This document shows, piece by piece, positions 1-64,000 of a stretch of DNA of 64,000 nt. The stretch lies in the NCBI RefSeq assembly GCF_011320115.1, contig NZ_JAANOZ010000001.1:1-64000 (forward strand), written 5' to 3'. Source of the DNA: Croceibacterium segetis (GTDB lineage Bacteria; Pseudomonadota; Alphaproteobacteria; Sphingomonadales; Sphingomonadaceae). A program made the position numbers and the translations under genes. A model generated the notes under the pieces. It was not told where the DNA came from and ran no database searches. It worked only from the letters and a program-made list of their open reading frames with translations. How positions within the stretch are numbered: position 1 is the first letter of the stretch; every line of letters begins with the position of its first letter.

Positions 1-225
1 CGCCCTGTCCCGCCCAATCGTGACCGCGTCGCCTTCGCCCGGCACTTTACCGTCGGGCCACGACGCCGGATCGGACCAGCGCGACGGATGGGCCGCGGAA
101 AGCGCTGCCTGCGCGGGCATGTCCATGTGGGCGTGCGTTTCCTGAGCGCCGGCTTCGAACCCTGTGCCGAGGAAAAGGGCAGCAGGAAGAAGCCAGGAAA
201 CAAGCAGCCGAGATTGCGCGCGCAT
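1..225 (-). CDS. Secreted G8-domain protein, N-terminal part only
   Basis: The reverse strand is open from an ATG at 225 to the window edge, giving 75 residues. It begins with a clear signal peptide (MRAQSRLLVSWLLPAALFLG) ending near Ala-Gly-Ala-Gln. A His/Met-rich stretch (THAHMDMP) follows, then the motif W-S-D-P-A-S-W-P-D-G-K-V-P-G-E-G-D-A-V-T-I. That spacing of tryptophans before G-x-V-P-x-x-G-D matches the start of a G8 domain, found in extracellular proteins thought to bind carbohydrate or other ligands. The rest lies outside the window, so the full architecture is unknown. The family call is from motif recognition only. Confidence 0.6.
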   Translation of the reverse strand, partial: MRAQSRLLVSWLLPAALFLGTGFEAGAQETHAHMDMPAQAALSAAHPSRWSDPASWPDGKVPGEGDAVTIGRDRA

Positions 226-575
226 GACGTTGATCCCCTCACCCGGGATTGTGAGTCCCGCATTTTAGCCTTTTTGACTTGTGCAACGAAGAGGCCGATT
301 TGCCAAGCTGCTTGCACGCCGATCGCGGGACAAGTTGTAATTGATTGTACCGATTCTGCACCCGCACCTCGGCCTGTTTTTGAAAGAGGATCAGGGATGC
401 CGGCGGGGGCCGCGGGGCCGATAGCTCGGAGCATTGAGGCAAGCTCCACCCGATCGGGCGCCGTTTCCGGATGACGCTCATCGTCGAAGATCATCGAAGG
501 CACGCTTCGGCCATGAACGGGTTGCCATCGCGGTAGCTCCGGGAAATAAGTGTGCATCGGGGGAGGAATTGACGC
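226..575. other. Divergent intergenic region
   Basis: About 350 bases separate the G8-protein start (read leftward) from the tannase start (read rightward), so both promoters should lie here. No convincing gene is present. Two interlocked short inverted repeats sit at 238-260: CTCAC/GTGAG and CGGGA/TCCCG. They lie in the leader of the leftward gene and could be an operator. An AT-richer patch around 336-350 is a plausible promoter area for the rightward gene. No clear -35/-10 pair was found. Confidence 0.5.
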
Positions 576-2246
576 ATGCATGAAGGCATCACGTCCGGAG
601 CTGCAGCTTCGAGGCGTCGGAATTGGCTCCGGCGTGCCTCGGTTGCGATCATCCTGGCCGGCATGGTCGCGGCTCCAGCGGAGACGGCCGCCCAGCAAAG
701 TTCGATCAAGGTCGCTCCGGCCCCGCGGTGCTCGGCATTGCTCAAGCAGGGGCGCGGCGGAGTGGTTATCCAGAGCGCGGAACTGGTCCCGGCGGGCCGT
801 CTGCCCGGGCGGCCGGGCGCCGCCGACGCGGGCCCTCTCTTGCCGGTGCACTGCAAGGTGCGCGGCGTGATCGATCCGCGCACTGGCTTCGGCGGGCGCC
901 CGTTTGGAACGGGATTCGAACTGCGTTTGCCTGTTGCGTGGAACGGCCGCTTCCTGTTCCAGGGCGGTGGCGGGCTCGACGGGCAAGCGATGCCGGCTGT
1001 CGGGAACGTTGCGAATTCCACCGGCGAACCTGCGCTGGCGCGCGGTTTCGCCGTCGTTTCCACCGACAGCGGCCACAGCGGCTCGCTGGTCGATGCGACC
1101 TTTGGTTTGGACCAGCAGGCGCGGACGGACTACGCCTATAATGCACTCGACAAAGTGACCGCCGAGGCAAAGCGAATCATCGGCGAATTCTACGGCTCGC
1201 CGCCGAAGAAATCCTATTTTCTCGGTTGCTCGAATGGCGGGCGGCAGGCGCTGATGGCCTCGCAGCGCTTGCCGCTGCAGTTCGACGGGATTGTCGCCGG
1301 GGATCCGGCGATGCGTTTTTCGCGCATCGCCCTCGGTGAAGTGTGGAACATGCACGTCGTTGCCCGGATCGCCCCGCGCGATGCGGATGGCCGGCCGATC
1401 TATTCCAAGGCTTTCTCGGACGGTGATTTGAAGTTGGTTCGCCAAGCTGCCCTTAGGCGTTGCGACGCGCTCGACAATCTCGCCGACGGGATGATCAATG
1501 ACTGGCAGCACTGCGATTTCGATCCGGCCGAACTGACCTGCAAGGCGGGCAAGACCGATCAATGCCTCACGTCCGGCCAGGTCGGAGTGTTGCGCGAACT
1601 TTTCGAAGGTCCGCGCACCGCTGGCGGCGGCCATATCTACGGGCCGTTCACTTACGACACCGGGATCGCGTCCTCGGCATGGCGGGGCATGCGGCTGGGG
1701 ACGTCGGAAACCGGCCAGGCCAATTCGGCCGATGCGACGCTCGGCCTGGGGCAATTCCGCTATTACCAACTGACCCCGCCCGACCCGAACTTCGATCCGC
1801 TCATGCCGTTCGACAACGACGAGATGCTGGATCGAATCCGCTACACCGGCGGCATCGGCGATGCCGACAGCCCACTACTTTCGACGTTTGCGCTTTCAGG
1901 CAAGATGATCCTCTACAACGGCATGGCCGACCAGGGCATGGCGACGGCGATGATTGTCGACTGGTACAACAAGATGCTCGCCGCGACCGGCCAGCCGGGA
2001 GCCGACGCGGTGCGGTTGTTCACCGTGCCAGGTATGCTTCACTGCGGCGGCGGGGAGGCGACCGACCAGTTCGAGATGCTCGACGCGATCGTCGACTGGG
2101 TCGAGAAGGGCACTGCACCCGACCGGATCGTGGCGACAAGCAAGACGATGCCCGGCTTGTCGCGGCCGCTGTGCCCTTATCCGAAGGTGGCTCGCTACTC
2201 CGGTGGTGATCCAAAGAGCGCCGCCAGTTTCAGATGCACTGCGTAG
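576..2246 (+). CDS. Tannase/feruloyl esterase family secreted hydrolase
   Basis: This 556-residue protein starts at an ATG preceded by GGGAGGAA (561-568). An Arg-rich N-terminus and a hydrophobic stretch ending Ala-Glu-Thr-Ala-Ala-Gln form a signal peptide, so the enzyme is exported. The complete CS-D-HC signature of the tannase family is visible: Cys218-Ser219 in G-C-S-N-G-G, Asp452 in G-M-A-D-Q, and His489-Cys490 in L-H-C-G-G. In this family the two cysteines form a disulfide joining the catalytic serine and histidine. Members cleave ester bonds of gallate, ferulate or similar aromatic acids, as well as MHET; the substrate here cannot be read from sequence. Length is normal for the family. 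It appears to be a single-gene unit. Confidence 0.9.
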   Translation: MHEGITSGAAASRRRNWLRRASVAIILAGMVAAPAETAAQQSSIKVAPAPRCSALLKQGRGGVVIQSAELVPAGRLPGRPGAADAGPLLPVHCKVRGVIDPRTGFGGRPFGTGFELRLPVAWNGRFLFQGGGGLDGQAMPAVGNVANSTGEPALARGFAVVSTDSGHSGSLVDATFGLDQQARTDYAYNALDKVTAEAKRIIGEFYGSPPKKSYFLGCSNGGRQALMASQRLPLQFDGIVAGDPAMRFSRIALGEVWNMHVVARIAPRDADGRPIYSKAFSDGDLKLVRQAALRRCDALDNLADGMINDWQHCDFDPAELTCKAGKTDQCLTSGQVGVLRELFEGPRTAGGGHIYGPFTYDTGIASSAWRGMRLGTSETGQANSADATLGLGQFRYYQLTPPDPNFDPLMPFDNDEMLDRIRYTGGIGDADSPLLSTFALSGKMILYNGMADQGMATAMIVDWYNKMLAATGQPGADAVRLFTVPGMLHCGGGEATDQFEMLDAIVDWVEKGTAPDRIVATSKTMPGLSRPLCPYPKVARYSGGDPKSAASFRCTA

Positions 2247-2310
2247 GCCGAATTTTGCCTCGGCGGCGCTTCGGTCAGTCCCAAACCCTCTCCGTCCGTG
2301 AGCGTCCGGA

Positions 2311-2577
2311 CTATCGCCTGCTGCGCCGGCGGTTTTGCCACCACATCGCAAACAGGATCAGCAGGAATGCAGCGAGGCGCAGCAGGTAAAGCCAGCTGCG
2401 CTCTTCGTCGTAGAAGTTGCCCAGGGTCAGCAGGCCCTGGGTAATGCCGAGCAGCAGAAAGCTGCCCGAGAACGCGAGGAACAGCCCTTCGCGGGTGCGC
2501 CTCCAGAATTTCAGAAACATCAGCGCCGCGACGGCAAAGCCCATGACGATCGCACCGGCGAGGAAATCGTTGATCAT
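2311..2577 (-). CDS. Small membrane protein, DUF5985-like
   Basis: This 88-residue protein has three predicted membrane helices (roughly residues 5-22, 32-50 and 62-80) with basic loops and a terminal Arg-rich tail. The pattern F-L-K-F-W-R-R-T-R-E-G-L-F-L-A-F-S resembles DUF5985 proteins; their function is unknown. It starts 3 bases after the stop of another small protein of the same type, so both are co-transcribed with the winged-helix gene upstream. The family name is from memory of the fold pattern and should be confirmed by profile search. Confidence 0.7.
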   Translation of the reverse strand: MINDFLAGAIVMGFAVAALMFLKFWRRTREGLFLAFSGSFLLLGITQGLLTLGNFYDEERSWLYLLRLAAFLLILFAMWWQNRRRSRR

Positions 2578-2580
2578 CGC

Positions 2581-2859
2581 TCAGGAATCCTCGTCCCAGA
2601 TGAAACCGAACAACAGCACGGCAACCGCGAGCAATGTGAGCCACAGGCGGACGGGCCGGAGATCGACGTCCGGATAGATCAGGATATCGAAGATCACGAG
2701 CAGGTTCACCAGCGCCAGCAGGGCGAAGCACCATGCGCTCCAGAAGAGCATTCGCGACCGCGCCCTGAAGAAGCTGCGCGCCAGCAGGAAAGCGCAAGCT
2801 GCGCTGGTTGCGAAACACAGGAGGTAGACCAGCGTCGGGAACAAGGTGCCCATCCTCAA
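2581..2859 (-). CDS. Small membrane protein, DUF5985-like
   Basis: This 92-residue protein has three hydrophobic helices and a short acidic end (W-D-E-D-S). It carries the same Phe/Arg-rich motif (L-A-R-S-F-F-R-A-R-S-R-M-L-F-W) after the first helix as its downstream neighbour, so the two look like diverged paralogues that may assemble together. Its ATG overlaps the stop of the winged-helix gene (ATGA at 2859-2856), which indicates translational coupling. Function is unknown. Confidence 0.7.
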   Translation of the reverse strand: MRMGTLFPTLVYLLCFATSAACAFLLARSFFRARSRMLFWSAWCFALLALVNLLVIFDILIYPDVDLRPVRLWLTLLAVAVLLFGFIWDEDS

Positions 2860-3227
2860 TCCTTCCGCAACTTGAACGCGTCGGCGAACGCGGTGACCCC
2901 GGGACTCGCTTGCGCGACGATTAGCCGGCGCACCTTGTCGGGGCTCTTCTGGTAGAGGTCGATCGCCTGCCGAACGAGTCGCTGCTGTTCGCCGTTGCCT
3001 TCGTGCAATGCGACCCGCCCCTTGCCGTCGACTACTGCCAGTCCTGCGGCCGAGAGGTTTTCGACGCTTTGCGAGACCACGGCGTCGCTTATCCTGAGTG
3101 CGGTGATGAGCTCATCGGGGCTGAACTTCGCCGCAGGATTGATGGCAAGGTATTGCAGGACTTCGAGCGCCCAGACGGACCGGAAGCTGTTTCCGATAAA
3201 GGATTCAAGTTGTTTCTGGTCAGCCAT
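2856..3227 (-). CDS. Winged-helix DNA-binding protein
   Basis: This protein of about 123 residues has an N-terminal segment W-A-L-E-V-L-Q-Y-L-A followed by a helix-turn-helix (F-S-P-D-E-L-I-T-A-L-R-I-S-D-A-V-V-S-Q) and a wing (G-L-A-V-V-D-G-K-G). This is the layout of a small winged-helix regulator resembling MarR or ArsR types. It could control the two small membrane proteins that follow in the same operon. The frame stays open upstream to an ATG at 3287; I prefer the ATG at 3227 because the added residues are Arg/Pro-rich and unlike a domain. Neither start has a good ribosome binding site. Confidence 0.7.
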   Translation of the reverse strand: MADQKQLESFIGNSFRSVWALEVLQYLAINPAAKFSPDELITALRISDAVVSQSVENLSAAGLAVVDGKGRVALHEGNGEQQRLVRQAIDLYQKSPDKVRRLIVAQASPGVTAFADAFKLRKD

Positions 3228-3421
3228 CCGCTCGCGCTGGGGGTTTCTTGCCGGGTCCCTGATACCTGGCCCGCTGGTCCTACTCATTCTCGGCGCGCTG
3301 GCAACCGCATTTGGGCCAAAAAGTTAATTTTGTTGAGCGGTGCCGGGAACTTGAAGGGACCTTGGCATTTGTGATGTGAGGGGCCGTGGGGACGCACACC
3401 CGCGCGTACGGGGAGGGAAGT

Positions 3422-8799
<5,378 letters not shown>

Positions 8800-8800
<1 letters not shown>

Positions 8801-10812
8801 TGGTCCGAGCCGAAGCGATCACGGCGCCTGAACCTGGGCCGGAGCTTGCGCCGGAGGCGGAGCGCCGCCCGCGCGTGCTGTTGGTCGACGATGACGAGCG
8901 CAACTTGCTGGCATTGTCGGAGGTGCTCGAGCCGATCGCCAGCGTCGTAACCGCGACCTCGGGTCGTATCGCTCTCCGCGAGTTGCTCAAGGACGAGTTC
9001 GCGGTGATCCTGCTCGATGTGTTCATGCCGGAAATGGACGGCTATGAAACCGCCTCACTGATCCGCAAGCGCGCCCAGACAGCGCGAATCCCGATCATCT
9101 TCCTATCGGCGGTGAACAAGGAAACCGAGCACCTGATGCGCGGCTACGCGATGGGGGCGGTCGACTATGTCTTCAAGCCGGTCGATCCGGTGGTGCTCAA
9201 GTCCAAGGTCGCGGTGTTCGTCGACTTGTTCGAGCTGCGCCAGCAAGTCGCGGGCCAGGCCAAGGCGGAACAGGAACTGCGCGAGGCGCGCCTTCGGGCG
9301 GAAGGCGAGCGACTGGTTTATGAGCGCGAGCTGCAGCAGGCGCAACTGCGCCAGGCGGCGATCCTCGAAGCGCTGCCGCTGGCGATGTACGAGGCTTGGC
9401 TGGACGACGAAGGGCGCTTGAATCGCCGCTTCATCGGCGGCGACATTGCCAAGATTGCCGGCGACGACACCGAGGCTCTCGGATCGGGCGCCTTGCGCTG
9501 GTGCGACAGGATCGCCGAAGCCGACGTTGCCGATCTCGAGCGACGGATTGCCGGCAGCGCCAACCAGTCGGTCACGGCGAACTACCGCTGGACCCGCCGC
9601 GACGGCAGCGCGATCCACGTCATCGACCAGTGCGTCCGGTCGTCCGAGAGCGAGAATATCTGGGTTGGAACGCTGATCGACGTCACCGCGCAGCGCGAGC
9701 TCGAGCAGCAGCTCGTGCAATCGCGCAAGGCCGAAGCACTAGGGCAGCTGACCGGCGGTGTGGCGCACGATTTCAACAACCTGCTCGCCGCGGTCCTCGG
9801 CGGCCTGCGCCTGATCGAGGGGCGCGTCGAACTCCGCGGGCGCGAAAGGCAGATTTTCGACCAGATGCGCAGCGCCGCCGAAAAGGGTGCCGAGTTGGTC
9901 CGCCGTCTGATGGCCTTCGCTCGCAAGCAGGAGCTGTCGCCGAGCAGCATCGAGCCGCGGGCCTTGCGCGATTCGGTTGCCGGACTGGTCGACCACGCGC
10001 TCGGCGACCACGTGAAGGTCGATTGGCGGCTCGCCGACAAGCGCCTGCGGCTTTACGCCGACGAGGCGCAGCTCGAACTGGCACTAGTCAACCTGCTGAT
10101 CAACGCGCGTGACGCGATGCCCGACGGCGGCACGATATCGGTCGCCATCGAACCCGTGGCAGCGCCGGACGGTCGCGGCGGCGCGAACGAGTGGCTGCGA
10201 ATTCGCGTGTCCGACGAGGGCGACGGCATCCCGGCAGAGCTGGTCGAACGGGTGACCGAACCGTTCTTCACCACCAAGGAGGCCGGCAAGGGCACCGGCC
10301 TCGGGCTGTCGATGGTGGCCGGGTTCGTCGAACAGTCGGGCGGTGCGTTCGATATCGCGAGCGAAGTCGGCAAGGGCACGCAGATCGACATGGTCCTGCC
10401 GGCCACCCGACTCGAAAGCGCAACCGTCGCGGCTGCGCGGCCGGAGGACGGGCCCGAGCGGCTGGTCGGGTCGGTGCTGCTGGTGGACGACGATGCCAGC
10501 GTGCGGCTGATTCTGTCCGAGCACCTGCGCGACCTCGGCCTCGAGGTTGCCGTCGCCGAAGATGCAACCGACGCGCTGCGTCTGCTCGAAAGCAACGGCT
10601 ACCGGCCGGACTTCGTGCTGACCGACTTGTCGATGCCGGGGATGGATGGCTTCAACCTGCTGGGCGCGATCGGGGAACGCTGGCCCGACATCCGCGGGGC
10701 GATAATGACCGGCAACCCGCAGGAACGCGTGCAGCGCTGCGACCCGCGGGTGTCGGTGATCCACAAACCGATCGAATTCGGCGAGCTCAGGCGCTTGCTC
10801 GCCTGCACCTGA
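8800..10812 (+). CDS. Hybrid sensor kinase, REC-PAS-HisKA-HATPase-REC
   Basis: The ATG at 8800 shares its A with the TGA of the poly-HAMP kinase (TGATG), so translation is coupled; 670 residues result. An N-terminal receiver domain has Asp73 in L-L-D-V-F-M-P-E-M-D-G. A coiled coil (about 135-185) and a PAS domain (about 190-300) follow. The H-box is G-G-V-A-H-D-F-N-N-L-L with His323, typical of the HATPase group that uses H-D-F-N-N. The ATP-binding region ends in G-T-G-L-G-L-S-M-V. A C-terminal receiver has Asp609. The leading receiver suggests this soluble kinase takes phosphate or a signal from the upstream kinase and passes it on. No output regulator is adjacent. Confidence 0.93.
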
Positions 10813-10840
10813 GGAACGTCCGCCCCGCCGCGCCCGTTTG

Positions 10841-12097
10841 ATGGCGATACGGCGAAAGGACTGGGCCTTGCCGCTTGAGCAACACGATTCCGTCGCGCAA
10901 CTCGATGGCAGTCCGCGGCGACGCTTCTACGCCGGCGGCGACATTGCTCGGGTGGAGGCGATCAACGACCTGCGAGCGCGGACGCACAAGCTGATGCCGC
11001 GCTTCGTGCTGGAGTATCTGGAAGGCGGAGCGGGCGAGGAGGCGACCTTGGCGCGGGAGCGCGAGTGTTTCGCCGAATGGCGAGTGATGCCGCATACTCT
11101 GGTCGATGAGGCGCACCGCGACCTTACAACTTCGATCATCGGCAAGGACGCGCCGCTGCCGCTGGCGGTGGCTCCGACGGGGCTCAACGGCGTGTTCATG
11201 CGCGGTGCCGATACCGCGCTGGCGCAGGGCGCCTCGCGCTCGGGCGTGCCGTTCATTCAGAGCACAATGTCGAACGAGCGGATGGAGGACGTGGCGAGGG
11301 TGCCGGGACTTCGCCACTGGTGGCAACTATACGTGTTCGGCGGCGAGGAGATCTGGCAGGAGCTGGTCGACCGTGCCGATGCCTGCGGCTGCGAGGCGCT
11401 GGTGCTGACTACCAATTCGCAGATCTTCGGACAGCGCGAGTGGGACAGCCGTACGCGCGTCGAAGGCCAGCGGCCGTCGTGGAGCACGGTCTTCGATGCT
11501 GCGCTTCATCCACGCTGGCTGGCGACCACGCTGAACCGAGGCATGCCCGAATTCGCCAACGTGATCGAGTTTGTCCCGAAGGAGCATCGCGGATTCTTCG
11601 ATAGCGCCTTCTGGATTCGCGGGCAGATGTGGCGCAATCTCGACTGGAAGACGGTCGCGAAAATCCGCGACAGGTGGAAAAAGCCGTTCTTCGTCAAAGG
11701 CATGCTGAACCTGAAGGATGTCGAGCGCGCGCTCGACAGCGACATCGACGGGATCATCCTCGGGAGCCACGGCGGGCGGCAGTCCGACTGGGCGGTGGCG
11801 CCACTCGACATCCTGCCGCGCGCGCGGGAGATCGTCGGTGACCGCAAGGCGCTGTACCTGACGGGTGGCATTCGCCGCGGCACCGATATTCTCAAGGCCA
11901 AAGCGCTCGGGGCAGACGTGGTCCTGACCGGGCGCGCGACGCTCTACGGTCTGTGCGCCTACGGGGCGGACGGGGTCCACCGCGCGATCGAGACGCTCAA
12001 GGAAGAGATGCTCAACGAGCTCGGCCAATACGGTATTCCCCGCCTCAAGGCGTTAACGCGCGACTTGCTGGTGCGAACCGATGACCTGCCGCTCTAA
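10841..12097 (+). CDS. FMN-dependent alpha-hydroxy-acid oxidase/dehydrogenase
   Basis: This protein of about 418 residues has the TIM-barrel pattern of the lactate oxidase/mandelate dehydrogenase family. P-L-A-V-A-P-T-G-L-N-G is the FMN-binding start, and G-S-H-G-G-R-Q holds the catalytic His and Arg. The barrel end L-T-G-G-I-R-R-G-T-D-I-L-K binds phosphate. Such enzymes oxidise L-2-hydroxy acids to keto acids. The insert between W-Q-L-Y and the catalytic loop is long enough for membrane association as in L-lactate dehydrogenase, but this is uncertain. The ATG at 10841 lacks a good ribosome site; a TTG at 10868 with GAAAGGA 7 bases upstream is an alternative start. Its stop overlaps the convergent transducer gene. 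Confidence 0.9.
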   Translation: MAIRRKDWALPLEQHDSVAQLDGSPRRRFYAGGDIARVEAINDLRARTHKLMPRFVLEYLEGGAGEEATLARERECFAEWRVMPHTLVDEAHRDLTTSIIGKDAPLPLAVAPTGLNGVFMRGADTALAQGASRSGVPFIQSTMSNERMEDVARVPGLRHWWQLYVFGGEEIWQELVDRADACGCEALVLTTNSQIFGQREWDSRTRVEGQRPSWSTVFDAALHPRWLATTLNRGMPEFANVIEFVPKEHRGFFDSAFWIRGQMWRNLDWKTVAKIRDRWKKPFFVKGMLNLKDVERALDSDIDGIILGSHGGRQSDWAVAPLDILPRAREIVGDRKALYLTGGIRRGTDILKAKALGADVVLTGRATLYGLCAYGADGVHRAIETLKEEMLNELGQYGIPRLKALTRDLLVRTDDLPL

Positions 12098-12474
12098 TCC
12101 GCCGGCCAGGCCATCGTAGAAAGCAGCGCGATCTCTGCCGCTCGGCTGTCGAGCCGGGTGTGCTGAACGACGATCGGCTGGTCGCTCTCGATGACGCTGG
12201 CATAGTCCTCGCCCGGAGGGATGGGTTCAGGATCGCTCAGCTCGTTGAAGCGCAGGTGAAGCGTGCGCCGTGCGCCGAGCGTGATCTTGTATGGGCCGAC
12301 CGGCTCGCGATCGGTGAAGAACAAGGTGATCCGCACGTGCGCCTCCTTGTCGCCGGCGTTGAGCAGGCAGGCTGCTTCGTGGCTTAGCAGCGCTCGGTTG
12401 GCGTTGATCATGCTCTGGGGCGGAATGAAGCCCTCCGGGATTACCCAGCGCTTGCGTCCGATCGCGTCCGTCAC
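12094..12474 (-). CDS. Sensory rhodopsin transducer family protein (ASRT-like)
   Basis: This 126-residue protein starts at a GTG preceded by AAGGAG (8-base spacer). It closely follows the Anabaena sensory rhodopsin transducer: I-P-P at the start, E-P-V-G-P-Y, A-R-R-T-x-H-x-R-F-N-x-L, and a final block with I-V-V-Q-H-T-R-L-D-S-R-x-A-E. In Anabaena this soluble tetrameric beta protein binds the rhodopsin. Homologues occur in many bacteria without a rhodopsin and may bind sugars or act in regulation. No rhodopsin gene is in this window. Its stop overlaps the stop of the convergent oxidase. It is divergent from the thiamine-diphosphate enzyme and may share a control region with it. Confidence 0.9.
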   Translation of the reverse strand: MTDAIGRKRWVIPEGFIPPQSMINANRALLSHEAACLLNAGDKEAHVRITLFFTDREPVGPYKITLGARRTLHLRFNELSDPEPIPPGEDYASVIESDQPIVVQHTRLDSRAAEIALLSTMAWPAD

Positions 12475-12576
12475 GGTCTAACTCCTTGTTCTGTTTTACA
12501 TCGGAACGCGACGGGCCACGCTCCGTTTCCAACTGGGGCACACGAAGGCGGCAGATTTCTTTCCGAGGAGTGAGCC

Positions 12577-14361
12577 ATGGCGCAGAGCGTTTCCGAGTTT
12601 GTATGGGATCGGCTGCACGAATGGGGTGTACGCCGGATTTTCGGTTATCCGGGCGACGGTATCAACGGCCTGGTCGGCGCGCTCGACGCCAAGAAGGAGC
12701 TGTTCGAGTTCGTCCAGGTGCGGCACGAGGAGATGGCCGCGTTCATGGCCAGCGCCCATGCCAAGTTCACCGGCGAGCTGGGCGTGTGCCTGGCCACCTC
12801 CGGACCCGGTGCGACCCACCTTCTGACCGGCTTGTACGACGCTGCGCTCGATCACATGCCGGTGCTGGCGATTGTCGGCCAGCAGGCCCGCACGGCGATC
12901 GGGGCGCACTACCAGCAGGAGATTGACCTCAACTCGGCGTTCAAGGACGTCGCCGGCGCCTTCACCGGCATCGCGATGGTCCCCGCGCAAGTGCGCCACC
13001 TGATCGACCGCGCGGTGCGCATCGCCAAGGCCGAGCGGCGGGTGACCGCGCTGGTATTCCCCAACGACCTGCAGGAAATGGACTATGCCGAGCCGCCGCG
13101 TAAGCACGGTGCCGTGTTCTCGGGCGTCGGTTGGTCGCAGCCGAAAGTCGTCCCCAAGGACGAGGACCTCAAGCGCGCCGCCGAAGTGCTCAACAGCGGC
13201 AAGAAGGTGGCGATGCTCGTCGGCGCGGGGTGCAAGGGCGCCAGCGACAAGGTCATCGCGATCGCCGACGAGCTCGGTGCAGGCTGCGCCAAGGCACTGC
13301 TCGGCAAAGACGTGCTGCCCGATGACTTGCCGTGGGTGACCGGCTCGATCGGCCTGCTCGGGACGAAGCCGAGTTACGATCTGATGATGGAATGCGACAC
13401 GTTCCTGATGCTCGGTTCGGGCTTCCCCTACTCCGAGTTCCTGCCCAAGCAGGGTCATGCCCGGGGCGTTCAGGTCGATATCGACGCCGGAATGCTGTCG
13501 ATCCGCTTCCCGCACGAGGTCAACCTGCAGGGCGACGCCGCTCTCACGATCGACGCGTTGCTCGCGCTGCTCGAGCAGAAGATCGACACGACCTGGCGCG
13601 ACACGATCGCCGGCTGGAAGAAGGACTGGCAACAGACGCTGCACGATCGCGCGATGGTCGCCGCCAACCCGATCAACCCGCAGCGGGTGTTCACCGAGCT
13701 GTCTCCACGCCTGCCCGATCGCGTGATCGTCACCAGCGACAGCGGCTCGGCCGCCAACTGGTATGCCCGCGATCTTCAATTTCGCGAGGGTATGACCGGG
13801 TCGCTGTCGGGCGGGCTCGCCTCGATGGGCGCAGGCGTGCCCTACGCCATTGCCGCCAAGTTCGCCTTCCCCGACCGCCCGGTGATCGCGCTGGTCGGCG
13901 ACGGCGCGATGCAGATGAACGGCATGGCCGAACTGATCACCGCGGCGAAATACCACCGCAAGTGGTCCAACCAGACCTTCGTCGTTTGCGTGCTCAACAA
14001 CCAGGACCTGAACCAGGTGACCTGGGAGCAGCGGGTCATGGAAGGCAATCCCAAGGCCGAAATGACGCAGAACCTGCCCGACGTCCCCTATCACAAGTTC
14101 GCCGCCATGATCGGCTTCGAGGGCATCTACGTCGACGACCCCGAGCAGCTCGGGGCCGCGTGGGACCGCGCGCTAGGCTCGAAGGGCCCTTGCGTGCTGG
14201 AAGTGAAGACCGACCCCGAAGTGCCGCCGCTGCCGCCGCACATCACCTTCAAGCAGGCCAAATCGTTCATGACCGCCGCAGTTCAGGGCGATCCGAACGA
14301 AGCCGGCATGATCAAGGGCAGCATAAAGCAGGTGCTGAGCTCGGTCTTCGCCGTGGACTGA
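12577..14361 (+). CDS. Thiamine-diphosphate enzyme of the acetolactate synthase/pyruvate oxidase superfamily
   Basis: A strong ribosome site (GAGGAG at 12565-12570) precedes the ATG of this 594-residue protein. The N-terminal pyrimidine-binding domain has the catalytic Glu in R-H-E-E-M-A, and a central Rossmann-like domain follows. The C-terminal domain has the ThDP motif G-D-G-A-M-Q-M-N-G followed at the usual distance by N-N-Q-D. The sequence resembles pyruvate oxidase (PoxB)-like or acetolactate-synthase-like decarboxylases acting on 2-keto acids. No regulatory ilvN subunit is adjacent, so a biosynthetic IlvB role is unlikely. The preceding hydroxy-acid oxidase makes keto acids and could supply it, but this link is inference. 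Confidence 0.85.
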   Translation: MAQSVSEFVWDRLHEWGVRRIFGYPGDGINGLVGALDAKKELFEFVQVRHEEMAAFMASAHAKFTGELGVCLATSGPGATHLLTGLYDAALDHMPVLAIVGQQARTAIGAHYQQEIDLNSAFKDVAGAFTGIAMVPAQVRHLIDRAVRIAKAERRVTALVFPNDLQEMDYAEPPRKHGAVFSGVGWSQPKVVPKDEDLKRAAEVLNSGKKVAMLVGAGCKGASDKVIAIADELGAGCAKALLGKDVLPDDLPWVTGSIGLLGTKPSYDLMMECDTFLMLGSGFPYSEFLPKQGHARGVQVDIDAGMLSIRFPHEVNLQGDAALTIDALLALLEQKIDTTWRDTIAGWKKDWQQTLHDRAMVAANPINPQRVFTELSPRLPDRVIVTSDSGSAANWYARDLQFREGMTGSLSGGLASMGAGVPYAIAAKFAFPDRPVIALVGDGAMQMNGMAELITAAKYHRKWSNQTFVVCVLNNQDLNQVTWEQRVMEGNPKAEMTQNLPDVPYHKFAAMIGFEGIYVDDPEQLGAAWDRALGSKGPCVLEVKTDPEVPPLPPHITFKQAKSFMTAAVQGDPNEAGMIKGSIKQVLSSVFAVD

Positions 14362-14669
14362 TGACCCCCGCCACGAGCAGGCGATGATCGCCCATGCGAC
14401 CGTATTCACGGACCAGGCGTTCGAGGCGATCGGTGCTACTGAGCGCTGGACGACACCTGCCACCTCAACGGCACCGCGCGGATGGGCGACGATCCCGCCG
14501 CTAACGTCGTAAACGCCGACTGCCGCAGCTGAGATACCCCAACCCGTGGAGCTACGACGGTCAGGTGTTCCCGACGGTCGGCGGCGCCAACCCTTCGCTG
14601 ACAATTCAAGCAATGGCGTGTCGGACGGACGACAGAATCTCGGAACTCGCGCGGCGCGGCGAGATTTAA
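14361..14669 (+). pseudogene. Remnant of a GMC oxidoreductase C-terminus
   Basis: Fragments of the GMC family C-terminal domain follow each other in shifted frames. The first is D-D-P-R-H-E-Q-A-M-I-A-H up to A-I-G-A (14360-14437). C-H-L-N-G-T-A-R-M-G-D-D-P and V-V-N-A-D-C-R-S follow, then a stop at 14530. Last comes W-S-Y-D-G-Q-V-F-P-T-V-G-G-A-N-P with L-T-I-Q-A-M-A, ending at TAA 14667-14669. The H-x-x-G-T-x-R-M-G and F-P-T-x-x-x-x-N-P motifs are diagnostic of glucose-methanol-choline oxidoreductases. At least two frame breaks and the loss of the FAD-binding part show a decayed gene. Its first bases overlap the stop of the preceding enzyme, so it probably remains from a deletion. Confidence 0.75.
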
Positions 14670-14674
14670 TCGGC

Positions 14675-15691
14675 ATGGCCCACGAACTTGCAGATCCGCC
14701 CGTCGTCGTCATCACCGGTGCCACCGCCGGTGTCGGCCGCGCCGTCGCCCGCCGCTTCGCCAAGGACAAGGCCAGGGTCGGATTGATTGCGCGAGGGATG
14801 GACCGCCTCGAGGCCACCAAACGGGAGGTCGAGGGGGCCGGCGGCGAGGCCCTGATCTGCCAGTGCGACGTCGCCGATGCCGAGGCGGTCGACAAGGCCG
14901 CAAGCGCTGTCGAAGGGCATTTCGGCCCGATCGATATCTGGATCAACGTCGCCTTCGCCGGGATGATGGCGCCCTTCGTCGACATCTCGATGGAGGAGTT
15001 CAAGCGCGTCACTGAAGTCACCTACCTTGGCCAGGTGCACGGCACGCATTCGGCTCTCAAGCGAATGATACCGCGCGATCGCGGCTCGGTCGTCCTCGTC
15101 GGCAGCGCGCTCGCCTATCGCGGCATACCGCTGCAATCGCCGTATTGCGGCTCGAAGCACGCGATCCAGGGCTTCCAGGATTCGCTGCGCTGCGAACTGC
15201 TGCACATGAAGTCCAACGTGCATGTCAGCATGGTCCAGCTTCCCGGCGTGAACACGCCCGAGTTCGACTGGATGCGTACGACCATGCCCAGGACGCTGCG
15301 CCCGGCGAGTCCGCCCTACCAGCCGGAAGTCGCCGCCGACGCGATCCACTTCGCCGCTTACTCGAAGCGTAAGGAAGTCACCTTCGGGTGGTGGGCGCTG
15401 GCGTCGGTGTGGGCCGACAAGCTCGCCTCGCCGCTGGTCGACCGCTATCTTGCCAGGACCGGCTTCGCCAGCCAGCAGACGAACGAGCCGATCCCGGCGG
15501 ACCGCATGGATAACCTGTTCGAGCCGGTGCCTGGCGATCCCGGCGCGCATGGCCGCTTCGACGCGGAATCTCACGTCAGGAGCCGCGAACTGTGGCTGAC
15601 CAAGCACCGCGGCCAGGCCGCGCTTGGAGCCGCGCTTGCTCTCACTGCTGGCGGCCTGGCCTGGCTGGGCTCGCGCCGTCACGCGGCATAG
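14675..15691 (+). CDS. Short-chain dehydrogenase/reductase with C-terminal membrane anchor
   Basis: The ATG at 14675 gives 338 residues beginning with the cofactor motif V-I-T-G-A-T-A-G-V-G-R-A. The catalytic set is Ser in V-G-S-A-L-A-Y and Y-C-G-S-K. N-V-A-F replaces the usual N-N-A-G block. About 90 residues beyond the Rossmann core extend the protein and end in a hydrophobic helix (A-L-G-A-A-L-A-L-T-A-G-G-L-A-W-L) with a basic tail, suggesting an inner-membrane anchor. The substrate is unknown. It starts 6 bases after the decayed GMC gene, which may have been its operon partner. The frame is open farther upstream but only through the pseudogene. Confidence 0.87.
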   Translation: MAHELADPPVVVITGATAGVGRAVARRFAKDKARVGLIARGMDRLEATKREVEGAGGEALICQCDVADAEAVDKAASAVEGHFGPIDIWINVAFAGMMAPFVDISMEEFKRVTEVTYLGQVHGTHSALKRMIPRDRGSVVLVGSALAYRGIPLQSPYCGSKHAIQGFQDSLRCELLHMKSNVHVSMVQLPGVNTPEFDWMRTTMPRTLRPASPPYQPEVAADAIHFAAYSKRKEVTFGWWALASVWADKLASPLVDRYLARTGFASQQTNEPIPADRMDNLFEPVPGDPGAHGRFDAESHVRSRELWLTKHRGQAALGAALALTAGGLAWLGSRRHAA

Positions 15692-15839
15692 CGCGTTTTT
15701 CTTGGCGACGAGCGGAAAGAAACCACTGCTCGCCTGTTGTCTTGATTGTGAAAATGGGACGAACGAGGGTTCGGCGCGACCGGTAGGGAGAGACGCGCGC
15801 CTGCCCGATGTCCCCGCGGACCAGAAGCAGGGACCGGCA

Positions 15840-16502
15840 CTGCCACAGATCTTTTCCCCTTCGGCCGACACCTGGATGCGCGTCGTTCTCGGCGGGGCGC
15901 TCCTGCTGGTCGCCGGAGCGAGCGCGGCCGGGGCGGGACTGGTGCGCGGCACTTTCTGGACCCGAGCGGGCTGGGTGCAGGATCAGACGGTGCCTTTCAG
16001 CCATCGTCACCATTCCGGCGACCTGGGGATCGATTGCCGTTACTGCCATACCGGCGCCGAGACAGGCGCGGTGGCGGGCCTGCCGCCCACTCACACCTGC
16101 ATGACCTGCCATTCGCAGATATGGACCGGCGCTCCGGCGCTGGCGCCGGTGAGGCAGAGCTATGCCACCGGCAAGCCGCTAGCGTGGAACCGCGTCGCGC
16201 AACTACCCGATTACGTCTATTTCGACCACCACGTACACGTCGTCAACGGCGTCGCCTGCGTCGAGTGTCACGGGCGCGTCGACGAGATGCCGCTGACCTG
16301 GCGGGCCCAGCCGTTCACGATGGACTTCTGCGTTGACTGCCACCGGCACCCGGAAAGGGCCCTCCGCCCGCCGTCAATGGTCACCCGGATGGATTGGTCG
16401 GGTCTGAATCCCAATCTCCTCAAGCAGTACGGAATTCGCATCGCCGGACACAAAGGGCTCGATCCCGACCGACTGACGAATTGCGAGACCTGTCACCGAT
16501 GA
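15840..16502 (+). CDS. actA: Alternative complex III subunit A, pentahaem cytochrome c
   Basis: Five haem-attachment motifs C-x-x-C-H are visible: C-R-Y-C-H, C-M-T-C-H, C-V-E-C-H, C-V-D-C-H and C-E-T-C-H. An N-terminal membrane helix precedes them. ActA is the multihaem electron-transfer subunit of the quinol:electron-acceptor oxidoreductase. The family usually begins with Q-I-F before the helix, and here that block (P-Q-I-F-S-P-S-A-D-T) lies upstream of the first ATG (15876). A CTG at 15840 behind AGCAGGGA, or a CTG at 15801 behind GGGAGA, is therefore the likely start. It is the first gene of the ACIII-caa3 operon. Its TGA overlaps the ATG of actB. Confidence 0.9.
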   Translation: MPQIFSPSADTWMRVVLGGALLLVAGASAAGAGLVRGTFWTRAGWVQDQTVPFSHRHHSGDLGIDCRYCHTGAETGAVAGLPPTHTCMTCHSQIWTGAPALAPVRQSYATGKPLAWNRVAQLPDYVYFDHHVHVVNGVACVECHGRVDEMPLTWRAQPFTMDFCVDCHRHPERALRPPSMVTRMDWSGLNPNLLKQYGIRIAGHKGLDPDRLTNCETCHR

Positions 16503-19255
16503 GCCTGGCCGATCCACTCGCGCTGCTCCAGGAGCGCTTCCCCTCGCTCGATCTGCGGCGGCGCGACGTTCTCAAGACGCTCGGTGCGACGCTGGCGCTC
16601 GCCGGCCTCGACGGCTGCGGGCGCGAGGCGGACGAAACCGCGATGCCGTTCGTCGAGGATCCGGACGGCGGCCCCGGCGCTGAAAAGCATTACGCCACCG
16701 CTGTCGAACTCGATGGAATCGGCCAACCGGTGATCGGCATTTGCCGCGATGGGCGGCCGGTCAAGCTCGAGGGCAATCCGGCACATCCCGCGAGCCTCGG
16801 CGCGACTGACGCGTTCACTCAGGCGGCGCTGCTTGGGCTGTACGATCCGGCACGCTCGGCCACACCCCTGCGGCAGGGAGCGCCCGCCACATGGGGCGAG
16901 GCGGAAGCCGCACTGTTCCAGCTGGCGAGGCGACTCGACGAAGCCGCGGGCGGCGGCTTTCACTTGCTCACCGGGCCCGTTGGTTCGCCGACGCTGCTGC
17001 GGCAGATCGCCGAGCTGCGCGCGAGCTGGCCGGCGATGCGCTGGCACGTCCATGCGCCGCTTGCGGGAACGGTCCCGCAGCCGGTGCTGCCGCTCGACAA
17101 GGTCGAGGCGCTTGTGGCGCTCGATTCCGATCCGCTCGGCGCGGGGCCCTTGCAGACAATCCACGCGCGCGGCTGGTCGGCGCGTCGGCGGGCCTACCAA
17201 GAAGGGAAGGGTGATGCGCTGCTGTTCGTCGCCGAGCCCGTCCCGACGCTCACCGGAGTCTCCGCCAGCGAGCGGTTGATCGCCCGTCACGGCCGAATTC
17301 CGGCGCTGTTGGCCGGTCTGGCCGAAGAGCTCGACGGTGGCGCGAAAGGAGGAACGTTCGACGCGCGCGAGCAGGCGTGGCTGCAAACCGCGGTCGCGGA
17401 GCTACGCCGGCACAGAAACGCTGCGCTAATCCTGCTCGGAGCGCACCATCCGCCTCCGCTCCACGAACAGGTTGCAGCGCTCAACGCGGCAATCGCTGCG
17501 CCGCGCCCATTGGGCTTTGCCGCGGTCAACCCCGACGCCGAGGACCTGACCGCGCTCGTGGCAGCCATGCGGTCCGGCGAGGCGCAAGCGGTGTTCGTGC
17601 TCGACAGCAACCCCGCCTATAGCGCGCCGCCCGATCTCGGATTCAGGCAGGCGTTCGCCAAGGTGCCGCTGCGCCTCCATGCCGGCCCGCACGCCGACGA
17701 GACCGCCGCACTGGCGCACTGGCACTTGCCGTTGGCGCATCCGCTGGAGAGCTGGAGTGACGTGCGCGCCGCTGACGGTTCGGCCGGCATCGTCCAGCCG
17801 CTGGTGCGGCCGTTCCTCGATGTGCGTTCGCGGCATGAGGTCCTGGCGTTACTCGCCGGAGACCGGAGCGAGGCGCGAGCGCTGGTGCAGGCAAGCTGGA
17901 ACGCGACCGACGACGATGCGCGCTGGCAGGACGCATTGCTGCGCGGTTCAATGAAGTCCTCTTCCCTTGCGGGAGAGGGAGGAGCACCAACAGGGGCGGA
18001 CCTCTCCCCCGACCCTCTACCGCACGAGGGGGACGCCGAGCGCGGCCTCGACCTCGTGATCCTGCCCGACCCGACCGTCCACGATGGGCAGTTCGCGCAC
18101 AATCCGTGGCTGCAGGAGCTGCCCAAGCCGCTGACCAAGCTGACGTGGGACAACGCGATCCACATCGGTCCCACGCTCGCCGCGCGGCTTGGCCTGGAAA
18201 ACGAACGGCGCGCCGAGCTGTCGGTCGGACAGGCGAGGGTGGTCGGCCCGGTATGGATCGTCCCCGGCATCGCCGACGAGACGGTGCTGGTCCACCTCGG
18301 CTACGGCCGCCGTGCGGGCGGCCAGGTGGGTGAGGGGATGGGGTTCGACGCCTATCAGTTGCGGAGCAGCGCCTCGCCGTGGCGGCGCGCCGGCGCACGG
18401 TTGCGCGCGCTCGATGGCAGCTACCCGCTGGCCACGACCCAGCCGCACACGACGATGGCGGGACACGACTTCGTCAAGTTCGTCGGCCACGCGGGCGAGG
18501 GCGTTCCGAAAACCCCGCCCAAGCCGAACATGTACCCCCCGCAGCCGCGCACGGACGGCCTCGCCTGGGGCATGGCGATCGACCTCGACGTGTGCATCGG
18601 CTGCAACGCCTGCGTCACCGCCTGTGTGGCGGAGAACAACATCCCGATGGTCGGCAAGGACCAGGTCCACAAGGGCCGCGAGATGCACTGGCTGCGCGTC
18701 GATCACTACGCCGATGGCCCTTCGGACGATCCACAGCATGCGTTCCAGCCGGTGCCGTGCATGCATTGCGAGGACGCCCCGTGCGAGATGGGCTGCCCGG
18801 TCAACGCCACCGTGCACAGCCCCGACGGGCTCAACCTGCAGGTCTACAACCGCTGCATCGGCACCCGCACCTGCTCCGCCTACTGCCCGTACAAAGTCCG
18901 CCGCTTCAACTGGCTCGACTACACCCGCGAGGACCCTCCGGTGCTGCGCGCCGCGCGCAATCCCGAAGTGACCGTGCGCGACCGCGGGGTGATGGAGAAA
19001 TGCACGTACTGCATCCAGCGGATCGAGCGCGAGAAGATCGGCGCCGATGCCGAGGGGCGGCCGATGGGCGAGGTCAAGACGGCCTGCCAGCAAGTCTGCC
19101 CGACCAACGCCATCGTGTTCGGCAACCTCGCCGACGGCTCCAGCGAAGTCTCGCGCCGCAAGGCCGATCCGCGCGATTACGCGCTGCTGGAGGAGGCCAA
19201 TACCCGCCCGCGCACCACCTATTTCGCGCGCATCCGCAAGGGGCGCAAGGCATGA
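16499..19255 (+). CDS. actB: Alternative complex III subunit B, molybdopterin-oxidoreductase-like iron-sulfur protein
   Basis: This 918-residue protein starts at the ATG overlapping the actA stop. A twin-arginine-like signal (L-R-R-R-D-V-L-K-T-L-G) precedes a hydrophobic stretch, so it is likely exported folded. Residues to about 600 resemble a molybdopterin oxidoreductase chain, though in ACIII this region holds no cofactor. The C-terminal ferredoxin-like part has four cysteine groups: C-I-G-C-N-A-C, C-M-H-C-E-D-A-P-C, C-I-G-T-R-T-C-S-A-Y-C and C-T-Y-C with C-Q-Q-V-C. This fits three [4Fe-4S] and one [3Fe-4S] cluster. An in-frame palindromic repeat interrupts the first part at about residues 485-512. 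Electrons pass from quinol through these clusters to the cytochrome subunits. Confidence 0.93.
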   Translation: MSLADPLALLQERFPSLDLRRRDVLKTLGATLALAGLDGCGREADETAMPFVEDPDGGPGAEKHYATAVELDGIGQPVIGICRDGRPVKLEGNPAHPASLGATDAFTQAALLGLYDPARSATPLRQGAPATWGEAEAALFQLARRLDEAAGGGFHLLTGPVGSPTLLRQIAELRASWPAMRWHVHAPLAGTVPQPVLPLDKVEALVALDSDPLGAGPLQTIHARGWSARRRAYQEGKGDALLFVAEPVPTLTGVSASERLIARHGRIPALLAGLAEELDGGAKGGTFDAREQAWLQTAVAELRRHRNAALILLGAHHPPPLHEQVAALNAAIAAPRPLGFAAVNPDAEDLTALVAAMRSGEAQAVFVLDSNPAYSAPPDLGFRQAFAKVPLRLHAGPHADETAALAHWHLPLAHPLESWSDVRAADGSAGIVQPLVRPFLDVRSRHEVLALLAGDRSEARALVQASWNATDDDARWQDALLRGSMKSSSLAGEGGAPTGADLSPDPLPHEGDAERGLDLVILPDPTVHDGQFAHNPWLQELPKPLTKLTWDNAIHIGPTLAARLGLENERRAELSVGQARVVGPVWIVPGIADETVLVHLGYGRRAGGQVGEGMGFDAYQLRSSASPWRRAGARLRALDGSYPLATTQPHTTMAGHDFVKFVGHAGEGVPKTPPKPNMYPPQPRTDGLAWGMAIDLDVCIGCNACVTACVAENNIPMVGKDQVHKGREMHWLRVDHYADGPSDDPQHAFQPVPCMHCEDAPCEMGCPVNATVHSPDGLNLQVYNRCIGTRTCSAYCPYKVRRFNWLDYTREDPPVLRAARNPEVTVRDRGVMEKCTYCIQRIEREKIGADAEGRPMGEVKTACQQVCPTNAIVFGNLADGSSEVSRRKADPRDYALLEEANTRPRTTYFARIRKGRKA
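17952..18034 (+). repeat. GC-rich palindromic element inserted in frame in actB
   Basis: The segment contains CTCTTCCCTTGCGGGAGAGG followed, after a short spacer, by CCTCTCCCCC and GAGGGGGA. These are arms able to fold into hairpins and typical of intergenic REP-like repeats of sphingomonads. It is translated as S-S-L-A-G-E-G-G-A-P-T-G-A-D-L and S-P-D-P-L-P-H-E-G-D, a low-complexity peptide unlike the surrounding protein. The frame is kept, so the element adds about 28 residues to the non-catalytic domain. Confidence 0.65.
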
Positions 19256-20586
19256 GCGAGAAGAATCTCACCGGCCGCTATCACCGGATCACCGGCGAGG
19301 TGGTGTCGATCCCGCCGCACTTCCCGGCGCCGGTCGCCTGGGCGGTGCTGTTCGGCATCTCGATGCTGCTGGTAGGACTGCTGGTGGTCTCGGTGGTCGT
19401 GCTACTGATCAAAGGGCCGGGCATCTGGGGCAACAACATCCCGGTCGGCTGGGGCTTTCCCATCTCGAATTACATCTGGTGGCTCGGGATCGGCCACGCC
19501 GGCACGTTAATCTCCGCCATGTTGCTGCTGATGCAGGAGAACTGGCGCAACTCGCTCAACCGCTTCGCCGAGGCGATGACGCTGTTCGCGGTGACCTGCG
19601 GCGGACTCTACCCGGTGCTCCACCTGGGGCGGCCGTGGTTTTTCTACTGGATGGCACCCTATCCCAGCACGATGGGTGTGTGGCCGCAGTTCCGCAGTCC
19701 CCTTACGTGGGATTTCTTCGCGGTTCTGACTTACCTGATCGTCTCGATCTGCTTCTGGTACATCGGCATCGTCCCCGACCTCGCCGCCGCGCGCGACCGG
19801 GCGGCAAAGCGGCGCTGGCAGGTGTTCTTCGGGATTTTCGCGCTCGGCTGGCGGGGGAGCGGACGGCATTGGGTGCGTTGGCGCCAGGCCTACGTGATCA
19901 CCGCGGCGATCGCGGTGCCGCTGGTGGTGTCGGTGCACTCGGAAATCTCGATGCTGTTCGCCGCCGGGCCGATCCCGGGGTGGAACTCGACCTTGTTCCC
20001 GCCCTACTTCGTGCTCGGCGCGGCGTTCTCGGGCTTCGCCATCGTGACGATGCTGGCGGTAATGGTCCGCTCGCTTCTCGGCCTCAAGGATCTGGTCAAC
20101 GACCGGCACCTCGACATGCTCGGGCGGATGACGTTGGCGACCGGGCTGCTGACAGGCTTCGGCTACGTCGCCGAGGTGTTCACCGCGCTCTACGCCGGCA
20201 GCTACGAGTACCAAACGCTGATCGACCGTTTCACCGGTCCCTACTGGTGGAGCTTCTGGGGCGCGGTGTTCTTCAATTTCGTGCCGCTGCAGCTGTTGTG
20301 GTGGCGCAAGGTGCGCGTCGCGGCGATCCCGGCGTTCCTGATCGGCCTCAGCGTCGCGGTCGGCATGTGGATGGAGCGCTACATGCTGCTGGTCACCTCG
20401 CTTTACCGCGACTGGCTCGAAAGCTCGGTCAACCTGTTCCACGCGACGTTTTGGGACTGGTCGCTTTATCTCGGCTTCATCGGCTTCTTTATGGCCGCAT
20501 TCCTGCTGTTCGTGCGGTTCCTGCCGGTGATCTCGCAATTTGAGATCAAGGAAGCGCTTGAAGAGGGGGAGAAGTCCGCTGGCTGA
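19252..20586 (+). CDS. actC: Alternative complex III subunit C, NrfD-like quinol-interacting membrane protein
   Basis: This 444-residue integral membrane protein has about ten hydrophobic helices. The N-terminal segment N-Y-I-W-W-L-G-I-G-H-A-G-T-L-I-S is typical of ActC/NrfD/PsrC proteins, which contain the quinol site and support proton translocation. The motif H-L-G-R-P-W-F-F-Y-W-M also matches the family. The ATG overlaps the actB stop (ATGA). It docks the iron-sulfur ActB subunit on the periplasmic face. Length is normal. Confidence 0.93.
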   Translation: MSEKNLTGRYHRITGEVVSIPPHFPAPVAWAVLFGISMLLVGLLVVSVVVLLIKGPGIWGNNIPVGWGFPISNYIWWLGIGHAGTLISAMLLLMQENWRNSLNRFAEAMTLFAVTCGGLYPVLHLGRPWFFYWMAPYPSTMGVWPQFRSPLTWDFFAVLTYLIVSICFWYIGIVPDLAAARDRAAKRRWQVFFGIFALGWRGSGRHWVRWRQAYVITAAIAVPLVVSVHSEISMLFAAGPIPGWNSTLFPPYFVLGAAFSGFAIVTMLAVMVRSLLGLKDLVNDRHLDMLGRMTLATGLLTGFGYVAEVFTALYAGSYEYQTLIDRFTGPYWWSFWGAVFFNFVPLQLLWWRKVRVAAIPAFLIGLSVAVGMWMERYMLLVTSLYRDWLESSVNLFHATFWDWSLYLGFIGFFMAAFLLFVRFLPVISQFEIKEALEEGEKSAG

Positions 20587-21115
20587 GCGCGAGCCCGCCT
20601 TCCTGGTCGCTGAATTCGCCGAGCCCAAGCCGATGCTCGAGGCAGCGAAGACGCTTCGTGAGGAAGGTTGGCGGGTCGAGCTGCACTCGCCGTTCCCGGT
20701 CAAGGGGATGAAGGAAGCGCTCGGTTTCACCGACCGCACGGTGCCGCACGCGTTCCTGGTCGGCGGCATCGTGGGGGCCGTGGCGGGTTTCGGCATCCAG
20801 GCTTATGCCAACTGGGCCTATCCGCTCGACGTTGGCGGCCGGCCGCTGATCGCCGTGCCGGCGTTCATGCTGATCGTGTTCGAGGTGATGGTGCTGTGCT
20901 CGGTGCTCACCGGCATCGCGACGATGTTCGCCAAGAACCACCTGCCGCGGTTGCATTACCCGCTGTTCGACGCGGCGCGTTTCCACCTCGCGAGCGACAA
21001 CCGCTTCTTCGTCTCGCTGGCGCTGGATGGGTGCGACGAGGGCAAAGCTCGCGCGGCGCTGGACCGGCAAGGCCCGGCCTCGGTCGAGAAGGTGGGCGGG
21101 GAGTTGCCGGAATGA
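20579..21115 (+). CDS. actD: Alternative complex III subunit D (DUF3341)
   Basis: The protein of about 178 residues shows the ActD pattern: an N-terminal soluble part (F-L-V-A-E-F-A-E-P-K-P-M-L-E-A-A) followed by two membrane helices (A-F-L-V-G-G-I-V-G-A-V and V-P-A-F-M-L-I-V-F-E-V-M). Its end reads N-R-F-F-V-S-L. ActD stabilises the complex in the membrane next to ActC. No ATG or GTG exists near the conserved start. A CTG at 20579 lies 8 bases behind GAGGGGGA and overlaps the actC stop, so CTG initiation is likely; TTG codons at 20558 and 20540 have poor ribosome sites. Confidence 0.87.
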   Translation: MAEREPAFLVAEFAEPKPMLEAAKTLREEGWRVELHSPFPVKGMKEALGFTDRTVPHAFLVGGIVGAVAGFGIQAYANWAYPLDVGGRPLIAVPAFMLIVFEVMVLCSVLTGIATMFAKNHLPRLHYPLFDAARFHLASDNRFFVSLALDGCDEGKARAALDRQGPASVEKVGGELPE

Positions 21116-21591
21116 GGCGGGTCGCAATCCTCCTCCTGCTCGCGCTCGCCGGGTGCAAGAACATGGTCCAGCAGCCGCGCTACGACGAATACGAGGCGAG
21201 CCCGCTCTATCCTGCCCGGATGGCGATGCAACACCCGCCCGAGGGCACCGTGGCGCAGGACTTGCCGCAGCAGATCGCCGCTGCGCAGCGTCCGCCGCTG
21301 ACCAGGGCGCTGGTCGAGCGCGGCCGCGAGCGCTTCGGCATATATTGCACCCCGTGCCACGCCTACGACGGATCGGGTGACGGCGTGGTCCCCGCGCGGG
21401 GCTTTCCGCATCCGCCGGACTTGCGCTCCGCGCGGCTGCGGCAAGCCCCGCTGTCACATGTCTACGACGTGATCACCAACGGCTACGGCGTGATGTACTC
21501 CTACGCCGACCGGGTTGCGCCACCGGACCGCTGGGCGATCGCGGCGTACACCCGCGTGTTGCAGCAGGCTCAGCCGGAGAGCCAGCCGTGA
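21112..21591 (+). CDS. actE: Alternative complex III subunit E, monohaem cytochrome c lipoprotein
   Basis: This 159-residue protein has a lipoprotein signal (L-L-L-L-A-L-A-G-C, with Cys15 lipidated) and one haem motif C-T-P-C-H followed by A-Y-D-G-S-G-D-G. A later Met in Y-G-V-M-Y-S-Y is the probable axial ligand. ActE is the periplasmic cytochrome that hands electrons to the oxidase or a soluble carrier. Its ATG overlaps the actD stop and its own stop overlaps the actF GTG. Confidence 0.93.
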   Translation: MRRVAILLLLALAGCKNMVQQPRYDEYEASPLYPARMAMQHPPEGTVAQDLPQQIAAAQRPPLTRALVERGRERFGIYCTPCHAYDGSGDGVVPARGFPHPPDLRSARLRQAPLSHVYDVITNGYGVMYSYADRVAPPDRWAIAAYTRVLQQAQPESQP

Positions 21592-22598
21592 TCCGTCGCG
21601 GCGAGCGGTGGCTCGGCGCGCTCGGCGCGCTGGGCGCCGTGGCCGCGTTGCTGCTCGTGCTCGCCGGCCCGCGCGAGGCGCTCACCGGCTGGCTCGGCGC
21701 GGTTTCATTCATCGCCGGATTGCCAGCGGGCGGGCTGATCCTGCTGCTGATGATGCCGCTGATCTCGGGCAAATGGACCGAGGACTTGCGCGGCCCCGCG
21801 CGGCTGCTCGGCGCACTGTGGCCGCTCGCCGCGCTCGTATTCGTCCCGGTGGTGATCGGCATGGCGGCGATCTACCCGTGGTTCGGCGCGCCGCCGCATT
21901 CGGCGTTCGCCGGGGTGTGGCTCAACCCGCCGTTTTTCGCCGCGCGGACGGTCGGCTGGTTCGCGCTCGCCGGGCTCATCGCCGCGCGCGCCGCGGCGCC
22001 GATGAGCGAAGGCGTCGCGGCGGGCCTGTTGATCGCCGTGGTGCTGGCCGACAATTTCGTCGCGACCGACTGGCTGATGACGCTCGACCCCAAGTTCGCC
22101 TCCTCGGCGTTCGGGGCACAGGTGATCGTGTTCGACGTTTGCGCGGGGCTCGCGGCGATGATCCTTCTTCGCCTTGCCGCCGGCAAGCCGCGCCACACCG
22201 GGGTGCTCGGCGGGTTGCTGCTGACGCTCCTGCTGCTGTGGGCCTATTTCCAGTTCATGCCCTTCCTGATCGTCTGGTCGGGCAACCTGCCGGACGGCGT
22301 GGGGTGGTATCTCGCGCGGCGGGGCAGCGGATGGGTGGCGGCCATTGTCGCCGCCTCGGTCCTCGGCGGGGTGCCGATGTTCGCTCTCCTGGCGCCGCAA
22401 GCGCGCCGAAGCCCGCGCGGGCTCGGCCTTTGCGCCGCGGCTGTGCTGGCGGGCAAGGCGATCGAATTCGCCTGGCTCGCGCTCCCGGGTCGGAGCGGGC
22501 TGGCGGTGCTGGCGTGGTTGCTGGCGCTCGCCGGGCTCGGCTGCCTCGCGGTCGCCTCGCTGCTGCGCGCCGCGCGTCTCGCGGAGGCGGCGGCATGA
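21588..22598 (+). CDS. actF: Alternative complex III subunit F, integral membrane protein
   Basis: This 336-residue, strongly hydrophobic protein has about ten helices and starts at a GTG overlapping the actE stop (GTGA). Family features include W-L-M-T-L-D-P-K-F in the middle and F-Q-F-M-P-F-L-I-V-W-S-G-N-L-P, both typical of ActF, which is an ActC-like paralogue. It is the second membrane core subunit of the complex, with a possible role in proton movement. Length is slightly shorter than some homologues of about 400 residues. Confidence 0.9.
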   Translation: MIRRGERWLGALGALGAVAALLLVLAGPREALTGWLGAVSFIAGLPAGGLILLLMMPLISGKWTEDLRGPARLLGALWPLAALVFVPVVIGMAAIYPWFGAPPHSAFAGVWLNPPFFAARTVGWFALAGLIAARAAAPMSEGVAAGLLIAVVLADNFVATDWLMTLDPKFASSAFGAQVIVFDVCAGLAAMILLRLAAGKPRHTGVLGGLLLTLLLLWAYFQFMPFLIVWSGNLPDGVGWYLARRGSGWVAAIVAASVLGGVPMFALLAPQARRSPRGLGLCAAAVLAGKAIEFAWLALPGRSGLAVLAWLLALAGLGCLAVASLLRAARLAEAAA

Positions 22599-23029
22599 GC
22601 GGCATGGTTCCCGGCCTCCATCCTAACACACGCCCGCAACGCAAGGGCGAGGGCGGCGCGTGGAAGGTTGCCGCGGACAACGCCTTCGAAGCCCGCGATG
22701 CGCCGCCGCGCTGGGTCGCTCTGGGCCTCGTCGGCACCCTGGCGGTGCTGTTGCTAAGCGTCGCGGGCGTGCTTTGGTTCGTCGGTGCGAACAAGCCGCG
22801 CGTGCCCCTGCTCGCGGACGCAGCGAAGGCGCGCTTCCACACCGCGGGTCCGCCACTCGAGGCCGCTCCGCAAGCCGACCGGGCGGCGCTGGAACGGGTG
22901 CATCCCGCACCCAATGGGTCGGCGCTCGATGCGGCCATGGGCGCTGTCGTTCAGCAAGGCTGGGGTGAGGCCGACGCCCCACCTTCGCGCGCCGACACGG
23001 CCATGAAACGGGCGGAGGCGCGGCAATGA
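22595..23029 (+). CDS. Small single-helix membrane protein in the ACIII operon
   Basis: This 144-residue protein has one hydrophobic helix (about 43-65, V-A-L-G-L-V-G-T-L-A-V-L-L-L) and a periplasmic tail rich in Ala and Pro. It sits between actF and the SCO gene with ATGA overlaps at both ends, so it is made with the complex. Proteins at this place in related operons are poorly conserved. It may be a small ACIII accessory subunit or a linker to the oxidase; the function is not known. The first 30 residues (G-L-H-P-N-T-R-P-Q-R-K-G-E-G) look like low-complexity, repeat-derived sequence. Confidence 0.75.
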   Translation: MSGMVPGLHPNTRPQRKGEGGAWKVAADNAFEARDAPPRWVALGLVGTLAVLLLSVAGVLWFVGANKPRVPLLADAAKARFHTAGPPLEAAPQADRAALERVHPAPNGSALDAAMGAVVQQGWGEADAPPSRADTAMKRAEARQ

Positions 23030-23802
23030 TCGCGCGCCTTCTCGCGCTTGTGGCCGCCGCCATGCTGGCGGCCGGTGCGGTCGATCCCAACGATCCGTTC
23101 AAGGCCGCCTCGATCGTCGAGAAGCCCGGCGCCTCAATCCCGCTGGACGGGCCCTTTGTCACGTCGGCGGGTCAGCCGGTCACGCTGCGCCAGCTCGCCG
23201 CCGGCAAGCCGCTGCTGATTACGCCTGTGCAACACGAATGCCCGAACATCTGCGGCGTCACGCTTGCGGGAATCGCCGGAGCGATCGACGGGCAACCGAA
23301 GTACAAACCGGGGCGGGACTTCGCCATCGTCGCCCTCGGCATAGACCCGCGCGAAGGGTCGGCGCAGGCGGGCGACGATCTCAAGCGGCTCGCCGCGCAG
23401 CGCCCGAACGCCGTCTGGCAACCGGCCGCGCTCACGGGTAGCGAACAGGCGATCCACGCCGTCACCGATGCCCTGGGCTATCGTTATGCCTGGTCCGACC
23501 AGCTTGGACAGTACGCGCACCTGTCGGGCACGGCGGTGCTGACGCCCGACGGGCGGATGTCGAGCTGGCTCTACGGTCTCGCGCCCACTTCTGCGCAGCT
23601 ACAGGCGGCGGTGACGCAAGCGAGCGCCGGACGCAGCGGCGGGGTGATGCAGCAGATCTTGCTGCTGTGCTTCCACTACGATCCACAGACCGGCCGCTAT
23701 TCGCTGGCGATCACAAAGGCCCTGCGCCTTGCAGGGGTCGCCACGGTGCTGCTGATCGCGCTCGCCATTCTCCTCCTCTCGCGGCGGCGGAGGACGGCAT
23801 GA
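23026..23802 (+). CDS. SCO1/SenC family copper chaperone with C-terminal membrane helix
   Basis: This 258-residue protein has an N-terminal signal, a thioredoxin-like fold with the copper motif C-P-N-I-C (C-x-x-x-C), and a His further on in Y-A-H-L-S-G-T-A-V-L-T-P-D-G. A C-terminal helix (V-L-L-I-A-L-A-I-L-L-L) ending R-R-R-R anchors it. SCO proteins deliver copper to the CuA site of oxidase subunit II, whose gene follows directly with an ATGA overlap. The C-terminal rather than N-terminal anchor is common for SCO proteins in ACIII operons. Confidence 0.9.
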   Translation: MIARLLALVAAAMLAAGAVDPNDPFKAASIVEKPGASIPLDGPFVTSAGQPVTLRQLAAGKPLLITPVQHECPNICGVTLAGIAGAIDGQPKYKPGRDFAIVALGIDPREGSAQAGDDLKRLAAQRPNAVWQPAALTGSEQAIHAVTDALGYRYAWSDQLGQYAHLSGTAVLTPDGRMSSWLYGLAPTSAQLQAAVTQASAGRSGGVMQQILLLCFHYDPQTGRYSLAITKALRLAGVATVLLIALAILLLSRRRRTA

Positions 23803-24749
23803 GTCTGCATTTCTGGCCCACGCAAGCCTCGCTCCATGCCGAACATGTCGACTGGCTGATCGGCAGCTTCGGCATTCTTGTCGCCTTGCTCGCGGCGCCG
23901 GTGTTCATCCTCTCGGCGGTCTACCTGGTTCGCTACCGCCACGGGCGCAAGGCCGACCGGAGCCAGCGCGAGGCGGGCAACGTGTGGCTCGAGACAGCGT
24001 GGGCGGCGATCCCGTTCCTGCTGGTGATGGGATTCTATGTCTGGTCGACGAAGATGTTTCTCGATCAGCAGAGCCCGCCCGATGACGCGCTGACGATCGA
24101 CGTGATCGCCAAGCAGTGGATGTGGAAATTCCAGCACGCCGGGGGGCAACGCGAGATCAACGAGCTGCACGTGCCCGTCGGCCGCCCGATCCGCCTGACG
24201 ATGACCAGCCAGGACGTGATCCATAGTCTCTATTTGCCCGCGCTGCGCATCAAGCAGGACGTGCTGCCGGGGCGCTACACGCAGGAGTGGTTCGCGGCGA
24301 CCGACACCGGCACGTTCCCGCTGCGCTGCGCCGAGTTCTGCGGGACCGATCACAGCGTGATGGGCGGACGGCTGGTGGTGCAGACGCCGGCCGATTTCGC
24401 GGGTTGGCAGGCGCAGGCCGGCGCCGACCGCAGCCTGGCGCAGCTCGGCCACACGCTATTCGACCGGCTCGGCTGCGCGGGATGCCACGGCGGCAATGCC
24501 CAAGGACAGGATGCGCAAGTGCGCGCGCCACCGCTCGCGGGTCTCTACGGTAAGCCCGTGCCGCTCGCCGACGGCAGCATCGTCCGCGCCGGCGATCAGT
24601 ACATCCATGACAGCATCATGCTGCCCAACAAGCAGGTCGCCGCCGGCTACGAGCCGCTCATGCCGCCGTTCGGCAGCGTGCTCGACGAAGAACAGGTCGC
24701 CCAGCTCGAGGCGTATATCCGCTCGCTGGGTGCGGGAGGCGACCGATGA
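23799..24749 (+). CDS. coxB: Cytochrome c oxidase subunit II with fused cytochrome c domain (caa3 type)
   Basis: This 316-residue protein has two N-terminal helices and then the cupredoxin domain. The CuA ligands are visible in [13 protein letters not shown], together with an upstream His (D-V-I-H-S-L). After residue 225 a cytochrome c domain follows with C-A-G-C-H-G and a distal Met in P-L-M-P-P-F. The fusion defines a caa3 oxidase, which takes electrons directly from a donor such as ActE. The ATG overlaps the SCO stop. Confidence 0.95.
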
Positions 24750-26446
24750 GCGAAGCGACGTCACACGTGAACCCGCGCATGTCGCAAGAGCCGATTCCCG
24801 ACACCGCGGTGGAGCGGGTTTCCTACCTCGCCGAGGGCCATTCGCTGCGCTCGTGGCTGCTGACGACCGATCACAAGCGAATCGCGATCCTTTTCCTCAT
24901 TTCGATCACCTTCTTCTTCTTTTGCGGCGGTATCGCCGCGGCGCTGATCCGGCTCGACCTGCTGACCCCCGCGCCCGACCTGCTGAGCAACGACGGCTAC
25001 AACCGGGCCTTCTCGCTGCACGGGATCATCATGGTGTGGTTCTTCCTCATCCCGTCGATCCCAACGACGTTCGGGAATTTCCTGCTGCCGATGATGATCG
25101 GCGCGAAGGACCTCGCCTTCCCGCGGCTCAACCTCGCCAGCTGGTACATCTTCGCCCTCGGCGGGCTCGCGACGCTGGCGACGGTCGTCCTCGGCGGAGT
25201 CGACACCGGGTGGACGTTTTACACGCCGTTCTCCTCGACCTATTCGAACGGCGCGGTGTTCATGGCGGTGACCGCGGTATTCATCAGCGGGTTCTCGTCG
25301 ATCCTCACGGGGATCAACTTCATCGTCACGGTGCACAAGCTGCGCTGCCCGGGGATGACCTGGGGGCGGCTGCCGCTGTTCGTCTGGGCGCATTATGCGA
25401 CTGCGGTGATTTTCGTGCTTGCAACCCCGGTGCTGACTATAGCGCTGCTGCTGGTCGCGCTCGAGCGCGTGTTCGGCATCGGTATTTTCGACCCGCGTCT
25501 GGGCGGAGACCCGTTGCTGTTCCAGCACCTGTTCTGGTTCTACAGCCACCCGGCGGTGTACATCATGGTGCTGCCGGCGATGGGGGTGGTCAGCGAATTG
25601 ATCACCAACGCGGCGCACAAGCAGATCTTCGGCTACTGGTTCGTCGCTGGCAGCGCGATCGCGATCGCGGTGATCGGCTTCATGGTCTGGGGCCACCACA
25701 TGTTCGTCAGCGGCCAGTCGCCCTATGCCAGCGCGATCTTCTCGTTCCTGTCGATTCTCGTCGCGGTGCCGAGCGCGATCAAGGTCTACAATTGGACCGC
25801 GACGCTGCACAAAGGCGACATCGTCATCGACGGTCCGCTGCTCTACGCGCTCGGGTTCATCGGCCTGTTCACGATCGGCGGGCTGACCGGGCTGATGCTG
25901 GCGATGCTTAGCATCGACGTGCACGTGACCGACACTTACTTCGTCGTGGCCCATTTCCATTTCATCATGGTCGGCGGCAGCGTCAGCGCCTTTTTCGGGG
26001 CTCTGCACTTCTGGTGGCCGAAGGTCACCGGGCGCCTGTACAACGACCTGTGGGCGCGGCTCGCCGCGCTGCTGATCTTCGCCGGCTTCGTGATGACTTT
26101 CACGCCGCAGTTCCTGCTCGGCTACGAGGGGATGCCGCGGCGCTATCACGTCTATCCGGAGGCGTTCCAGCCGCTCAACGTGATGAGCTCGGTGGGCGCC
26201 TCGATCCTTGCCTTGGGCTATCTGCTGCCGTTCACTTACCTGCTGTGGTCGTTGCGCTACGGCAAGCCGGCGGGGCCGAACCCGTGGGGCGCGACCGGGC
26301 TCGAATGGACCACGCCCTCGCCGCCGCCGAAGCACAACTTCGAGACCGTGCCGATCGTCGACAAACAAGCCTACTGCTACCCGGTCGGCGGCCGCGGCGA
26401 GCAGTCGGAGCCGCGCACGCAGAACGCGAAGCAGGACGATGGCTGA
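24746..26446 (+). CDS. coxA: Cytochrome c oxidase subunit I, A2-type
   Basis: This 566-residue protein has twelve helices. Haem and CuB ligands are present: His in F-S-L-H-G-I-I-M, His in F-Y-S-H-P-A-V-Y with the cross-linking Tyr, the pair in W-G-H-H-M-F, and V-A-H-F-H-F-I-M. The motif Y-S-H-P replaces the Glu of the classical D-channel, which places the enzyme in the A2 subclass, as in Rhodothermus caa3. The N-terminal and C-terminal extensions are short. The complex pumps protons while reducing oxygen to water. It overlaps coxB by ATGA. Confidence 0.96.
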
Positions 26447-27065
26447 GGTGAGCCGCCTGCAGCCTCAATTCCCCACGCTCGAGCGCCAGCGCGAGGCCGA
26501 TCACTTCGGCATGCTGATCTTCCTGGCCACCGAAGTGCTGATCTTCGGCGGGCTGTTCGCCGCGCTGTTCGTGCTGCGCGCGGAGCATTCGACCGAGTAC
26601 ACAAAAGCCTCGAAAGAGATGCATTACTGGCTCGGCGGCATCAACACCGCCGTGCTGCTGACCTCGAGCGCGCTGGTCGCGCTGATGGTTGAGGCAGTGA
26701 AGGCCGGCAGCGCCAGGCTGGCGAAATATCTACTGTTCGGGGCTCTCGCGCTCGGACTGACCTTCCTGGCGATCAAGTTCATGGAGTACGGGCTTGAATA
26801 CCGCGACGGAGTGGTGCCCCAGCTGTCTGCCGCCAAGCTGCGCGGCGGTCCGCACGCGCTTTTCATGGACCTTTATTTCGCCGCGACCGGGCTGCACGCG
26901 CTGCACGTTCTCGGCGGGCTCACCTTGCTTGCCTCGCTGATCTGGCCGTTCGGCACCGCCCGGCGCGACACTTCCGCCGTTTTCGCCGGTAATGCCGCGC
27001 TCTACTGGCACCTTGTCGATGTGATCTGGGTGTTCCTCTACCCGACGCTCTACCTGGCGCGATGA
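26439..27065 (+). CDS. coxC: Cytochrome c oxidase subunit III
   Basis: This 208-residue protein has five hydrophobic helices, the five-helix form of subunit III common in caa3 and quinol oxidases. Recognisable blocks are [11 protein letters not shown] near the start, K-F-M-E-Y, and [11 protein letters not shown] followed by [13 protein letters not shown]. The ATG at 26439 overlaps coxA by 8 bases. Subunit III stabilises the catalytic core. Confidence 0.94.
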
Positions 27066-27340
27066 AGGCGGCGCGCATCATCCTCTTTGCCTGGGCCGCG
27101 CTGCTCGCGCTACTGGCCCTGACAGTGGCCGCCAGCTTCGCGCCGCTTGGGAAAGCGCTGCCGTTCGTGTCTTACGGTATCGCCATGGCTAAGACGGCGA
27201 TCGTCGCCTGGATATTCATGGAGCTAAGGGTCCGCGAGGGACTGCAGCGGCTCGCGCTCGCTGCAGGCTTCGTGTGGCTGGCGATCCTCTTCGTGCTGCT
27301 GTTCGCCGACAACCTGACGCGCGGCTGGCTAGGACGATAG
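27062..27340 (+). CDS. Cytochrome c oxidase subunit IV-like small membrane protein
   Basis: This 92-residue protein has three helices, with A-K-T-A-I-V-A-W-I-F-M-E-L in the middle, matching the prokaryotic subunit IV family (caa3 type). It overlaps coxC by ATGA and is the last gene of the operon. Its end overlaps the convergent HAD gene by 12 bases. No terminator hairpin is apparent. Confidence 0.85.
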   Translation: MKAARIILFAWAALLALLALTVAASFAPLGKALPFVSYGIAMAKTAIVAWIFMELRVREGLQRLALAAGFVWLAILFVLLFADNLTRGWLGR

Positions 27341-28165
27341 CCATCCGCCTTGGAGCAGCTCGCCGACGTTTTCGATCACCAGGTCCGGCCGCCGTTCGCG
27401 GCCTTGCGCGGCCCATTGTTCGCGGTTGGTCGTGCCGCTGGCGACGCCTACGCCGATGGCCCCGCCGGCGACGGCCATTTCGATCTCAACCTTGGGATCG
27501 TCGCCGATCACCGCGATGTCGCTGGCGGGCAGGCCGAGCCGGGCGGCGACGAAGTCCATTGCCAATTGGCTCGGCTTGCCGGTGACCTGCGGCTCGACCC
27601 CGGTTACGCGGTGGATGGCGCCGTTGATGGCGCACGAATAGCCGAAAGCCGGGCCTTCTTTGGTGGCGAAGAACGGTACGTCGGAGGCGGTGTAGAAGGG
27701 CGCGCCGTCGAGCACGCGGCCGGCGGCGGCGTGGATGTCTGCCATCGAGCATTCGGGATGCCAGGCGGTATAGACCGCGTCGGCGCTGGCCGCGTCCGGG
27801 TCGCCTGGTTGGGTGCAGCGAATGCCGTGACCTTCGAGCGCCTCGACCACGCCGGGTGTGCCGAGCACCAGCACGTTCCGGTAGCCGCGCTCGGCGAAGA
27901 CCTTGCCGGCGACCGAGTTGGGGGTGAACAGGTGCCCGTCGATGATGGGCAGTCCGACCTCGCGCAGCCGGGGGCCTTGCTTCGAAGCTGAATAAGCGCT
28001 GCCGTTGGTCAGCGCGAGGTATGGGATGCCGCGCCGTTCGAGCTCGTTCAGGACCTCGACCGCGCCAGGAATGACCTCGTAGCTGCCGAGCTTGCGGTTC
28101 GACAGGATCAGCGTCCCGTCGAGGTCGAACATGAAGCCCTTGGGGGCTTTGGCGGGAGCGTTCAC
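27329..28165 (-). CDS. HAD-family phosphatase, NagD-like
   Basis: This 278-residue protein starts at a GTG overlapping the carboxyltransferase stop. Motif I is F-D-L-D-G-T-L, with the nucleophile and acid Asp residues. A Lys in V-T-G-K-P-S-Q and I-G-D-D-P-K-V-E-I form motifs III and IV. The large cap domain between them matches NagD/p-nitrophenyl phosphatase-type (C2 cap) enzymes. As the fifth gene of the split PEP-synthase cassette it could remove phosphate from a phosphorylated intermediate. A HAD phosphatase also accompanies phenylphosphate carboxylase in anaerobic phenol degraders. The substrate is unknown. Confidence 0.85.
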   Translation of the reverse strand: MNAPAKAPKGFMFDLDGTLILSNRKLGSYEVIPGAVEVLNELERRGIPYLALTNGSAYSASKQGPRLREVGLPIIDGHLFTPNSVAGKVFAERGYRNVLVLGTPGVVEALEGHGIRCTQPGDPDAASADAVYTAWHPECSMADIHAAAGRVLDGAPFYTASDVPFFATKEGPAFGYSCAINGAIHRVTGVEPQVTGKPSQLAMDFVAARLGLPASDIAVIGDDPKVEIEMAVAGGAIGVGVASGTTNREQWAAQGRERRPDLVIENVGELLQGGWLSS

Positions 28166-29625
28166 CGGGCCGCGAGCTCCAGCTTAAAGTCGTCCTTCTC
28201 CAGTTGCAGCTCGGTCACGTCGGTCCTTTTCAAGAGGTCGCGCAGCAGGTTCATCAGCGCCACGGTCGAAGGGTCGTACTCGCGGGGCGCGGGCCCTTTG
28301 GCCTTCATCGCGTCGATCATTTCGGCCGGCATCGTCGCGCGCAGGAGGAATTCCTCGTCGGACAGGTTCTTGCCGATGCGCTTCCTGAGGTCGGACAATT
28401 CGGCCATGCCCGGCTCGGCCTGCAGCTCTTTCGTCCGCGGATTGGCCATGATCCTGTCCATGACCTCATGGGCGATCGGCACGTTGGGCCGGCCGAACTT
28501 GCCGAGCGCGTAGCGAATGATCTCGTCGGGGATCACCGCGTAGCGCTCCTTGCCGGTGACGTTGAGCACCGCCTGGGTCTGCAGCATCTGCGCGAACGGG
28601 GTCATCACGATCGGCCAACCGAGCTCTTCGCGCACCTGGCCCATTTCCTCGATCACCTTGCCTTCGAGCTCCGGCACGCCGTGGTCGGCGAGGTGGCGGC
28701 GCATCGTCCCGACCATTCCGCCGGGGAGCTGGTGGCGCAAGTAGGCGGCGTCGAAGTGCATCGGCTTGCCCATCGGCAGCCCCTCAGCCTCGGCGAGCGC
28801 GGTGAAGTATTCGGCGACTTCGCGCGCGGCGTCCTCGTCGATGTCGACCGTGTGGCCCATCGCCTTGAGGTTGGCGATCATCCGGGTGATCGGCGGATTG
28901 CTGGTGCCGTCGGCCGCCCCGCCGCTGGCGCATTGCACGGCGGCGACGCCGAGGTCGGCGGCTTCGAGGCACGCCGGTTCGGCAAGGCCGATCGTGCAGT
29001 GGTTGTGCAGCTCGAGCGGCTTGTCGCCGATCTCGGCGAGGATCGCCGGGATCAGCGTCTGCGCGCGCTTGGGCGTGAGCAGGCCGCCCGGGTCCTTGAT
29101 GTAGAGCGCATCGACGTCGTGGCTTGCGGCCAGCGTGCGGGCGGCTGCGGCATAGTGCGCGTCGTCGTGGATCGGGCTGATCGAGTAAACGAGTGCCCCA
29201 ATGACCTGTTCGCCACCGGCACGCTTAACCAATTTGGCAACTTCGACATTGGAAGCGGCATCGTTGGTCGGGTCGGCGAGCGCGAAGCGGCGGATGCCGT
29301 TGGTCGCCAGCGTGCGGAAGGCGAGCTCCATGAACTCAGGCGAAGCGGTCTCCCACGCGATGAAGCGGAAGCCGGTGGAGAGGAATTGCAGTGGCGTGTT
29401 GCGGCAGATCTGGCCCATCGCGCGGATCCGCTCCCACGGGTCCTCCTGCTTGTAGCGGACCGCCACGCCCATGTGGGTGCTGGTGGTGAAATCGATCGCA
29501 CGATAGCCGACGCGCTCCATCAGCGGGGCGACGGTCAGCGTCTTGGCGGTATCGACCCCCAGCGCCCCCCACAGGCACTGGTTGCCGTCGCGCAAGGAGG
29601 TTTCGACGATCTGGAGCGTGGCCAT
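28162..29625 (-). CDS. Biotin-dependent carboxyltransferase, pyruvate carboxylase B/oxaloacetate decarboxylase alpha-like
   Basis: This 487-residue TIM-barrel protein begins with E-T-S-L-R-D-G-N-Q-C-L-W-G, the metal-binding start of HMGL-like carboxyltransferases. K-D-P-G-G-L-L-T-P holds the Lys carbamylated in this family, and L-H-N-H-C-T-I-G-L-A holds the metal-binding histidines. The classical versions are R-D-x-x-Q-S and H-x-H-D-T-S-G, so this is a divergent branch. The C-terminal part resembles the PycB conserved domain. It starts one base after the biotin carrier stop. It would move CO2 between biotin and an acceptor; the acceptor is not evident. Confidence 0.88.
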   Translation of the reverse strand: MATLQIVETSLRDGNQCLWGALGVDTAKTLTVAPLMERVGYRAIDFTTSTHMGVAVRYKQEDPWERIRAMGQICRNTPLQFLSTGFRFIAWETASPEFMELAFRTLATNGIRRFALADPTNDAASNVEVAKLVKRAGGEQVIGALVYSISPIHDDAHYAAAARTLAASHDVDALYIKDPGGLLTPKRAQTLIPAILAEIGDKPLELHNHCTIGLAEPACLEAADLGVAAVQCASGGAADGTSNPPITRMIANLKAMGHTVDIDEDAAREVAEYFTALAEAEGLPMGKPMHFDAAYLRHQLPGGMVGTMRRHLADHGVPELEGKVIEEMGQVREELGWPIVMTPFAQMLQTQAVLNVTGKERYAVIPDEIIRYALGKFGRPNVPIAHEVMDRIMANPRTKELQAEPGMAELSDLRKRIGKNLSDEEFLLRATMPAEMIDAMKAKGPAPREYDPSTVALMNLLRDLLKRTDVTELQLEKDDFKLELAAR

Positions 29626-29626
29626 G

Positions 29627-30091
29627 CTAGCGCACCTTGACCCGGATCAGCGCCTGGCCTTCCTCGACCGCGCTGCCGTTCGGCGTGAGCAGCGCGACGA
29701 CCGTGCCGGCCACTCCCGCGCGGATCGGGTTCATGAGCTTCATCACCTCGATGATGCCGATCACCGTTTCCTCGGTCACCGCGTCGCCCGGTTGGACGAA
29801 CGGCGGATCGCCGGGGCGCGGGGCTTCGTAGAAGTTGCCAAGCAGCGGCGCGGGCACATCGACCTCGCCCGCGCGCGCGGCGCCCGCTTCCTGGCCGAGC
29901 GGCATCGGCTCGGGCGCGGGGGAGGGCGTCTCGGCGATCTCGTCCTCTTCGTCATGGTAACGGGGCGCCCAGCTGCCACCCTCGCGGCGAATGCGCAGCT
30001 TCAGGCCGCCGGTCTCGAGCTTGAGGTCGGTGAAGTGGCTTTCGTCGAGCAGCCGGGCGATTTCGGCGATGTCGGCGGCCGTCAGGCTCAC
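29627..30091 (-). CDS. Biotin carboxyl carrier protein (AccB-like)
   Basis: This 154-residue protein has an N-terminal helical part, a Pro/Glu/Ala-rich hinge (about 55-80) and a C-terminal biotinyl domain with E-V-M-K-L-M-N, whose Lys is biotinylated. The GTG start overlaps the stop of the PPDK-like gene (GTGA). It is a second-copy type carrier located away from any accC gene. It probably serves the adjacent carboxyltransferase and must be charged by a biotin carboxylase encoded elsewhere. Confidence 0.9.
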   Translation of the reverse strand: MSLTAADIAEIARLLDESHFTDLKLETGGLKLRIRREGGSWAPRYHDEEDEIAETPSPAPEPMPLGQEAGAARAGEVDVPAPLLGNFYEAPRPGDPPFVQPGDAVTEETVIGIIEVMKLMNPIRAGVAGTVVALLTPNGSAVEEGQALIRVKVR

Positions 30092-31125
30092 TTCTTGCCC
30101 CCGAAGATGCTCATCACGTGCTTGAGCGGGTTATCCTCGGGCGGCTTGACTGGGGCCAGCGCATCCTTGGTCGCCCACACGGTCTCGGGGCGCGATTGCA
30201 GAAGCAGCAAGTTGCCCGCCTTGTCGATCGCCCACTCGATGTCCTGCGGCTTGCCATAGTGCCGCTCGACCTTGCGGCCGACTTCGCGCAGCGCCAGCAG
30301 TTCCTCGTCGCTGAGGCAAGGCTGCGAGCGCTCGGCGCCGGACAACTCGACTTCCTTGATCCCCCCGCCTTCGGCCGGGACCTGCTTGGCGTGCTTGTCG
30401 GAAATGTCCCGCACGCTGATCTCGCCGGTGATCTTGCCCACGACCCAGCGGTCGGGCGTGACTTCGCCCGAGACGACCGCGCTACCGAGCCCCGGCGCGC
30501 CTTCGATGGTGATCACCGACTTGTCGCCGGTCGTCGGGCTGCGCGTGAACATAACCCCCGCGCAGCGCGCGTCGACCATCGCCTGGATCACCACCGCCAT
30601 CGCCACCCCGTCCTCGGGGAAATCCTGCTTGCGGCGGTAGGTCATGGATTCGACCGAATAGAGGCTGCCCCAGCACTCGCGCACCTTGGTGACCATGTCG
30701 GCGCCGGTGAGGACCCACAGGAAGGTGTCCTGCAAGCCGGCGAAGCTGGCGTCCTCGGCATCTTCGGTGGTCGCGCTCGAGCGGACCGCGACGGGCGTCA
30801 CGCCATCTGTAAGCTCGGCGTGCGCGGAAAGGATCGCCCGCTCGACTTCGGCCGGCATCGGTTCCTCGATGACCCGACGGCGCAGTTCCTCGGAGAGCTT
30901 GGTCGCCGCGCCGAGATCGTTCGGATCGAGCGCGGTGACCTTCTCGCGCACCGGCGCCCGCGCCTCGATCGCTTCGAGAAAGGTCTCGAACGCGCTGGTC
31001 GTCACGACAAACCCGGGCGGCACCGCAATGCCCGCCTGGGTCAGCTCACCGAGCGAGCCGCCCTTGCCGCCGACGGTCGGTCGGTCGGCGATGCCGACAT
31101 CCTTGAACCAGGCGACCGCGCTCAT
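30088..31125 (-). CDS. PEP synthase ATP-binding-domain protein, phenylphosphate synthase beta-like
   Basis: This 345-residue protein matches only the N-terminal ATP-grasp domain of PEP synthase/pyruvate phosphate dikinase. V-G-G-K-G-G-S-L-G-E-L lies near the start, V-R-S-S-A-T-T-E-D-A and F-A-G-L-Q-D-T-F in the middle, and D-I-E-W-A-I-D with L-L-L-Q-S-R-P-E-T at the end. The phosphohistidine and PEP-binding domains are absent and are partly supplied by the adjacent upstream gene. The same split is known for phenylphosphate synthase of Thauera, where this subunit uses ATP to phosphorylate the partner. The ATG overlaps the partner's stop. Confidence 0.9.
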   Translation of the reverse strand: MSAVAWFKDVGIADRPTVGGKGGSLGELTQAGIAVPPGFVVTTSAFETFLEAIEARAPVREKVTALDPNDLGAATKLSEELRRRVIEEPMPAEVERAILSAHAELTDGVTPVAVRSSATTEDAEDASFAGLQDTFLWVLTGADMVTKVRECWGSLYSVESMTYRRKQDFPEDGVAMAVVIQAMVDARCAGVMFTRSPTTGDKSVITIEGAPGLGSAVVSGEVTPDRWVVGKITGEISVRDISDKHAKQVPAEGGGIKEVELSGAERSQPCLSDEELLALREVGRKVERHYGKPQDIEWAIDKAGNLLLLQSRPETVWATKDALAPVKPPEDNPLKHVMSIFGGKK

Positions 31126-32969
31126 GCGTCTTCCAGGACCGGCTCATCCTGAAGGATCGTGACGATCCCGCGTCCGCCATCGACGCGGATGCGCTGGCCG
31201 TCCTTGATCTTCGTCGTTGCGCTGCCGGTCCCGACCACGGCGGGGAGGCCGTATTCGCGCGCGACGATGGCCATGTGGCTCATCGACCCGCCGATATCGC
31301 TGACCGCGGCGCCGATCTTCTGGAAGATCGGGCTCCAGGTCGGGTTGGTCACCTGGCAGACGAGGATATCGCCCTGCTGGATGCGGCCGATCTCGGCGAC
31401 CGACTTGACCACCCGGGCCACGCCTTCAACCACGCCGTTGCAAGCGGCAAAGCCTTTCAATTCGTTGGGGTTGGCGTCGGAGCCCTCGTTAAGCCAGGAA
31501 TCGAGGTTTTCGCGGGTGATGCCCCACAGCATCACGATCGCCGGATCATCGATCACATCGGGTACCGCGCCCAATGCGGGCGAGGTGGTGTGCTTGCCCC
31601 ATTCCTCGATCGCCGCCTTGCGCTGGGCGACGATCGCCGGCCAGTGCTGCGGGCCGCGCGGGGTCGCGCCGACGCCCCAGCCGAGCATCAGGTCGATGAT
31701 CGCGCTCTCGAGCTCGTACTGCGTGAGGTGGAAAACGTCGTCCTCCTTGCCCTCGGGGCCAAAGAAGTCATTCTTCGCGAGCAAGGCACCGAACTCCCTG
31801 ATCTTGTTGAAGAACAGGTTCGTGTACCAGTGCTCGCAGTAGAATTTGTGGCCCTCGACGTATGGGAACACGCGGTGGGCGAGGCCGATCAGCTGGTCGT
31901 AAGTCGCCCGATCTTCGTCGGTGTCGAGCAGTTCTCGATAGTCGCTGACCAGCTGGTTGCGTTCCTCGATCAGCTGCGCGGTCGGGCGCTCGATATTGGC
32001 GCCGGCCTTGATCTTCTCGATATAGCCGGGGAGCGCCGCGAACGGCAGCGAGAGGTCGTCGTTCCAGCTGCGGTGATAGTGGTAGAAGCCGTCACCCGAG
32101 CTGACGTTGAACCACGGATTGCGGCTGGTTTCTAGCTCGCCGAGCCATTCCTTGCCCGCGTTGCTGACCTTGTCGAGATCGGCCAGCACCTGGTCGATGT
32201 TCATGTTGTCAGTAAAATGCTGGTCGACGCCCAGTTCGACGGCGCGGCGGGCGAGCCGCTTCACTTCCTCGTCGGGGCGGAAGATCTCGGCTTCCATCCC
32301 CGCGACCATCCGGCTGATCGCTTGGTCGCTGATCTCCGGGAAGGCCTTCTTGCAGAAATCGAAGAAGGTCATGTACGCGCCGTAGCCGAGCAGCAGGAAC
32401 TCGAAGTGGTGGTGCCACATCCGGTGGTACCCTTCGACCTGCTTCTGGTAGATATCGAGCAGCGCGTGGTTCGATGCGACGCCCTTGCCGGTGTGGGTCG
32501 TCTCGATCGGTTCGTAGTCGGGCAACTCGGGCTTGGGCAGCGCCTGCGCATCGGCGATCAGCGCCTTCATCTTGACCTTCCACTGGTCGTAGAGCCGTTC
32601 CCAGTGCTCGTAGTAGTAGAAGGCGCGCTGCTGGAACTGCTCGACGCGCTCGGCGATCTCCTTGGGGTCGGTCACCGCCACGCCGCCGATGTAGACGCGG
32701 CCGTTGATCACCCGGTGGTCGATACCCTTGGCGGTCGGCAGCACGTGGACGCGGGTGTTGAACGCGCCCAGCGCCACGTACGCGGCCTCGGCCGTGATCA
32801 TATCGAAATGATGCATCGGCTCGGGGAAGTGCATCGAGTTGTAAAACCAGAACTTCTGGTCATCCTCGGGCACGAACTGGGTGTAATAAGGGTAAGCCGC
32901 CTGCGCGGCCTCGGTGCCCGGGACGACCTTCAGGTCGCTCGGTAGCGGAAAAGACTTCTGTTCGCTCAT
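31122..32969 (-). CDS. PEP-utilising phosphohistidine protein, phenylphosphate synthase alpha-like
   Basis: This 615-residue protein carries the swivelling phosphohistidine domain at its C-terminus: G-G-S-M-S-H-M-A-I-V-A-R-E-Y-G with His565 as the phosphate carrier, then V-D-G-G-R-G-I-V. Residues 1-500 resemble no standard PEP synthase domain; they are rich in Tyr, Trp and His (W-H-H-H-F-E-F, Y-H-Y-H-R-S-W) and may bind the substrate. The size and split match the alpha subunit of phenylphosphate synthase. It is the first gene of the five-gene cassette and starts behind a foldable leader. The natural substrate is unknown; phenol-like or enolisable ketone compounds are possible. Confidence 0.87.
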   Translation of the reverse strand: MSEQKSFPLPSDLKVVPGTEAAQAAYPYYTQFVPEDDQKFWFYNSMHFPEPMHHFDMITAEAAYVALGAFNTRVHVLPTAKGIDHRVINGRVYIGGVAVTDPKEIAERVEQFQQRAFYYYEHWERLYDQWKVKMKALIADAQALPKPELPDYEPIETTHTGKGVASNHALLDIYQKQVEGYHRMWHHHFEFLLLGYGAYMTFFDFCKKAFPEISDQAISRMVAGMEAEIFRPDEEVKRLARRAVELGVDQHFTDNMNIDQVLADLDKVSNAGKEWLGELETSRNPWFNVSSGDGFYHYHRSWNDDLSLPFAALPGYIEKIKAGANIERPTAQLIEERNQLVSDYRELLDTDEDRATYDQLIGLAHRVFPYVEGHKFYCEHWYTNLFFNKIREFGALLAKNDFFGPEGKEDDVFHLTQYELESAIIDLMLGWGVGATPRGPQHWPAIVAQRKAAIEEWGKHTTSPALGAVPDVIDDPAIVMLWGITRENLDSWLNEGSDANPNELKGFAACNGVVEGVARVVKSVAEIGRIQQGDILVCQVTNPTWSPIFQKIGAAVSDIGGSMSHMAIVAREYGLPAVVGTGSATTKIKDGQRIRVDGGRGIVTILQDEPVLEDA

Positions 32970-33044
32970 CGGTAGGGCAACCTCTCCACGAAGCCCCGCG
33001 CCTTTGTGGCATCGTCAGGGGGACTCCTCATGTGTGGAGAGGTT
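32968..33044 (-). promoter_or_regulatory. Structured leader that can hide the ribosome binding site
   Basis: An 11-base perfect inverted repeat, AACCTCTCCAC at 32979-32989 and GTGGAGAGGTT at 33034-33044, lies just before the start of the cassette. On the transcribed strand the arm next to the gene contains GGAGAGG, the only good ribosome site for the ATG at 32969. The distal arm contains its complement. Inside the stem a weaker second pairing (GAGTCCCC with GGGGCTTC) and GCC/GGC can extend the structure. This is the layout of a translational switch or RNA thermometer; the ligand or signal is not known. Confidence 0.55.
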
Positions 33045-33092
33045 ACGCCTCTGCGCCTCACTCGGGCAAGGATTCACGCGCATCGCCAACAG

Positions 33093-33116
33093 GACAAAAG
33101 CGCAGGAGCTTTTGTC
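33093..33116 (-). terminator. Hairpin downstream of the exported-protein gene
   Basis: A perfect 9-base stem, GACAAAAGC and GCTTTTGTC, with a 6-base loop lies 25 bases beyond the stop of the minus-strand gene ending at 33141. The stem is AT-rich, and the T-run lies inside the stem rather than after it, so it is a weak intrinsic terminator. On the opposite strand the stem is followed by TTGTTTC, which fits better, but no + gene reads into it. It separates the exported protein from the downstream cassette. Confidence 0.45.
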
Positions 33117-33140
33117 TTGTTTCTCCAGGTTGTCCTGGCC

Positions 33141-33641
33141 TCAGCCGAGCGGGTTCTTGTCCCCGCAGTCGGAATAAACCTTGGCGATCGCCTCGCGTGC
33201 GCCGGCGACGTCGAACTTGGTGTTGTAGATGCTGTGCTCGATCGGCTTGAGCCGCACCTCGACGGTCTTGGCGTCGGCCAACTGCTCGAGCAGCCGGCTC
33301 AGCGAACGGGTGTTGCCCTGGTCGACCGCCATCGCGAACTTGTCGTTGAAGCGCCAGTTGTCGTCCCAGGTTGGCTTGTCATCCATCCGCAGGGTGACGG
33401 GGAAGCTTTCGTACTGGTTGCTCGGCAGCGGCCGTGCCTGGTTGGTGGTGGCGACGACGACCGCGAAGACCTGCTTTTTGCCCGGTTTGTCGCACTTGAT
33501 CAGAAGCTGCGAGCCATCGGCCGCCTGCACCCCTGCGCCCGAGGCCTGGCCCGGTCCGCCGAAGAAACCCCACGCCGAATTCTGCGCGCCCGCACCCACC
33601 GACATGGCCGCCACGGCGACGCCAAACACCCAATAACGCAT
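33141..33641 (-). CDS. Exported protein of unknown function
   Basis: The ATG at 33641 has GGGAGTGG upstream and gives 166 residues with a clear signal peptide (M-R-Y-W-V-F-G-V-A-V-A-A-M-S-V-G-A-G-A-Q). The mature part has two cysteines (I-K-C-D and S-D-C-G-D) that could form a disulfide. I do not recognise the family. The strands pattern (V-F-A-V-V-V-A-T-T, F-P-V-T-L-R-M-D-D, V-E-V-R-L-K-P-I-E-H) suggests a small beta-rich periplasmic protein. Confidence 0.8.
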   Translation of the reverse strand: MRYWVFGVAVAAMSVGAGAQNSAWGFFGGPGQASGAGVQAADGSQLLIKCDKPGKKQVFAVVVATTNQARPLPSNQYESFPVTLRMDDKPTWDDNWRFNDKFAMAVDQGNTRSLSRLLEQLADAKTVEVRLKPIEHSIYNTKFDVAGAREAIAKVYSDCGDKNPLG

Positions 33642-33705
33642 GTGAATCCACTCCCGCTGACTCATCTCGGGCGATACCGTAACCCGTTGTCCCGCCGTCG
33701 GCAAA

Positions 33706-34680
33706 TCAGGATTGGGGCGCATGCCCGGCGCGCCATTCGCGCGGCGTGATGCCGAAGCGCTTGCGGAACAGCCGGGTGAAGTAGCCCGCATCGAGGAACC
33801 CCGCGCGAAAGGCGATCTCGGACACCGGCAAGCCGTCGGCGCGCGGGTCGGAGAGCAGGTCGCTCGCCCGGTCGAGCCGCGTGGCGTTCAATTCCTGAAC
33901 GAAGCTGGTGCCGCTGCCGGCGAGCAGGGTCTGGAGGTACCGCTTGGAAATGCCGATCTTGCCGGCGACCACCTCGGGCGACAGCTCGGGGTCCGCGTAG
34001 CCGCTTTCGATCCGGCGGAGGATCTGCCGCGCGAGCTGACCGCGGTGTCGGCTGCTTTCGGCTGGCTCGTGGAAGCCCGTAGCGAGGCCGAGCAGGTGGC
34101 CCACTTGTTCGGCGATCAGCGGGCGCGGCAGCGGCGCGTCATCTAGGCTCGTCAGCATGGTCTCAAGCAAGGCGCCGAGTGGCGCGCCCCAACCTTGCCG
34201 AGCCTCGATCGGCCGCGCGAGCAGCGCCTCGGGGTCGGGCAGGTACTTCTCGAGCCAGCCTTGCGGCATCATCAGGTCGAGCGCCTCGTGTTCGGTGTCC
34301 ATTTCCATCTGGTAGAAGCGGGTGTTGTCGAGCAGCACGAACTGGCCCGGCTCGACCGTGAAGCGCTTGCCGCCCATCAGTGTCTTGAGCGTGCCGCGCC
34401 GGGCATAGACCAGCTGGATCGACGGCGCCGCGCGCCCGCTCGAGCCTTCCGCTCCCGTATGCGTCACTCGCTGCGCCGGGGCGTGCAGCTGGAGCATCCT
34501 CAGTTGGCCGATGCCGTGGCTGGCCCAGCGCGCGGCGAAGCTGTTCGGGTCGAACACAGTGACCTCGATCGGCGCGATCGTGCTCGCCGCCCACTCGCGC
34601 CACTCGCGCAAGGCCTCACGCTTGCCGAGGCCGGCGGAGGTCCAGCTGGCATCTTCCGGCGCGGGGGCGGGCTTGGGCAT
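33706..34680 (-). CDS. AraC/XylS-type transcription regulator
   Basis: This protein of about 324 residues has an N-terminal beta-barrel-like sensor region of the AraC-binding-like type (about 40-200) and a C-terminal double helix-turn-helix (about 215-315). The signature block is S-E-I-A-F-R-A-G-F-L-D-A-G-Y-F-T-R-L-F-R-K-R-F-G. It resembles XylS/FeaR-like activators that respond to aromatic or amine compounds. It is divergent from the VOC/AraC/amidohydrolase group and may control it. The frame continues upstream to 34779, but the ATG at 34680 gives a cleaner N-terminus. Confidence 0.87.
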   Translation of the reverse strand: MPKPAPAPEDASWTSAGLGKREALREWREWAASTIAPIEVTVFDPNSFAARWASHGIGQLRMLQLHAPAQRVTHTGAEGSSGRAAPSIQLVYARRGTLKTLMGGKRFTVEPGQFVLLDNTRFYQMEMDTEHEALDLMMPQGWLEKYLPDPEALLARPIEARQGWGAPLGALLETMLTSLDDAPLPRPLIAEQVGHLLGLATGFHEPAESSRHRGQLARQILRRIESGYADPELSPEVVAGKIGISKRYLQTLLAGSGTSFVQELNATRLDRASDLLSDPRADGLPVSEIAFRAGFLDAGYFTRLFRKRFGITPREWRAGHAPQS

Positions 34681-34823
34681 GGCGTGCAAGGGTAGGCCGC
34701 CCCTCAAGTGGCGGCAAGCTTGGGCGTTTGGCGCCTGTGCGACACAATTTGCCATTCCTGCGATAGCGCGTCTCGCCACCGGGCGGTATTGTCACCTCCT
34801 CAACTCTCCGGGGGAGACAAAGC

Positions 34824-35183
34824 ATGGACTGCAGGATCGGTTACGTGATCGTCGGCGTGAAAGCGCTCGAGCCGGCGATCGCCTTCTACCGTGACACAAT
34901 GGGCTTCGAGTTCCAGTTCAGCGAACCCGAGATGCATTTCGCCTCCTTCAAAGTCGGCGACATGCGCTTCTCGCTGGCCGAAGGGGCCGAGGAAGTCCAC
35001 GGCACTGGCAACCGTAACACCGGCATCGGCTTCGAGGTGGCGGACCTCGACGCCGCGCACGCGGATCTCGCCGGCAAGGGTGTTCGCTTCACGATGGGCC
35101 CCGGCAAAATGCCGTGGGGGGGCTACATGGCGATGTTCGTCGATCCCGACGGCAACGAGTTCTACCTCGACCAGGCGCAATGA
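34824..35183 (+). CDS. VOC (glyoxalase/bleomycin-resistance fold) protein
   Basis: This 119-residue protein begins Y-V-I-V-G-V-K-A-L-E-P-A-I-A-F-Y-R-D-T-M-G-F-E and ends F-V-D-P-D-G-N-E-F-Y-L, the paired beta-alpha-beta halves of the VOC fold. The ribosome site is GGGGGAGA. The metal-binding residues are only partly obvious (Glu in N-E-F-Y). Such proteins include lyases, isomerases, extradiol dioxygenase-like and binding proteins, so the reaction is not deducible. It lies 4 bases before an AraC gene. Confidence 0.85.
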   Translation: MDCRIGYVIVGVKALEPAIAFYRDTMGFEFQFSEPEMHFASFKVGDMRFSLAEGAEEVHGTGNRNTGIGFEVADLDAAHADLAGKGVRFTMGPGKMPWGGYMAMFVDPDGNEFYLDQAQ

Positions 35184-35187
35184 GCCG

Positions 35188-35916
35188 ATGGCCATCGCGA
35201 TCCGCTGCCTGGCGGCGACCTATTACGGCGGTTTCCACATCCGGCCGCACCGCCACCACTGGGGCCAGCTGATCTACGCCGCCGCTGGGGTGATGCGGGT
35301 AAGGGCGGGCGGCATGTTGTGGATCGTTCCGCCGGCGCGTGCCGTTTGGGTGCCCGGCGGGACCGAGCACGAGATTCACGGGCTCGGCGACTTCGCGATG
35401 CGCACGCTCTATTTCCCCACCGAGATGAGCGGAGGGCTGCCCGGCGAATGCTGCGCTCTCGACGTCACCCCTCTACTGCGCGAACTGGCCCTCGAACTGG
35501 TCGAGCGCTGCCCAATCGACGCTACGGACGATGCGGGCATGCGCCTGTCCGCGGTCGCGCTCGACCTCATCGCGCAGGCGCGCGTGCTCCCGCTGCAATT
35601 GCCGCTGCCGCGCGACCCACGCGCCCTGCGGCTGGCCGATCGGCTCTTGGCGGACCCGGCTTCGCCGGCCGAGCTGCCTGAGCTGGCGCGCGCGGCGGGG
35701 GCGAGCGCGCGGACGATCCAGCGGCTGTTCCTGGCAGAGACCGGATTGCCATTCAGCCGCTGGCGCCAGCGGCTACGCTTGCTCCGGGGCGCCACCATGC
35801 TTGGCAGCGGCGCCTCGGCCACCGAAGCCGGACTGGAGGCGGGGTACGCCGGGACCAGCGCCTTTATCGCCGCCTTTCGCAAGCACTTCGGAGTGACACC
35901 TTCGCGGCTCGGTTGA
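35188..35916 (+). CDS. AraC-family regulator with N-terminal cupin
   Basis: This 242-residue protein has an N-terminal cupin motif (H-I-R-P-H-R-H-H-W-G-Q-L and V-P-G-G-T-E-H-E-I) and a C-terminal AraC DNA-binding region (A-S-A-R-T-I-Q-R-L-F-L-A-E-T-G-L and A-G-Y-A-G-T-S-A-F-I-A-A-F-R-K-H-F-G). The short layout resembles NimR/YdiP-type regulators. It starts 4 bases after the VOC gene stop, so the two are co-expressed. Its likely targets are its own operon and the following hydrolases. Confidence 0.88.
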   Translation: MAIAIRCLAATYYGGFHIRPHRHHWGQLIYAAAGVMRVRAGGMLWIVPPARAVWVPGGTEHEIHGLGDFAMRTLYFPTEMSGGLPGECCALDVTPLLRELALELVERCPIDATDDAGMRLSAVALDLIAQARVLPLQLPLPRDPRALRLADRLLADPASPAELPELARAAGASARTIQRLFLAETGLPFSRWRQRLRLLRGATMLGSGASATEAGLEAGYAGTSAFIAAFRKHFGVTPSRLG

Positions 35917-35975
35917 GGAGCATTGCCCTCGCGCCGCCAACCGCTACTCTTCGGCAAACGCCACAGGAGAGACGA

Positions 35976-37001
35976 ATGCGCCTGATCGCCACCGAGGAAG
36001 CCTGGTCGATCCCCGAAGTCGCCGCCGAGCTCAAGAAAGTCGGCAACGGCCCTTCGCAAAGTCTCGACAAACTGCTGGTCAAGGGCATCTACAGCGTCGA
36101 GCCGGGCGAGCCGGGTTACGACGCGTTCCCGTTCCTTGGCGGCCTGCTCGACGCCGAGGATACCCGCCTCAAACAGATGGATGAATACGGCGTCGACATG
36201 CATCTCCTGGCGCTCACCGCGCCCGGCGTGCAGATGTTCGACGCCGACACCGCGCACGAGCTGGCGGTGCTCGCCAATGACCGGCTGGCCGGTCTGACCC
36301 ATAAATACCCCAAGCGATTCGCCGGCCTCGCCAGCTTCGCTCCGCACAGCCCTAAGCGCGCGGCGAAGGAGATGGAGCGGGCAATAAAAGACCTGAAACT
36401 CAACGGCTTCATGGTCAACTCACACACTTACGATGAATACCTCGACGATCCCAAGTTCTGGCCCATCCTCGAAGCCGCCGAGGCGCTCGATCGCTGCCTC
36501 TATATCCACCCGCGCGCCGCCTCCTACGGCTTCAAGGGCCCGCTGCAGGACTACGGGATGGACTCGGCGATGTGGGGCTACGGCATGGAAGTCGGCACCC
36601 ACGCGGTGCGGATGATGGCCGGCGGCGTATTCGACGAATTCCCGAACCTGAAGGTCTGCATCGGCCACATGGGCGAAGCGGTGCCGTTCTGGCTCTGGCG
36701 TCTCAATTTCATGAACACCCGCGCGCAGAAGGCCGGCCGGGCGAAGAGGACCAAGCGTTCGATGGCCGAGTATTTCCAGGACAACTTCGTGATCACCAAC
36801 AGCGGCGTCGAGGACCCCCTGGCGCTGCGCTATTCGATCGACAAGCTCGGCATAGACAACGTCATGTGGGCGATCGACTACCCCTACCAGCCGATGGAAC
36901 CGGCGGTGAAGTTCATCGAAGCCTTCGTATGCACCGACAATGAGCGCCATGCCTTGTGTCACGGCAACGCCGAACGCATCTTCCATATCGCGCCGGAGTG
37001 A
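35976..37001 (+). CDS. Amidohydrolase of the ACMSD/gamma-resorcylate decarboxylase type
   Basis: AGGAGA precedes the ATG of this 341-residue protein. It shows the amidohydrolase-2 barrel: an N-terminal metal-binding block I-A-T-E-E-A-W, His in Y-I-H-P-R-A, His in C-I-G-H-M-G-E, and Asp in A-I-D-Y-P-Y. Relatives decarboxylate aromatic acids such as gamma-resorcylate, 2,3-dihydroxybenzoate or 5-carboxyvanillate, often reversibly. The first block has E-E-A-W rather than H-x-H or E-x-H, so metal binding may differ. It follows the AraC gene and suggests catabolism of a hydroxylated aromatic acid. Confidence 0.87.
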   Translation: MRLIATEEAWSIPEVAAELKKVGNGPSQSLDKLLVKGIYSVEPGEPGYDAFPFLGGLLDAEDTRLKQMDEYGVDMHLLALTAPGVQMFDADTAHELAVLANDRLAGLTHKYPKRFAGLASFAPHSPKRAAKEMERAIKDLKLNGFMVNSHTYDEYLDDPKFWPILEAAEALDRCLYIHPRAASYGFKGPLQDYGMDSAMWGYGMEVGTHAVRMMAGGVFDEFPNLKVCIGHMGEAVPFWLWRLNFMNTRAQKAGRAKRTKRSMAEYFQDNFVITNSGVEDPLALRYSIDKLGIDNVMWAIDYPYQPMEPAVKFIEAFVCTDNERHALCHGNAERIFHIAPE

Positions 37002-37014
37002 GGGGAGGGGGTCC

Positions 37015-37461
37015 ATGTTTGGCTACGCGGTATTCATCGTTACGATGCTGGTGATGAAGCTGGCGCCGGATTCTGCGCTCGGTCGCTGGCTCAGCGCCAC
37101 GCTCGTCGAACGGCCGCTCGCAAAGGTCGCCGCGATGGATCGGCGGCAAGTGATTTTCCTGATGATCCTGGTCGGCATCTGTTTGTCGGCCGAGACGGTG
37201 ATCGCGTTCGGTTCGTTCGACCTGCTCTCGCTCTACGCGTGGGACCTCACGGTCTATCTCGACACGATGGTGTTCGTTTATGCGCTGGCGGCGGTGGCGC
37301 GGGGGCGGGCGGCGATGCGCTGGCTGGCGCTGCGCGGATCGTTGCTGCTGCGGGGGCGCGCGCGTTTGCGGATGCGGCGCACGCGGGCGGCGCCTCATAG
37401 GCCGGAGGACAGCGCCGATAACGACGATGACCCGGCGTCTGCATGGGCCCTCGCGGCATGA
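37015..37461 (+). CDS. Small membrane protein of unknown function
   Basis: A strong purine-rich site (GGGGAGGGGG) precedes the ATG of this 148-residue protein. It has three hydrophobic segments (about 1-16, 42-60 and 75-95) and then a very basic tail (R-G-R-A-R-L-R-M-R-R-T-R). It sits between the amidohydrolase (13-base gap) and the esterase (ATGA overlap), so it is an operon member. I do not recognise a family. Confidence 0.75.
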   Translation: MFGYAVFIVTMLVMKLAPDSALGRWLSATLVERPLAKVAAMDRRQVIFLMILVGICLSAETVIAFGSFDLLSLYAWDLTVYLDTMVFVYALAAVARGRAAMRWLALRGSLLLRGRARLRMRRTRAAPHRPEDSADNDDDPASAWALAA

Positions 37462-38402
37462 ACAGGACACGCCACCTGGTCGATCCGGAAATCGCCGCGA
37501 TGCTCGAGATGCCGGCGCTCGACCTTACCGACGAGACGCTCGAGGAGATCCGCAATAACCCGCTGTTCTCCGCGGCGGACCTGCCGCCGCCGCCCTTTCC
37601 GGTGACCGAGGCCTTCGCGCCGAGCGAGCATGGGCCCGAGGTGCGGCTGGTGGTGATGAATCCGCCCAGTGAAAACACCGGTCGCGGGGCGGTCCTGCAT
37701 ATCCACGGCGGCGGGATGGTGGTCGGCGTGGCCGACACGGCGACCGTGACCAAGTGCCCGCTGGCGCTCGAGCACGACGTGGTGGTGGTTTCGGTCGATT
37801 ACCGGCTTGCGCCCGAAACGCCGTTTCCGGGCCCGCAGGAGGACAATTACGCCGCGCTGCTGTGGCTGGCGGATCATGCAAGCGACCTCGGGGTCGACCC
37901 TGCGCGGATCGTGGTGATGGGTGAAAGCGCGGGCGGCGGACTGGCCGCCAGCCTCGCGCAGATGACCCGCGACCGGGGCGGGCCGCGGCTTGCCGGGCAA
38001 GTGCTGGTCTACCCGATGCTCGACTGGCGCACCGGCGGCCCCGAGTGCGCGCATAACAACCGCCACACCGGGGAATGGATCTGGACCCGCGACAAGAACC
38101 GCTTCGGCTGGGAAGCCCTGCGCGGCGACTACTCGCCGGCCGACGCGCGCAAGGGCTGGTTCTCACCCGCGCTTGCCGACGACCTTTCCAGCCTTGCGCC
38201 CGCCTATATTGCCACCGGCGCGCTCGACTTGTTCCTCGACGAGGACCTCGCCTACGCCCGGCGTCTGATCGACGCCGGGGTGGCGTGCGAGCTGCACGTC
38301 TACCCCGGGGCGATCCATGCCTTCGAGATGGTGCCGGACACCGCGCTAGCCACGCAGGCGGCGAGCGATCTCAGGCGCGGACTGGGCCGGTTGCTCGCCT
38401 AG
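37458..38402 (+). CDS. Alpha/beta hydrolase, hormone-sensitive-lipase type
   Basis: This 314-residue protein has the HSL signature H-I-H-G-G-G (oxyanion hole), the nucleophile elbow G-E-S-A-G-G, Asp in A-L-D-L-F-L-D-E-D and His in G-A-I-H-A-F-E. It hydrolyses small acyl esters and is likely cytosolic, since no signal is visible. The ATG at 37458 overlaps the previous stop and is preferred to the one at 37443. As the last gene of the operon it could release an acid from an ester that feeds the decarboxylase-like protein. Confidence 0.9.
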   Translation: MNRTRHLVDPEIAAMLEMPALDLTDETLEEIRNNPLFSAADLPPPPFPVTEAFAPSEHGPEVRLVVMNPPSENTGRGAVLHIHGGGMVVGVADTATVTKCPLALEHDVVVVSVDYRLAPETPFPGPQEDNYAALLWLADHASDLGVDPARIVVMGESAGGGLAASLAQMTRDRGGPRLAGQVLVYPMLDWRTGGPECAHNNRHTGEWIWTRDKNRFGWEALRGDYSPADARKGWFSPALADDLSSLAPAYIATGALDLFLDEDLAYARRLIDAGVACELHVYPGAIHAFEMVPDTALATQAASDLRRGLGRLLA

Positions 38403-38409
38403 CGAGCCG

Positions 38410-38574
38410 TCAGATCCGCCCCAGGAGCCATAGCACCAGCACGATGATCAGGATCAGGCCGAGGATGCCAGTCCCCCGGTGGCCGTAGCCGTAGCCGTAG
38501 CCGCCGAACCGGCCACTGAAGCCGCCGAGCAGGGCGATCACCACGATGATGACGAGGATTAGCCCGATCGACAT
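38410..38574 (-). CDS. Short two-helix membrane protein, DUF3309-like
   Basis: This 54-residue protein starts at an ATG at 38574 behind GGGAG. It has a hydrophobic segment, a Gly/Tyr-rich hinge (F-G-G-Y-G-Y-G-Y-G-H-R-G) and a second segment with L-I-L-I-I-V-L-V-L-W-L-L-G-R-I. This pattern matches DUF3309-like small envelope proteins of unknown role, often associated with stress. It converges on the esterase gene. Confidence 0.7.
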   Translation of the reverse strand: MSIGLILVIIVVIALLGGFSGRFGGYGYGYGHRGTGILGLILIIVLVLWLLGRI

Positions 38575-38622
38575 CGGCCGTGCTCCCGAAAAGCGCCGGT
38601 CACGCGCGGTGACCGGCGCGGA

Positions 38623-38772
38623 CTAGACGCTCCGGCGCCCCGTAACGAGGTTCCAGATGATCACGATCACAGCGAGCACAAGCAGCAGGTGGATCAGACC
38701 ACCGCCGACGTGGAACGCGAGGAATCCCAAGGCCCACAGGATCACGAGAATGACAGCGATGGTCCAAAGCAT
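38623..38772 (-). CDS. Short membrane protein, lmo0937-like
   Basis: The 49-residue protein reads M-L-W-T-I-A-V-I-L-V-I-L-W-A-L-G-F at its start and ends G-R-R-S-V, with two helices separated by a H-V-G-G-G-L-I-H turn. This is the lmo0937-type small membrane family, of unknown function and common in stress regulons. GGAGAG lies upstream at the right distance. It lies 48 bases from the other tiny membrane protein on the same strand, so the two may share a transcript. Confidence 0.75.
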   Translation of the reverse strand: MLWTIAVILVILWALGFLAFHVGGGLIHLLLVLAVIVIIWNLVTGRRSV

Positions 38773-38882
38773 ATCGGCTCTCCGTTTTGTTTCCTGCGCA
38801 ACGGTTCCGGTGGCCGCTAGGTTCCTGAACGGATTTTGCCCGCGGAGCGGGACGATTGCTGGAGTCCGCGCGGCTGGCGCGG

Positions 38883-41102
38883 TCAGGCCATCCCGCTGAC
38901 GGTCACCTGCATGAACTGCGGCTTCGACCTGGGCGGGCCGGCGATTTGCTGCAGCGGGTAGTTGCCCTGCGGCAGCGTGGCCAGCGGCATGCCCGCGGCG
39001 GCGAGTGCGTAAGGGCTGACGCGATGGCGGGTAACCAGGCCGCCAGCGCCGTCGCTGACCAGCGGTGTCTCGAACTCGACCGCGATCTGCGCGTCCTGCG
39101 TGCGGGTGACCATGCAGACCGCGAGCTGGCCGCCGCCGAGGTCGAGCACGAGGCCGGTGCCTTCGGGCACGCCGATCAGGCCCTCGATCTTGGCGCCGGT
39201 CTTGCTCAGGTCGCGCATCACCGCCTCGTAGCGGTGGTCGTCGTGGATCACGCCGATGCGGCGGAACACGCTGCGCCGTTCGGGGCGGTGAATTTCCGGT
39301 CCCTCGGGCTCGATCTTGAAGTCCTTGTTGGCGATCTTTTCCTCGATCTCCGTCAGGCGCAGCGCCTTCGAGTAGATCCACCCCTGAACGAACTTGGCCC
39401 CCTTCGAGATCACCAGCTTGAGCTGGTCGAACGCCTCGACGCCCTCGACCGTGGTTTCCATGCTCAGCGCTTCGGAGAGGCTGATGATCGCGGTGATGAT
39501 CTTGGCGCTGTTGTGGTCCTTCTGGGTGCACGAATCGACGAAGCTCTTGTCGACCTTGATCTTGTCGAACGGCGCCGAGCGCAGGTAGCTGAGCGAGGAA
39601 TAGCCGGTGCCGAAGTCGTCGAGCGCGAGGCGCACACCGAGCAGCTTGAGTGCCTTGAAGGTCTCGTCGACCGTTTCGCTGTCGCCCATGAACACGCTCT
39701 CGGTCAGCTCGAGCTCGAGCCGGTTCGGCTCGAGGCCCGAGGCGGCGAGCGCCTGGGTGACGATGTCGGGAAAGGCCGGGTTGGCGAATTGCACGGCCGA
39801 AACGTTGACCGCCACGCGCACGGTCTTCGGCCAGTTCACCGCGGCTCGGCAGGCGATCTTGAGCGCCCATTCGCCGAGCTGGTTGATGAGGTTGCCCTCT
39901 TCGGCTGCGGGGATGAACACCGCCGGGCTGACGAAGCCGCGTTCCTCGTGCTCCCAGCGCATCAACGCCTCGAAGCCGACGACCACGTTGTCGGCGGTGC
40001 GCACGACCGGCTGGTAGTGCAGCTCGAGCTTGTCCTCGGCGAGGGCCTCGCGCAGGTCGTCGAGCAGCAGCTGGCGCTCCTGCTCCTCGTCCTTGAGGTC
40101 GGCCGAATAAAAGCGGAACTGGCCGCGGCCACCTTTCTTGGCGGCATAGAGCGCAAGGTCGGAGGCGCGGACCATCTCGTCCTTCTCGAGCGCGTCGTAA
40201 GGCGCCACGGCCACGCCGACCGAGGTGCCGATGATCGCCCGCTTGCCGTCGATCGGGTACGGCTGGCTGACGATCTGGATGACTTTGCCGGCGAGCTCAC
40301 CGAGCTTTCCGCGGTCGTCGAGGTCGGGCAGGATCACCTGGAACTCGTCGCCGCCGAGACGGCCGATCTCGCCGCGATCGCCGATGATGTTGCGCAGCCG
40401 CTCGGCCACCTGGCGCAGCAGCTCGTCGCCCGCCGGGTGGCCCATGGAGTCGTTGACGTGCTTGAAGCGGTCGAGGTCGAGCATCATCACCGCGCAGCTG
40501 CGCTTGGCGCCCTTGTAGGCGGCGAGGATGCCCTCCAGCCGGCGGGTCATCCGATGGCGGTTGGCGAGGCCGGTGAGCGAATCGTATTCGGCCAGGCGGC
40601 TGTCCTCGAGCTTGCGCTCGTATTCGACCGTCACGTCCCTGGCGCTGCCGCGATAGCCGAGGAACTTGCCGCTCTTGTCGAATTTCGGATGGCCGTAGAA
40701 CGACCACCAGACGCGGCGCCCCTGACCCGCCTCTTCGGTGGCGGCGAAGCGCATGATCAGGTCGTTCAACTTGTTGCGGGCGGAAAGCTGGAACTTGAGC
40801 GGCCGGTCGGAGCGCTCGTCAGGGTTGTCGGCATCGGTCGCGAACAGCTCGATCAGCGGGTGGCCGAGCAGTTCGAGCACCGGACGGCCGAGCTTCTGGC
40901 CGGCGCTGTCGGAAATGTAGATCAGCCGGTTGTCGCTGTCGGTCGCCCAGATCCAGCCGATCCCGGCCTGTTCGAAATCGTCGAGCACGCCGAGCCGCGC
41001 CGCCGAATCCGCCGCGGTGATCACACCGGCGGCGGCGCTCACACCGCTTTCCTGCTGCGTGGCGGCGCTCTGGCGGCTCCTGAAGAAACTGGACAATTCC
41101 AT
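38883..41102 (-). CDS. c-di-GMP signalling protein, PAS-GGDEF-EAL-PilZ
   Basis: This protein of about 739 residues starts at M-E-L-S-S-F-F. A PAS domain (about 50-160) is followed by a GGDEF domain with L-G-G-D-E-F and D-L-D-R-F-K. The EAL domain has G-F-E-A-L-M-R-W, D-D-F-G-T-G-Y and a metal site N-V-S-A. A C-terminal PilZ-like domain starts R-R-S-V-F-R-R. Both the synthase and phosphodiesterase motifs look intact, so activity in either direction is possible. PilZ can bind c-di-GMP and could give feedback. No membrane segment is seen. The gene has a hairpin-rich leader. Confidence 0.93.
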   Translation of the reverse strand: MELSSFFRSRQSAATQQESGVSAAAGVITAADSAARLGVLDDFEQAGIGWIWATDSDNRLIYISDSAGQKLGRPVLELLGHPLIELFATDADNPDERSDRPLKFQLSARNKLNDLIMRFAATEEAGQGRRVWWSFYGHPKFDKSGKFLGYRGSARDVTVEYERKLEDSRLAEYDSLTGLANRHRMTRRLEGILAAYKGAKRSCAVMMLDLDRFKHVNDSMGHPAGDELLRQVAERLRNIIGDRGEIGRLGGDEFQVILPDLDDRGKLGELAGKVIQIVSQPYPIDGKRAIIGTSVGVAVAPYDALEKDEMVRASDLALYAAKKGGRGQFRFYSADLKDEEQERQLLLDDLREALAEDKLELHYQPVVRTADNVVVGFEALMRWEHEERGFVSPAVFIPAAEEGNLINQLGEWALKIACRAAVNWPKTVRVAVNVSAVQFANPAFPDIVTQALAASGLEPNRLELELTESVFMGDSETVDETFKALKLLGVRLALDDFGTGYSSLSYLRSAPFDKIKVDKSFVDSCTQKDHNSAKIITAIISLSEALSMETTVEGVEAFDQLKLVISKGAKFVQGWIYSKALRLTEIEEKIANKDFKIEPEGPEIHRPERRSVFRRIGVIHDDHRYEAVMRDLSKTGAKIEGLIGVPEGTGLVLDLGGGQLAVCMVTRTQDAQIAVEFETPLVSDGAGGLVTRHRVSPYALAAAGMPLATLPQGNYPLQQIAGPPRSKPQFMQVTVSGMA

Positions 41103-42042
41103 AAGTTCGACGATCAGCCTCGCGCAGGGCGCCGCTGTCGGCACCCGTGGAATCGAGCCATCGCAGGTCTTGGTTACTATCGGCCTAACGGAGGGCGCCT
41201 GGTCTCTCGCCCGAGGCGGAAACGGGTCGACGGGACGGGAGACAAGCTCCCGCCCCGTTTACTTCCGGGGTCAGGGTCCCGGAAGGACCGTTGCCAGGGT
41301 CTGTCCCGCACCCGGTCGGAAGGGGGTCCTGCGGATTTGGGCCGTCACCTGTTCGAGGCAGATTATACCGCGCGGCAATCGCGCGGAAGATCTGTCAAGC
41401 GGCCAAGAATTACCTAACGAAAGTTAGGCGCGACCAACCGCCAAAAAAAGCTTGCGGAGTTCGACCATCAGCCTCCGCCCGATCGGGTCGCGATGGGCTG
41501 GCTGGTAGCGCGGCGGGGTGAGCCCGGCGCTGTCGGTCATTCCCTGGCGGCGATCGCCGAGGTTTTCGACCGTCTGCGAGAGTCGCGTGTCCTTGAGCAG
41601 GCGGTTTTGGGGGATCAGCGGCCCCGAGTCGGCATAGAGATGCAGGCTGGTGGTGAAGATCGGCGCGAAGCGCAAGGTTTCCGGAACGGCGGCGCTGCCC
41701 GCCTGCAGGCTCGCTGCGCTGCGATAGAGCCCGGCCAGACGCAGCCGTAACCGATCGTCACCGCCACGCTGCCGGTCACCAGATTGCGCGCGCGGCCGCC
41801 GCCAACACCCACGCGCCGCCTTCGAGCAGGTCGATCCGCGGCAGTCCCGCGCGGATCGAAACGACGAACGATCGAATGCGAGGCGGGGACTTGCAGGCGC
41901 GGCTGCGACGCCTGCGCTAAACCATGAAGCACGCGCCGTAACGCAGTTCTCTGCGCCGCTCCGCGAATCGTCCGCCGCGGGATAGATGGGGAAATACGCT
42001 TGGAATGTATCGCTTAAATCTACCGAGCGACCTAAACTAAAC
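41103..42042. other. Long intergenic stretch with hairpins and possible gene debris
   Basis: About 940 bases have no confident gene. The part next to the c-di-GMP gene (41103-41440) is rich in potential hairpins and should hold its promoter. From 41424 to about 42000 the minus strand has open pieces in three frames. One shows G-L-P-R-I-D-L-L-E-G-G-A-W-V-L-A-A-A, the next N-L-V-T-G-S-V-A-V-T-I-G-Y-G, the last P-I-F-T-T-S-L-H-L-Y. This could be a decayed gene, but no family was recognised. An inverted repeat CTACCGA/TCGGTAG (42020-42056) spans the end of the response-regulator gene. Confidence 0.4.
41230..41258. other. Strong hairpin in the leader of the c-di-GMP gene
   Basis: ACGGGACGGGAG pairs with CTCCCGCCCCGT across a 5-base loop, a 12-base stem with one mismatch. 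On the + strand it is followed by TTTACTT, weakly terminator-like, but no + gene ends nearby. On the minus strand it falls 128 bases before the start of the PAS-GGDEF-EAL gene, so it may act in that transcript's 5' leader. Confidence 0.45.
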
Positions 42043-42684
42043 CTAACTATCGGTAGCTGTACCACTTTCGGTCGCATGGGCGATCAGCGCCAACTCGGTG
42101 CGGTTCTTGATGCCGAGCTTTTGATAGATCGTGTGCAGGTAAACCTTGACCGTGCCTTCGGACATGGCGAGCGCGTCGGCGATCTCGCGGTTGCGCAGGC
42201 CGCGGCCGACTTTCGCCGCGATCTGTTTCTCGCGCGGGGCCAGCGAGGCCAGCGGGTCGATGTCACCGCCCGCCAGCGACAGATCGAGCGCCCGCTGCAG
42301 CAGCACTTGCGGAATGGCCTTTTCCCCGGCCGCGACTTTCTCGAGCGCGTCGAGCAGCGCGTCTTCGGCCCCGTCCTTGAGCACGATGCCGTTGACCCCG
42401 GCACGGACCGCCGCGAGCAGCGAACGATCCTCGAGCGCGGCGGTGAGCAGCACGACCGGCCGCATATCGCCGGAAGCGCGTAGCGCCTGGAGGGCCTCGA
42501 CGCCGGTTTTCTTGGGCATGCGAATGTCGAAGATGCAGATCGTCGGATCGCGCCGCGCCACCAGCTCGAGCGCCTCGTCGCCGTCGTTGGCCATCCCCAC
42601 GATATTGAACCGCGTCCCGCGCAGGACCGCCTCGACGCCCGCCCGCATGAACGGGTGATCGTCGGCCAGTAGCACCGGGATCAT
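42043..42684 (-). CDS. NarL/LuxR-type response regulator
   Basis: This 213-residue protein has a receiver domain with D-D-H near the start, the phospho-Asp in I-F-D-I-R-M-P and a Lys in V-L-K-D-G. A LuxR helix-turn-helix follows (L-A-P-R-E-K-Q-I-A, N-R-E-I-A-D-A-L-A-M-S-E-G-T-V-K-V-Y). The ATG overlaps the stop of its sensor kinase gene (TGATG), so the pair is made together. Targets are not known. Confidence 0.93.
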   Translation of the reverse strand: MIPVLLADDHPFMRAGVEAVLRGTRFNIVGMANDGDEALELVARRDPTICIFDIRMPKKTGVEALQALRASGDMRPVVLLTAALEDRSLLAAVRAGVNGIVLKDGAEDALLDALEKVAAGEKAIPQVLLQRALDLSLAGGDIDPLASLAPREKQIAAKVGRGLRNREIADALAMSEGTVKVYLHTIYQKLGIKNRTELALIAHATESGTATDS

Positions 42685-44363
42685 CAGCGCTCGTCCAGCG
42701 GAAGCGCGAACCGAAGCGCGGTACCCGCCGCGCCCGATTCGATCTGGAGTGAGCCGCCGAGCGCGGCGATCCGTTCGCTGATCGAGCGCGGTTGAGCGTT
42801 GTTGTCGGCAGGGAAGCCGGTGCCGTTGTCGGCCACCGTCAGGCGCAGCATTCCATTCTCCTCGGCCAGCGCGACCGCGACCCTGCTCGCTGCGCCGTGA
42901 CGTACCGCGTTGGCGACCGCCTCGCGCAACACCTGGCGCAATTCGTGCGCCAGCCAGCCGGGAATGACAATCCTTTTTCCGCTATCGTCGATCTCGATGG
43001 ACATTCCCCAGTACTTGGAGAGATCCTCAAGCAGGGGGCCGAGCGTCCGCGACGCGGTGCCGTCGGGCAACAGGCTTTCGCCGTGGCGCAGGCGGTCGAT
43101 CATCACGCGGACATGGCTTTGCTCGGCGCGCAAGGAGGTCTTGATGGACTGGATCTCCTTGTCGGGATCGCCGCCGTCCTTGATCCAGTGGCGCAGGCCC
43201 TCGAGCCGCAACGAGACGCCGGCGAGCGATTGGGCGATGGTGTCGTGGAGGTCGCGGGCGACGGCATCGCGCATGCGCGTGACCGCGCTCTCGCGAACGA
43301 GCGCCAGCGTGGCCTGCCGGTCGAACCCGGCGCCGACCTCGCGCGCGATCAGCGCGCCCATCTCGACGTGGTCGGCGCCGACACCGGAAATTCCCGCGAG
43401 GAGTATCTCACCGCGACCGGTCACTGCCGCGAACGGTAGAGCCAGGCCCTCGGCGAGGCCGCAATGACCGGCGAACGGATCCTCGATCCGTTCCTTCGAT
43501 GCCACGCTACGCCAGCCGCCGATCCGCAGCGCCCGGTCCTTCGCGATGTTGAACAGCTGAGTTCTTTTCGCGAACGGGGCATCGGGCGAAAGGTCGTCTG
43601 GCGCCAGCCGGCCGCTCCCGCAATCGAGGCCGATCTGGCGAACTTCCACGTGCGGTTCCTCGTCGTCGGCCCAGGCGATCGCTCCGACCTGGGCATCGGT
43701 CTGGACCATCGCGTAGCGCAGCGCATCGAACAGCGGCGGAAGCCGGTCCTCGGCGCTGCCGGGGGCCTCGACGAAACGCTCGACTGTTTGCTCGCGGCGC
43801 TGCAATCCGAACCAGATCAGCACCAGCGCCAGCACCAGCATGTAGGCCACCCGGCGGCCGAAGCGGAACATGTCAAGGTCGATGGCCGCCCAGCTCATGC
43901 CCAGCCCGACAAGCAGGTACAGCAGGGTGACGATCGCCCCTGTCAGCGCCGTAACTCGCCAATCCCAGCGTATCGTCGCCGATAGCATGAGATAGGAAAA
44001 GAACGCCAGGAATGGGCTGGTGAAGTCGTCGTTGAGCGTCTCGGTGAAATAGACCGCCGCGAGGAACATGATCACGTCGGCCACGTGCATCGGCCACGCC
44101 AACCTGTGATCCCACCACCAGTTGCGCCAGGCGATGACCAGCAGGGCGGAAGCGATCAACATATAGCTGAATAGGATAGCGTAACCGGTCACGCCCGTGC
44201 GCACCGGCTGCTGCGGGTCGACCCACAAAGCGATGAAAAACACCGTCGCCAGCACGAAGCGGCAGAGTGCGATTATGCGGCCCGAACGGTGCTCGAACTC
44301 GCGCGCGAGCAAGCTGTGCTGGCGCGTTCGAAGCGAAGCTGTCGGTGAAGCTTGCGAGGACAC
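42684..44363 (-). CDS. NarX-type membrane sensor histidine kinase
   Basis: This 559-residue protein has six hydrophobic segments in residues 30-200, then a GAF-like soluble region (about 215-370). The HisKA_3 dimerisation block is A-R-D-L-H-D-T-I-A-Q-S-L, with the phosphorylated His, followed by an ATPase domain with E-A-V-A-N-A-V-R-H and D-N-G-T-G-F. It phosphorylates the NarL-type regulator encoded directly downstream. The membrane part resembles an integral 6-TM sensor rather than a periplasmic one. The signal is unknown. Confidence 0.92.
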   Translation of the reverse strand: MSSQASPTASLRTRQHSLLAREFEHRSGRIIALCRFVLATVFFIALWVDPQQPVRTGVTGYAILFSYMLIASALLVIAWRNWWWDHRLAWPMHVADVIMFLAAVYFTETLNDDFTSPFLAFFSYLMLSATIRWDWRVTALTGAIVTLLYLLVGLGMSWAAIDLDMFRFGRRVAYMLVLALVLIWFGLQRREQTVERFVEAPGSAEDRLPPLFDALRYAMVQTDAQVGAIAWADDEEPHVEVRQIGLDCGSGRLAPDDLSPDAPFAKRTQLFNIAKDRALRIGGWRSVASKERIEDPFAGHCGLAEGLALPFAAVTGRGEILLAGISGVGADHVEMGALIAREVGAGFDRQATLALVRESAVTRMRDAVARDLHDTIAQSLAGVSLRLEGLRHWIKDGGDPDKEIQSIKTSLRAEQSHVRVMIDRLRHGESLLPDGTASRTLGPLLEDLSKYWGMSIEIDDSGKRIVIPGWLAHELRQVLREAVANAVRHGAASRVAVALAEENGMLRLTVADNGTGFPADNNAQPRSISERIAALGGSLQIESGAAGTALRFALPLDER

Positions 44364-44392
44364 GGGGCCTCGACCGCGTTGGGGGAATTGGC

Positions 44393-45613
44393 TCAGGCGG
44401 CCCTGGCCAGCTCGAGGTCGAGCCGGTCCCAGATTTCGAGCAATGCCCCTGTGAGCGCGCGCATCATCGCCTCGGTGTGCGTCGGGCCGGGGGTGAAGCG
44501 CAGCCGCTCGGTGCCGCGCGGCACCGTCGGGTAGTTGATCGGCTGGACGTAGACGCCGTACTCGGCCAGCAGGATGTCGCTGATCTTCTTCGCCCGCACC
44601 GGGTCGCCGACCATCAGCGGGACGATGTGCGTTGTCGAATTCATCACCGGCAGGCCGGCTTCGCGGAACAGCGCCTTGAGCGTCGTCGCGGCCGCTTGCT
44701 GCCCCTCACGCTCTTCCGAGCTCTGCTTGAGGTGGCGCACCGCCGCCAGCACGCCGGCGGCAAGCACCGGGCTCAGCGAGGTGGTGAAGATGAACCCGGG
44801 CGCATAGCTGCGGATGCAGTCGATGATCTTGGTGTCGGCGGCGATATAGCCGCCCATCACCCCGAACGCCTTGCCCAGCGTGCCTTCGATGATGTCGATC
44901 CGGTGCGCCGCCTCGTCGCGTTCGGAGATGCCCCCGCCGCGCGGTCCGTACATGCCGACGGCGTGAACCTCGTCGATGTAGGTCAGCGCATTATACTTCT
45001 CGGCAAGATCGCAAATCGCGTGGATCGGGGCCACGTCGCCGTCCATCGAATAGACGCTCTCGAAGGCGATCAGCTTGGGAACCTCCGGACTCTCGGCGGC
45101 GAGCAGCTCTTCGAGGTGGGCGACGTCGTTGTGGCGGAACACCCGCTTCTCGCACCCCGAGTTGCGGATGCCGGCGATCATGCTCGCGTGGTTGAGCTCG
45201 TCGGAGAAGATCACGCAGCCGGGGAGGAGCTTGCCGAGCGTCGACAGCGTTGCGTCGTTGGAGACGTAGCCGCTGGTGAACAGCAGCGCACCTTCCTTGC
45301 CATGCAAGTCGGCCAGCTCGCGCTCCAGCTGGATGTGGTAGTGCGTGTTGCCGGCGATGTTGCGCGTGCCGCCGGCTCCGGCGCCGACGTCGTGCAGGGC
45401 CTCTTCCATCGCGGCGATGACCTTGGGGTGCTGGCCCATCGAGAGGTAATCGTTCGAGCACCACACGGTGATCGGCTGCGGTCCGTTATGATGGGCGAAG
45501 CAGCGCGCGTTGGGGTAGGCGCCCTTGTTGCGCAGGATATCGATGAATACGCGGTAACGGCCCTCTGAATGGAGCCGGTCGATCGCCTGGTCGAAAATCT
45601 GATCGTAGTTCAA
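44393..45613 (-). CDS. hemA: 5-aminolevulinate synthase
   Basis: The 406-residue form starts at the TTG codon of N-Y-D-Q-I-F-D, where the family usually has its Met. An ATG at 45748 would add 45 low-complexity residues and overlap murI. PLP-enzyme marks are T-L-G-K-A-F-G with the Schiff-base Lys, the substrate block [10 protein letters not shown], and [12 protein letters not shown]. The enzyme condenses glycine and succinyl-CoA to make haem precursor (C4 route), as in alphaproteobacteria. This supply also feeds the many haem proteins of the respiratory operon, though they are not linked. Confidence 0.95.
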
Positions 45614-45719
45614 CGGGTCGGTCCGTTCTGCGCCGCGAGCTGGCCGCGGACGTTGTGTTCCGGGCGACTTAGTGGATGCCAGCCGCAGTTTAAAGCGCGG
45701 AGTTTGCGAGCTATTCGCA

Positions 45720-46514
45720 TTAGAGCGGTTCGAGTCTTTCGAGGCCATATGTCTTCAACGCCGCAGCAAGAGGTTGGGCACGCGCTAGGTCACCGGTGAC
45801 CACGGCAACATCCGGAGATGACCGGAGGAAGCCTTGCCCTTGCGTCAGATAAGCGACGCGACGGGCGATTCCTTGCGCACCGTCAACGAAGGTCACGTTA
45901 TCCCCAAGCGCGGCGCGCAGCTCGTCCTGGACGAGCGGAAAATGAGTGCAGGCGAGCACGACGGTGTCGATGGCCTCGCCGCCGGGCTGTTCGCGCAGCC
46001 CGGCTGCCGCCGCCGCGAACACGGCAGGATCGGGAGTCTCGCCGCGGAGCTTGGCCTCGGCGGTCGCGACCAGCTCGGGGCTCGCGTGGCGGATGAGGCG
46101 CTTGCCGTGGGCGAACTCGCGCTCGAGGTCGTCGACGTACTTCTGGCGCACGGTCGCCGCGGTGCCGAGCAGGCCGATCGCGCCGGTCCGGCTCAGCGCC
46201 GCCGCCGGCTTGATCGCCGGGACGGTGCCGACGATCGGCACGTGCAGCACCTCGCGCACCATGCCAAGCGCGATCGTGCTCGCGGTGTTGCAGGCGATGG
46301 TGATGAGCCGCGGCCTGAAGCGCTCGCTCATCCGCCCCAGCAACCCGGCAACGCGGGCGGCGATCTCGGCCTCGGTCTTCTCGCCGTATGGCAGCCCGGC
46401 GAGGTCGGCGGCGTAGATCACCGGCGCCTGCGGCAAGAGCTTGCGCAGCTCGGCCAGCACGGTCAGCCCCCCGACGCCGGAATCGAACAGCAGGATCGGA
46501 GCACTTTCGTCCAT
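45720..46514 (-). CDS. murI: Glutamate racemase
   Basis: A strong site (GGAGGGAAA) precedes the ATG of this 264-residue protein. It has F-D-S-G-V-G-G-L-T near the start and the two catalytic cysteines in A-C-N-T-A-S and L-A-C-T-H-F-P-L. The enzyme makes D-glutamate for peptidoglycan. The gene lies upstream of hemA on the same strand. A large inverted repeat separates it from the divergent plsY. Confidence 0.95.
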
Positions 46515-46529
46515 GGTTTCCCTCCGAAG

Positions 46530-46618
46530 CCGTTCGGCCTGAGCTTGTCGAAGGCCTGCTTTTCTATCATGCGGCGCGTAAGCGAAGGACGCTCCTTCGA
46601 CAAGCTCGGGGCGAACGG
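46530..46618. repeat. Inverted repeat with 25-base arms between murI and plsY
   Basis: Arm one (46530-46554) begins CCGTTCGGCCTGAGCTTGTC and arm two (46594-46618) is its reverse complement with about two mismatches. About 39 bases separate them. The core GAGCTTGTCGAAGG is the common sphingomonad intergenic repeat motif. It sits in the divergent promoter region of murI and plsY, 15 bases from the murI start, so it could affect either gene. Confidence 0.75.
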
Positions 46619-46631
46619 ATAGGGTTGGGGC

Positions 46632-47213
46632 ATGGACTGGTTTTACGCCGCGCTGCTTGGATACCTCGCCGGCTCGATTCCATTCGGGCTGCTGCTCGCG
46701 AATGCCGCCGGCAAAGGGGACATCCGGCAGATCGGCTCGGGCAACATCGGCGCGACCAATGTGCTGCGCACCGGAAGCAAGGGGCTTGCCGCGGCGGTGC
46801 TCCTGCTCGACGCCGGCAAGGGCTTCCTGGCGGTGCTTCTGGCGTCGCGCTGGTTTCCGGAGGCCGTTTCGATCGCCGCGCTTGCGGTGGTCATCGGACA
46901 CTGTTTTCCGGTCTGGCTCGGCTTCAAGGGAGGCAAGGGGGTGGCGACCAACGCCGGGGTCAGCTTCGGGCTCGGCTGGCCGATCGGCGCGGCTTATGCG
47001 CTGGTCTGGCTGGCTGTGCTGGCGATCGCCCGGATCAGCTCGCTGGCCGGGATGAGCGCAGTGGTCGCCGCCGTCATCGCCGCTGCCGCGCTGGGATACG
47101 AGCGGTTCGTGCCGGTGCTGGCGGTCATCGCCTTGCTGGTCATCTGGCTTCACCGGGCCAACATCGCGCGCTTGCTCAAGGGCGAGGAGCCCAGGGTCGG
47201 TTCGAAGCCGTGA
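46632..47213 (+). CDS. plsY: Glycerol-3-phosphate acyltransferase PlsY
   Basis: This 193-residue membrane protein has five helices and the three PlsY motifs: G-S-I-P-F-G, G-S-G-N-I-G-A-T-N-V-L-R and G-F-K-G-G-K-G-V-A-T. It transfers the acyl group from acyl phosphate to glycerol-3-phosphate, the first step of phospholipid synthesis. The stop overlaps the dprA GTG (GTGA). Confidence 0.95.
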   Translation: MDWFYAALLGYLAGSIPFGLLLANAAGKGDIRQIGSGNIGATNVLRTGSKGLAAAVLLLDAGKGFLAVLLASRWFPEAVSIAALAVVIGHCFPVWLGFKGGKGVATNAGVSFGLGWPIGAAYALVWLAVLAIARISSLAGMSAVVAAVIAAAALGYERFVPVLAVIALLVIWLHRANIARLLKGEEPRVGSKP

Positions 47214-48304
47214 CTCTCTCGCAAGACGAAGCGTTCGCCCGTATACGCCTGCTGCGCTCGCCCAACGTGGGGCCGGTCAGCTATACCCAGTTGCTGCGCC
47301 GCTTCGGCAACGCCGAGGCGGCGATCGAGGCGCTGCCCGACCTCGCCTCGCGCGGCGGACGCGAGTACCGCCCGGCAAAGCGCGAGCGGATCGAGGACGA
47401 GGTGGCGGCCACGCGCCGCGCCGGCGCGCGTTACCTGTTCCAGGATTCGCCGGAATATCCGGCACTGCTCGGCGAGATCGAAGGCGCCCCGCCGATCCTG
47501 ATCGTGCGCGGTGACGCGTCGCTGGCGAACCGGCCATGCGTCGCCGTCGTCGGCGCGCGCAACGCCTCGGCGGCGGCGGTCAAGCTGGCGCGCGACTTTG
47601 CCGCGGCGCTGGCCGATGGGGGCTTCGTGATCGTCTCGGGCCTCGCCCGCGGGATTGACGGAGCTGCGCATCACGGGGCTCTTCCGGCGACGATCGGGGT
47701 GATCGCCAGCGGCATCGATGTTGCCTACCCGCCGCAGCACGTCGAGCTGCAGGAGCAGATCGCGCGAGAGGGCTTGCTGGTCGCCGAGCAGCCCCCCGGC
47801 ACCGAGCCGCGCGGGAGTCACTTTCCCAGCCGCAACCGGATCATTGCCGGGCTTGCCGTCGGCACGCTGGTGGTCGAGGCGGCGCCGAAGTCGGGCTCGC
47901 TGATCACTGCTCGGCTCGCCGCGGAGGCGGGCAGGGAGGTCATGGCGATCCCGGGCAGCCCGCTCGAACCACGCGCGCAGGGCTGCAATCAGCTGATCCG
48001 CGAAGGCGCGGTGCTGGTGCAGACCCCGGAGGACGTCGCCGAGCTGATGAGCGGTTTCGACGGCACGCCGCGCTCGACCTTTCGCGAGCCGCTTCCCGCC
48101 GGCTGGGATGCCGCGCCCGATGAGCTGGCCGACGCCGAGCCGGCAGACATCGCCGGTCTGCTCACCACCGCCCCGGTCGCCGTCGACGAGTTGATCCGCC
48201 AGTCCGGTGCCAGCGCCGCCGAGGTGCAAATGGCTCTGCTCGAGCTGGAAATATCGGGACGTCTCGAGCGCCATGCCGCCGGCCGCGTCTCGCTTTGCGC
48301 TTGA
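47210..48304 (+). CDS. dprA: DNA-processing protein DprA
   Basis: This 364-residue protein starts at the GTG overlapping plsY. It has an N-terminal helix-hairpin-helix-like part and a Rossmann-like core with V-V-G-A-R-N-A-S, S-G-L-A-R-G-I-D-G-A-A-H and S-R-N-R-I-I-A-G-L. A C-terminal winged-helix domain (about 305-364) follows. DprA loads RecA on incoming single-stranded DNA in natural transformation. Confidence 0.94.
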   Translation: MTLSQDEAFARIRLLRSPNVGPVSYTQLLRRFGNAEAAIEALPDLASRGGREYRPAKRERIEDEVAATRRAGARYLFQDSPEYPALLGEIEGAPPILIVRGDASLANRPCVAVVGARNASAAAVKLARDFAAALADGGFVIVSGLARGIDGAAHHGALPATIGVIASGIDVAYPPQHVELQEQIAREGLLVAEQPPGTEPRGSHFPSRNRIIAGLAVGTLVVEAAPKSGSLITARLAAEAGREVMAIPGSPLEPRAQGCNQLIREGAVLVQTPEDVAELMSGFDGTPRSTFREPLPAGWDAAPDELADAEPADIAGLLTTAPVAVDELIRQSGASAAEVQMALLELEISGRLERHAAGRVSLCA

Positions 48305-48358
48305 CTGGCGTGGCGATTGTCCGACGATGGCGACGGGATTTATCGAGGGAGAGTGGGC

Positions 48359-49033
48359 ATGGCCGCTGTGGCACCGCGTGAGCTCAAGATCGGGGCGATC
48401 ATCGACAAGACGCTCGGTGTGCTCGAACGCACCGCCGGGCCGGCTCTGGCCTATTTCGCGGCCCTCACGGCGATCGACTGCGCGATCACCTATTTCACGC
48501 TGTCGATGATAGCCCCGCTGCAGGCGCTGGCCATCGGCCTGCTCAAGATGGTCGTCGGCATCGTTGCCGGCTACCTCCTGCTCGATGCGATGGTCCGCAA
48601 GACCGGGCTTCGCTCGGGCAAGGGTGAAGACACCTTCCTGACCTTTTTCGGCCTGTCCCTGCTCTCCGGGTTTGCCGTACTTGTCGGATTGATCCTGCTG
48701 ATCATCCCGGGACTGTTCCTGATTGCTCGCTGGAGCATTGCCCAGCCGCTGGTGGTTGCCCGCGGCGACGGCGTGATGCAGGCTTTCGGGGAAAGCTGGG
48801 AGCGCACCCGCGGCAACGAGTTCCAGATCCTCATGGCGATGCTCGCCTTGCTTGCCCTCTTCATCGCCATCGCGATCGCCGGCGCTGCGCTGTTCGAGAA
48901 GACCGACATCATCGGGATCGTCATCGGGCAAGTCGGCTCGAGCGCGATAAGCGCGGCATCGCTGGCCATGGGCGTTGCGCTTTACGGCCTGATCGTCGGC
49001 GCCGAGAAGGACGTTGCCGCGACGTTCGAATGA
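48359..49033 (+). CDS. Multi-pass membrane protein, YciC-like
   Basis: The ATG at 48359 follows GAGGGAGAG and gives 224 residues with about six hydrophobic segments. The block L-I-I-P-G-L-F-L-I-A-R-W and A-F-G-E-S-W-E-R-T resembles the YciC/glycerophosphodiesterase membrane-domain family, of unknown function. The N-terminus is cytosolic. It lies between dprA and topA as a separate unit. Confidence 0.75.
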   Translation: MAAVAPRELKIGAIIDKTLGVLERTAGPALAYFAALTAIDCAITYFTLSMIAPLQALAIGLLKMVVGIVAGYLLLDAMVRKTGLRSGKGEDTFLTFFGLSLLSGFAVLVGLILLIIPGLFLIARWSIAQPLVVARGDGVMQAFGESWERTRGNEFQILMAMLALLALFIAIAIAGAALFEKTDIIGIVIGQVGSSAISAASLAMGVALYGLIVGAEKDVAATFE

Positions 49034-49120
49034 AGATTGCGCGCATCGACGCTTGACGAACCGGGCTGAGGCCAACCACCCTCGCGCGTACACATACGTG
49101 TAGGGGCTCGTTTTAAATCC

Positions 49121-51652
49121 ATGCAGCTTGTCATCGTCGAATCGCCGGCCAAGGCGAAGACCATCGAGAAATACCTCGGCGGGGACTACAAGGTCCTCGC
49201 CTCGTACGGCCATGTGCGCGACCTGCCGGCCAAGGACGGCAGCGTGCGGCCGGACGAGGACTTCGCGATGGACTGGGAGGTCTATGGCGACAAGCTCAAG
49301 CGGGTGAAGGAAATCGCCGACCTGGCCAAGAAGGCCGACCGGCTGATCCTCGCCACCGACCCCGACCGCGAAGGCGAGGCGATCAGCTGGCACGTGCAGG
49401 AGCTGCTCAGGAACCGCAAGGCGCTGCCCGCCGAAGTCGAGCGGGTCACCTTCAACGCGATCACCAAGCAGGCCGTCACCGACGCGATGGCGCACCCGCG
49501 CCAGCTCGATACCGACCTGATCGACGCCTACCTCGCCCGCCGCGCGCTCGATTACCTCTTCGGCTTCACCCTCAGCCCGGTGCTGTGGCGCAAGCTGCCC
49601 GGCGCGAAGAGCGCGGGCCGCGTGCAGTCGGTGGCGCTCAGGCTGATCGTCGACCGCGAATTCGAGATCGAGGCCTTCGTGCCGCAGGAATACTGGTCGG
49701 TCGTCGCGACCATGGAGCACGACGGGACCGAGTTCGAGGCGCGGCTGGTCACCTTCGACGGACTGAAGCTCGACCGCCTGACCATCGGCGACAAGGGCAT
49801 GGCCCAGTCCGCCAAGGCTGCGGTCGAGGCCGGGCGTTTTACGGTCGAGCAAGTCGAGACCAAGCCACTCAAGCGCAATCCGGCGCCGCCGTTCACCACC
49901 TCGACGCTGCAGCAGGAAGCCGCGCGCAAGCTCGGCTATTCGGCCAGCCACACGATGCGCCTGGCGCAAAACCTCTATGAGGCCGGCGCGATCACCTACA
50001 TGCGCACCGACGGCGTGCAGATGGACCACAGCGCGATCAGTGCGGCGCGCCGGGCGATCACCGAGCGCTTCGACGGCCATTACCTGCCCGAGAAGCCGCG
50101 GATCTATCAGACCAAGGCCAAGAACGCGCAGGAAGCCCACGAGGCGATCCGTCCTACCGATTTCAACCGCAGCCATGCCGGCTCGGGCGACGAGGCGAGG
50201 CTCTACGAGCTGATCTACAAGCGCGCGATGGCGAGCCAGATGGCCGGGGCCAGCCTCGAGCGCACGACTGTCACGCTGCGCGATCCGACCGGCCGGCACG
50301 AGCTGCGAGCGACCGGGCAGGTGGTGAAGTTCCCTGGCTTCCTGGCGATCTACGAAGAGGGCCGCGACCAGAAGAACGAGGACGAGGAGGACGAGGGCTT
50401 GCTGCCGCTGATGCGCCAGGGCGATTCCCCGGCCAAGAAGGCGGTCGTCGCCGACCAGCACTTCACCCAGCCGCCGCCGCGCTTTTCCGAAGCGAGCCTG
50501 GTCAAGCGGCTCGAGGAGCTCGGCATCGGCCGCCCCTCGACCTATGCCTCGACGATCCAGACCCTGCGCGACCGCGAATACGTGCGGATGGAGAAGAACC
50601 GCTTCTTCGCCGAGGAATCCGGCCGCCTGCTGACAGCGTTTCTCGAGCGCTTCTTCCCGCGCTACGTCGCCTACGACTTCACCGCCGGAATGGAGGAAGA
50701 GCTCGACGACGTTTCGGGCGGCCGCGCCGAGTGGAAGCACGTGCTCGAAGCCTTCTGGCGCGACTTCAAGCCGAAGAGCGACGAGGTGATGGAGCGCAAG
50801 CCGTCCGAAGTCACCGAAGTCCTCGACGAATTCCTGTCGGACTACTTGTTCCCCAAGCAGGCCGACGGCGGGGATCCGCGGCAGTGCCCCAAGTGCGTCG
50901 CCGAGGGCCGCGAGGGCGGCCGTTTGGGGCTGCGCGGCGGTCGGTTCGGCGCTTTCGTCGCCTGTTCGAACTACCCCGAGTGCTCCTTCCGCCGGAAATT
51001 CGGCCAGCCGGGCGAGGGCGGGGCCGGGGAGGACGAGTCGATGGGGCAGGATCCCGCGACCGGGCTTGAGGTCAATCGCAAGACCGGGCGCTTCGGTCCC
51101 TACGTCCAGCTCGGCGACGGGAAGGACGCGCGGCGCGCGTCGATTCCCAAGGACTTGCCCGACTTCGATCTCGAATGGGCCTTGAAGCTGCTCGCCCTGC
51201 CGCGCGAGATCGGCCTGCATCCGGAGAGCGGCAAGCCGATCACCGCGAGCATCGGCCGCTACGGCCCGTACCTCGCGCACGATGGCAAGTACGCCAAGCT
51301 GTCGAGCACGCGCGACGTGTTCGAGACCGGCATGAATGCCGCGGTGACGCTGCTCGCCGAAGCGGCCAACCGCAAGGCCGGCGGCGACCGCGCCAAGGCG
51401 GAACCGATCAAGGCGCTCGGCGCTCATCCCACCAGCGGCGGTGAGATCAGGGTCATGCCCGGCCGCTATGGCCCATACGTCACCGACGGCACGACCAACG
51501 CCACGCTGCCCAAAGACGTCAAGCCCGAGGATGTGACCGAAGCTCAAGCAATCGAGCTGATCGACGCCCGCGCCGCCAAGGGCCCTGCCAAGAAGAAGGG
51601 TCGCGGCGGGGCGAAGAAGAAGGCTCCGGCGAAGAGGAAGGCCAAGGCATGA
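49121..51652 (+). CDS. topA: DNA topoisomerase I
   Basis: This 843-residue protein begins with the Toprim block V-I-V-E-S-P-A-K-A-K-T-I-E-K-Y-L, has D-P-D-R-E-G-E-A-I-S, and the active Tyr293 in I-T-Y-M-R-T-D-G. A four-cysteine zinc motif (C-P-K-C and C-S-N-Y-P-E-C) and C-terminal repeat domains follow. The tail is Lys/Ala-rich. The enzyme relaxes negatively supercoiled DNA. A small interrupted palindrome (TACAC/GTGTA, 49089-49102) lies before the start. The stop overlaps the next gene. Confidence 0.97.
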   Translation: MQLVIVESPAKAKTIEKYLGGDYKVLASYGHVRDLPAKDGSVRPDEDFAMDWEVYGDKLKRVKEIADLAKKADRLILATDPDREGEAISWHVQELLRNRKALPAEVERVTFNAITKQAVTDAMAHPRQLDTDLIDAYLARRALDYLFGFTLSPVLWRKLPGAKSAGRVQSVALRLIVDREFEIEAFVPQEYWSVVATMEHDGTEFEARLVTFDGLKLDRLTIGDKGMAQSAKAAVEAGRFTVEQVETKPLKRNPAPPFTTSTLQQEAARKLGYSASHTMRLAQNLYEAGAITYMRTDGVQMDHSAISAARRAITERFDGHYLPEKPRIYQTKAKNAQEAHEAIRPTDFNRSHAGSGDEARLYELIYKRAMASQMAGASLERTTVTLRDPTGRHELRATGQVVKFPGFLAIYEEGRDQKNEDEEDEGLLPLMRQGDSPAKKAVVADQHFTQPPPRFSEASLVKRLEELGIGRPSTYASTIQTLRDREYVRMEKNRFFAEESGRLLTAFLERFFPRYVAYDFTAGMEEELDDVSGGRAEWKHVLEAFWRDFKPKSDEVMERKPSEVTEVLDEFLSDYLFPKQADGGDPRQCPKCVAEGREGGRLGLRGGRFGAFVACSNYPECSFRRKFGQPGEGGAGEDESMGQDPATGLEVNRKTGRFGPYVQLGDGKDARRASIPKDLPDFDLEWALKLLALPREIGLHPESGKPITASIGRYGPYLAHDGKYAKLSSTRDVFETGMNAAVTLLAEAANRKAGGDRAKAEPIKALGAHPTSGGEIRVMPGRYGPYVTDGTTNATLPKDVKPEDVTEAQAIELIDARAAKGPAKKKGRGGAKKKAPAKRKAKA

Positions 51653-51828
51653 GCGAGCGTTTCGAAAAGCACCGCCAGCCATGGCGCTCCGACGAGGTCG
51701 CCAAGCTCAGGACGCTGGCGAGCAAGGGCAAGGGCCTCAAGGAAATCGCCAAGGCGCTCAGCCGGACCGAGGAATCGACCCGCGACCGAGCCAAGGTCGA
51801 CGGTATCGCCATCGCCAAGAAGCGTTGA
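51649..51828 (+). CDS. Small SANT/Myb-like DNA-binding protein
   Basis: This 59-residue protein overlaps the topA stop by ATGA. It reads W-R-S-D-E-V-A-K-L-R-T-L-A-S-K-G-K-G, then L-K-E-I-A-K-A-L-S-R-T-E-E-S-T, a helix-turn-helix of the SANT/Myb or resolvase type. It is rich in Lys and Arg. The tight coupling to topA suggests a nucleoid or topology-related role, but this is not proven. Confidence 0.8.
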   Translation: MSERFEKHRQPWRSDEVAKLRTLASKGKGLKEIAKALSRTEESTRDRAKVDGIAIAKKR

Positions 51829-51882
51829 TAATGTGCCCTTGCCGCCGGCCACGGGTCGGTACGAGCTGAGGGGAGGTCGCCC

Positions 51883-52440
51883 ATGTCCGCACTGTTGCTA
51901 GCCGCCGCCGCCGCCGGCTTCGCGCCGCCGAGCTTTGCGCCGGATCAGCTCCGCCAGCTTGAACGGGAGACCGCAACAGCATCCGTAATCCTTGATGCGC
52001 AAGTCGATCCAAAGGGACGGATCAGCCACTGCAAGGCGATCGCGACTTCGGGCGACGCGCAGCAAGGCGCGAGCCTCTGCAGCCGTGCCGAAAGCCTGCG
52101 GATCGAGCCGGCCGCGGTGCTCGGGAGGTCGGCCTACGGCGTCGTGCGACAATTGGTCGGCGCAGCGGGCGCGGCGCGCTCACCGTCCGACATCGAGGTC
52201 CAGGTCAACGTGCTGCCGGCGGGCCAGGCCAGTCTCCGCGTTCAGGCCAACGTCCTCGTCGGCGCCACAGGCAAGCCGCAAGCATGCAACGCCGGCGACG
52301 CGCCCGCGGGCTACGGCGATGTCGCTTGCGCGCAGGTCGGCGCCATCACCTTCGGCACGCTGAAAGACGGCGAGGGTCAGCCGGTCCAGTACGTGCGCAC
52401 CGTGAGCGTCGATTTCGTCACCCAGCCTTCCGCCGGATGA
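51883..52440 (+). CDS. Probable exported protein of unknown function
   Basis: GAGGGGAGG precedes the ATG of this 185-residue protein. It begins with a short hydrophobic stretch (M-S-A-L-L-L-A-A-A-A-A-G-F-A), likely a weak signal peptide. Two regions (about 30-80 and 105-180) share a V-x-L-D-A-Q-V-D-P-K-G-R-I-S-H-C type pattern, like TonB C-terminal-like repeats. I do not recognise it with certainty. Confidence 0.75.
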   Translation: MSALLLAAAAAGFAPPSFAPDQLRQLERETATASVILDAQVDPKGRISHCKAIATSGDAQQGASLCSRAESLRIEPAAVLGRSAYGVVRQLVGAAGAARSPSDIEVQVNVLPAGQASLRVQANVLVGATGKPQACNAGDAPAGYGDVACAQVGAITFGTLKDGEGQPVQYVRTVSVDFVTQPSAG

Positions 52441-52461
52441 GGGCTGCATGGGACCTTTCGA

Positions 52462-53931
52462 TTGACTGAGCGTTCCCCCGGCATGCTTCGATCCCAGGAT
52501 TTCGGCGACAGTTCACCCCCGGTGCGCGAAGGGCCCCGGGTGCGGCCGAACCGCGAGATGGACGGGCTGCCGATTCCGCGCCGCTACTGGGCGATCGCGG
52601 CGATCAGCTTCGGGACCTCGCTGTTCGTGGTCGACGGGGCTATCGCCAATGTCGCCCTGCCGACGATCGGGCGCGAGCTGGGTGTCGGCAACGGGCCGGT
52701 GACCAACGTCGTCACTGTCTACCAGCTGGTGCTGGTGATGGTGCTGCTGCCGTTCTCGAGCCTCGGCGACCGAGTCGGCCACCGCAACCTCTACCAGGTC
52801 GGCCAGGTGCTGTTCCTGATCGCTTCGGCGGTCGTGCTGTTCATTTCCGACTTCGCCTGGCTGCTGGTGGCGCGCGCCGGACAGGCGCTCGGCGCCGGGA
52901 TGGCGCTGAGCGTCTCCGCGGCGATGCTGCGCGAGACGTACCCCGCGCGCAGCCTTGGCAGCGGGATGGGGATCAACTCGGTGGTGGTGGCTTCGTCCTC
53001 GGCGCTGGCGCCGACGCTCGGCGGCTGGCTGGTCGCGAGCTTCGACTGGCGATGGGTGTTCGTCGCCGCTGTGCCGATGGCGGTGATCTCGCTGCTGCTC
53101 GGGCGCGCCTTGCCCGACCCCGTCAAGTTCGACCGCAAGCCCGAGTACCTCAGCGGCGTGTGGAGCGCGCTGACCGTGCTGATGCTGATCGGGGGCATCC
53201 AGATCGCCGCGCATGCCGGAACGATTATCCTCGGCGCCGCCCTCTCTCTGGCGGGCGTGGTTTCAGCGGTGCTGCTCGTGCGGCGCGAGCGCAAGCGGAC
53301 CAACCCCGTCGTCCCGGTCGACCTGATGGCGATGCCGGTGATCGGTCTCTCGGCACTGGCTGCGGTCTGTGCCTTCATCGCCGCCGGTTCGCTGCTCGTG
53401 TCGCTGCCGTTCCTGTTTCAGGAAGGCATGGGCTACCCGCCCGACCAGGTCGGGCTGCTGCTGCTGCCCTTTCCCCTGACGATGCTGATCGTCGCCCCGG
53501 CGGCGGGCTACCTGTCGGACCGCATCGCGCCGACCAAGCTCGGCGTCACCGGCATGGCGATCGCCATCGTCGCGCTCCTGCTGCTCGCCTTCATGCCGGA
53601 TCGGCCGGGCGGCTTCGGGATCGCCTGGCGGTTGTCGCTGTGCGCGGTCGGCTACGGGCTGTTCTTCGCGCCCAACTCGCGGCTGCTGATCGGCCAGGCG
53701 CCGAAGGCCCGCGCGGCGGCGGCCGGCGGCCTGCTGTCCACGTCACGCCTCTCGGGGCAGACCCTCGCCGCGGCGATCGTCGGCATCCTGCTATCGGCAG
53801 GGCTCGGCCTCGGGCCCACGCCGATGCTGGTCGCTTGCGCCTTGTCGGTCGTCGCGGCGCTGTGCAGCTTCGCCCGCTACACCACGATGACCCGCGCCGG
53901 CCACACGATGGCTTCGCTACGCCAGTCCTGA
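52462..53931 (+). CDS. MFS transporter, multidrug efflux (DHA2-like)
   Basis: This protein has about 14 helices in up to 489 residues. MFS motif blocks are seen: S-L-G-D-R-V-G-H-R-N-L-Y (motif A) and G-A-G-M-A-L-S-V-S-A-A-M (motif C-like). D-G-A-I-A-N-V-A-L-P in helix 1 is typical of the DHA2 drug exporters. The reading frame opens at a TTG at 52462; ATG codons at 52483 and 52558 are alternatives, and the last is closest to helix 1. Substrates are not known. Confidence 0.88.
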   Translation: MTERSPGMLRSQDFGDSSPPVREGPRVRPNREMDGLPIPRRYWAIAAISFGTSLFVVDGAIANVALPTIGRELGVGNGPVTNVVTVYQLVLVMVLLPFSSLGDRVGHRNLYQVGQVLFLIASAVVLFISDFAWLLVARAGQALGAGMALSVSAAMLRETYPARSLGSGMGINSVVVASSSALAPTLGGWLVASFDWRWVFVAAVPMAVISLLLGRALPDPVKFDRKPEYLSGVWSALTVLMLIGGIQIAAHAGTIILGAALSLAGVVSAVLLVRRERKRTNPVVPVDLMAMPVIGLSALAAVCAFIAAGSLLVSLPFLFQEGMGYPPDQVGLLLLPFPLTMLIVAPAAGYLSDRIAPTKLGVTGMAIAIVALLLLAFMPDRPGGFGIAWRLSLCAVGYGLFFAPNSRLLIGQAPKARAAAAGGLLSTSRLSGQTLAAAIVGILLSAGLGLGPTPMLVACALSVVAALCSFARYTTMTRAGHTMASLRQS

Positions 53932-54528
53932 CCCTTGCGCGAGTGCCGCCGCCTCGGGGCTGCGCCCTCGCGCTTCCGGCGAGAGCTTGTCGACGAGGGC
54001 CGCGATGAAGGCGCGCTCGGCCGCTTCGTCCGCGAAGCTTGCGTGGGGGATCAGGAAGGTCAGCTGGTCGGCCGAAAGCACCCAACCGAGATCGAGCCGC
54101 TCGACGCGATCGATCGCCCGCCACTTAGGGGAAATGGTGATCCTGTCGGTGCTCAGGCGCAGGCCCTCGGGGAGGATTTCGAACTGCGCGTCGATTTCGG
54201 TCGGAATGCCGAGCTTCGGGAAATTGCGCAGGTAGGCGCGGCGAATGGCCCAGTTCTGGATCGCGCCGACCAAGATCACCACGATGAGCGCGAACAGCGC
54301 GGGGATCACGGTCGACAGGCTCACGCCGATCGCGAACATCGCGCCGAACGGGAGCTGCTGGATGAACCAGAAGGCGAAGAGGTGGCCCAATTCTATCGCA
54401 AGGATAAGGCCAACGCCCAGGACAACGCCGATCCAGGTTGCGGAGATGGGACGGCTGCGCGAGGCCATGCTGGCCTTCATGACGTCGTCATGCTTGAGCA
54501 GCGCGCGATGCGTGAGGGCAGCGTCCAT
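53917..54528 (-). CDS. YcxB-like membrane protein
   Basis: This 203-residue protein has two helices (about 30-55 and 65-90) and a soluble C-terminus with I-T-I-S-P-K-W-R-A-I-D-R-V, as in YcxB-like proteins of unknown function. Its end overlaps the convergent MFS gene by 15 bases. It begins just after era on the same strand and may be co-transcribed. Confidence 0.75.
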   Translation of the reverse strand: MDAALTHRALLKHDDVMKASMASRSRPISATWIGVVLGVGLILAIELGHLFAFWFIQQLPFGAMFAIGVSLSTVIPALFALIVVILVGAIQNWAIRRAYLRNFPKLGIPTEIDAQFEILPEGLRLSTDRITISPKWRAIDRVERLDLGWVLSADQLTFLIPHASFADEAAERAFIAALVDKLSPEARGRSPEAAALAQGSGLA

Positions 54529-54533
54529 GCCGC

Positions 54534-55424
54534 CTAGCGTACCCAGTCGAGTCCTATCTCTTCGTAAATCTCGCGGCTTTCGGCCCAGTTCTCGTCGACC
54601 TTGACGTGCAGGAACAGGTGCACCGGCACGCCGAGCAGCTCGCTCAGCTCGCTCCGCGCCGCTTCGCCGATGGCCTTGATCCGCGCTCCGCGCTTGCCGA
54701 GGACGATGGCTTTCTGGCTGTCGCGGCCGATGACGATCTGCTGGCGGATCTCGATGCTGCCGTCCTTGCGCACGGTGTAGCTCTCGGGCCGCACGGCGCT
54801 GTCGTAGGGCAGTTCCTCATGCAGCTGGCGGTAGAGCTGCTCGCGGGTCACTTCGGTGGCCAGCAGGCGCTCGCTGGCGTCGCTGACCTGGTCCTCCGGG
54901 TAGTGCCACGGCCCCTCGGGCATCAGCTCGGCGAGGCGGTGCTTGAGTTCGGCCACCCCATCGCCCGTCAGCGCGGAGACGTAGAACACCGCGTCGAAGG
55001 CAACCTTGCCGACGAGCCCCTGCGCGAGCTCGAGCAGCGATTCCTTCACCGCTGCGTCGACCTTGTTGAGCACCAGCAGCTTGCGCTCGGAGCGGTGCGC
55101 GAGCGATTCCAGCAGCGGTTCGAGCTCGTGGCGGCGCTGCTTGACGGCGTCGACCACGAGCACGATCGCGTCGGCCGCCTCGGCGCCTTCCCACGCGGCG
55201 CTGACCATCGCCCGGTCGAGCCGCCGCTTTGGTGCGAAGATGCCGGGCGTATCGGCGAGGATGATCTGCGTTTCGCCCTCGAGCGCGATGCCCATCAGCC
55301 GCGCGCGCGTGGTCTGCGCCTTGGCGCTGACGATCGCCACCTTTTGCCCGACGAGCGCGTTGACCAGCGTCGACTTGCCGGCGTTCGGCGCGCCCAGCAC
55401 CGCGACTACCCCGCAGCGGGTCAT
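54534..55424 (-). CDS. era: GTPase Era
   Basis: This 296-residue protein has the GTPase motifs G-A-P-N-A-G-K-S-T, D-T-P-G and N-K-V-D, and a C-terminal KH domain with G-K-R-G-A-R-I-K-A-I-G. Era binds 16S rRNA and assists 30S maturation. Its ATG overlaps the rnc stop. Confidence 0.97.
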   Translation of the reverse strand: MTRCGVVAVLGAPNAGKSTLVNALVGQKVAIVSAKAQTTRARLMGIALEGETQIILADTPGIFAPKRRLDRAMVSAAWEGAEAADAIVLVVDAVKQRRHELEPLLESLAHRSERKLLVLNKVDAAVKESLLELAQGLVGKVAFDAVFYVSALTGDGVAELKHRLAELMPEGPWHYPEDQVSDASERLLATEVTREQLYRQLHEELPYDSAVRPESYTVRKDGSIEIRQQIVIGRDSQKAIVLGKRGARIKAIGEAARSELSELLGVPVHLFLHVKVDENWAESREIYEEIGLDWVR

Positions 55425-56089
55425 CCGAACCTCTCCATGAACAGCCGCGCCGCCTCGGTCTCGGCGTCCTGCTTGCTCGAGCCGGTGCCCTCGACCTCGC
55501 CGACCTTGTGCACGCTCACGCGAACGGTGAATTTCGCCGCATGGTCCGGACCGGAGCGGTCGATCACTTCATATTCCGGTGGCTTGCGGCGGTTGCCGGC
55601 GGCCCATTCCTGCAGCGCGCTCTTGGGATGCTTGGAACGGCCGGCGTGACCGGAGACCGCCTCCTCCCACAAGTCGTGGACGATTTCGCGCGTGGCGGAA
55701 AAGCTGGATTCGAGGAAATTCGCCCCAAGCAGTGCCTCGAGCACGTCGCCGAGGACATTGTCGCTGGTGTGGGCGCCGTCGTCGCGCGCCTGGCGCCCCA
55801 GCCGGACGTGCTCGGGCAGGCCGATCTCCTGCGCGATCGCGGCGCACGTCGCCCGGCTGACAAGCGCGTTGAGGCGCTGCGCCAGCTCGCCTTCGGAGGC
55901 GTCCTCTCGGCGATAGAGCCATTCCGCTATGGCCAGACCGAGCACCCGGTCGCCGAGAAACTCGAGCCGCTGGTAATCGCGCGAAGCGCCCATGCTGCCA
56001 TGCGTCAGCGCCTCGATCCACAGCTCCTCGTCGGTGACCGTGAAGCCGAGCCGCTCGAGCCACGCCCGGCTCTCGCCAAGCTCTTTCAC
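55421..56089 (-). CDS. rnc: Ribonuclease III
   Basis: This 222-residue protein starts at the GTG overlapping the lepB stop (GTGA). It has the signature R-L-E-F-L-G-D-R-V-L-G-L, the second catalytic block D-V-L-E-A-L-L-G-A, and a C-terminal double-stranded RNA-binding domain (about 150-220). It processes rRNA and structured RNAs. It belongs to the lepB-rnc-era operon. Confidence 0.97.
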   Translation of the reverse strand: MKELGESRAWLERLGFTVTDEELWIEALTHGSMGASRDYQRLEFLGDRVLGLAIAEWLYRREDASEGELAQRLNALVSRATCAAIAQEIGLPEHVRLGRQARDDGAHTSDNVLGDVLEALLGANFLESSFSATREIVHDLWEEAVSGHAGRSKHPKSALQEWAAGNRRKPPEYEVIDRSGPDHAAKFTVRVSVHKVGEVEGTGSSKQDAETEAARLFMERFG

Positions 56090-56940
56090 AAGGTGTCTCC
56101 GATGCGGCCCCAGCGCGCCGCGCGGAACCAGCTGATCGGGTTGACCCAGCTTGCCCGGCCGTCGGTCGAGAAGGCGATCACCGCCGCGCGGCCGACCACG
56201 TTGTCGATCGGCAGGAAGCCGACACCCTCGCCGGCTTCGGAGGGGAAGCGGCTGTCTTCCGAATTGTCGCGATTGTCGCCCATCACGAACAGCTTGCCCT
56301 CGGGGACGATGACCGCATCGGTGTTGTCGGCGTTGACGCCCCACGGGTTGTTGGCACCCGACTCCCCGAAATCGAGCACCATGTAGCTCACACCGCCGGG
56401 CAGAGTCTCGCGGAAGCGGGGATAGCGGCAGACGGGCGTGCCGTCCGCCGCGACGCTGCGAAAGCGGGCGATGCGGCACGGGTCGTAGGGCGTGATCGGG
56501 GCGACGAAATCGCCCACGCGCACCTTCGGGATCGCGGCGCCGTTGAGATAGACCACGCCGCCTTTGACCTGCACGGTGTCGCCCGGCAGGCCGATCACGC
56601 GCTTGATGTAGGTTTCGCGGTTGATCGGGTGTTTGAACACGATCACGTCGCCGCGTTCGGGCACGTGGCCGAAAATGCGCCCGTCGAACAGCTTGATGTC
56701 GAGCGGCATCGAGGCTTGCGAATAGCCGTATGGCCACTTCTCGGTGAACAGGTAGTCGCCCCACATCGCCGCCGGCAGCATCGATTCGCTGGGGATCGAA
56801 AACATGCCGAACACGAACGTGCGAAAGAGCAGCACCGCGATCACCAACTTGACCAGGAACCACAGGAAGCTGCCTTCCTCCTTCCTGGCCGGGACGGCCT
56901 TGTCGAACTGACTGGCGGGGGGTGATTCGAGGTCAGCCAT
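56086..56940 (-). CDS. lepB: Signal peptidase I
   Basis: This 284-residue protein has one N-terminal helix. The catalytic Ser53 lies in I-P-S-E-S-M-L-P, and the Lys in Y-I-K-R-V-I-G-L-P-G-D. The end block is G-D-N-R-D-N-S-E-D-S-R. It cleaves signal peptides of exported proteins. An ATG three codons earlier (56949) is possible. It is the first gene of lepB-rnc-era. Confidence 0.96.
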   Translation of the reverse strand: MADLESPPASQFDKAVPARKEEGSFLWFLVKLVIAVLLFRTFVFGMFSIPSESMLPAAMWGDYLFTEKWPYGYSQASMPLDIKLFDGRIFGHVPERGDVIVFKHPINRETYIKRVIGLPGDTVQVKGGVVYLNGAAIPKVRVGDFVAPITPYDPCRIARFRSVAADGTPVCRYPRFRETLPGGVSYMVLDFGESGANNPWGVNADNTDAVIVPEGKLFVMGDNRDNSEDSRFPSEAGEGVGFLPIDNVVGRAAVIAFSTDGRASWVNPISWFRAARWGRIGDTL

Positions 56941-57118
56941 CGAGCACACCTGAGGCGAAGTTTACACCGGACTGACAAGGTTGACAGGGTCCAGAACAGA
57001 AGCCGCCGCACCGCTTCACCGACGGCGCAAGACGCCTCGTCGTCGCGGTGTTTTTCCGGTTCCAAATCATCGCCCGGTCGCCTAGCCGATGTGGCCGCCT
57101 GTAGGAAAGGATTGAATA

Positions 57119-58636
57119 GTGAGCGACCCGCGAACGGACGCCTGGCAAGTCATCAGGACCCGGTCCGACGCAACGCTGGCCGAGCTGTTCGAGCGCGATC
57201 CCGAGCGCGTCGGCAAGCTATGCGGCCGGATCGACACGGGCGAGGGCGGGGTGCTGTTCGACTGGTCGAAGACCCACCTGACCGACGAGCTGCTGGGCGA
57301 TTTCGAAGCGCTCGCGGAGGCGGCGGGCTTCGCCGAGATGCGTCGCAAGCTGTTCGCCGGCGAGGTGGTCAATGGAACCGAGAATCGCGCCGCCGAGCAC
57401 CCGGCGCTGCGCGGGGTCGGCAAGGAAGCGAGCATCGAGGAGGCGATGGCGCTCGCCGCGCGGATGAAGCTGCTGGTCGAGGCGATCCACGACGGCGCGC
57501 TCGGCGAGGTCAACCATCTGATCCATATCGGCATCGGCGGCTCGGCGCTCGGCCCGGCTCTGGCGGTCGATGCCCTGGCGCGCGACCTCAAGCGTTGCGA
57601 CGTCCACGTCGTCTCGAACGTGGACGGCCTCGCGCTCGAGGAAGCGTTCATGGCCTGCGACCCGGCGACCACGCTAATTGCCGTGGCCAGCAAGACGTTC
57701 ACGACCATCGAGACGATGACCAACGCGGAAAGCGCGCTGGCTTGGCTGCGGGACAACGGCGTGGTGGACCCCTACGGCCGGGTCGTCGCGCTCACCGCCA
57801 GCCCGGAGAAGGCGGTCGAATGGGGTGTCGACGAGACGCGGGTGCTGCCGTTCTCACAGAGCGTCGGCGGGCGTTATTCGCTGTGGTCCTCGATCGGCTT
57901 CCCGATCGCCATGGCCGTGGGCTGGGAGGACTTCGCCGCGATGCTTGACGGCGCGGCGCGGGTCGACGCCCACTTCCGCGATACCGGCGGCCGCGCGAAC
58001 CTGCCGCTTCGCGCGGCGTTCGCCGATCTCTACTACGCCCGCGTCCGGGGCGCCGAGACGCGCGCCGTGTTCGCCTACGACGAGCGCCTGAGGTTGCTGC
58101 CGAGCTATCTCCAGCAGCTCGAGATGGAATCCAACGGCAAGAGCGTGACCGTGGACGGCGCACCGGTCGATGGTCCGACCGCTCCGATCACCTGGGGCGG
58201 GGTCGGCACCGACGCGCAGCACGCTGTGTTCCAGCTGCTCCACCAGGGCACTCACCTCGTGCCGATCGAGTTCATCGCCAGCGTGGCCCCGGGCGACCAG
58301 CTCGACCTGGCGCACCACCGCATCCTGCTCATGAACTGCTTCGCCCAAGGAGCGGCGCTGATGGCCGGGCGCGCCAGCGACGATCCGGCGCGCAGCTATC
58401 CCGGCAACAGGCCCAGCGCGACGATCCTGTGCGACGATCTCGATCCGGCCACGCTGGGCGCGCTGGTCGCCTTCCACGAGCACCGCACGTTCGCGAACGC
58501 CGTGCTGATGGGCATCAACCCGTTCGACCAGTTCGGCGTCGAGCTCGGCAAGGACATCGCCCGCAAGATCGAGGCCGGCGGGGAGCGCTTCGATCCGAGC
58601 ACCGAGGCGCTGCTCGAGGCGGCCGGGCTGGCCTGA
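57119..58636 (+). CDS. pgi: Glucose-6-phosphate isomerase
   Basis: AGGAAAGG precedes the GTG start with an 8-base spacer. The 505-residue protein has G-I-G-G-S-A-L-G-P, the first signature V-G-G-R-Y-S-L-W-S-S-I-G and the second signature F-D-Q-F-G-V-E-L-G-K. It interconverts glucose-6- and fructose-6-phosphate. The gene is monocistronic and converges with an L,D-transpeptidase gene 3 bases away. Confidence 0.96.
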   Translation: MSDPRTDAWQVIRTRSDATLAELFERDPERVGKLCGRIDTGEGGVLFDWSKTHLTDELLGDFEALAEAAGFAEMRRKLFAGEVVNGTENRAAEHPALRGVGKEASIEEAMALAARMKLLVEAIHDGALGEVNHLIHIGIGGSALGPALAVDALARDLKRCDVHVVSNVDGLALEEAFMACDPATTLIAVASKTFTTIETMTNAESALAWLRDNGVVDPYGRVVALTASPEKAVEWGVDETRVLPFSQSVGGRYSLWSSIGFPIAMAVGWEDFAAMLDGAARVDAHFRDTGGRANLPLRAAFADLYYARVRGAETRAVFAYDERLRLLPSYLQQLEMESNGKSVTVDGAPVDGPTAPITWGGVGTDAQHAVFQLLHQGTHLVPIEFIASVAPGDQLDLAHHRILLMNCFAQGAALMAGRASDDPARSYPGNRPSATILCDDLDPATLGALVAFHEHRTFANAVLMGINPFDQFGVELGKDIARKIEAGGERFDPSTEALLEAAGLA

Positions 58637-58639
58637 ACG

Positions 58640-59212
58640 CTATTTCGTGATCAGCACCGGTGTGCCGATCTTGGTCGCTTCGAACAGTTTCGCGGCAAAC
58701 TCGTCGGGCAGGCGGATGCACCCGTGCGAGGCAGGATATCCCGGCAACCTGCCCGCGTGGAGCGCTACCCCGTAGCTGGTGATCTGCTGCATGTATGGCA
58801 TCGGCGCGTTGTCATACTTCTTTGAAAAATAGCGCCGGTACTTCGCCAGGACCTTGAAGCTGCCCGGCAGTGTCTCGTGCCCCGCGCGCCCGGTCGATAC
58901 GGTCGAAACCGCGACCAGGCGGTCATCGTCGTAGGCGTAGATCAGCTGCTCTGTGAGCCTGAGCGCCAGCCGGTCGACCTCGGTCGTGCCGTCCGTCCAC
59001 AGGAACTTGCCGTTCTCGAGTGTGTCCTGACCGAAGGCCTCGCTCATGGCGGCGCGAGGATCGTCCGCTGCTTCGGCGAGCCTGACGACTGCCACGACGG
59101 GTTCGTCCGTCGTCTGCGCCTGCGCCGGAATTGCCAGCGCCGGCGCGCCCAGCAGAGAAAGCCCTTGGACCAAGAGCCTGGTTTTCGCTTCAATTCTAAA
59201 AGACATTCGCAT
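58640..59212 (-). CDS. L,D-transpeptidase (YkuD), exported
   Basis: This 190-residue protein has an N-terminal signal ending near A-Q-A-Q-T and a C-terminal YkuD domain with the motif S-H-G-C-I-R-L-P; the Cys is the active site. The preceding region has H-A-G-R-L-P-G-Y-P-A. These enzymes cross-link peptidoglycan or attach lipoproteins. It is a close paralogue of the gene just upstream at 59301, so a tandem duplication is likely. Confidence 0.9.
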   Translation of the reverse strand: MRMSFRIEAKTRLLVQGLSLLGAPALAIPAQAQTTDEPVVAVVRLAEAADDPRAAMSEAFGQDTLENGKFLWTDGTTEVDRLALRLTEQLIYAYDDDRLVAVSTVSTGRAGHETLPGSFKVLAKYRRYFSKKYDNAPMPYMQQITSYGVALHAGRLPGYPASHGCIRLPDEFAAKLFEATKIGTPVLITK

Positions 59213-59300
59213 GCCTGCGGGCTAGCAACGTGGGCCGCAGGCTTCGCTCCGTAATGTCCGCGATTCCCGCGCGCAGCAGACGCATCTGCTAACGCGCTGC

Positions 59301-59891
59301 TCAGTCCTTCAGGGCAACCTGGGCCGTCGTGGGGTCGAAGTACGGCGGGTAACCGCCGACGTAGACCGGGATGCCCACTTCGGTCGCGGCGAACAGCTTG
59401 GCGGCAAACTTGGTCGGCATGCGGATGCACCCGTGCGACGCGGGATAGCCGGGCAGAGGTCCGCCGTGCATGGCGATGCCGTAGTCGTCGATCCGCTGCA
59501 TGTACGGCATGCTGGCGTTGTCGTACTTTTTCGAGCGGTAGCTCTCGTGCCGCTCGAGGATCCGGAAGATGCCGGTCGGGGTGATGTGGCCTTCGCGCGC
59601 GGTCGAGGCCGTCGCGGCGCCGACCAGCTCGTCACCGTCGTAGGCATAGACCATCTGGTCCGCCAGGCTGACCACCACGCGGGTGACGGTGTCGGCGCCA
59701 TCCTTCCACATGAACTGGCCGTTCTTGAGCGTGTCCTTGCCGAAGGTATCGAACAAATCCTCGCGCGCGTCGGCGGCGGCGTCGAAGGCCTTTTCGACCG
59801 CTTGTTGGCTTTCATTCGATGCTTGCGCGGGGGCCGGCACGGCGAGAGCCAGCGCACCCAAAAGCGCAAGACTTTGCGCCAGGCGTTTCAT
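59301..59891 (-). CDS. L,D-transpeptidase (YkuD), exported
   Basis: This 196-residue protein has a signal ending P-A-P-A-Q-A and the YkuD domain with H-G-G-P-L-P-G-Y-P-A-S-H-G-C-I-R-M-P. Overall order and many blocks (K-Y-D-N-A-S-M-P-Y-M-Q) match the neighbour ending at 58640, so the two are paralogues. The start is taken as the ATG at 59891; a TTG or GTG 9-12 bases upstream is possible. It is likely co-transcribed with its paralogue. Confidence 0.9.
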   Translation of the reverse strand: MKRLAQSLALLGALALAVPAPAQASNESQQAVEKAFDAAADAREDLFDTFGKDTLKNGQFMWKDGADTVTRVVVSLADQMVYAYDGDELVGAATASTAREGHITPTGIFRILERHESYRSKKYDNASMPYMQRIDDYGIAMHGGPLPGYPASHGCIRMPTKFAAKLFAATEVGIPVYVGGYPPYFDPTTAQVALKD

Positions 59892-60008
59892 TTTCGTCAC
59901 CAATTCTCAAAACTTGCTTTGGTTTAATAATGCCCATTCGCGCGGTGGGTTCCGCTTTTCTTCCGGGCAACTCGGCGCGCCAAAGCAAGCATTCGCCGTA
60001 TCGAGGCC

Positions 60009-60236
60009 TCAGTCGTCCTCTTCGCGCACCGCTTCTTCAGCCGCCAGGAAGCCGATCTTCGAGTGCTGGCCGTCGCAGAACGGCTTGGTGGTCGAGGCGC
60101 CGCAGCGACACAGGAAGACGTGCTTCTGCCCGGCGAGAGTGTAGGCATTGCCGCCGTCGTCGTGCATCTCGAGCTCGGCGAGGTCGCCGGTCAGCTTGTA
60201 GGGGCCGTTCTTCGTGACGGTGATCTTGATCGGCAT
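60009..60236 (-). CDS. CDGSH iron-sulfur domain protein
   Basis: This 75-residue protein has the single CDGSH motif C-R-C-G-A-S-T-T-K-P-F-C-D-G-Q-H, which binds a [2Fe-2S] cluster through three Cys and one His. The ATG at 60236 is preceded by GAGGAGA. Bacterial members are small soluble redox or iron-handling proteins. The last residues are acidic (E-E-A-V-R-E-E-D-D). Confidence 0.9.
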   Translation of the reverse strand: MPIKITVTKNGPYKLTGDLAELEMHDDGGNAYTLAGQKHVFLCRCGASTTKPFCDGQHSKIGFLAAEEAVREEDD

Positions 60237-60296
60237 CGCATCTTCTCCTCGCGCTGGCATGACCATAGCGCATCGCGCCCGGCGAAGGAACGCGTG

Positions 60297-60863
60297 TCAG
60301 GAGAATTTGGGAAGCGGAACGATCATCGAGACCCGGCGTCGATAGTCCTCGTAGCCGCCGATTTCCTTTTCAAGGAAGCGCTCTTCGACCCGCGCCTTAA
60401 GGACGAAGCCGAGCGAGAACAGCGCCGCGCCGAGGATCGGCCAGGGCTTTCCCTGCAATCCTGCCATCGCCACCGCGCCGGCGATCAGGCCGGTGTAGAT
60501 CGGGTGCCGGACGAGGGCATAGGGGCCGGTATCGACCACGCGGTGCTCGGCCATGCGCTCGATCCCGCCCGACCACAGCTTGCCGAGCGCGATCCGCGCC
60601 CACCAGGCAAAGGCGATGCCCGCGGCGGTGAGCGCGATCATCGACCAGCCCAGGATGGGGCCGACATGCCACAGCAGCGGCTGGAACCTTGGGACGACTC
60701 CGTACATCAGGACCATGCCCGTTGCGACCATCAGGAAATGCACCCGGTAATCGCCGCGCGGCGCCTGCGCGGTCGGCTTGTCGCGCCATAGCGCGGCCAA
60801 TTGCCAACTGACCAGCCATGCCAGCCACAACGAGGCCGCGACCTTGACGTAGAACGGAAACAT
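60297..60863 (-). CDS. Isoprenylcysteine carboxyl methyltransferase-like membrane protein
   Basis: This protein of about 188 residues has five hydrophobic segments and the ICMT/NnrU-type end block G-P-Y-A-L-V-R-H-P-I-Y-T-G and Y-E-D-Y-R-R-R-V. Bacterial members are putative membrane methyltransferases with unknown substrate. The ATG at 60863 is chosen; the frame is open upstream but would overlap the divergent reductase gene. Confidence 0.8.
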   Translation of the reverse strand: MFPFYVKVAASLWLAWLVSWQLAALWRDKPTAQAPRGDYRVHFLMVATGMVLMYGVVPRFQPLLWHVGPILGWSMIALTAAGIAFAWWARIALGKLWSGGIERMAEHRVVDTGPYALVRHPIYTGLIAGAVAMAGLQGKPWPILGAALFSLGFVLKARVEERFLEKEIGGYEDYRRRVSMIVPLPKFS

Positions 60864-60968
60864 CCCGCGAATGTAAGGTGGTGTATCGTCCGCGTAAAGC
60901 ACCGCCTCGCGCTGGTTGGCAAGCGCCCCCGCAGCCGCCATATGCGCGGCGCAGCAGGAGCTTCCCAC

Positions 60969-62315
60969 ATGGCCGACTACGACTACGACCTGTTCACCAT
61001 CGGCGCGGGCTCGGGCGGCGTGCGCGCGAGCCGGGTCGCGGCCGCGCACGGTGCCCGCGTGGCGGTGGCCGAGGAATACCGCGTCGGCGGCACCTGCGTG
61101 ATCCGCGGCTGCGTGCCCAAGAAGCTGCTCGTCTACGGCGCCCACTTCGCCGAGGACCTGCAGGATTCGCGGGCTTTCGGCTGGACCGCCGAGAATTGCG
61201 TGTTCGACTGGAAGGCCTTGCGCGACAACGTGCTGGCAGAGGTCGACCGGCTCAACGGTCTCTATCGCCAGACCCTCGAGAACCACAAGGTCGAGATCAT
61301 CGAGCAGCGGGCCACGGTCAGCGGCCCGCACGAGGTGACGCTGGCCGACGGAACGAGGAAGACGGCGAAAGTCATCCTGGTGTGTACCGGCGCCCGGCCG
61401 CACATCCCGTCATGTCCCGGGCACGAGCTCGGTATCACCAGCAACGAGGTGTTCCACCTCGACGAAGTGCCGAAACGGATCCTGATTTCCGGGGCGGGCT
61501 ACATCGCCAACGAGTTCGCGGGTATTTTCAACGAGTTCGGCTCGAAGGTCACGCTGATCAACCGTTCCGACCAGCTGCTGCGCGGCTACGACGAGAGCAT
61601 GCGCGACCGGCTGCTGCAGATCAGCACGATGAAGGGCATCGGCTTCCGCTTCAACGCCGAGTTCCGCGGCATTCACAAGAACGAGGACGGCAGCTTGCGC
61701 GTCTCGATGACCAACCATGACGATCTCGAGGTCGATTGCGTGCTGTTCGCCACCGGCCGCCTGCCGAATACCGAGGGGCTGGGCCTCGAGGATGCCGGGG
61801 TCGAACTCGGCGCCAAGGGCGAGATCAAGGTGGACAAGTATTCGCGCACCAGTGTCGAGAGCATTTATGCCGTCGGCGATGTGACCGACCGGATCCAGCT
61901 CACGCCGGTGGCCATTCGCGAAGGACAGGCGTTCGCCGACACCGTGTTCGGCAACAAGCCGACGACGGTCGACTACTCATGCGTCCCGAGCGCGGTGTTC
62001 AGCCACCCGCCGATCGCCGGCGTCGGCATGACCGAGGGCGAGGCGCGCAACAAACTCGGCGCGGTCAAGGTCTACCAGTCGGACTTCCGGCCGATGAAGA
62101 ACGTGCTCGCCGGACGCAACGAGCGCAGCCTCTACAAGATCATTTGCGACGGCGAGGACGAGCGCATCGTCGGTATTCACATGATCAGCCCCGACGCGCC
62201 CGAGATCATGCAGGCGGCGGCGATCGCGGTGAAGGCGGGGCTCACCAAGGCCGATTTCGACGCGACGGTGGCGATCCACCCGACGATGGCCGAAGAACTG
62301 GTGCTGATGCGCTGA
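60969..62315 (+). CDS. gor: Glutathione-disulfide reductase
   Basis: AGGAG precedes the ATG of this 448-residue flavoprotein. G-A-G-S-G-G-V-R-A-S-R binds FAD, G-G-T-C-V-I-R-G-C-V-P-K-K is the redox-active disulfide, and the last block A-I-H-P-T-M-A-E-E-L contains the catalytic His-Glu. It reduces glutathione disulfide with NADPH. Its stop lies just before the convergent EF-hand gene. Confidence 0.94.
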   Translation: MADYDYDLFTIGAGSGGVRASRVAAAHGARVAVAEEYRVGGTCVIRGCVPKKLLVYGAHFAEDLQDSRAFGWTAENCVFDWKALRDNVLAEVDRLNGLYRQTLENHKVEIIEQRATVSGPHEVTLADGTRKTAKVILVCTGARPHIPSCPGHELGITSNEVFHLDEVPKRILISGAGYIANEFAGIFNEFGSKVTLINRSDQLLRGYDESMRDRLLQISTMKGIGFRFNAEFRGIHKNEDGSLRVSMTNHDDLEVDCVLFATGRLPNTEGLGLEDAGVELGAKGEIKVDKYSRTSVESIYAVGDVTDRIQLTPVAIREGQAFADTVFGNKPTTVDYSCVPSAVFSHPPIAGVGMTEGEARNKLGAVKVYQSDFRPMKNVLAGRNERSLYKIICDGEDERIVGIHMISPDAPEIMQAAAIAVKAGLTKADFDATVAIHPTMAEELVLMR

Positions 62316-62316
62316 C

Positions 62317-62949
62317 CTAGCGGCGCCGGCGCCCTTCGACGGGGGTGGCGGGCAGGGTGTCGAGCGTCAGGTACCCGCGATGCGCGGTGTCGAGCTGGTT
62401 GAAGCGCAAATGCGCCGCCTCGCTGGCCGCGGTGCGCGAAATGCGCCCGCGCAGTTCCAGGTCCATGGCCGCTACGGGCTCGGGCAGCCCGAGCAGGTCG
62501 AATCGTGCCGCCCCGATCGGTATCGTAGCCTTGCTGCGCTTCGGCCGGTCGACGCTGGGAAGGTCGACATCATCGCCGAATTTCGAGGCCCATTCTTTGT
62601 TGCTGTCGGGCGCCCGGGCGCCCGTCCACGAACCGCCGAGCGTTTCGGGCGCGACTTCGCCCTCGTAACGGGTCTTTTCGATGCTATCGATCGCGCCGTC
62701 GTGATTGACGTCGAGGGTATCGAAAAACCGCAGGAAGTCGGCGTTGAACTCGGCAAAGTCGAGTTTCCCGTCGGCGTTCTTGTCGGCGCCCGAGAACCAG
62801 TCGGCGACCGGATAGGGCACCTCGCCGTAGACGCGAAATGGCTCGCCCGAAGGGGCGATGAAGACTTGCGCGCGGCCTTGCGGCGCGGCATCGCCGGCCG
62901 GGGCAGCAGCTTGCGCCGTCATCAGCAGGATCGGAAGAAGAGCAAGCAT
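62317..62949 (-). CDS. Exported EF-hand protein
   Basis: This 210-residue protein has a signal peptide (M-L-A-L-L-P-I-L-L-M-T-A-Q-A) and two EF-hand loops, D-K-N-A-D-G-K-L-D-F-A-E-F and D-V-N-H-D-G-A-I-D-S-I-E, both with the usual Ca2+-binding positions. The C-terminal half (G-L-P-E-P-V-A-A-M-D) has no known domain and ends in an Arg-rich tail. It probably acts in the periplasm. Confidence 0.87.
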   Translation of the reverse strand: MLALLPILLMTAQAAAPAGDAAPQGRAQVFIAPSGEPFRVYGEVPYPVADWFSGADKNADGKLDFAEFNADFLRFFDTLDVNHDGAIDSIEKTRYEGEVAPETLGGSWTGARAPDSNKEWASKFGDDVDLPSVDRPKRSKATIPIGAARFDLLGLPEPVAAMDLELRGRISRTAASEAAHLRFNQLDTAHRGYLTLDTLPATPVEGRRRR

Positions 62950-63069
62950 CGCGGCAGGGTTCCTAGTTGGGGAATCGCATGATTGTACAGCGTTACCTTA
63001 CCACGGCCTGACTTGCCGGCCGCAAGCCCAGAAACAAGTTCTGCGCCAGGATCGTTCAGAGGGTGAACC

Positions 63070-63522
63070 ATGCCGACGATCTTCACCATTGGATACGAGC
63101 AGGCGACGCAAGCCGCGGTGGTCGCAGCCTTGCGCGAGGCTGCGGTCGAGGTCCTGGCGGACATCCGCTATCTCCCGTTGTCGCGCCGGCCCGGGTTCTC
63201 GAAGAACTCGCTCAAGGCCGCGGTCGAGGAGGCGGGGATCGCCTATCGCCACTTCCGCGATCTCGGCACCCCCGCGGAAGGACGTGCGGCGGCGCGGCGA
63301 GGCGATCAGGCGGAGCTTTCGCGCGTCTATTCCGGGCAGCTCGAATTGCCCGAAGCGATGAAGCAGATGGCCGAGCTGCGCGCGCTCGCCGAGGAGAAGC
63401 GTGTGTGCCTGCTGTGCTACGAGCGCAACGCGGCGGAATGTCACCGCGCACTGCTGTTCGACGCCCTGTTCGGCGATTTCGCTCGCGTCGACCTGGAACC
63501 GGCGCTCGTGCTCGCGAGCTAG
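63070..63522 (+). CDS. DUF488 family protein
   Basis: This 150-residue protein starts I-F-T-I-G-Y-E-Q and has D-I-R-Y-L-P-L-S-R-R-P-G-F-S-K and L-L-C-Y-E-R-N-A-A-E-C-H-R, the signature blocks of DUF488. The Cys and His residues in the last block suggest metal binding. Function is unknown. It converges with the PilZ gene, overlapping by 4 bases. Confidence 0.9.
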   Translation: MPTIFTIGYEQATQAAVVAALREAAVEVLADIRYLPLSRRPGFSKNSLKAAVEEAGIAYRHFRDLGTPAEGRAAARRGDQAELSRVYSGQLELPEAMKQMAELRALAEEKRVCLLCYERNAAECHRALLFDALFGDFARVDLEPALVLAS

Positions 63523-63875
63523 GCCCGCAAGGGGATTACGTTCGACGTCGGCTCGCCCGCTTCGAGCAGCGCTTCCAGCGTGCCTTCGTCGAGCGGTGTA
63601 TCGAACAGCACGCCGAGCGAGCCGCCCTTGGTCCACTTGAGCTTGCCGGCGATCGGTCCGACCTCGCCCAGCCACAGCTGCAATGCTTCCGAGCGGGTGA
63701 CCCCGACGGCCTCCGTTCGCACGCGGCAGCCCTGCAAACCCAGGTCGGTCACCAAGGCGGCTTCTGTGCCGCGCTCGCCGATCACGCACAGGCCTTCGAT
63801 CACCACCGCGTTGCGCGGCGCGGAGCGCGAACGCGCGCTGTTCTGCTGCAGTCTTGTGCGTTTTCCCCTGGTCAT
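63519..63875 (-). CDS. PilZ-like domain protein
   Basis: This 118-residue protein resembles a single PilZ domain: a basic N-terminus (R-T-R-L-Q-Q-N-S-A-R-S-R), then D-L-G-L-Q-G-C-R-V-R and G-S-L-G-V-L-F-D-T-P. The RxxxR/DxSxxG motif is partly degraded (D-L-G-L-Q-G), so c-di-GMP binding is uncertain. It could be an adaptor. Confidence 0.7.
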   Translation of the reverse strand: MTRGKRTRLQQNSARSRSAPRNAVVIEGLCVIGERGTEAALVTDLGLQGCRVRTEAVGVTRSEALQLWLGEVGPIAGKLKWTKGGSLGVLFDTPLDEGTLEALLEAGEPTSNVIPLRA

Positions 63876-63898
63876 GCGGCGACCCTGTAGGACCGGGG

Positions 63899-64000
63899 TT
63901 AAGTTTCTCTTGCGGAGCGAGGGTTAGCGCTCCGGTAAGCTCGAATTGCCGCGTGATAAGTTTCGACGAGCTTGCGCCCGAGCGCCGCGGGCGAAAGCTC
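63899..64000 (-). CDS. C-terminal tail of a probable glycosyltransferase, incomplete
   Basis: The minus strand is open from the window edge to a TAA at 63901-63899. The 33 residues begin E-L-S-P-A-A-L-G-R-K-L-V-E-T-Y-H-A-A and end S-A-R-E-T. The S-P-A-A-L-G-R-K-L helix followed by a Y-x-x-A-x-R pattern is often seen at the end of family 1/4 glycosyltransferases. The rest lies outside the window, so the call is tentative. Confidence 0.4.
   Translation of the reverse strand, partial: ELSPAALGRKLVETYHAAIRAYRSANPRSARET

Follow-up and report, generated by a model that had tools for sequence, protein, structure and literature searches.

We consider it rather probable that the five-gene cassette studied here is driven by an activator-dependent promoter, that the perfect inverted repeat in front of it arose by chance, and that a hairpin in its leader protects the 5' end of the mRNA and/or insulates the ribosome site. 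The window, that is, the whole 64,000-nucleotide stretch of DNA that was analysed, is thereby given an operator and a candidate activator for what would be a cassette for lignin-derived aromatic ketones, together with a conserved leader hairpin whose role is putative. The analysis also corrects a tempting misreading, namely that a perfect repeat over a ribosome site must be a regulatory stem, since such a repeat can reflect chance complementarity with a -10 element.

Cassette genes

The cassette consists of five genes on the minus strand with overlaps or a 1-nt gap at their junctions, in agreement with the first-pass annotation of this DNA, which had called it a five-gene unit.

31122..32969, minus strand: gene 1, PEP-utilising mobile (phosphohistidine) domain protein of 615 aa (PF00391)
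30088..31125, minus strand: gene 2, PPDK_N ATP-binding subunit of 345 aa, HpeI/AcvB-like (PF01326)
29627..30091, minus strand: gene 3, biotin carboxyl carrier protein of 154 aa (PF00364)
28162..29625, minus strand: gene 4, carboxyltransferase (HMGL-like and PYC_OADA) of 487 aa (PF00682, PF02436)
27329..28165, minus strand: gene 5, HAD-IIA phosphatase of 278 aa, HpeD/AcvF-like (PF13344, PF13242)

Hydroxyphenylethanone operons, hpeHICBAD and acvABCDEF, from Rhodococcus rhodochrous GD02 and Sphingobium SYK-6 (acetovanillone) are described in the accessible portion of PMC9618137, which also places two putative regulators upstream of the GD02 cluster. No more than putative regulators are named beside such operons in the accessible portions of PMC9618137 and PMC13101465. 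The product of gene 1, for which NCBIfam gives just "hypothetical protein", appears to be like the alpha subunit of the hydroxyphenylethanone kinases (HpeH/AcvA), a name taken from gene order and from what is accessible of PMC9618137. The cassette is probably an acv/hpe-like set for the degradation of aromatic ketones from plant- or lignin-derived aromatics.

No biotin carboxylase gene is present in the cassette, where genes 3 and 4 lie 1 nt apart (junction 29625-29627). Three Biotin_carb_C loci were found in the same genome, all outside the cassette, and the cassette enzyme may therefore borrow a housekeeping biotin carboxylase subunit. In one orthologous locus (L013, 9627-10988) the carrier gene is separated from the carboxyltransferase gene by an open reading frame of 453 aa that is biotin carboxylase-like by eye, and a similar-sized gap exists at this junction in several other loci.

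Operator, predicted -10 element and predicted transcription start

Orthologous loci were collected by protein search, 80 at first and more added afterwards, and they provided 92 distinct upstream regions. Of these, 90 were scored with a position weight matrix trained on 34 orthologous sites, the two regions shorter than 200 nt being left out. The following features were placed between the cassette and its regulator gene.

33069..33104, minus strand: tandem operator of 36 nt, TGCGCTTTTGTCCTGTTGGCGATGCGCGTGAATCCT, with two direct repeats TGCGC-N5-TCCT whose starts are 22 nt apart (position weight matrix)
33088..33121, minus strand: inverted repeat overlapping operator half-site 1, AACAAGACAAAAGC / GCTTTTGTCCTGTT (repeat search; fold -15.5 kcal/mol, z -3.06)
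33040..33045, minus strand: predicted promoter -10 element TAACCT, overlapping the far arm of the inverted repeat discussed below (TA spacing after the operator)
33033, minus strand: predicted transcription start, to within about 3 nt on either side (from the -10 position)
33706..34779, minus strand: AraC-family regulator, candidate activator of the operator (PF12833, PF14525)

The operator, with the consensus TGCGCTTTTGTCCTATTnnnCnTGCGCGnGAATCCT across orthologues, scored 27-57 in 49 of the 90 regions; the remaining 41 scored below 5, and the maximum among 60 shuffled regions was -4.3. The leader analyses reported below cover the 49 operator-bearing regions, the other 41 of the 90 being left out. 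A TA dinucleotide is found 21-24 nt downstream of the operator in all 49, against a background of 6.5%. Conservation by position in the 49 aligned regions was high in both repeats, modest in the -10 element, and weak but visible in an AGACAAA stretch upstream. It is this comparison of orthologous sequences that establishes the operator and the spacing of the -10 element.

The genome itself contains a single exact match to the operator and one match with three mismatches, and an operator regulon within the genome was rejected on these counts. Of the 38 closest loci, 35 have a similar AraC-family gene upstream, in the same orientation. As for the three closest loci without it, L031 shows no such gene in the fetched flank and has the operator, L041 has neither, and for L040 the upstream DNA is just 54 nt long. 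One of 22 more distant loci (L053) has both the operator and an AraC gene (56% identity); the others have no operator, and their AraC matches, where present, are at 24-40% identity, some of the flanks being short. The best NCBIfam match of the AraC-family protein in the window is FeaR (NF007243), at 104.9 bits, which is below the cut-off of 199. From the co-occurrence of operator and AraC gene, the -10 spacing and the single site in the genome, we infer that an AraC-type activator acts at a site of its own. The adjacent protein (33706-34779) would bind the tandem repeat at 33069-33104, the inducing signal probably being an aromatic ketone or a metabolite of it. TAACCT (33045-33040) would serve RNA polymerase as the -10 element, with a start near 33033.

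A generic sigma-70 scan gave no promoter-like sites in 32900-33900, which is compatible with an activator-dependent promoter and is no proof of one. A consensus-type sigma-70 promoter or a terminator was likewise rejected, with no promoters and one terminator-like site (1.0 expected), located elsewhere. In the repeat at 33088..33121 the 3' arm is operator half-site 1, and the upstream AGACAAA mirrors the first repeat. This element is possibly an extra (third) inverted half-site in the DNA, or possibly a hairpin lying at the end of upstream transcripts; no terminator-like site was scored at these positions. Between the AraC gene and the operator there is also a predicted protein of 216 aa (33141-33791, minus strand), which has no Pfam or NCBIfam match and a relative only in L016 (51%) among 60 loci. 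Neither the operator nor the leader was found described in the accessible portions of PMC9618137, PMC13101465 and PMC12167813, the literature being partly accessible.

Inverted repeat over the ribosome site

The inverted repeat before the cassette is exact over 11 bases, with 44 nt between the arms.

32979..32989, minus strand: near arm, GTGGAGAGGTT, with the ribosome site GGAGAGG at 32987-32981 (sequence, repeat search, folds)
33034..33044, minus strand: far arm, AACCTCTCCAC, overlapping the predicted -10 element (repeat search, stem comparison, folds)

The first-pass annotation had described a perfect 11-base repeat 1 to 75 nt upstream of gene 1, with GGAGAGG in the near arm and its complement in the far arm. 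The exactness and the complementarity were both confirmed over the 11 bases, and the position is corrected to 10-75 nt from the start codon (32969), the ribosome site being 12 nt before that codon. A full-length fold that includes both arms has an energy of -42.8 kcal/mol (z -3.49), with none of 200 shuffles equally stable, and such a repeat arises in 2 of 5000 shuffles of 32955-33060. Across the 64-kb window, we found eight distinct perfect repeats with arms of 11 bases or more, spaced 3-60 nt apart; five shuffled versions of the window gave 6, 3, 3, 5 and 1, so that one such repeat somewhere in the window needs no explaining. A longer perfect inverted repeat (14 bases, short spacing) is present elsewhere in the window, at 46541-46610. 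The possibility of a dispersed repeat was rejected, the leader's sole full match in its own genome being itself and the 11 other matches being short.

The functional proposal attached to the repeat was that its long 11-bp stem masks the ribosome site until a ligand, a protein or heat opens it. Whether this can happen depends on where transcription starts. With starts at 33044-33060, the exact complementarity gives the long stem a pairing probability of at least 0.98 and the ribosome site an opening cost of 14-20 kcal/mol; with a start at or downstream of 33037, folding gives the long stem a pairing probability of 0.04 or less. The far arm (33044-33034) is made up of five bases of the -10 element and the six bases that precede the predicted start at about 33033. 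Because it precedes that start, the masking stem is probably outside the transcript, and the far arm is most likely promoter DNA rather than RNA. The start as placed from the -10 element thus falls inside the proposed hairpin, a position that counts against the proposal to the extent that the placement holds.

Comparison of the 49 leaders points in the same direction. In Watson-Crick pairing of the -10 stretch with the ribosome site, the window reaches a stem of 11 bp at most, L009 one of 8 bp, and L012 and L091 one of 7 bp each. In the other 48 leaders, pairing of the far arm with the ribosome site has a mean of 4.19 bp, against 3.98 bp in a swap control in which far arms were exchanged, and the long stem is not conserved because these relatives pair no better than the control. 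Its loss in relatives is established by this comparison; compensatory changes in homologous leaders were found for the inner hairpin described below, which does not include the ribosome site. With the predicted starts, the median cost of opening the ribosome site is 2.7 kcal/mol in the 49 leaders, only one of which reaches 8 kcal/mol or more, and at none of these sites does pairing with the upstream leader exceed one half. The ribosome site of the window would pair instead with the first codons (0.98), its opening costing 4.8 kcal/mol from the predicted start.

The absence, with predicted starts, of any ribosome site paired mainly with its leader speaks against control of translation through the long stem. 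What survives of the foldable leader that was said to mask the ribosome site is the structured leader; the proposed stem does not, its far arm being upstream of the predicted start and its pairing being present in 1 of 49 leaders. Rfam gave no match at gathering score in the window and one sub-threshold chance match (E 4.2) on the other strand, which bears out the earlier remark that the leader resembles no riboswitch that can be named. A known riboswitch or RNA thermometer was rejected, with no Rfam match and with a masking stem that is neither conserved nor, by the predicted start, transcribed. Despite the exact complementarity and the high opening cost from upstream starts, we regard a ligand-, protein- or heat-opened masking stem as highly improbable.

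The same stem could be used in another way, as a read-through silencer specific to this species. Transcripts arriving from upstream would include the far arm, which would mask the ribosome site; those from the cassette's own promoter would lack it, and translation would take place only when that promoter fires. The upstream genes do share the orientation of the cassette, the scan scored no terminator-like site between them and it, and the long stem is highly sensitive to where transcription starts. Against this, the long complementarity is missing in the other 48 leaders, and because of its absence there we see no sign of selection for the long stem, so that the silencer appears very unlikely to us. 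Judged from the sequences compared, the inverted repeat is probably a coincidence of the promoter -10 element and the ribosome site.

Conserved leader hairpin

Folding found a hairpin between the two arms, where further short pairings had correctly been noted at first pass.

32990..33027, minus strand: conserved leader hairpin (folds; compensatory changes in orthologues)
33027-33020/32997-32990, minus strand: outer stem of the hairpin, followed by a 6-nt one-sided bulge
G33013-C32998, minus strand: lone pair, with the bulged A33012
33011-33008/33002-32999, minus strand: inner stem, with the loop ACAAA at 33007-33003

The hairpin begins about 6 nt after the predicted start and stops two nucleotides before GGAGAGG. 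Leaders taken from the predicted start to the ribosome site fold more strongly than their shuffles, with a mean z of -1.79 for the 33 short leaders and -4.14 for the 16 longer ones; by sequence clusters, the mean z was -2.14 (27 clusters) and -1.66 (19 short-leader clusters). The window's own hairpin has a stability like that of shuffles (z -0.6 to -0.8), and when the near arm is included an alternative fold is slightly better than the hairpin.

Of the 33 short leaders, 21 repeat the pattern of inner stem, lone pair, bulged A and A-rich loop, with clear compensatory changes; these 21 were annotated by hand and chosen for fit, and the other 12 are outside the pattern. In the 21 leaders, all 105 annotated pairs (four inner pairs plus the lone one in each) are standard, and the inner stem occurs in 11 different sequences. 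The two pairs next to the bulge are standard in 21 of 21, the maximum with shuffled partners being 17 and 18, and the bulged nucleotide is A in 20. Alignments were made from 17 and 16 of the 21 annotated short leaders and from nine of ten longer leaders. In the 17-row alignment, based on sequence only, 92.9% of cells were paired compared with 74.2% in shuffles, with rows picked for fit and cells not independent. The covariation score of the inner hairpin in the 17 rows was 0.500 versus 0.134 shuffled, falling to 0.09 or less when the partner was slid, and the covariation, which this comparison establishes, holds with the window removed. Pairs changed on both sides in the 17 rows numbered 3 versus 2.0 in shuffles (82/500), not above expectation. 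Row selection and shared ancestry weaken all of these comparison numbers.

A covariance model built without the window ranked the window leader first in its own genome, narrowly, at 25.4 bits (E 0.035), the runner-up (24.7 bits, E 0.049) falling within what looks like the coding sequence of a response regulator. In 59 related genomes, seven of which carry the cassette, all five matches of the full model at 30 bits or more were at the cassette leader; four weaker matches had 25-27 bits (E 0.08-0.15).

We picture a leader of about 65 nt that would fold into the hairpin 32990-33027 at the 5' end of the mRNA. The hairpin most likely would shield the 5' end from decay and/or keep the ribosome site free, rather than act as a translation off-switch, and translation would proceed from a free GGAGAGG. 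Conservation of the bulged A, the lone pair and the loop would point to a role more specific than that of a simple protective stem.

Other leader architectures

Ten loci (L019, L021, L023, L024, L026, L027, L030, L032, L035 and L046) have a leader that is about 70 nt longer and differently structured. It contains a conserved GGCUYGGAGAGGAGCC hairpin with GGAGAG in the loop, a sequence that resembles the ribosome site (less clearly so in L035), and then a long hairpin that has one bulged A. The ten longer leaders have 29 predicted pairs, 8 of them with two-sided changes. In the nine that were aligned, 96.6% of cells were paired compared with 90.6% in shuffles, and further pair types numbered 16 versus 17.0 shuffled, not above. 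In 298 family genomes the longer-leader model found two places, both of them cassette leaders and both among the sequences from which it was built. In 23 other sources it also found the L035 leader, which is not in the model, at 37.4 bits, together with one chance-level match. In two further loci, L012 and L096, the leader hairpin is interrupted by a long palindromic insert, CGTCATTGCGAGCG...CGCAATGACG, flanked on either side by stem-forming sequence, which amounts to a natural insertion experiment.

A single leader architecture across the clade was therefore not kept, 21 of 33 short leaders fitting and ten long ones differing. Structure is retained and its shape varies, which is easier to reconcile with a protective or insulating role than with a strict ligand pocket; conservation of the bulge and the loop may leave room for a specific role.

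Such a specific role would make the inner hairpin a cis-regulatory RNA in which bulged A, lone pair and A-rich loop are recognised by a protein or small molecule that alters translation or decay of the cassette mRNA. The consistently standard pairs over 11 distinct inner stems, the almost invariant bulged A, the location of all five stronger matches at the cassette leader, and the other covarying leader that ten loci hold in the equivalent place all agree with it. The pattern, however, is missing in 12 of 33 short leaders, the 21 others having been picked for fit; L012 and L096 carry the long palindromic insert instead; and the shape varies between clades, with no Rfam match. We find this reading unlikely, if worth keeping in mind. 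A broader proposal is that the leader is a structured RNA of an undescribed kind that exists in two or more architectures, the short hairpin and the longer form with a GGAGAG loop and a bulged A, which would sense a pathway metabolite or bind a protein and so add a post-transcriptional layer over the AraC-type promoter. This we regard as doubtful and put forward as speculation. A hairpin that protects the 5' end and/or insulates the ribosome site remains our preferred reading.

Comparison with known systems

The cassette shares with the hpe/acv operons the order of a two-subunit PEP-synthase-like kinase, a biotin carrier, a carboxyltransferase and a HAD phosphatase, as judged from its Pfam domains and the gene list in the accessible portion of PMC9618137. 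It differs from them in being without a biotin carboxylase gene, and the likeness is one of domains and gene order, not of protein alignment.

The promoter is like AraC/XylS-family activated catabolic promoters in its tandem direct repeats near -35, the adjacent AraC-family gene and the aromatic catabolic operon that it would serve. Its own repeat is TGCGC-N5-TCCT with 22-nt spacing, and it is likened to these promoters by class features rather than by alignment to a characterised operator.

In RNA thermometers and translational riboswitches a stem masks the ribosome site, and the long stem of the window could do so if the far arm were transcribed. It differs from them in that the stem is not conserved and is probably untranscribed, and in having no Rfam match. 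The ompA-type stabilisers of 5' untranslated regions have a stem-loop close to the 5' end; the stem-loop of the window is likewise near the predicted 5' end and upstream of a mostly free ribosome site. It differs from them in the approximately 6 unpaired nucleotides that, from the predicted start, would precede the stem, and in its conserved bulged A and loop.
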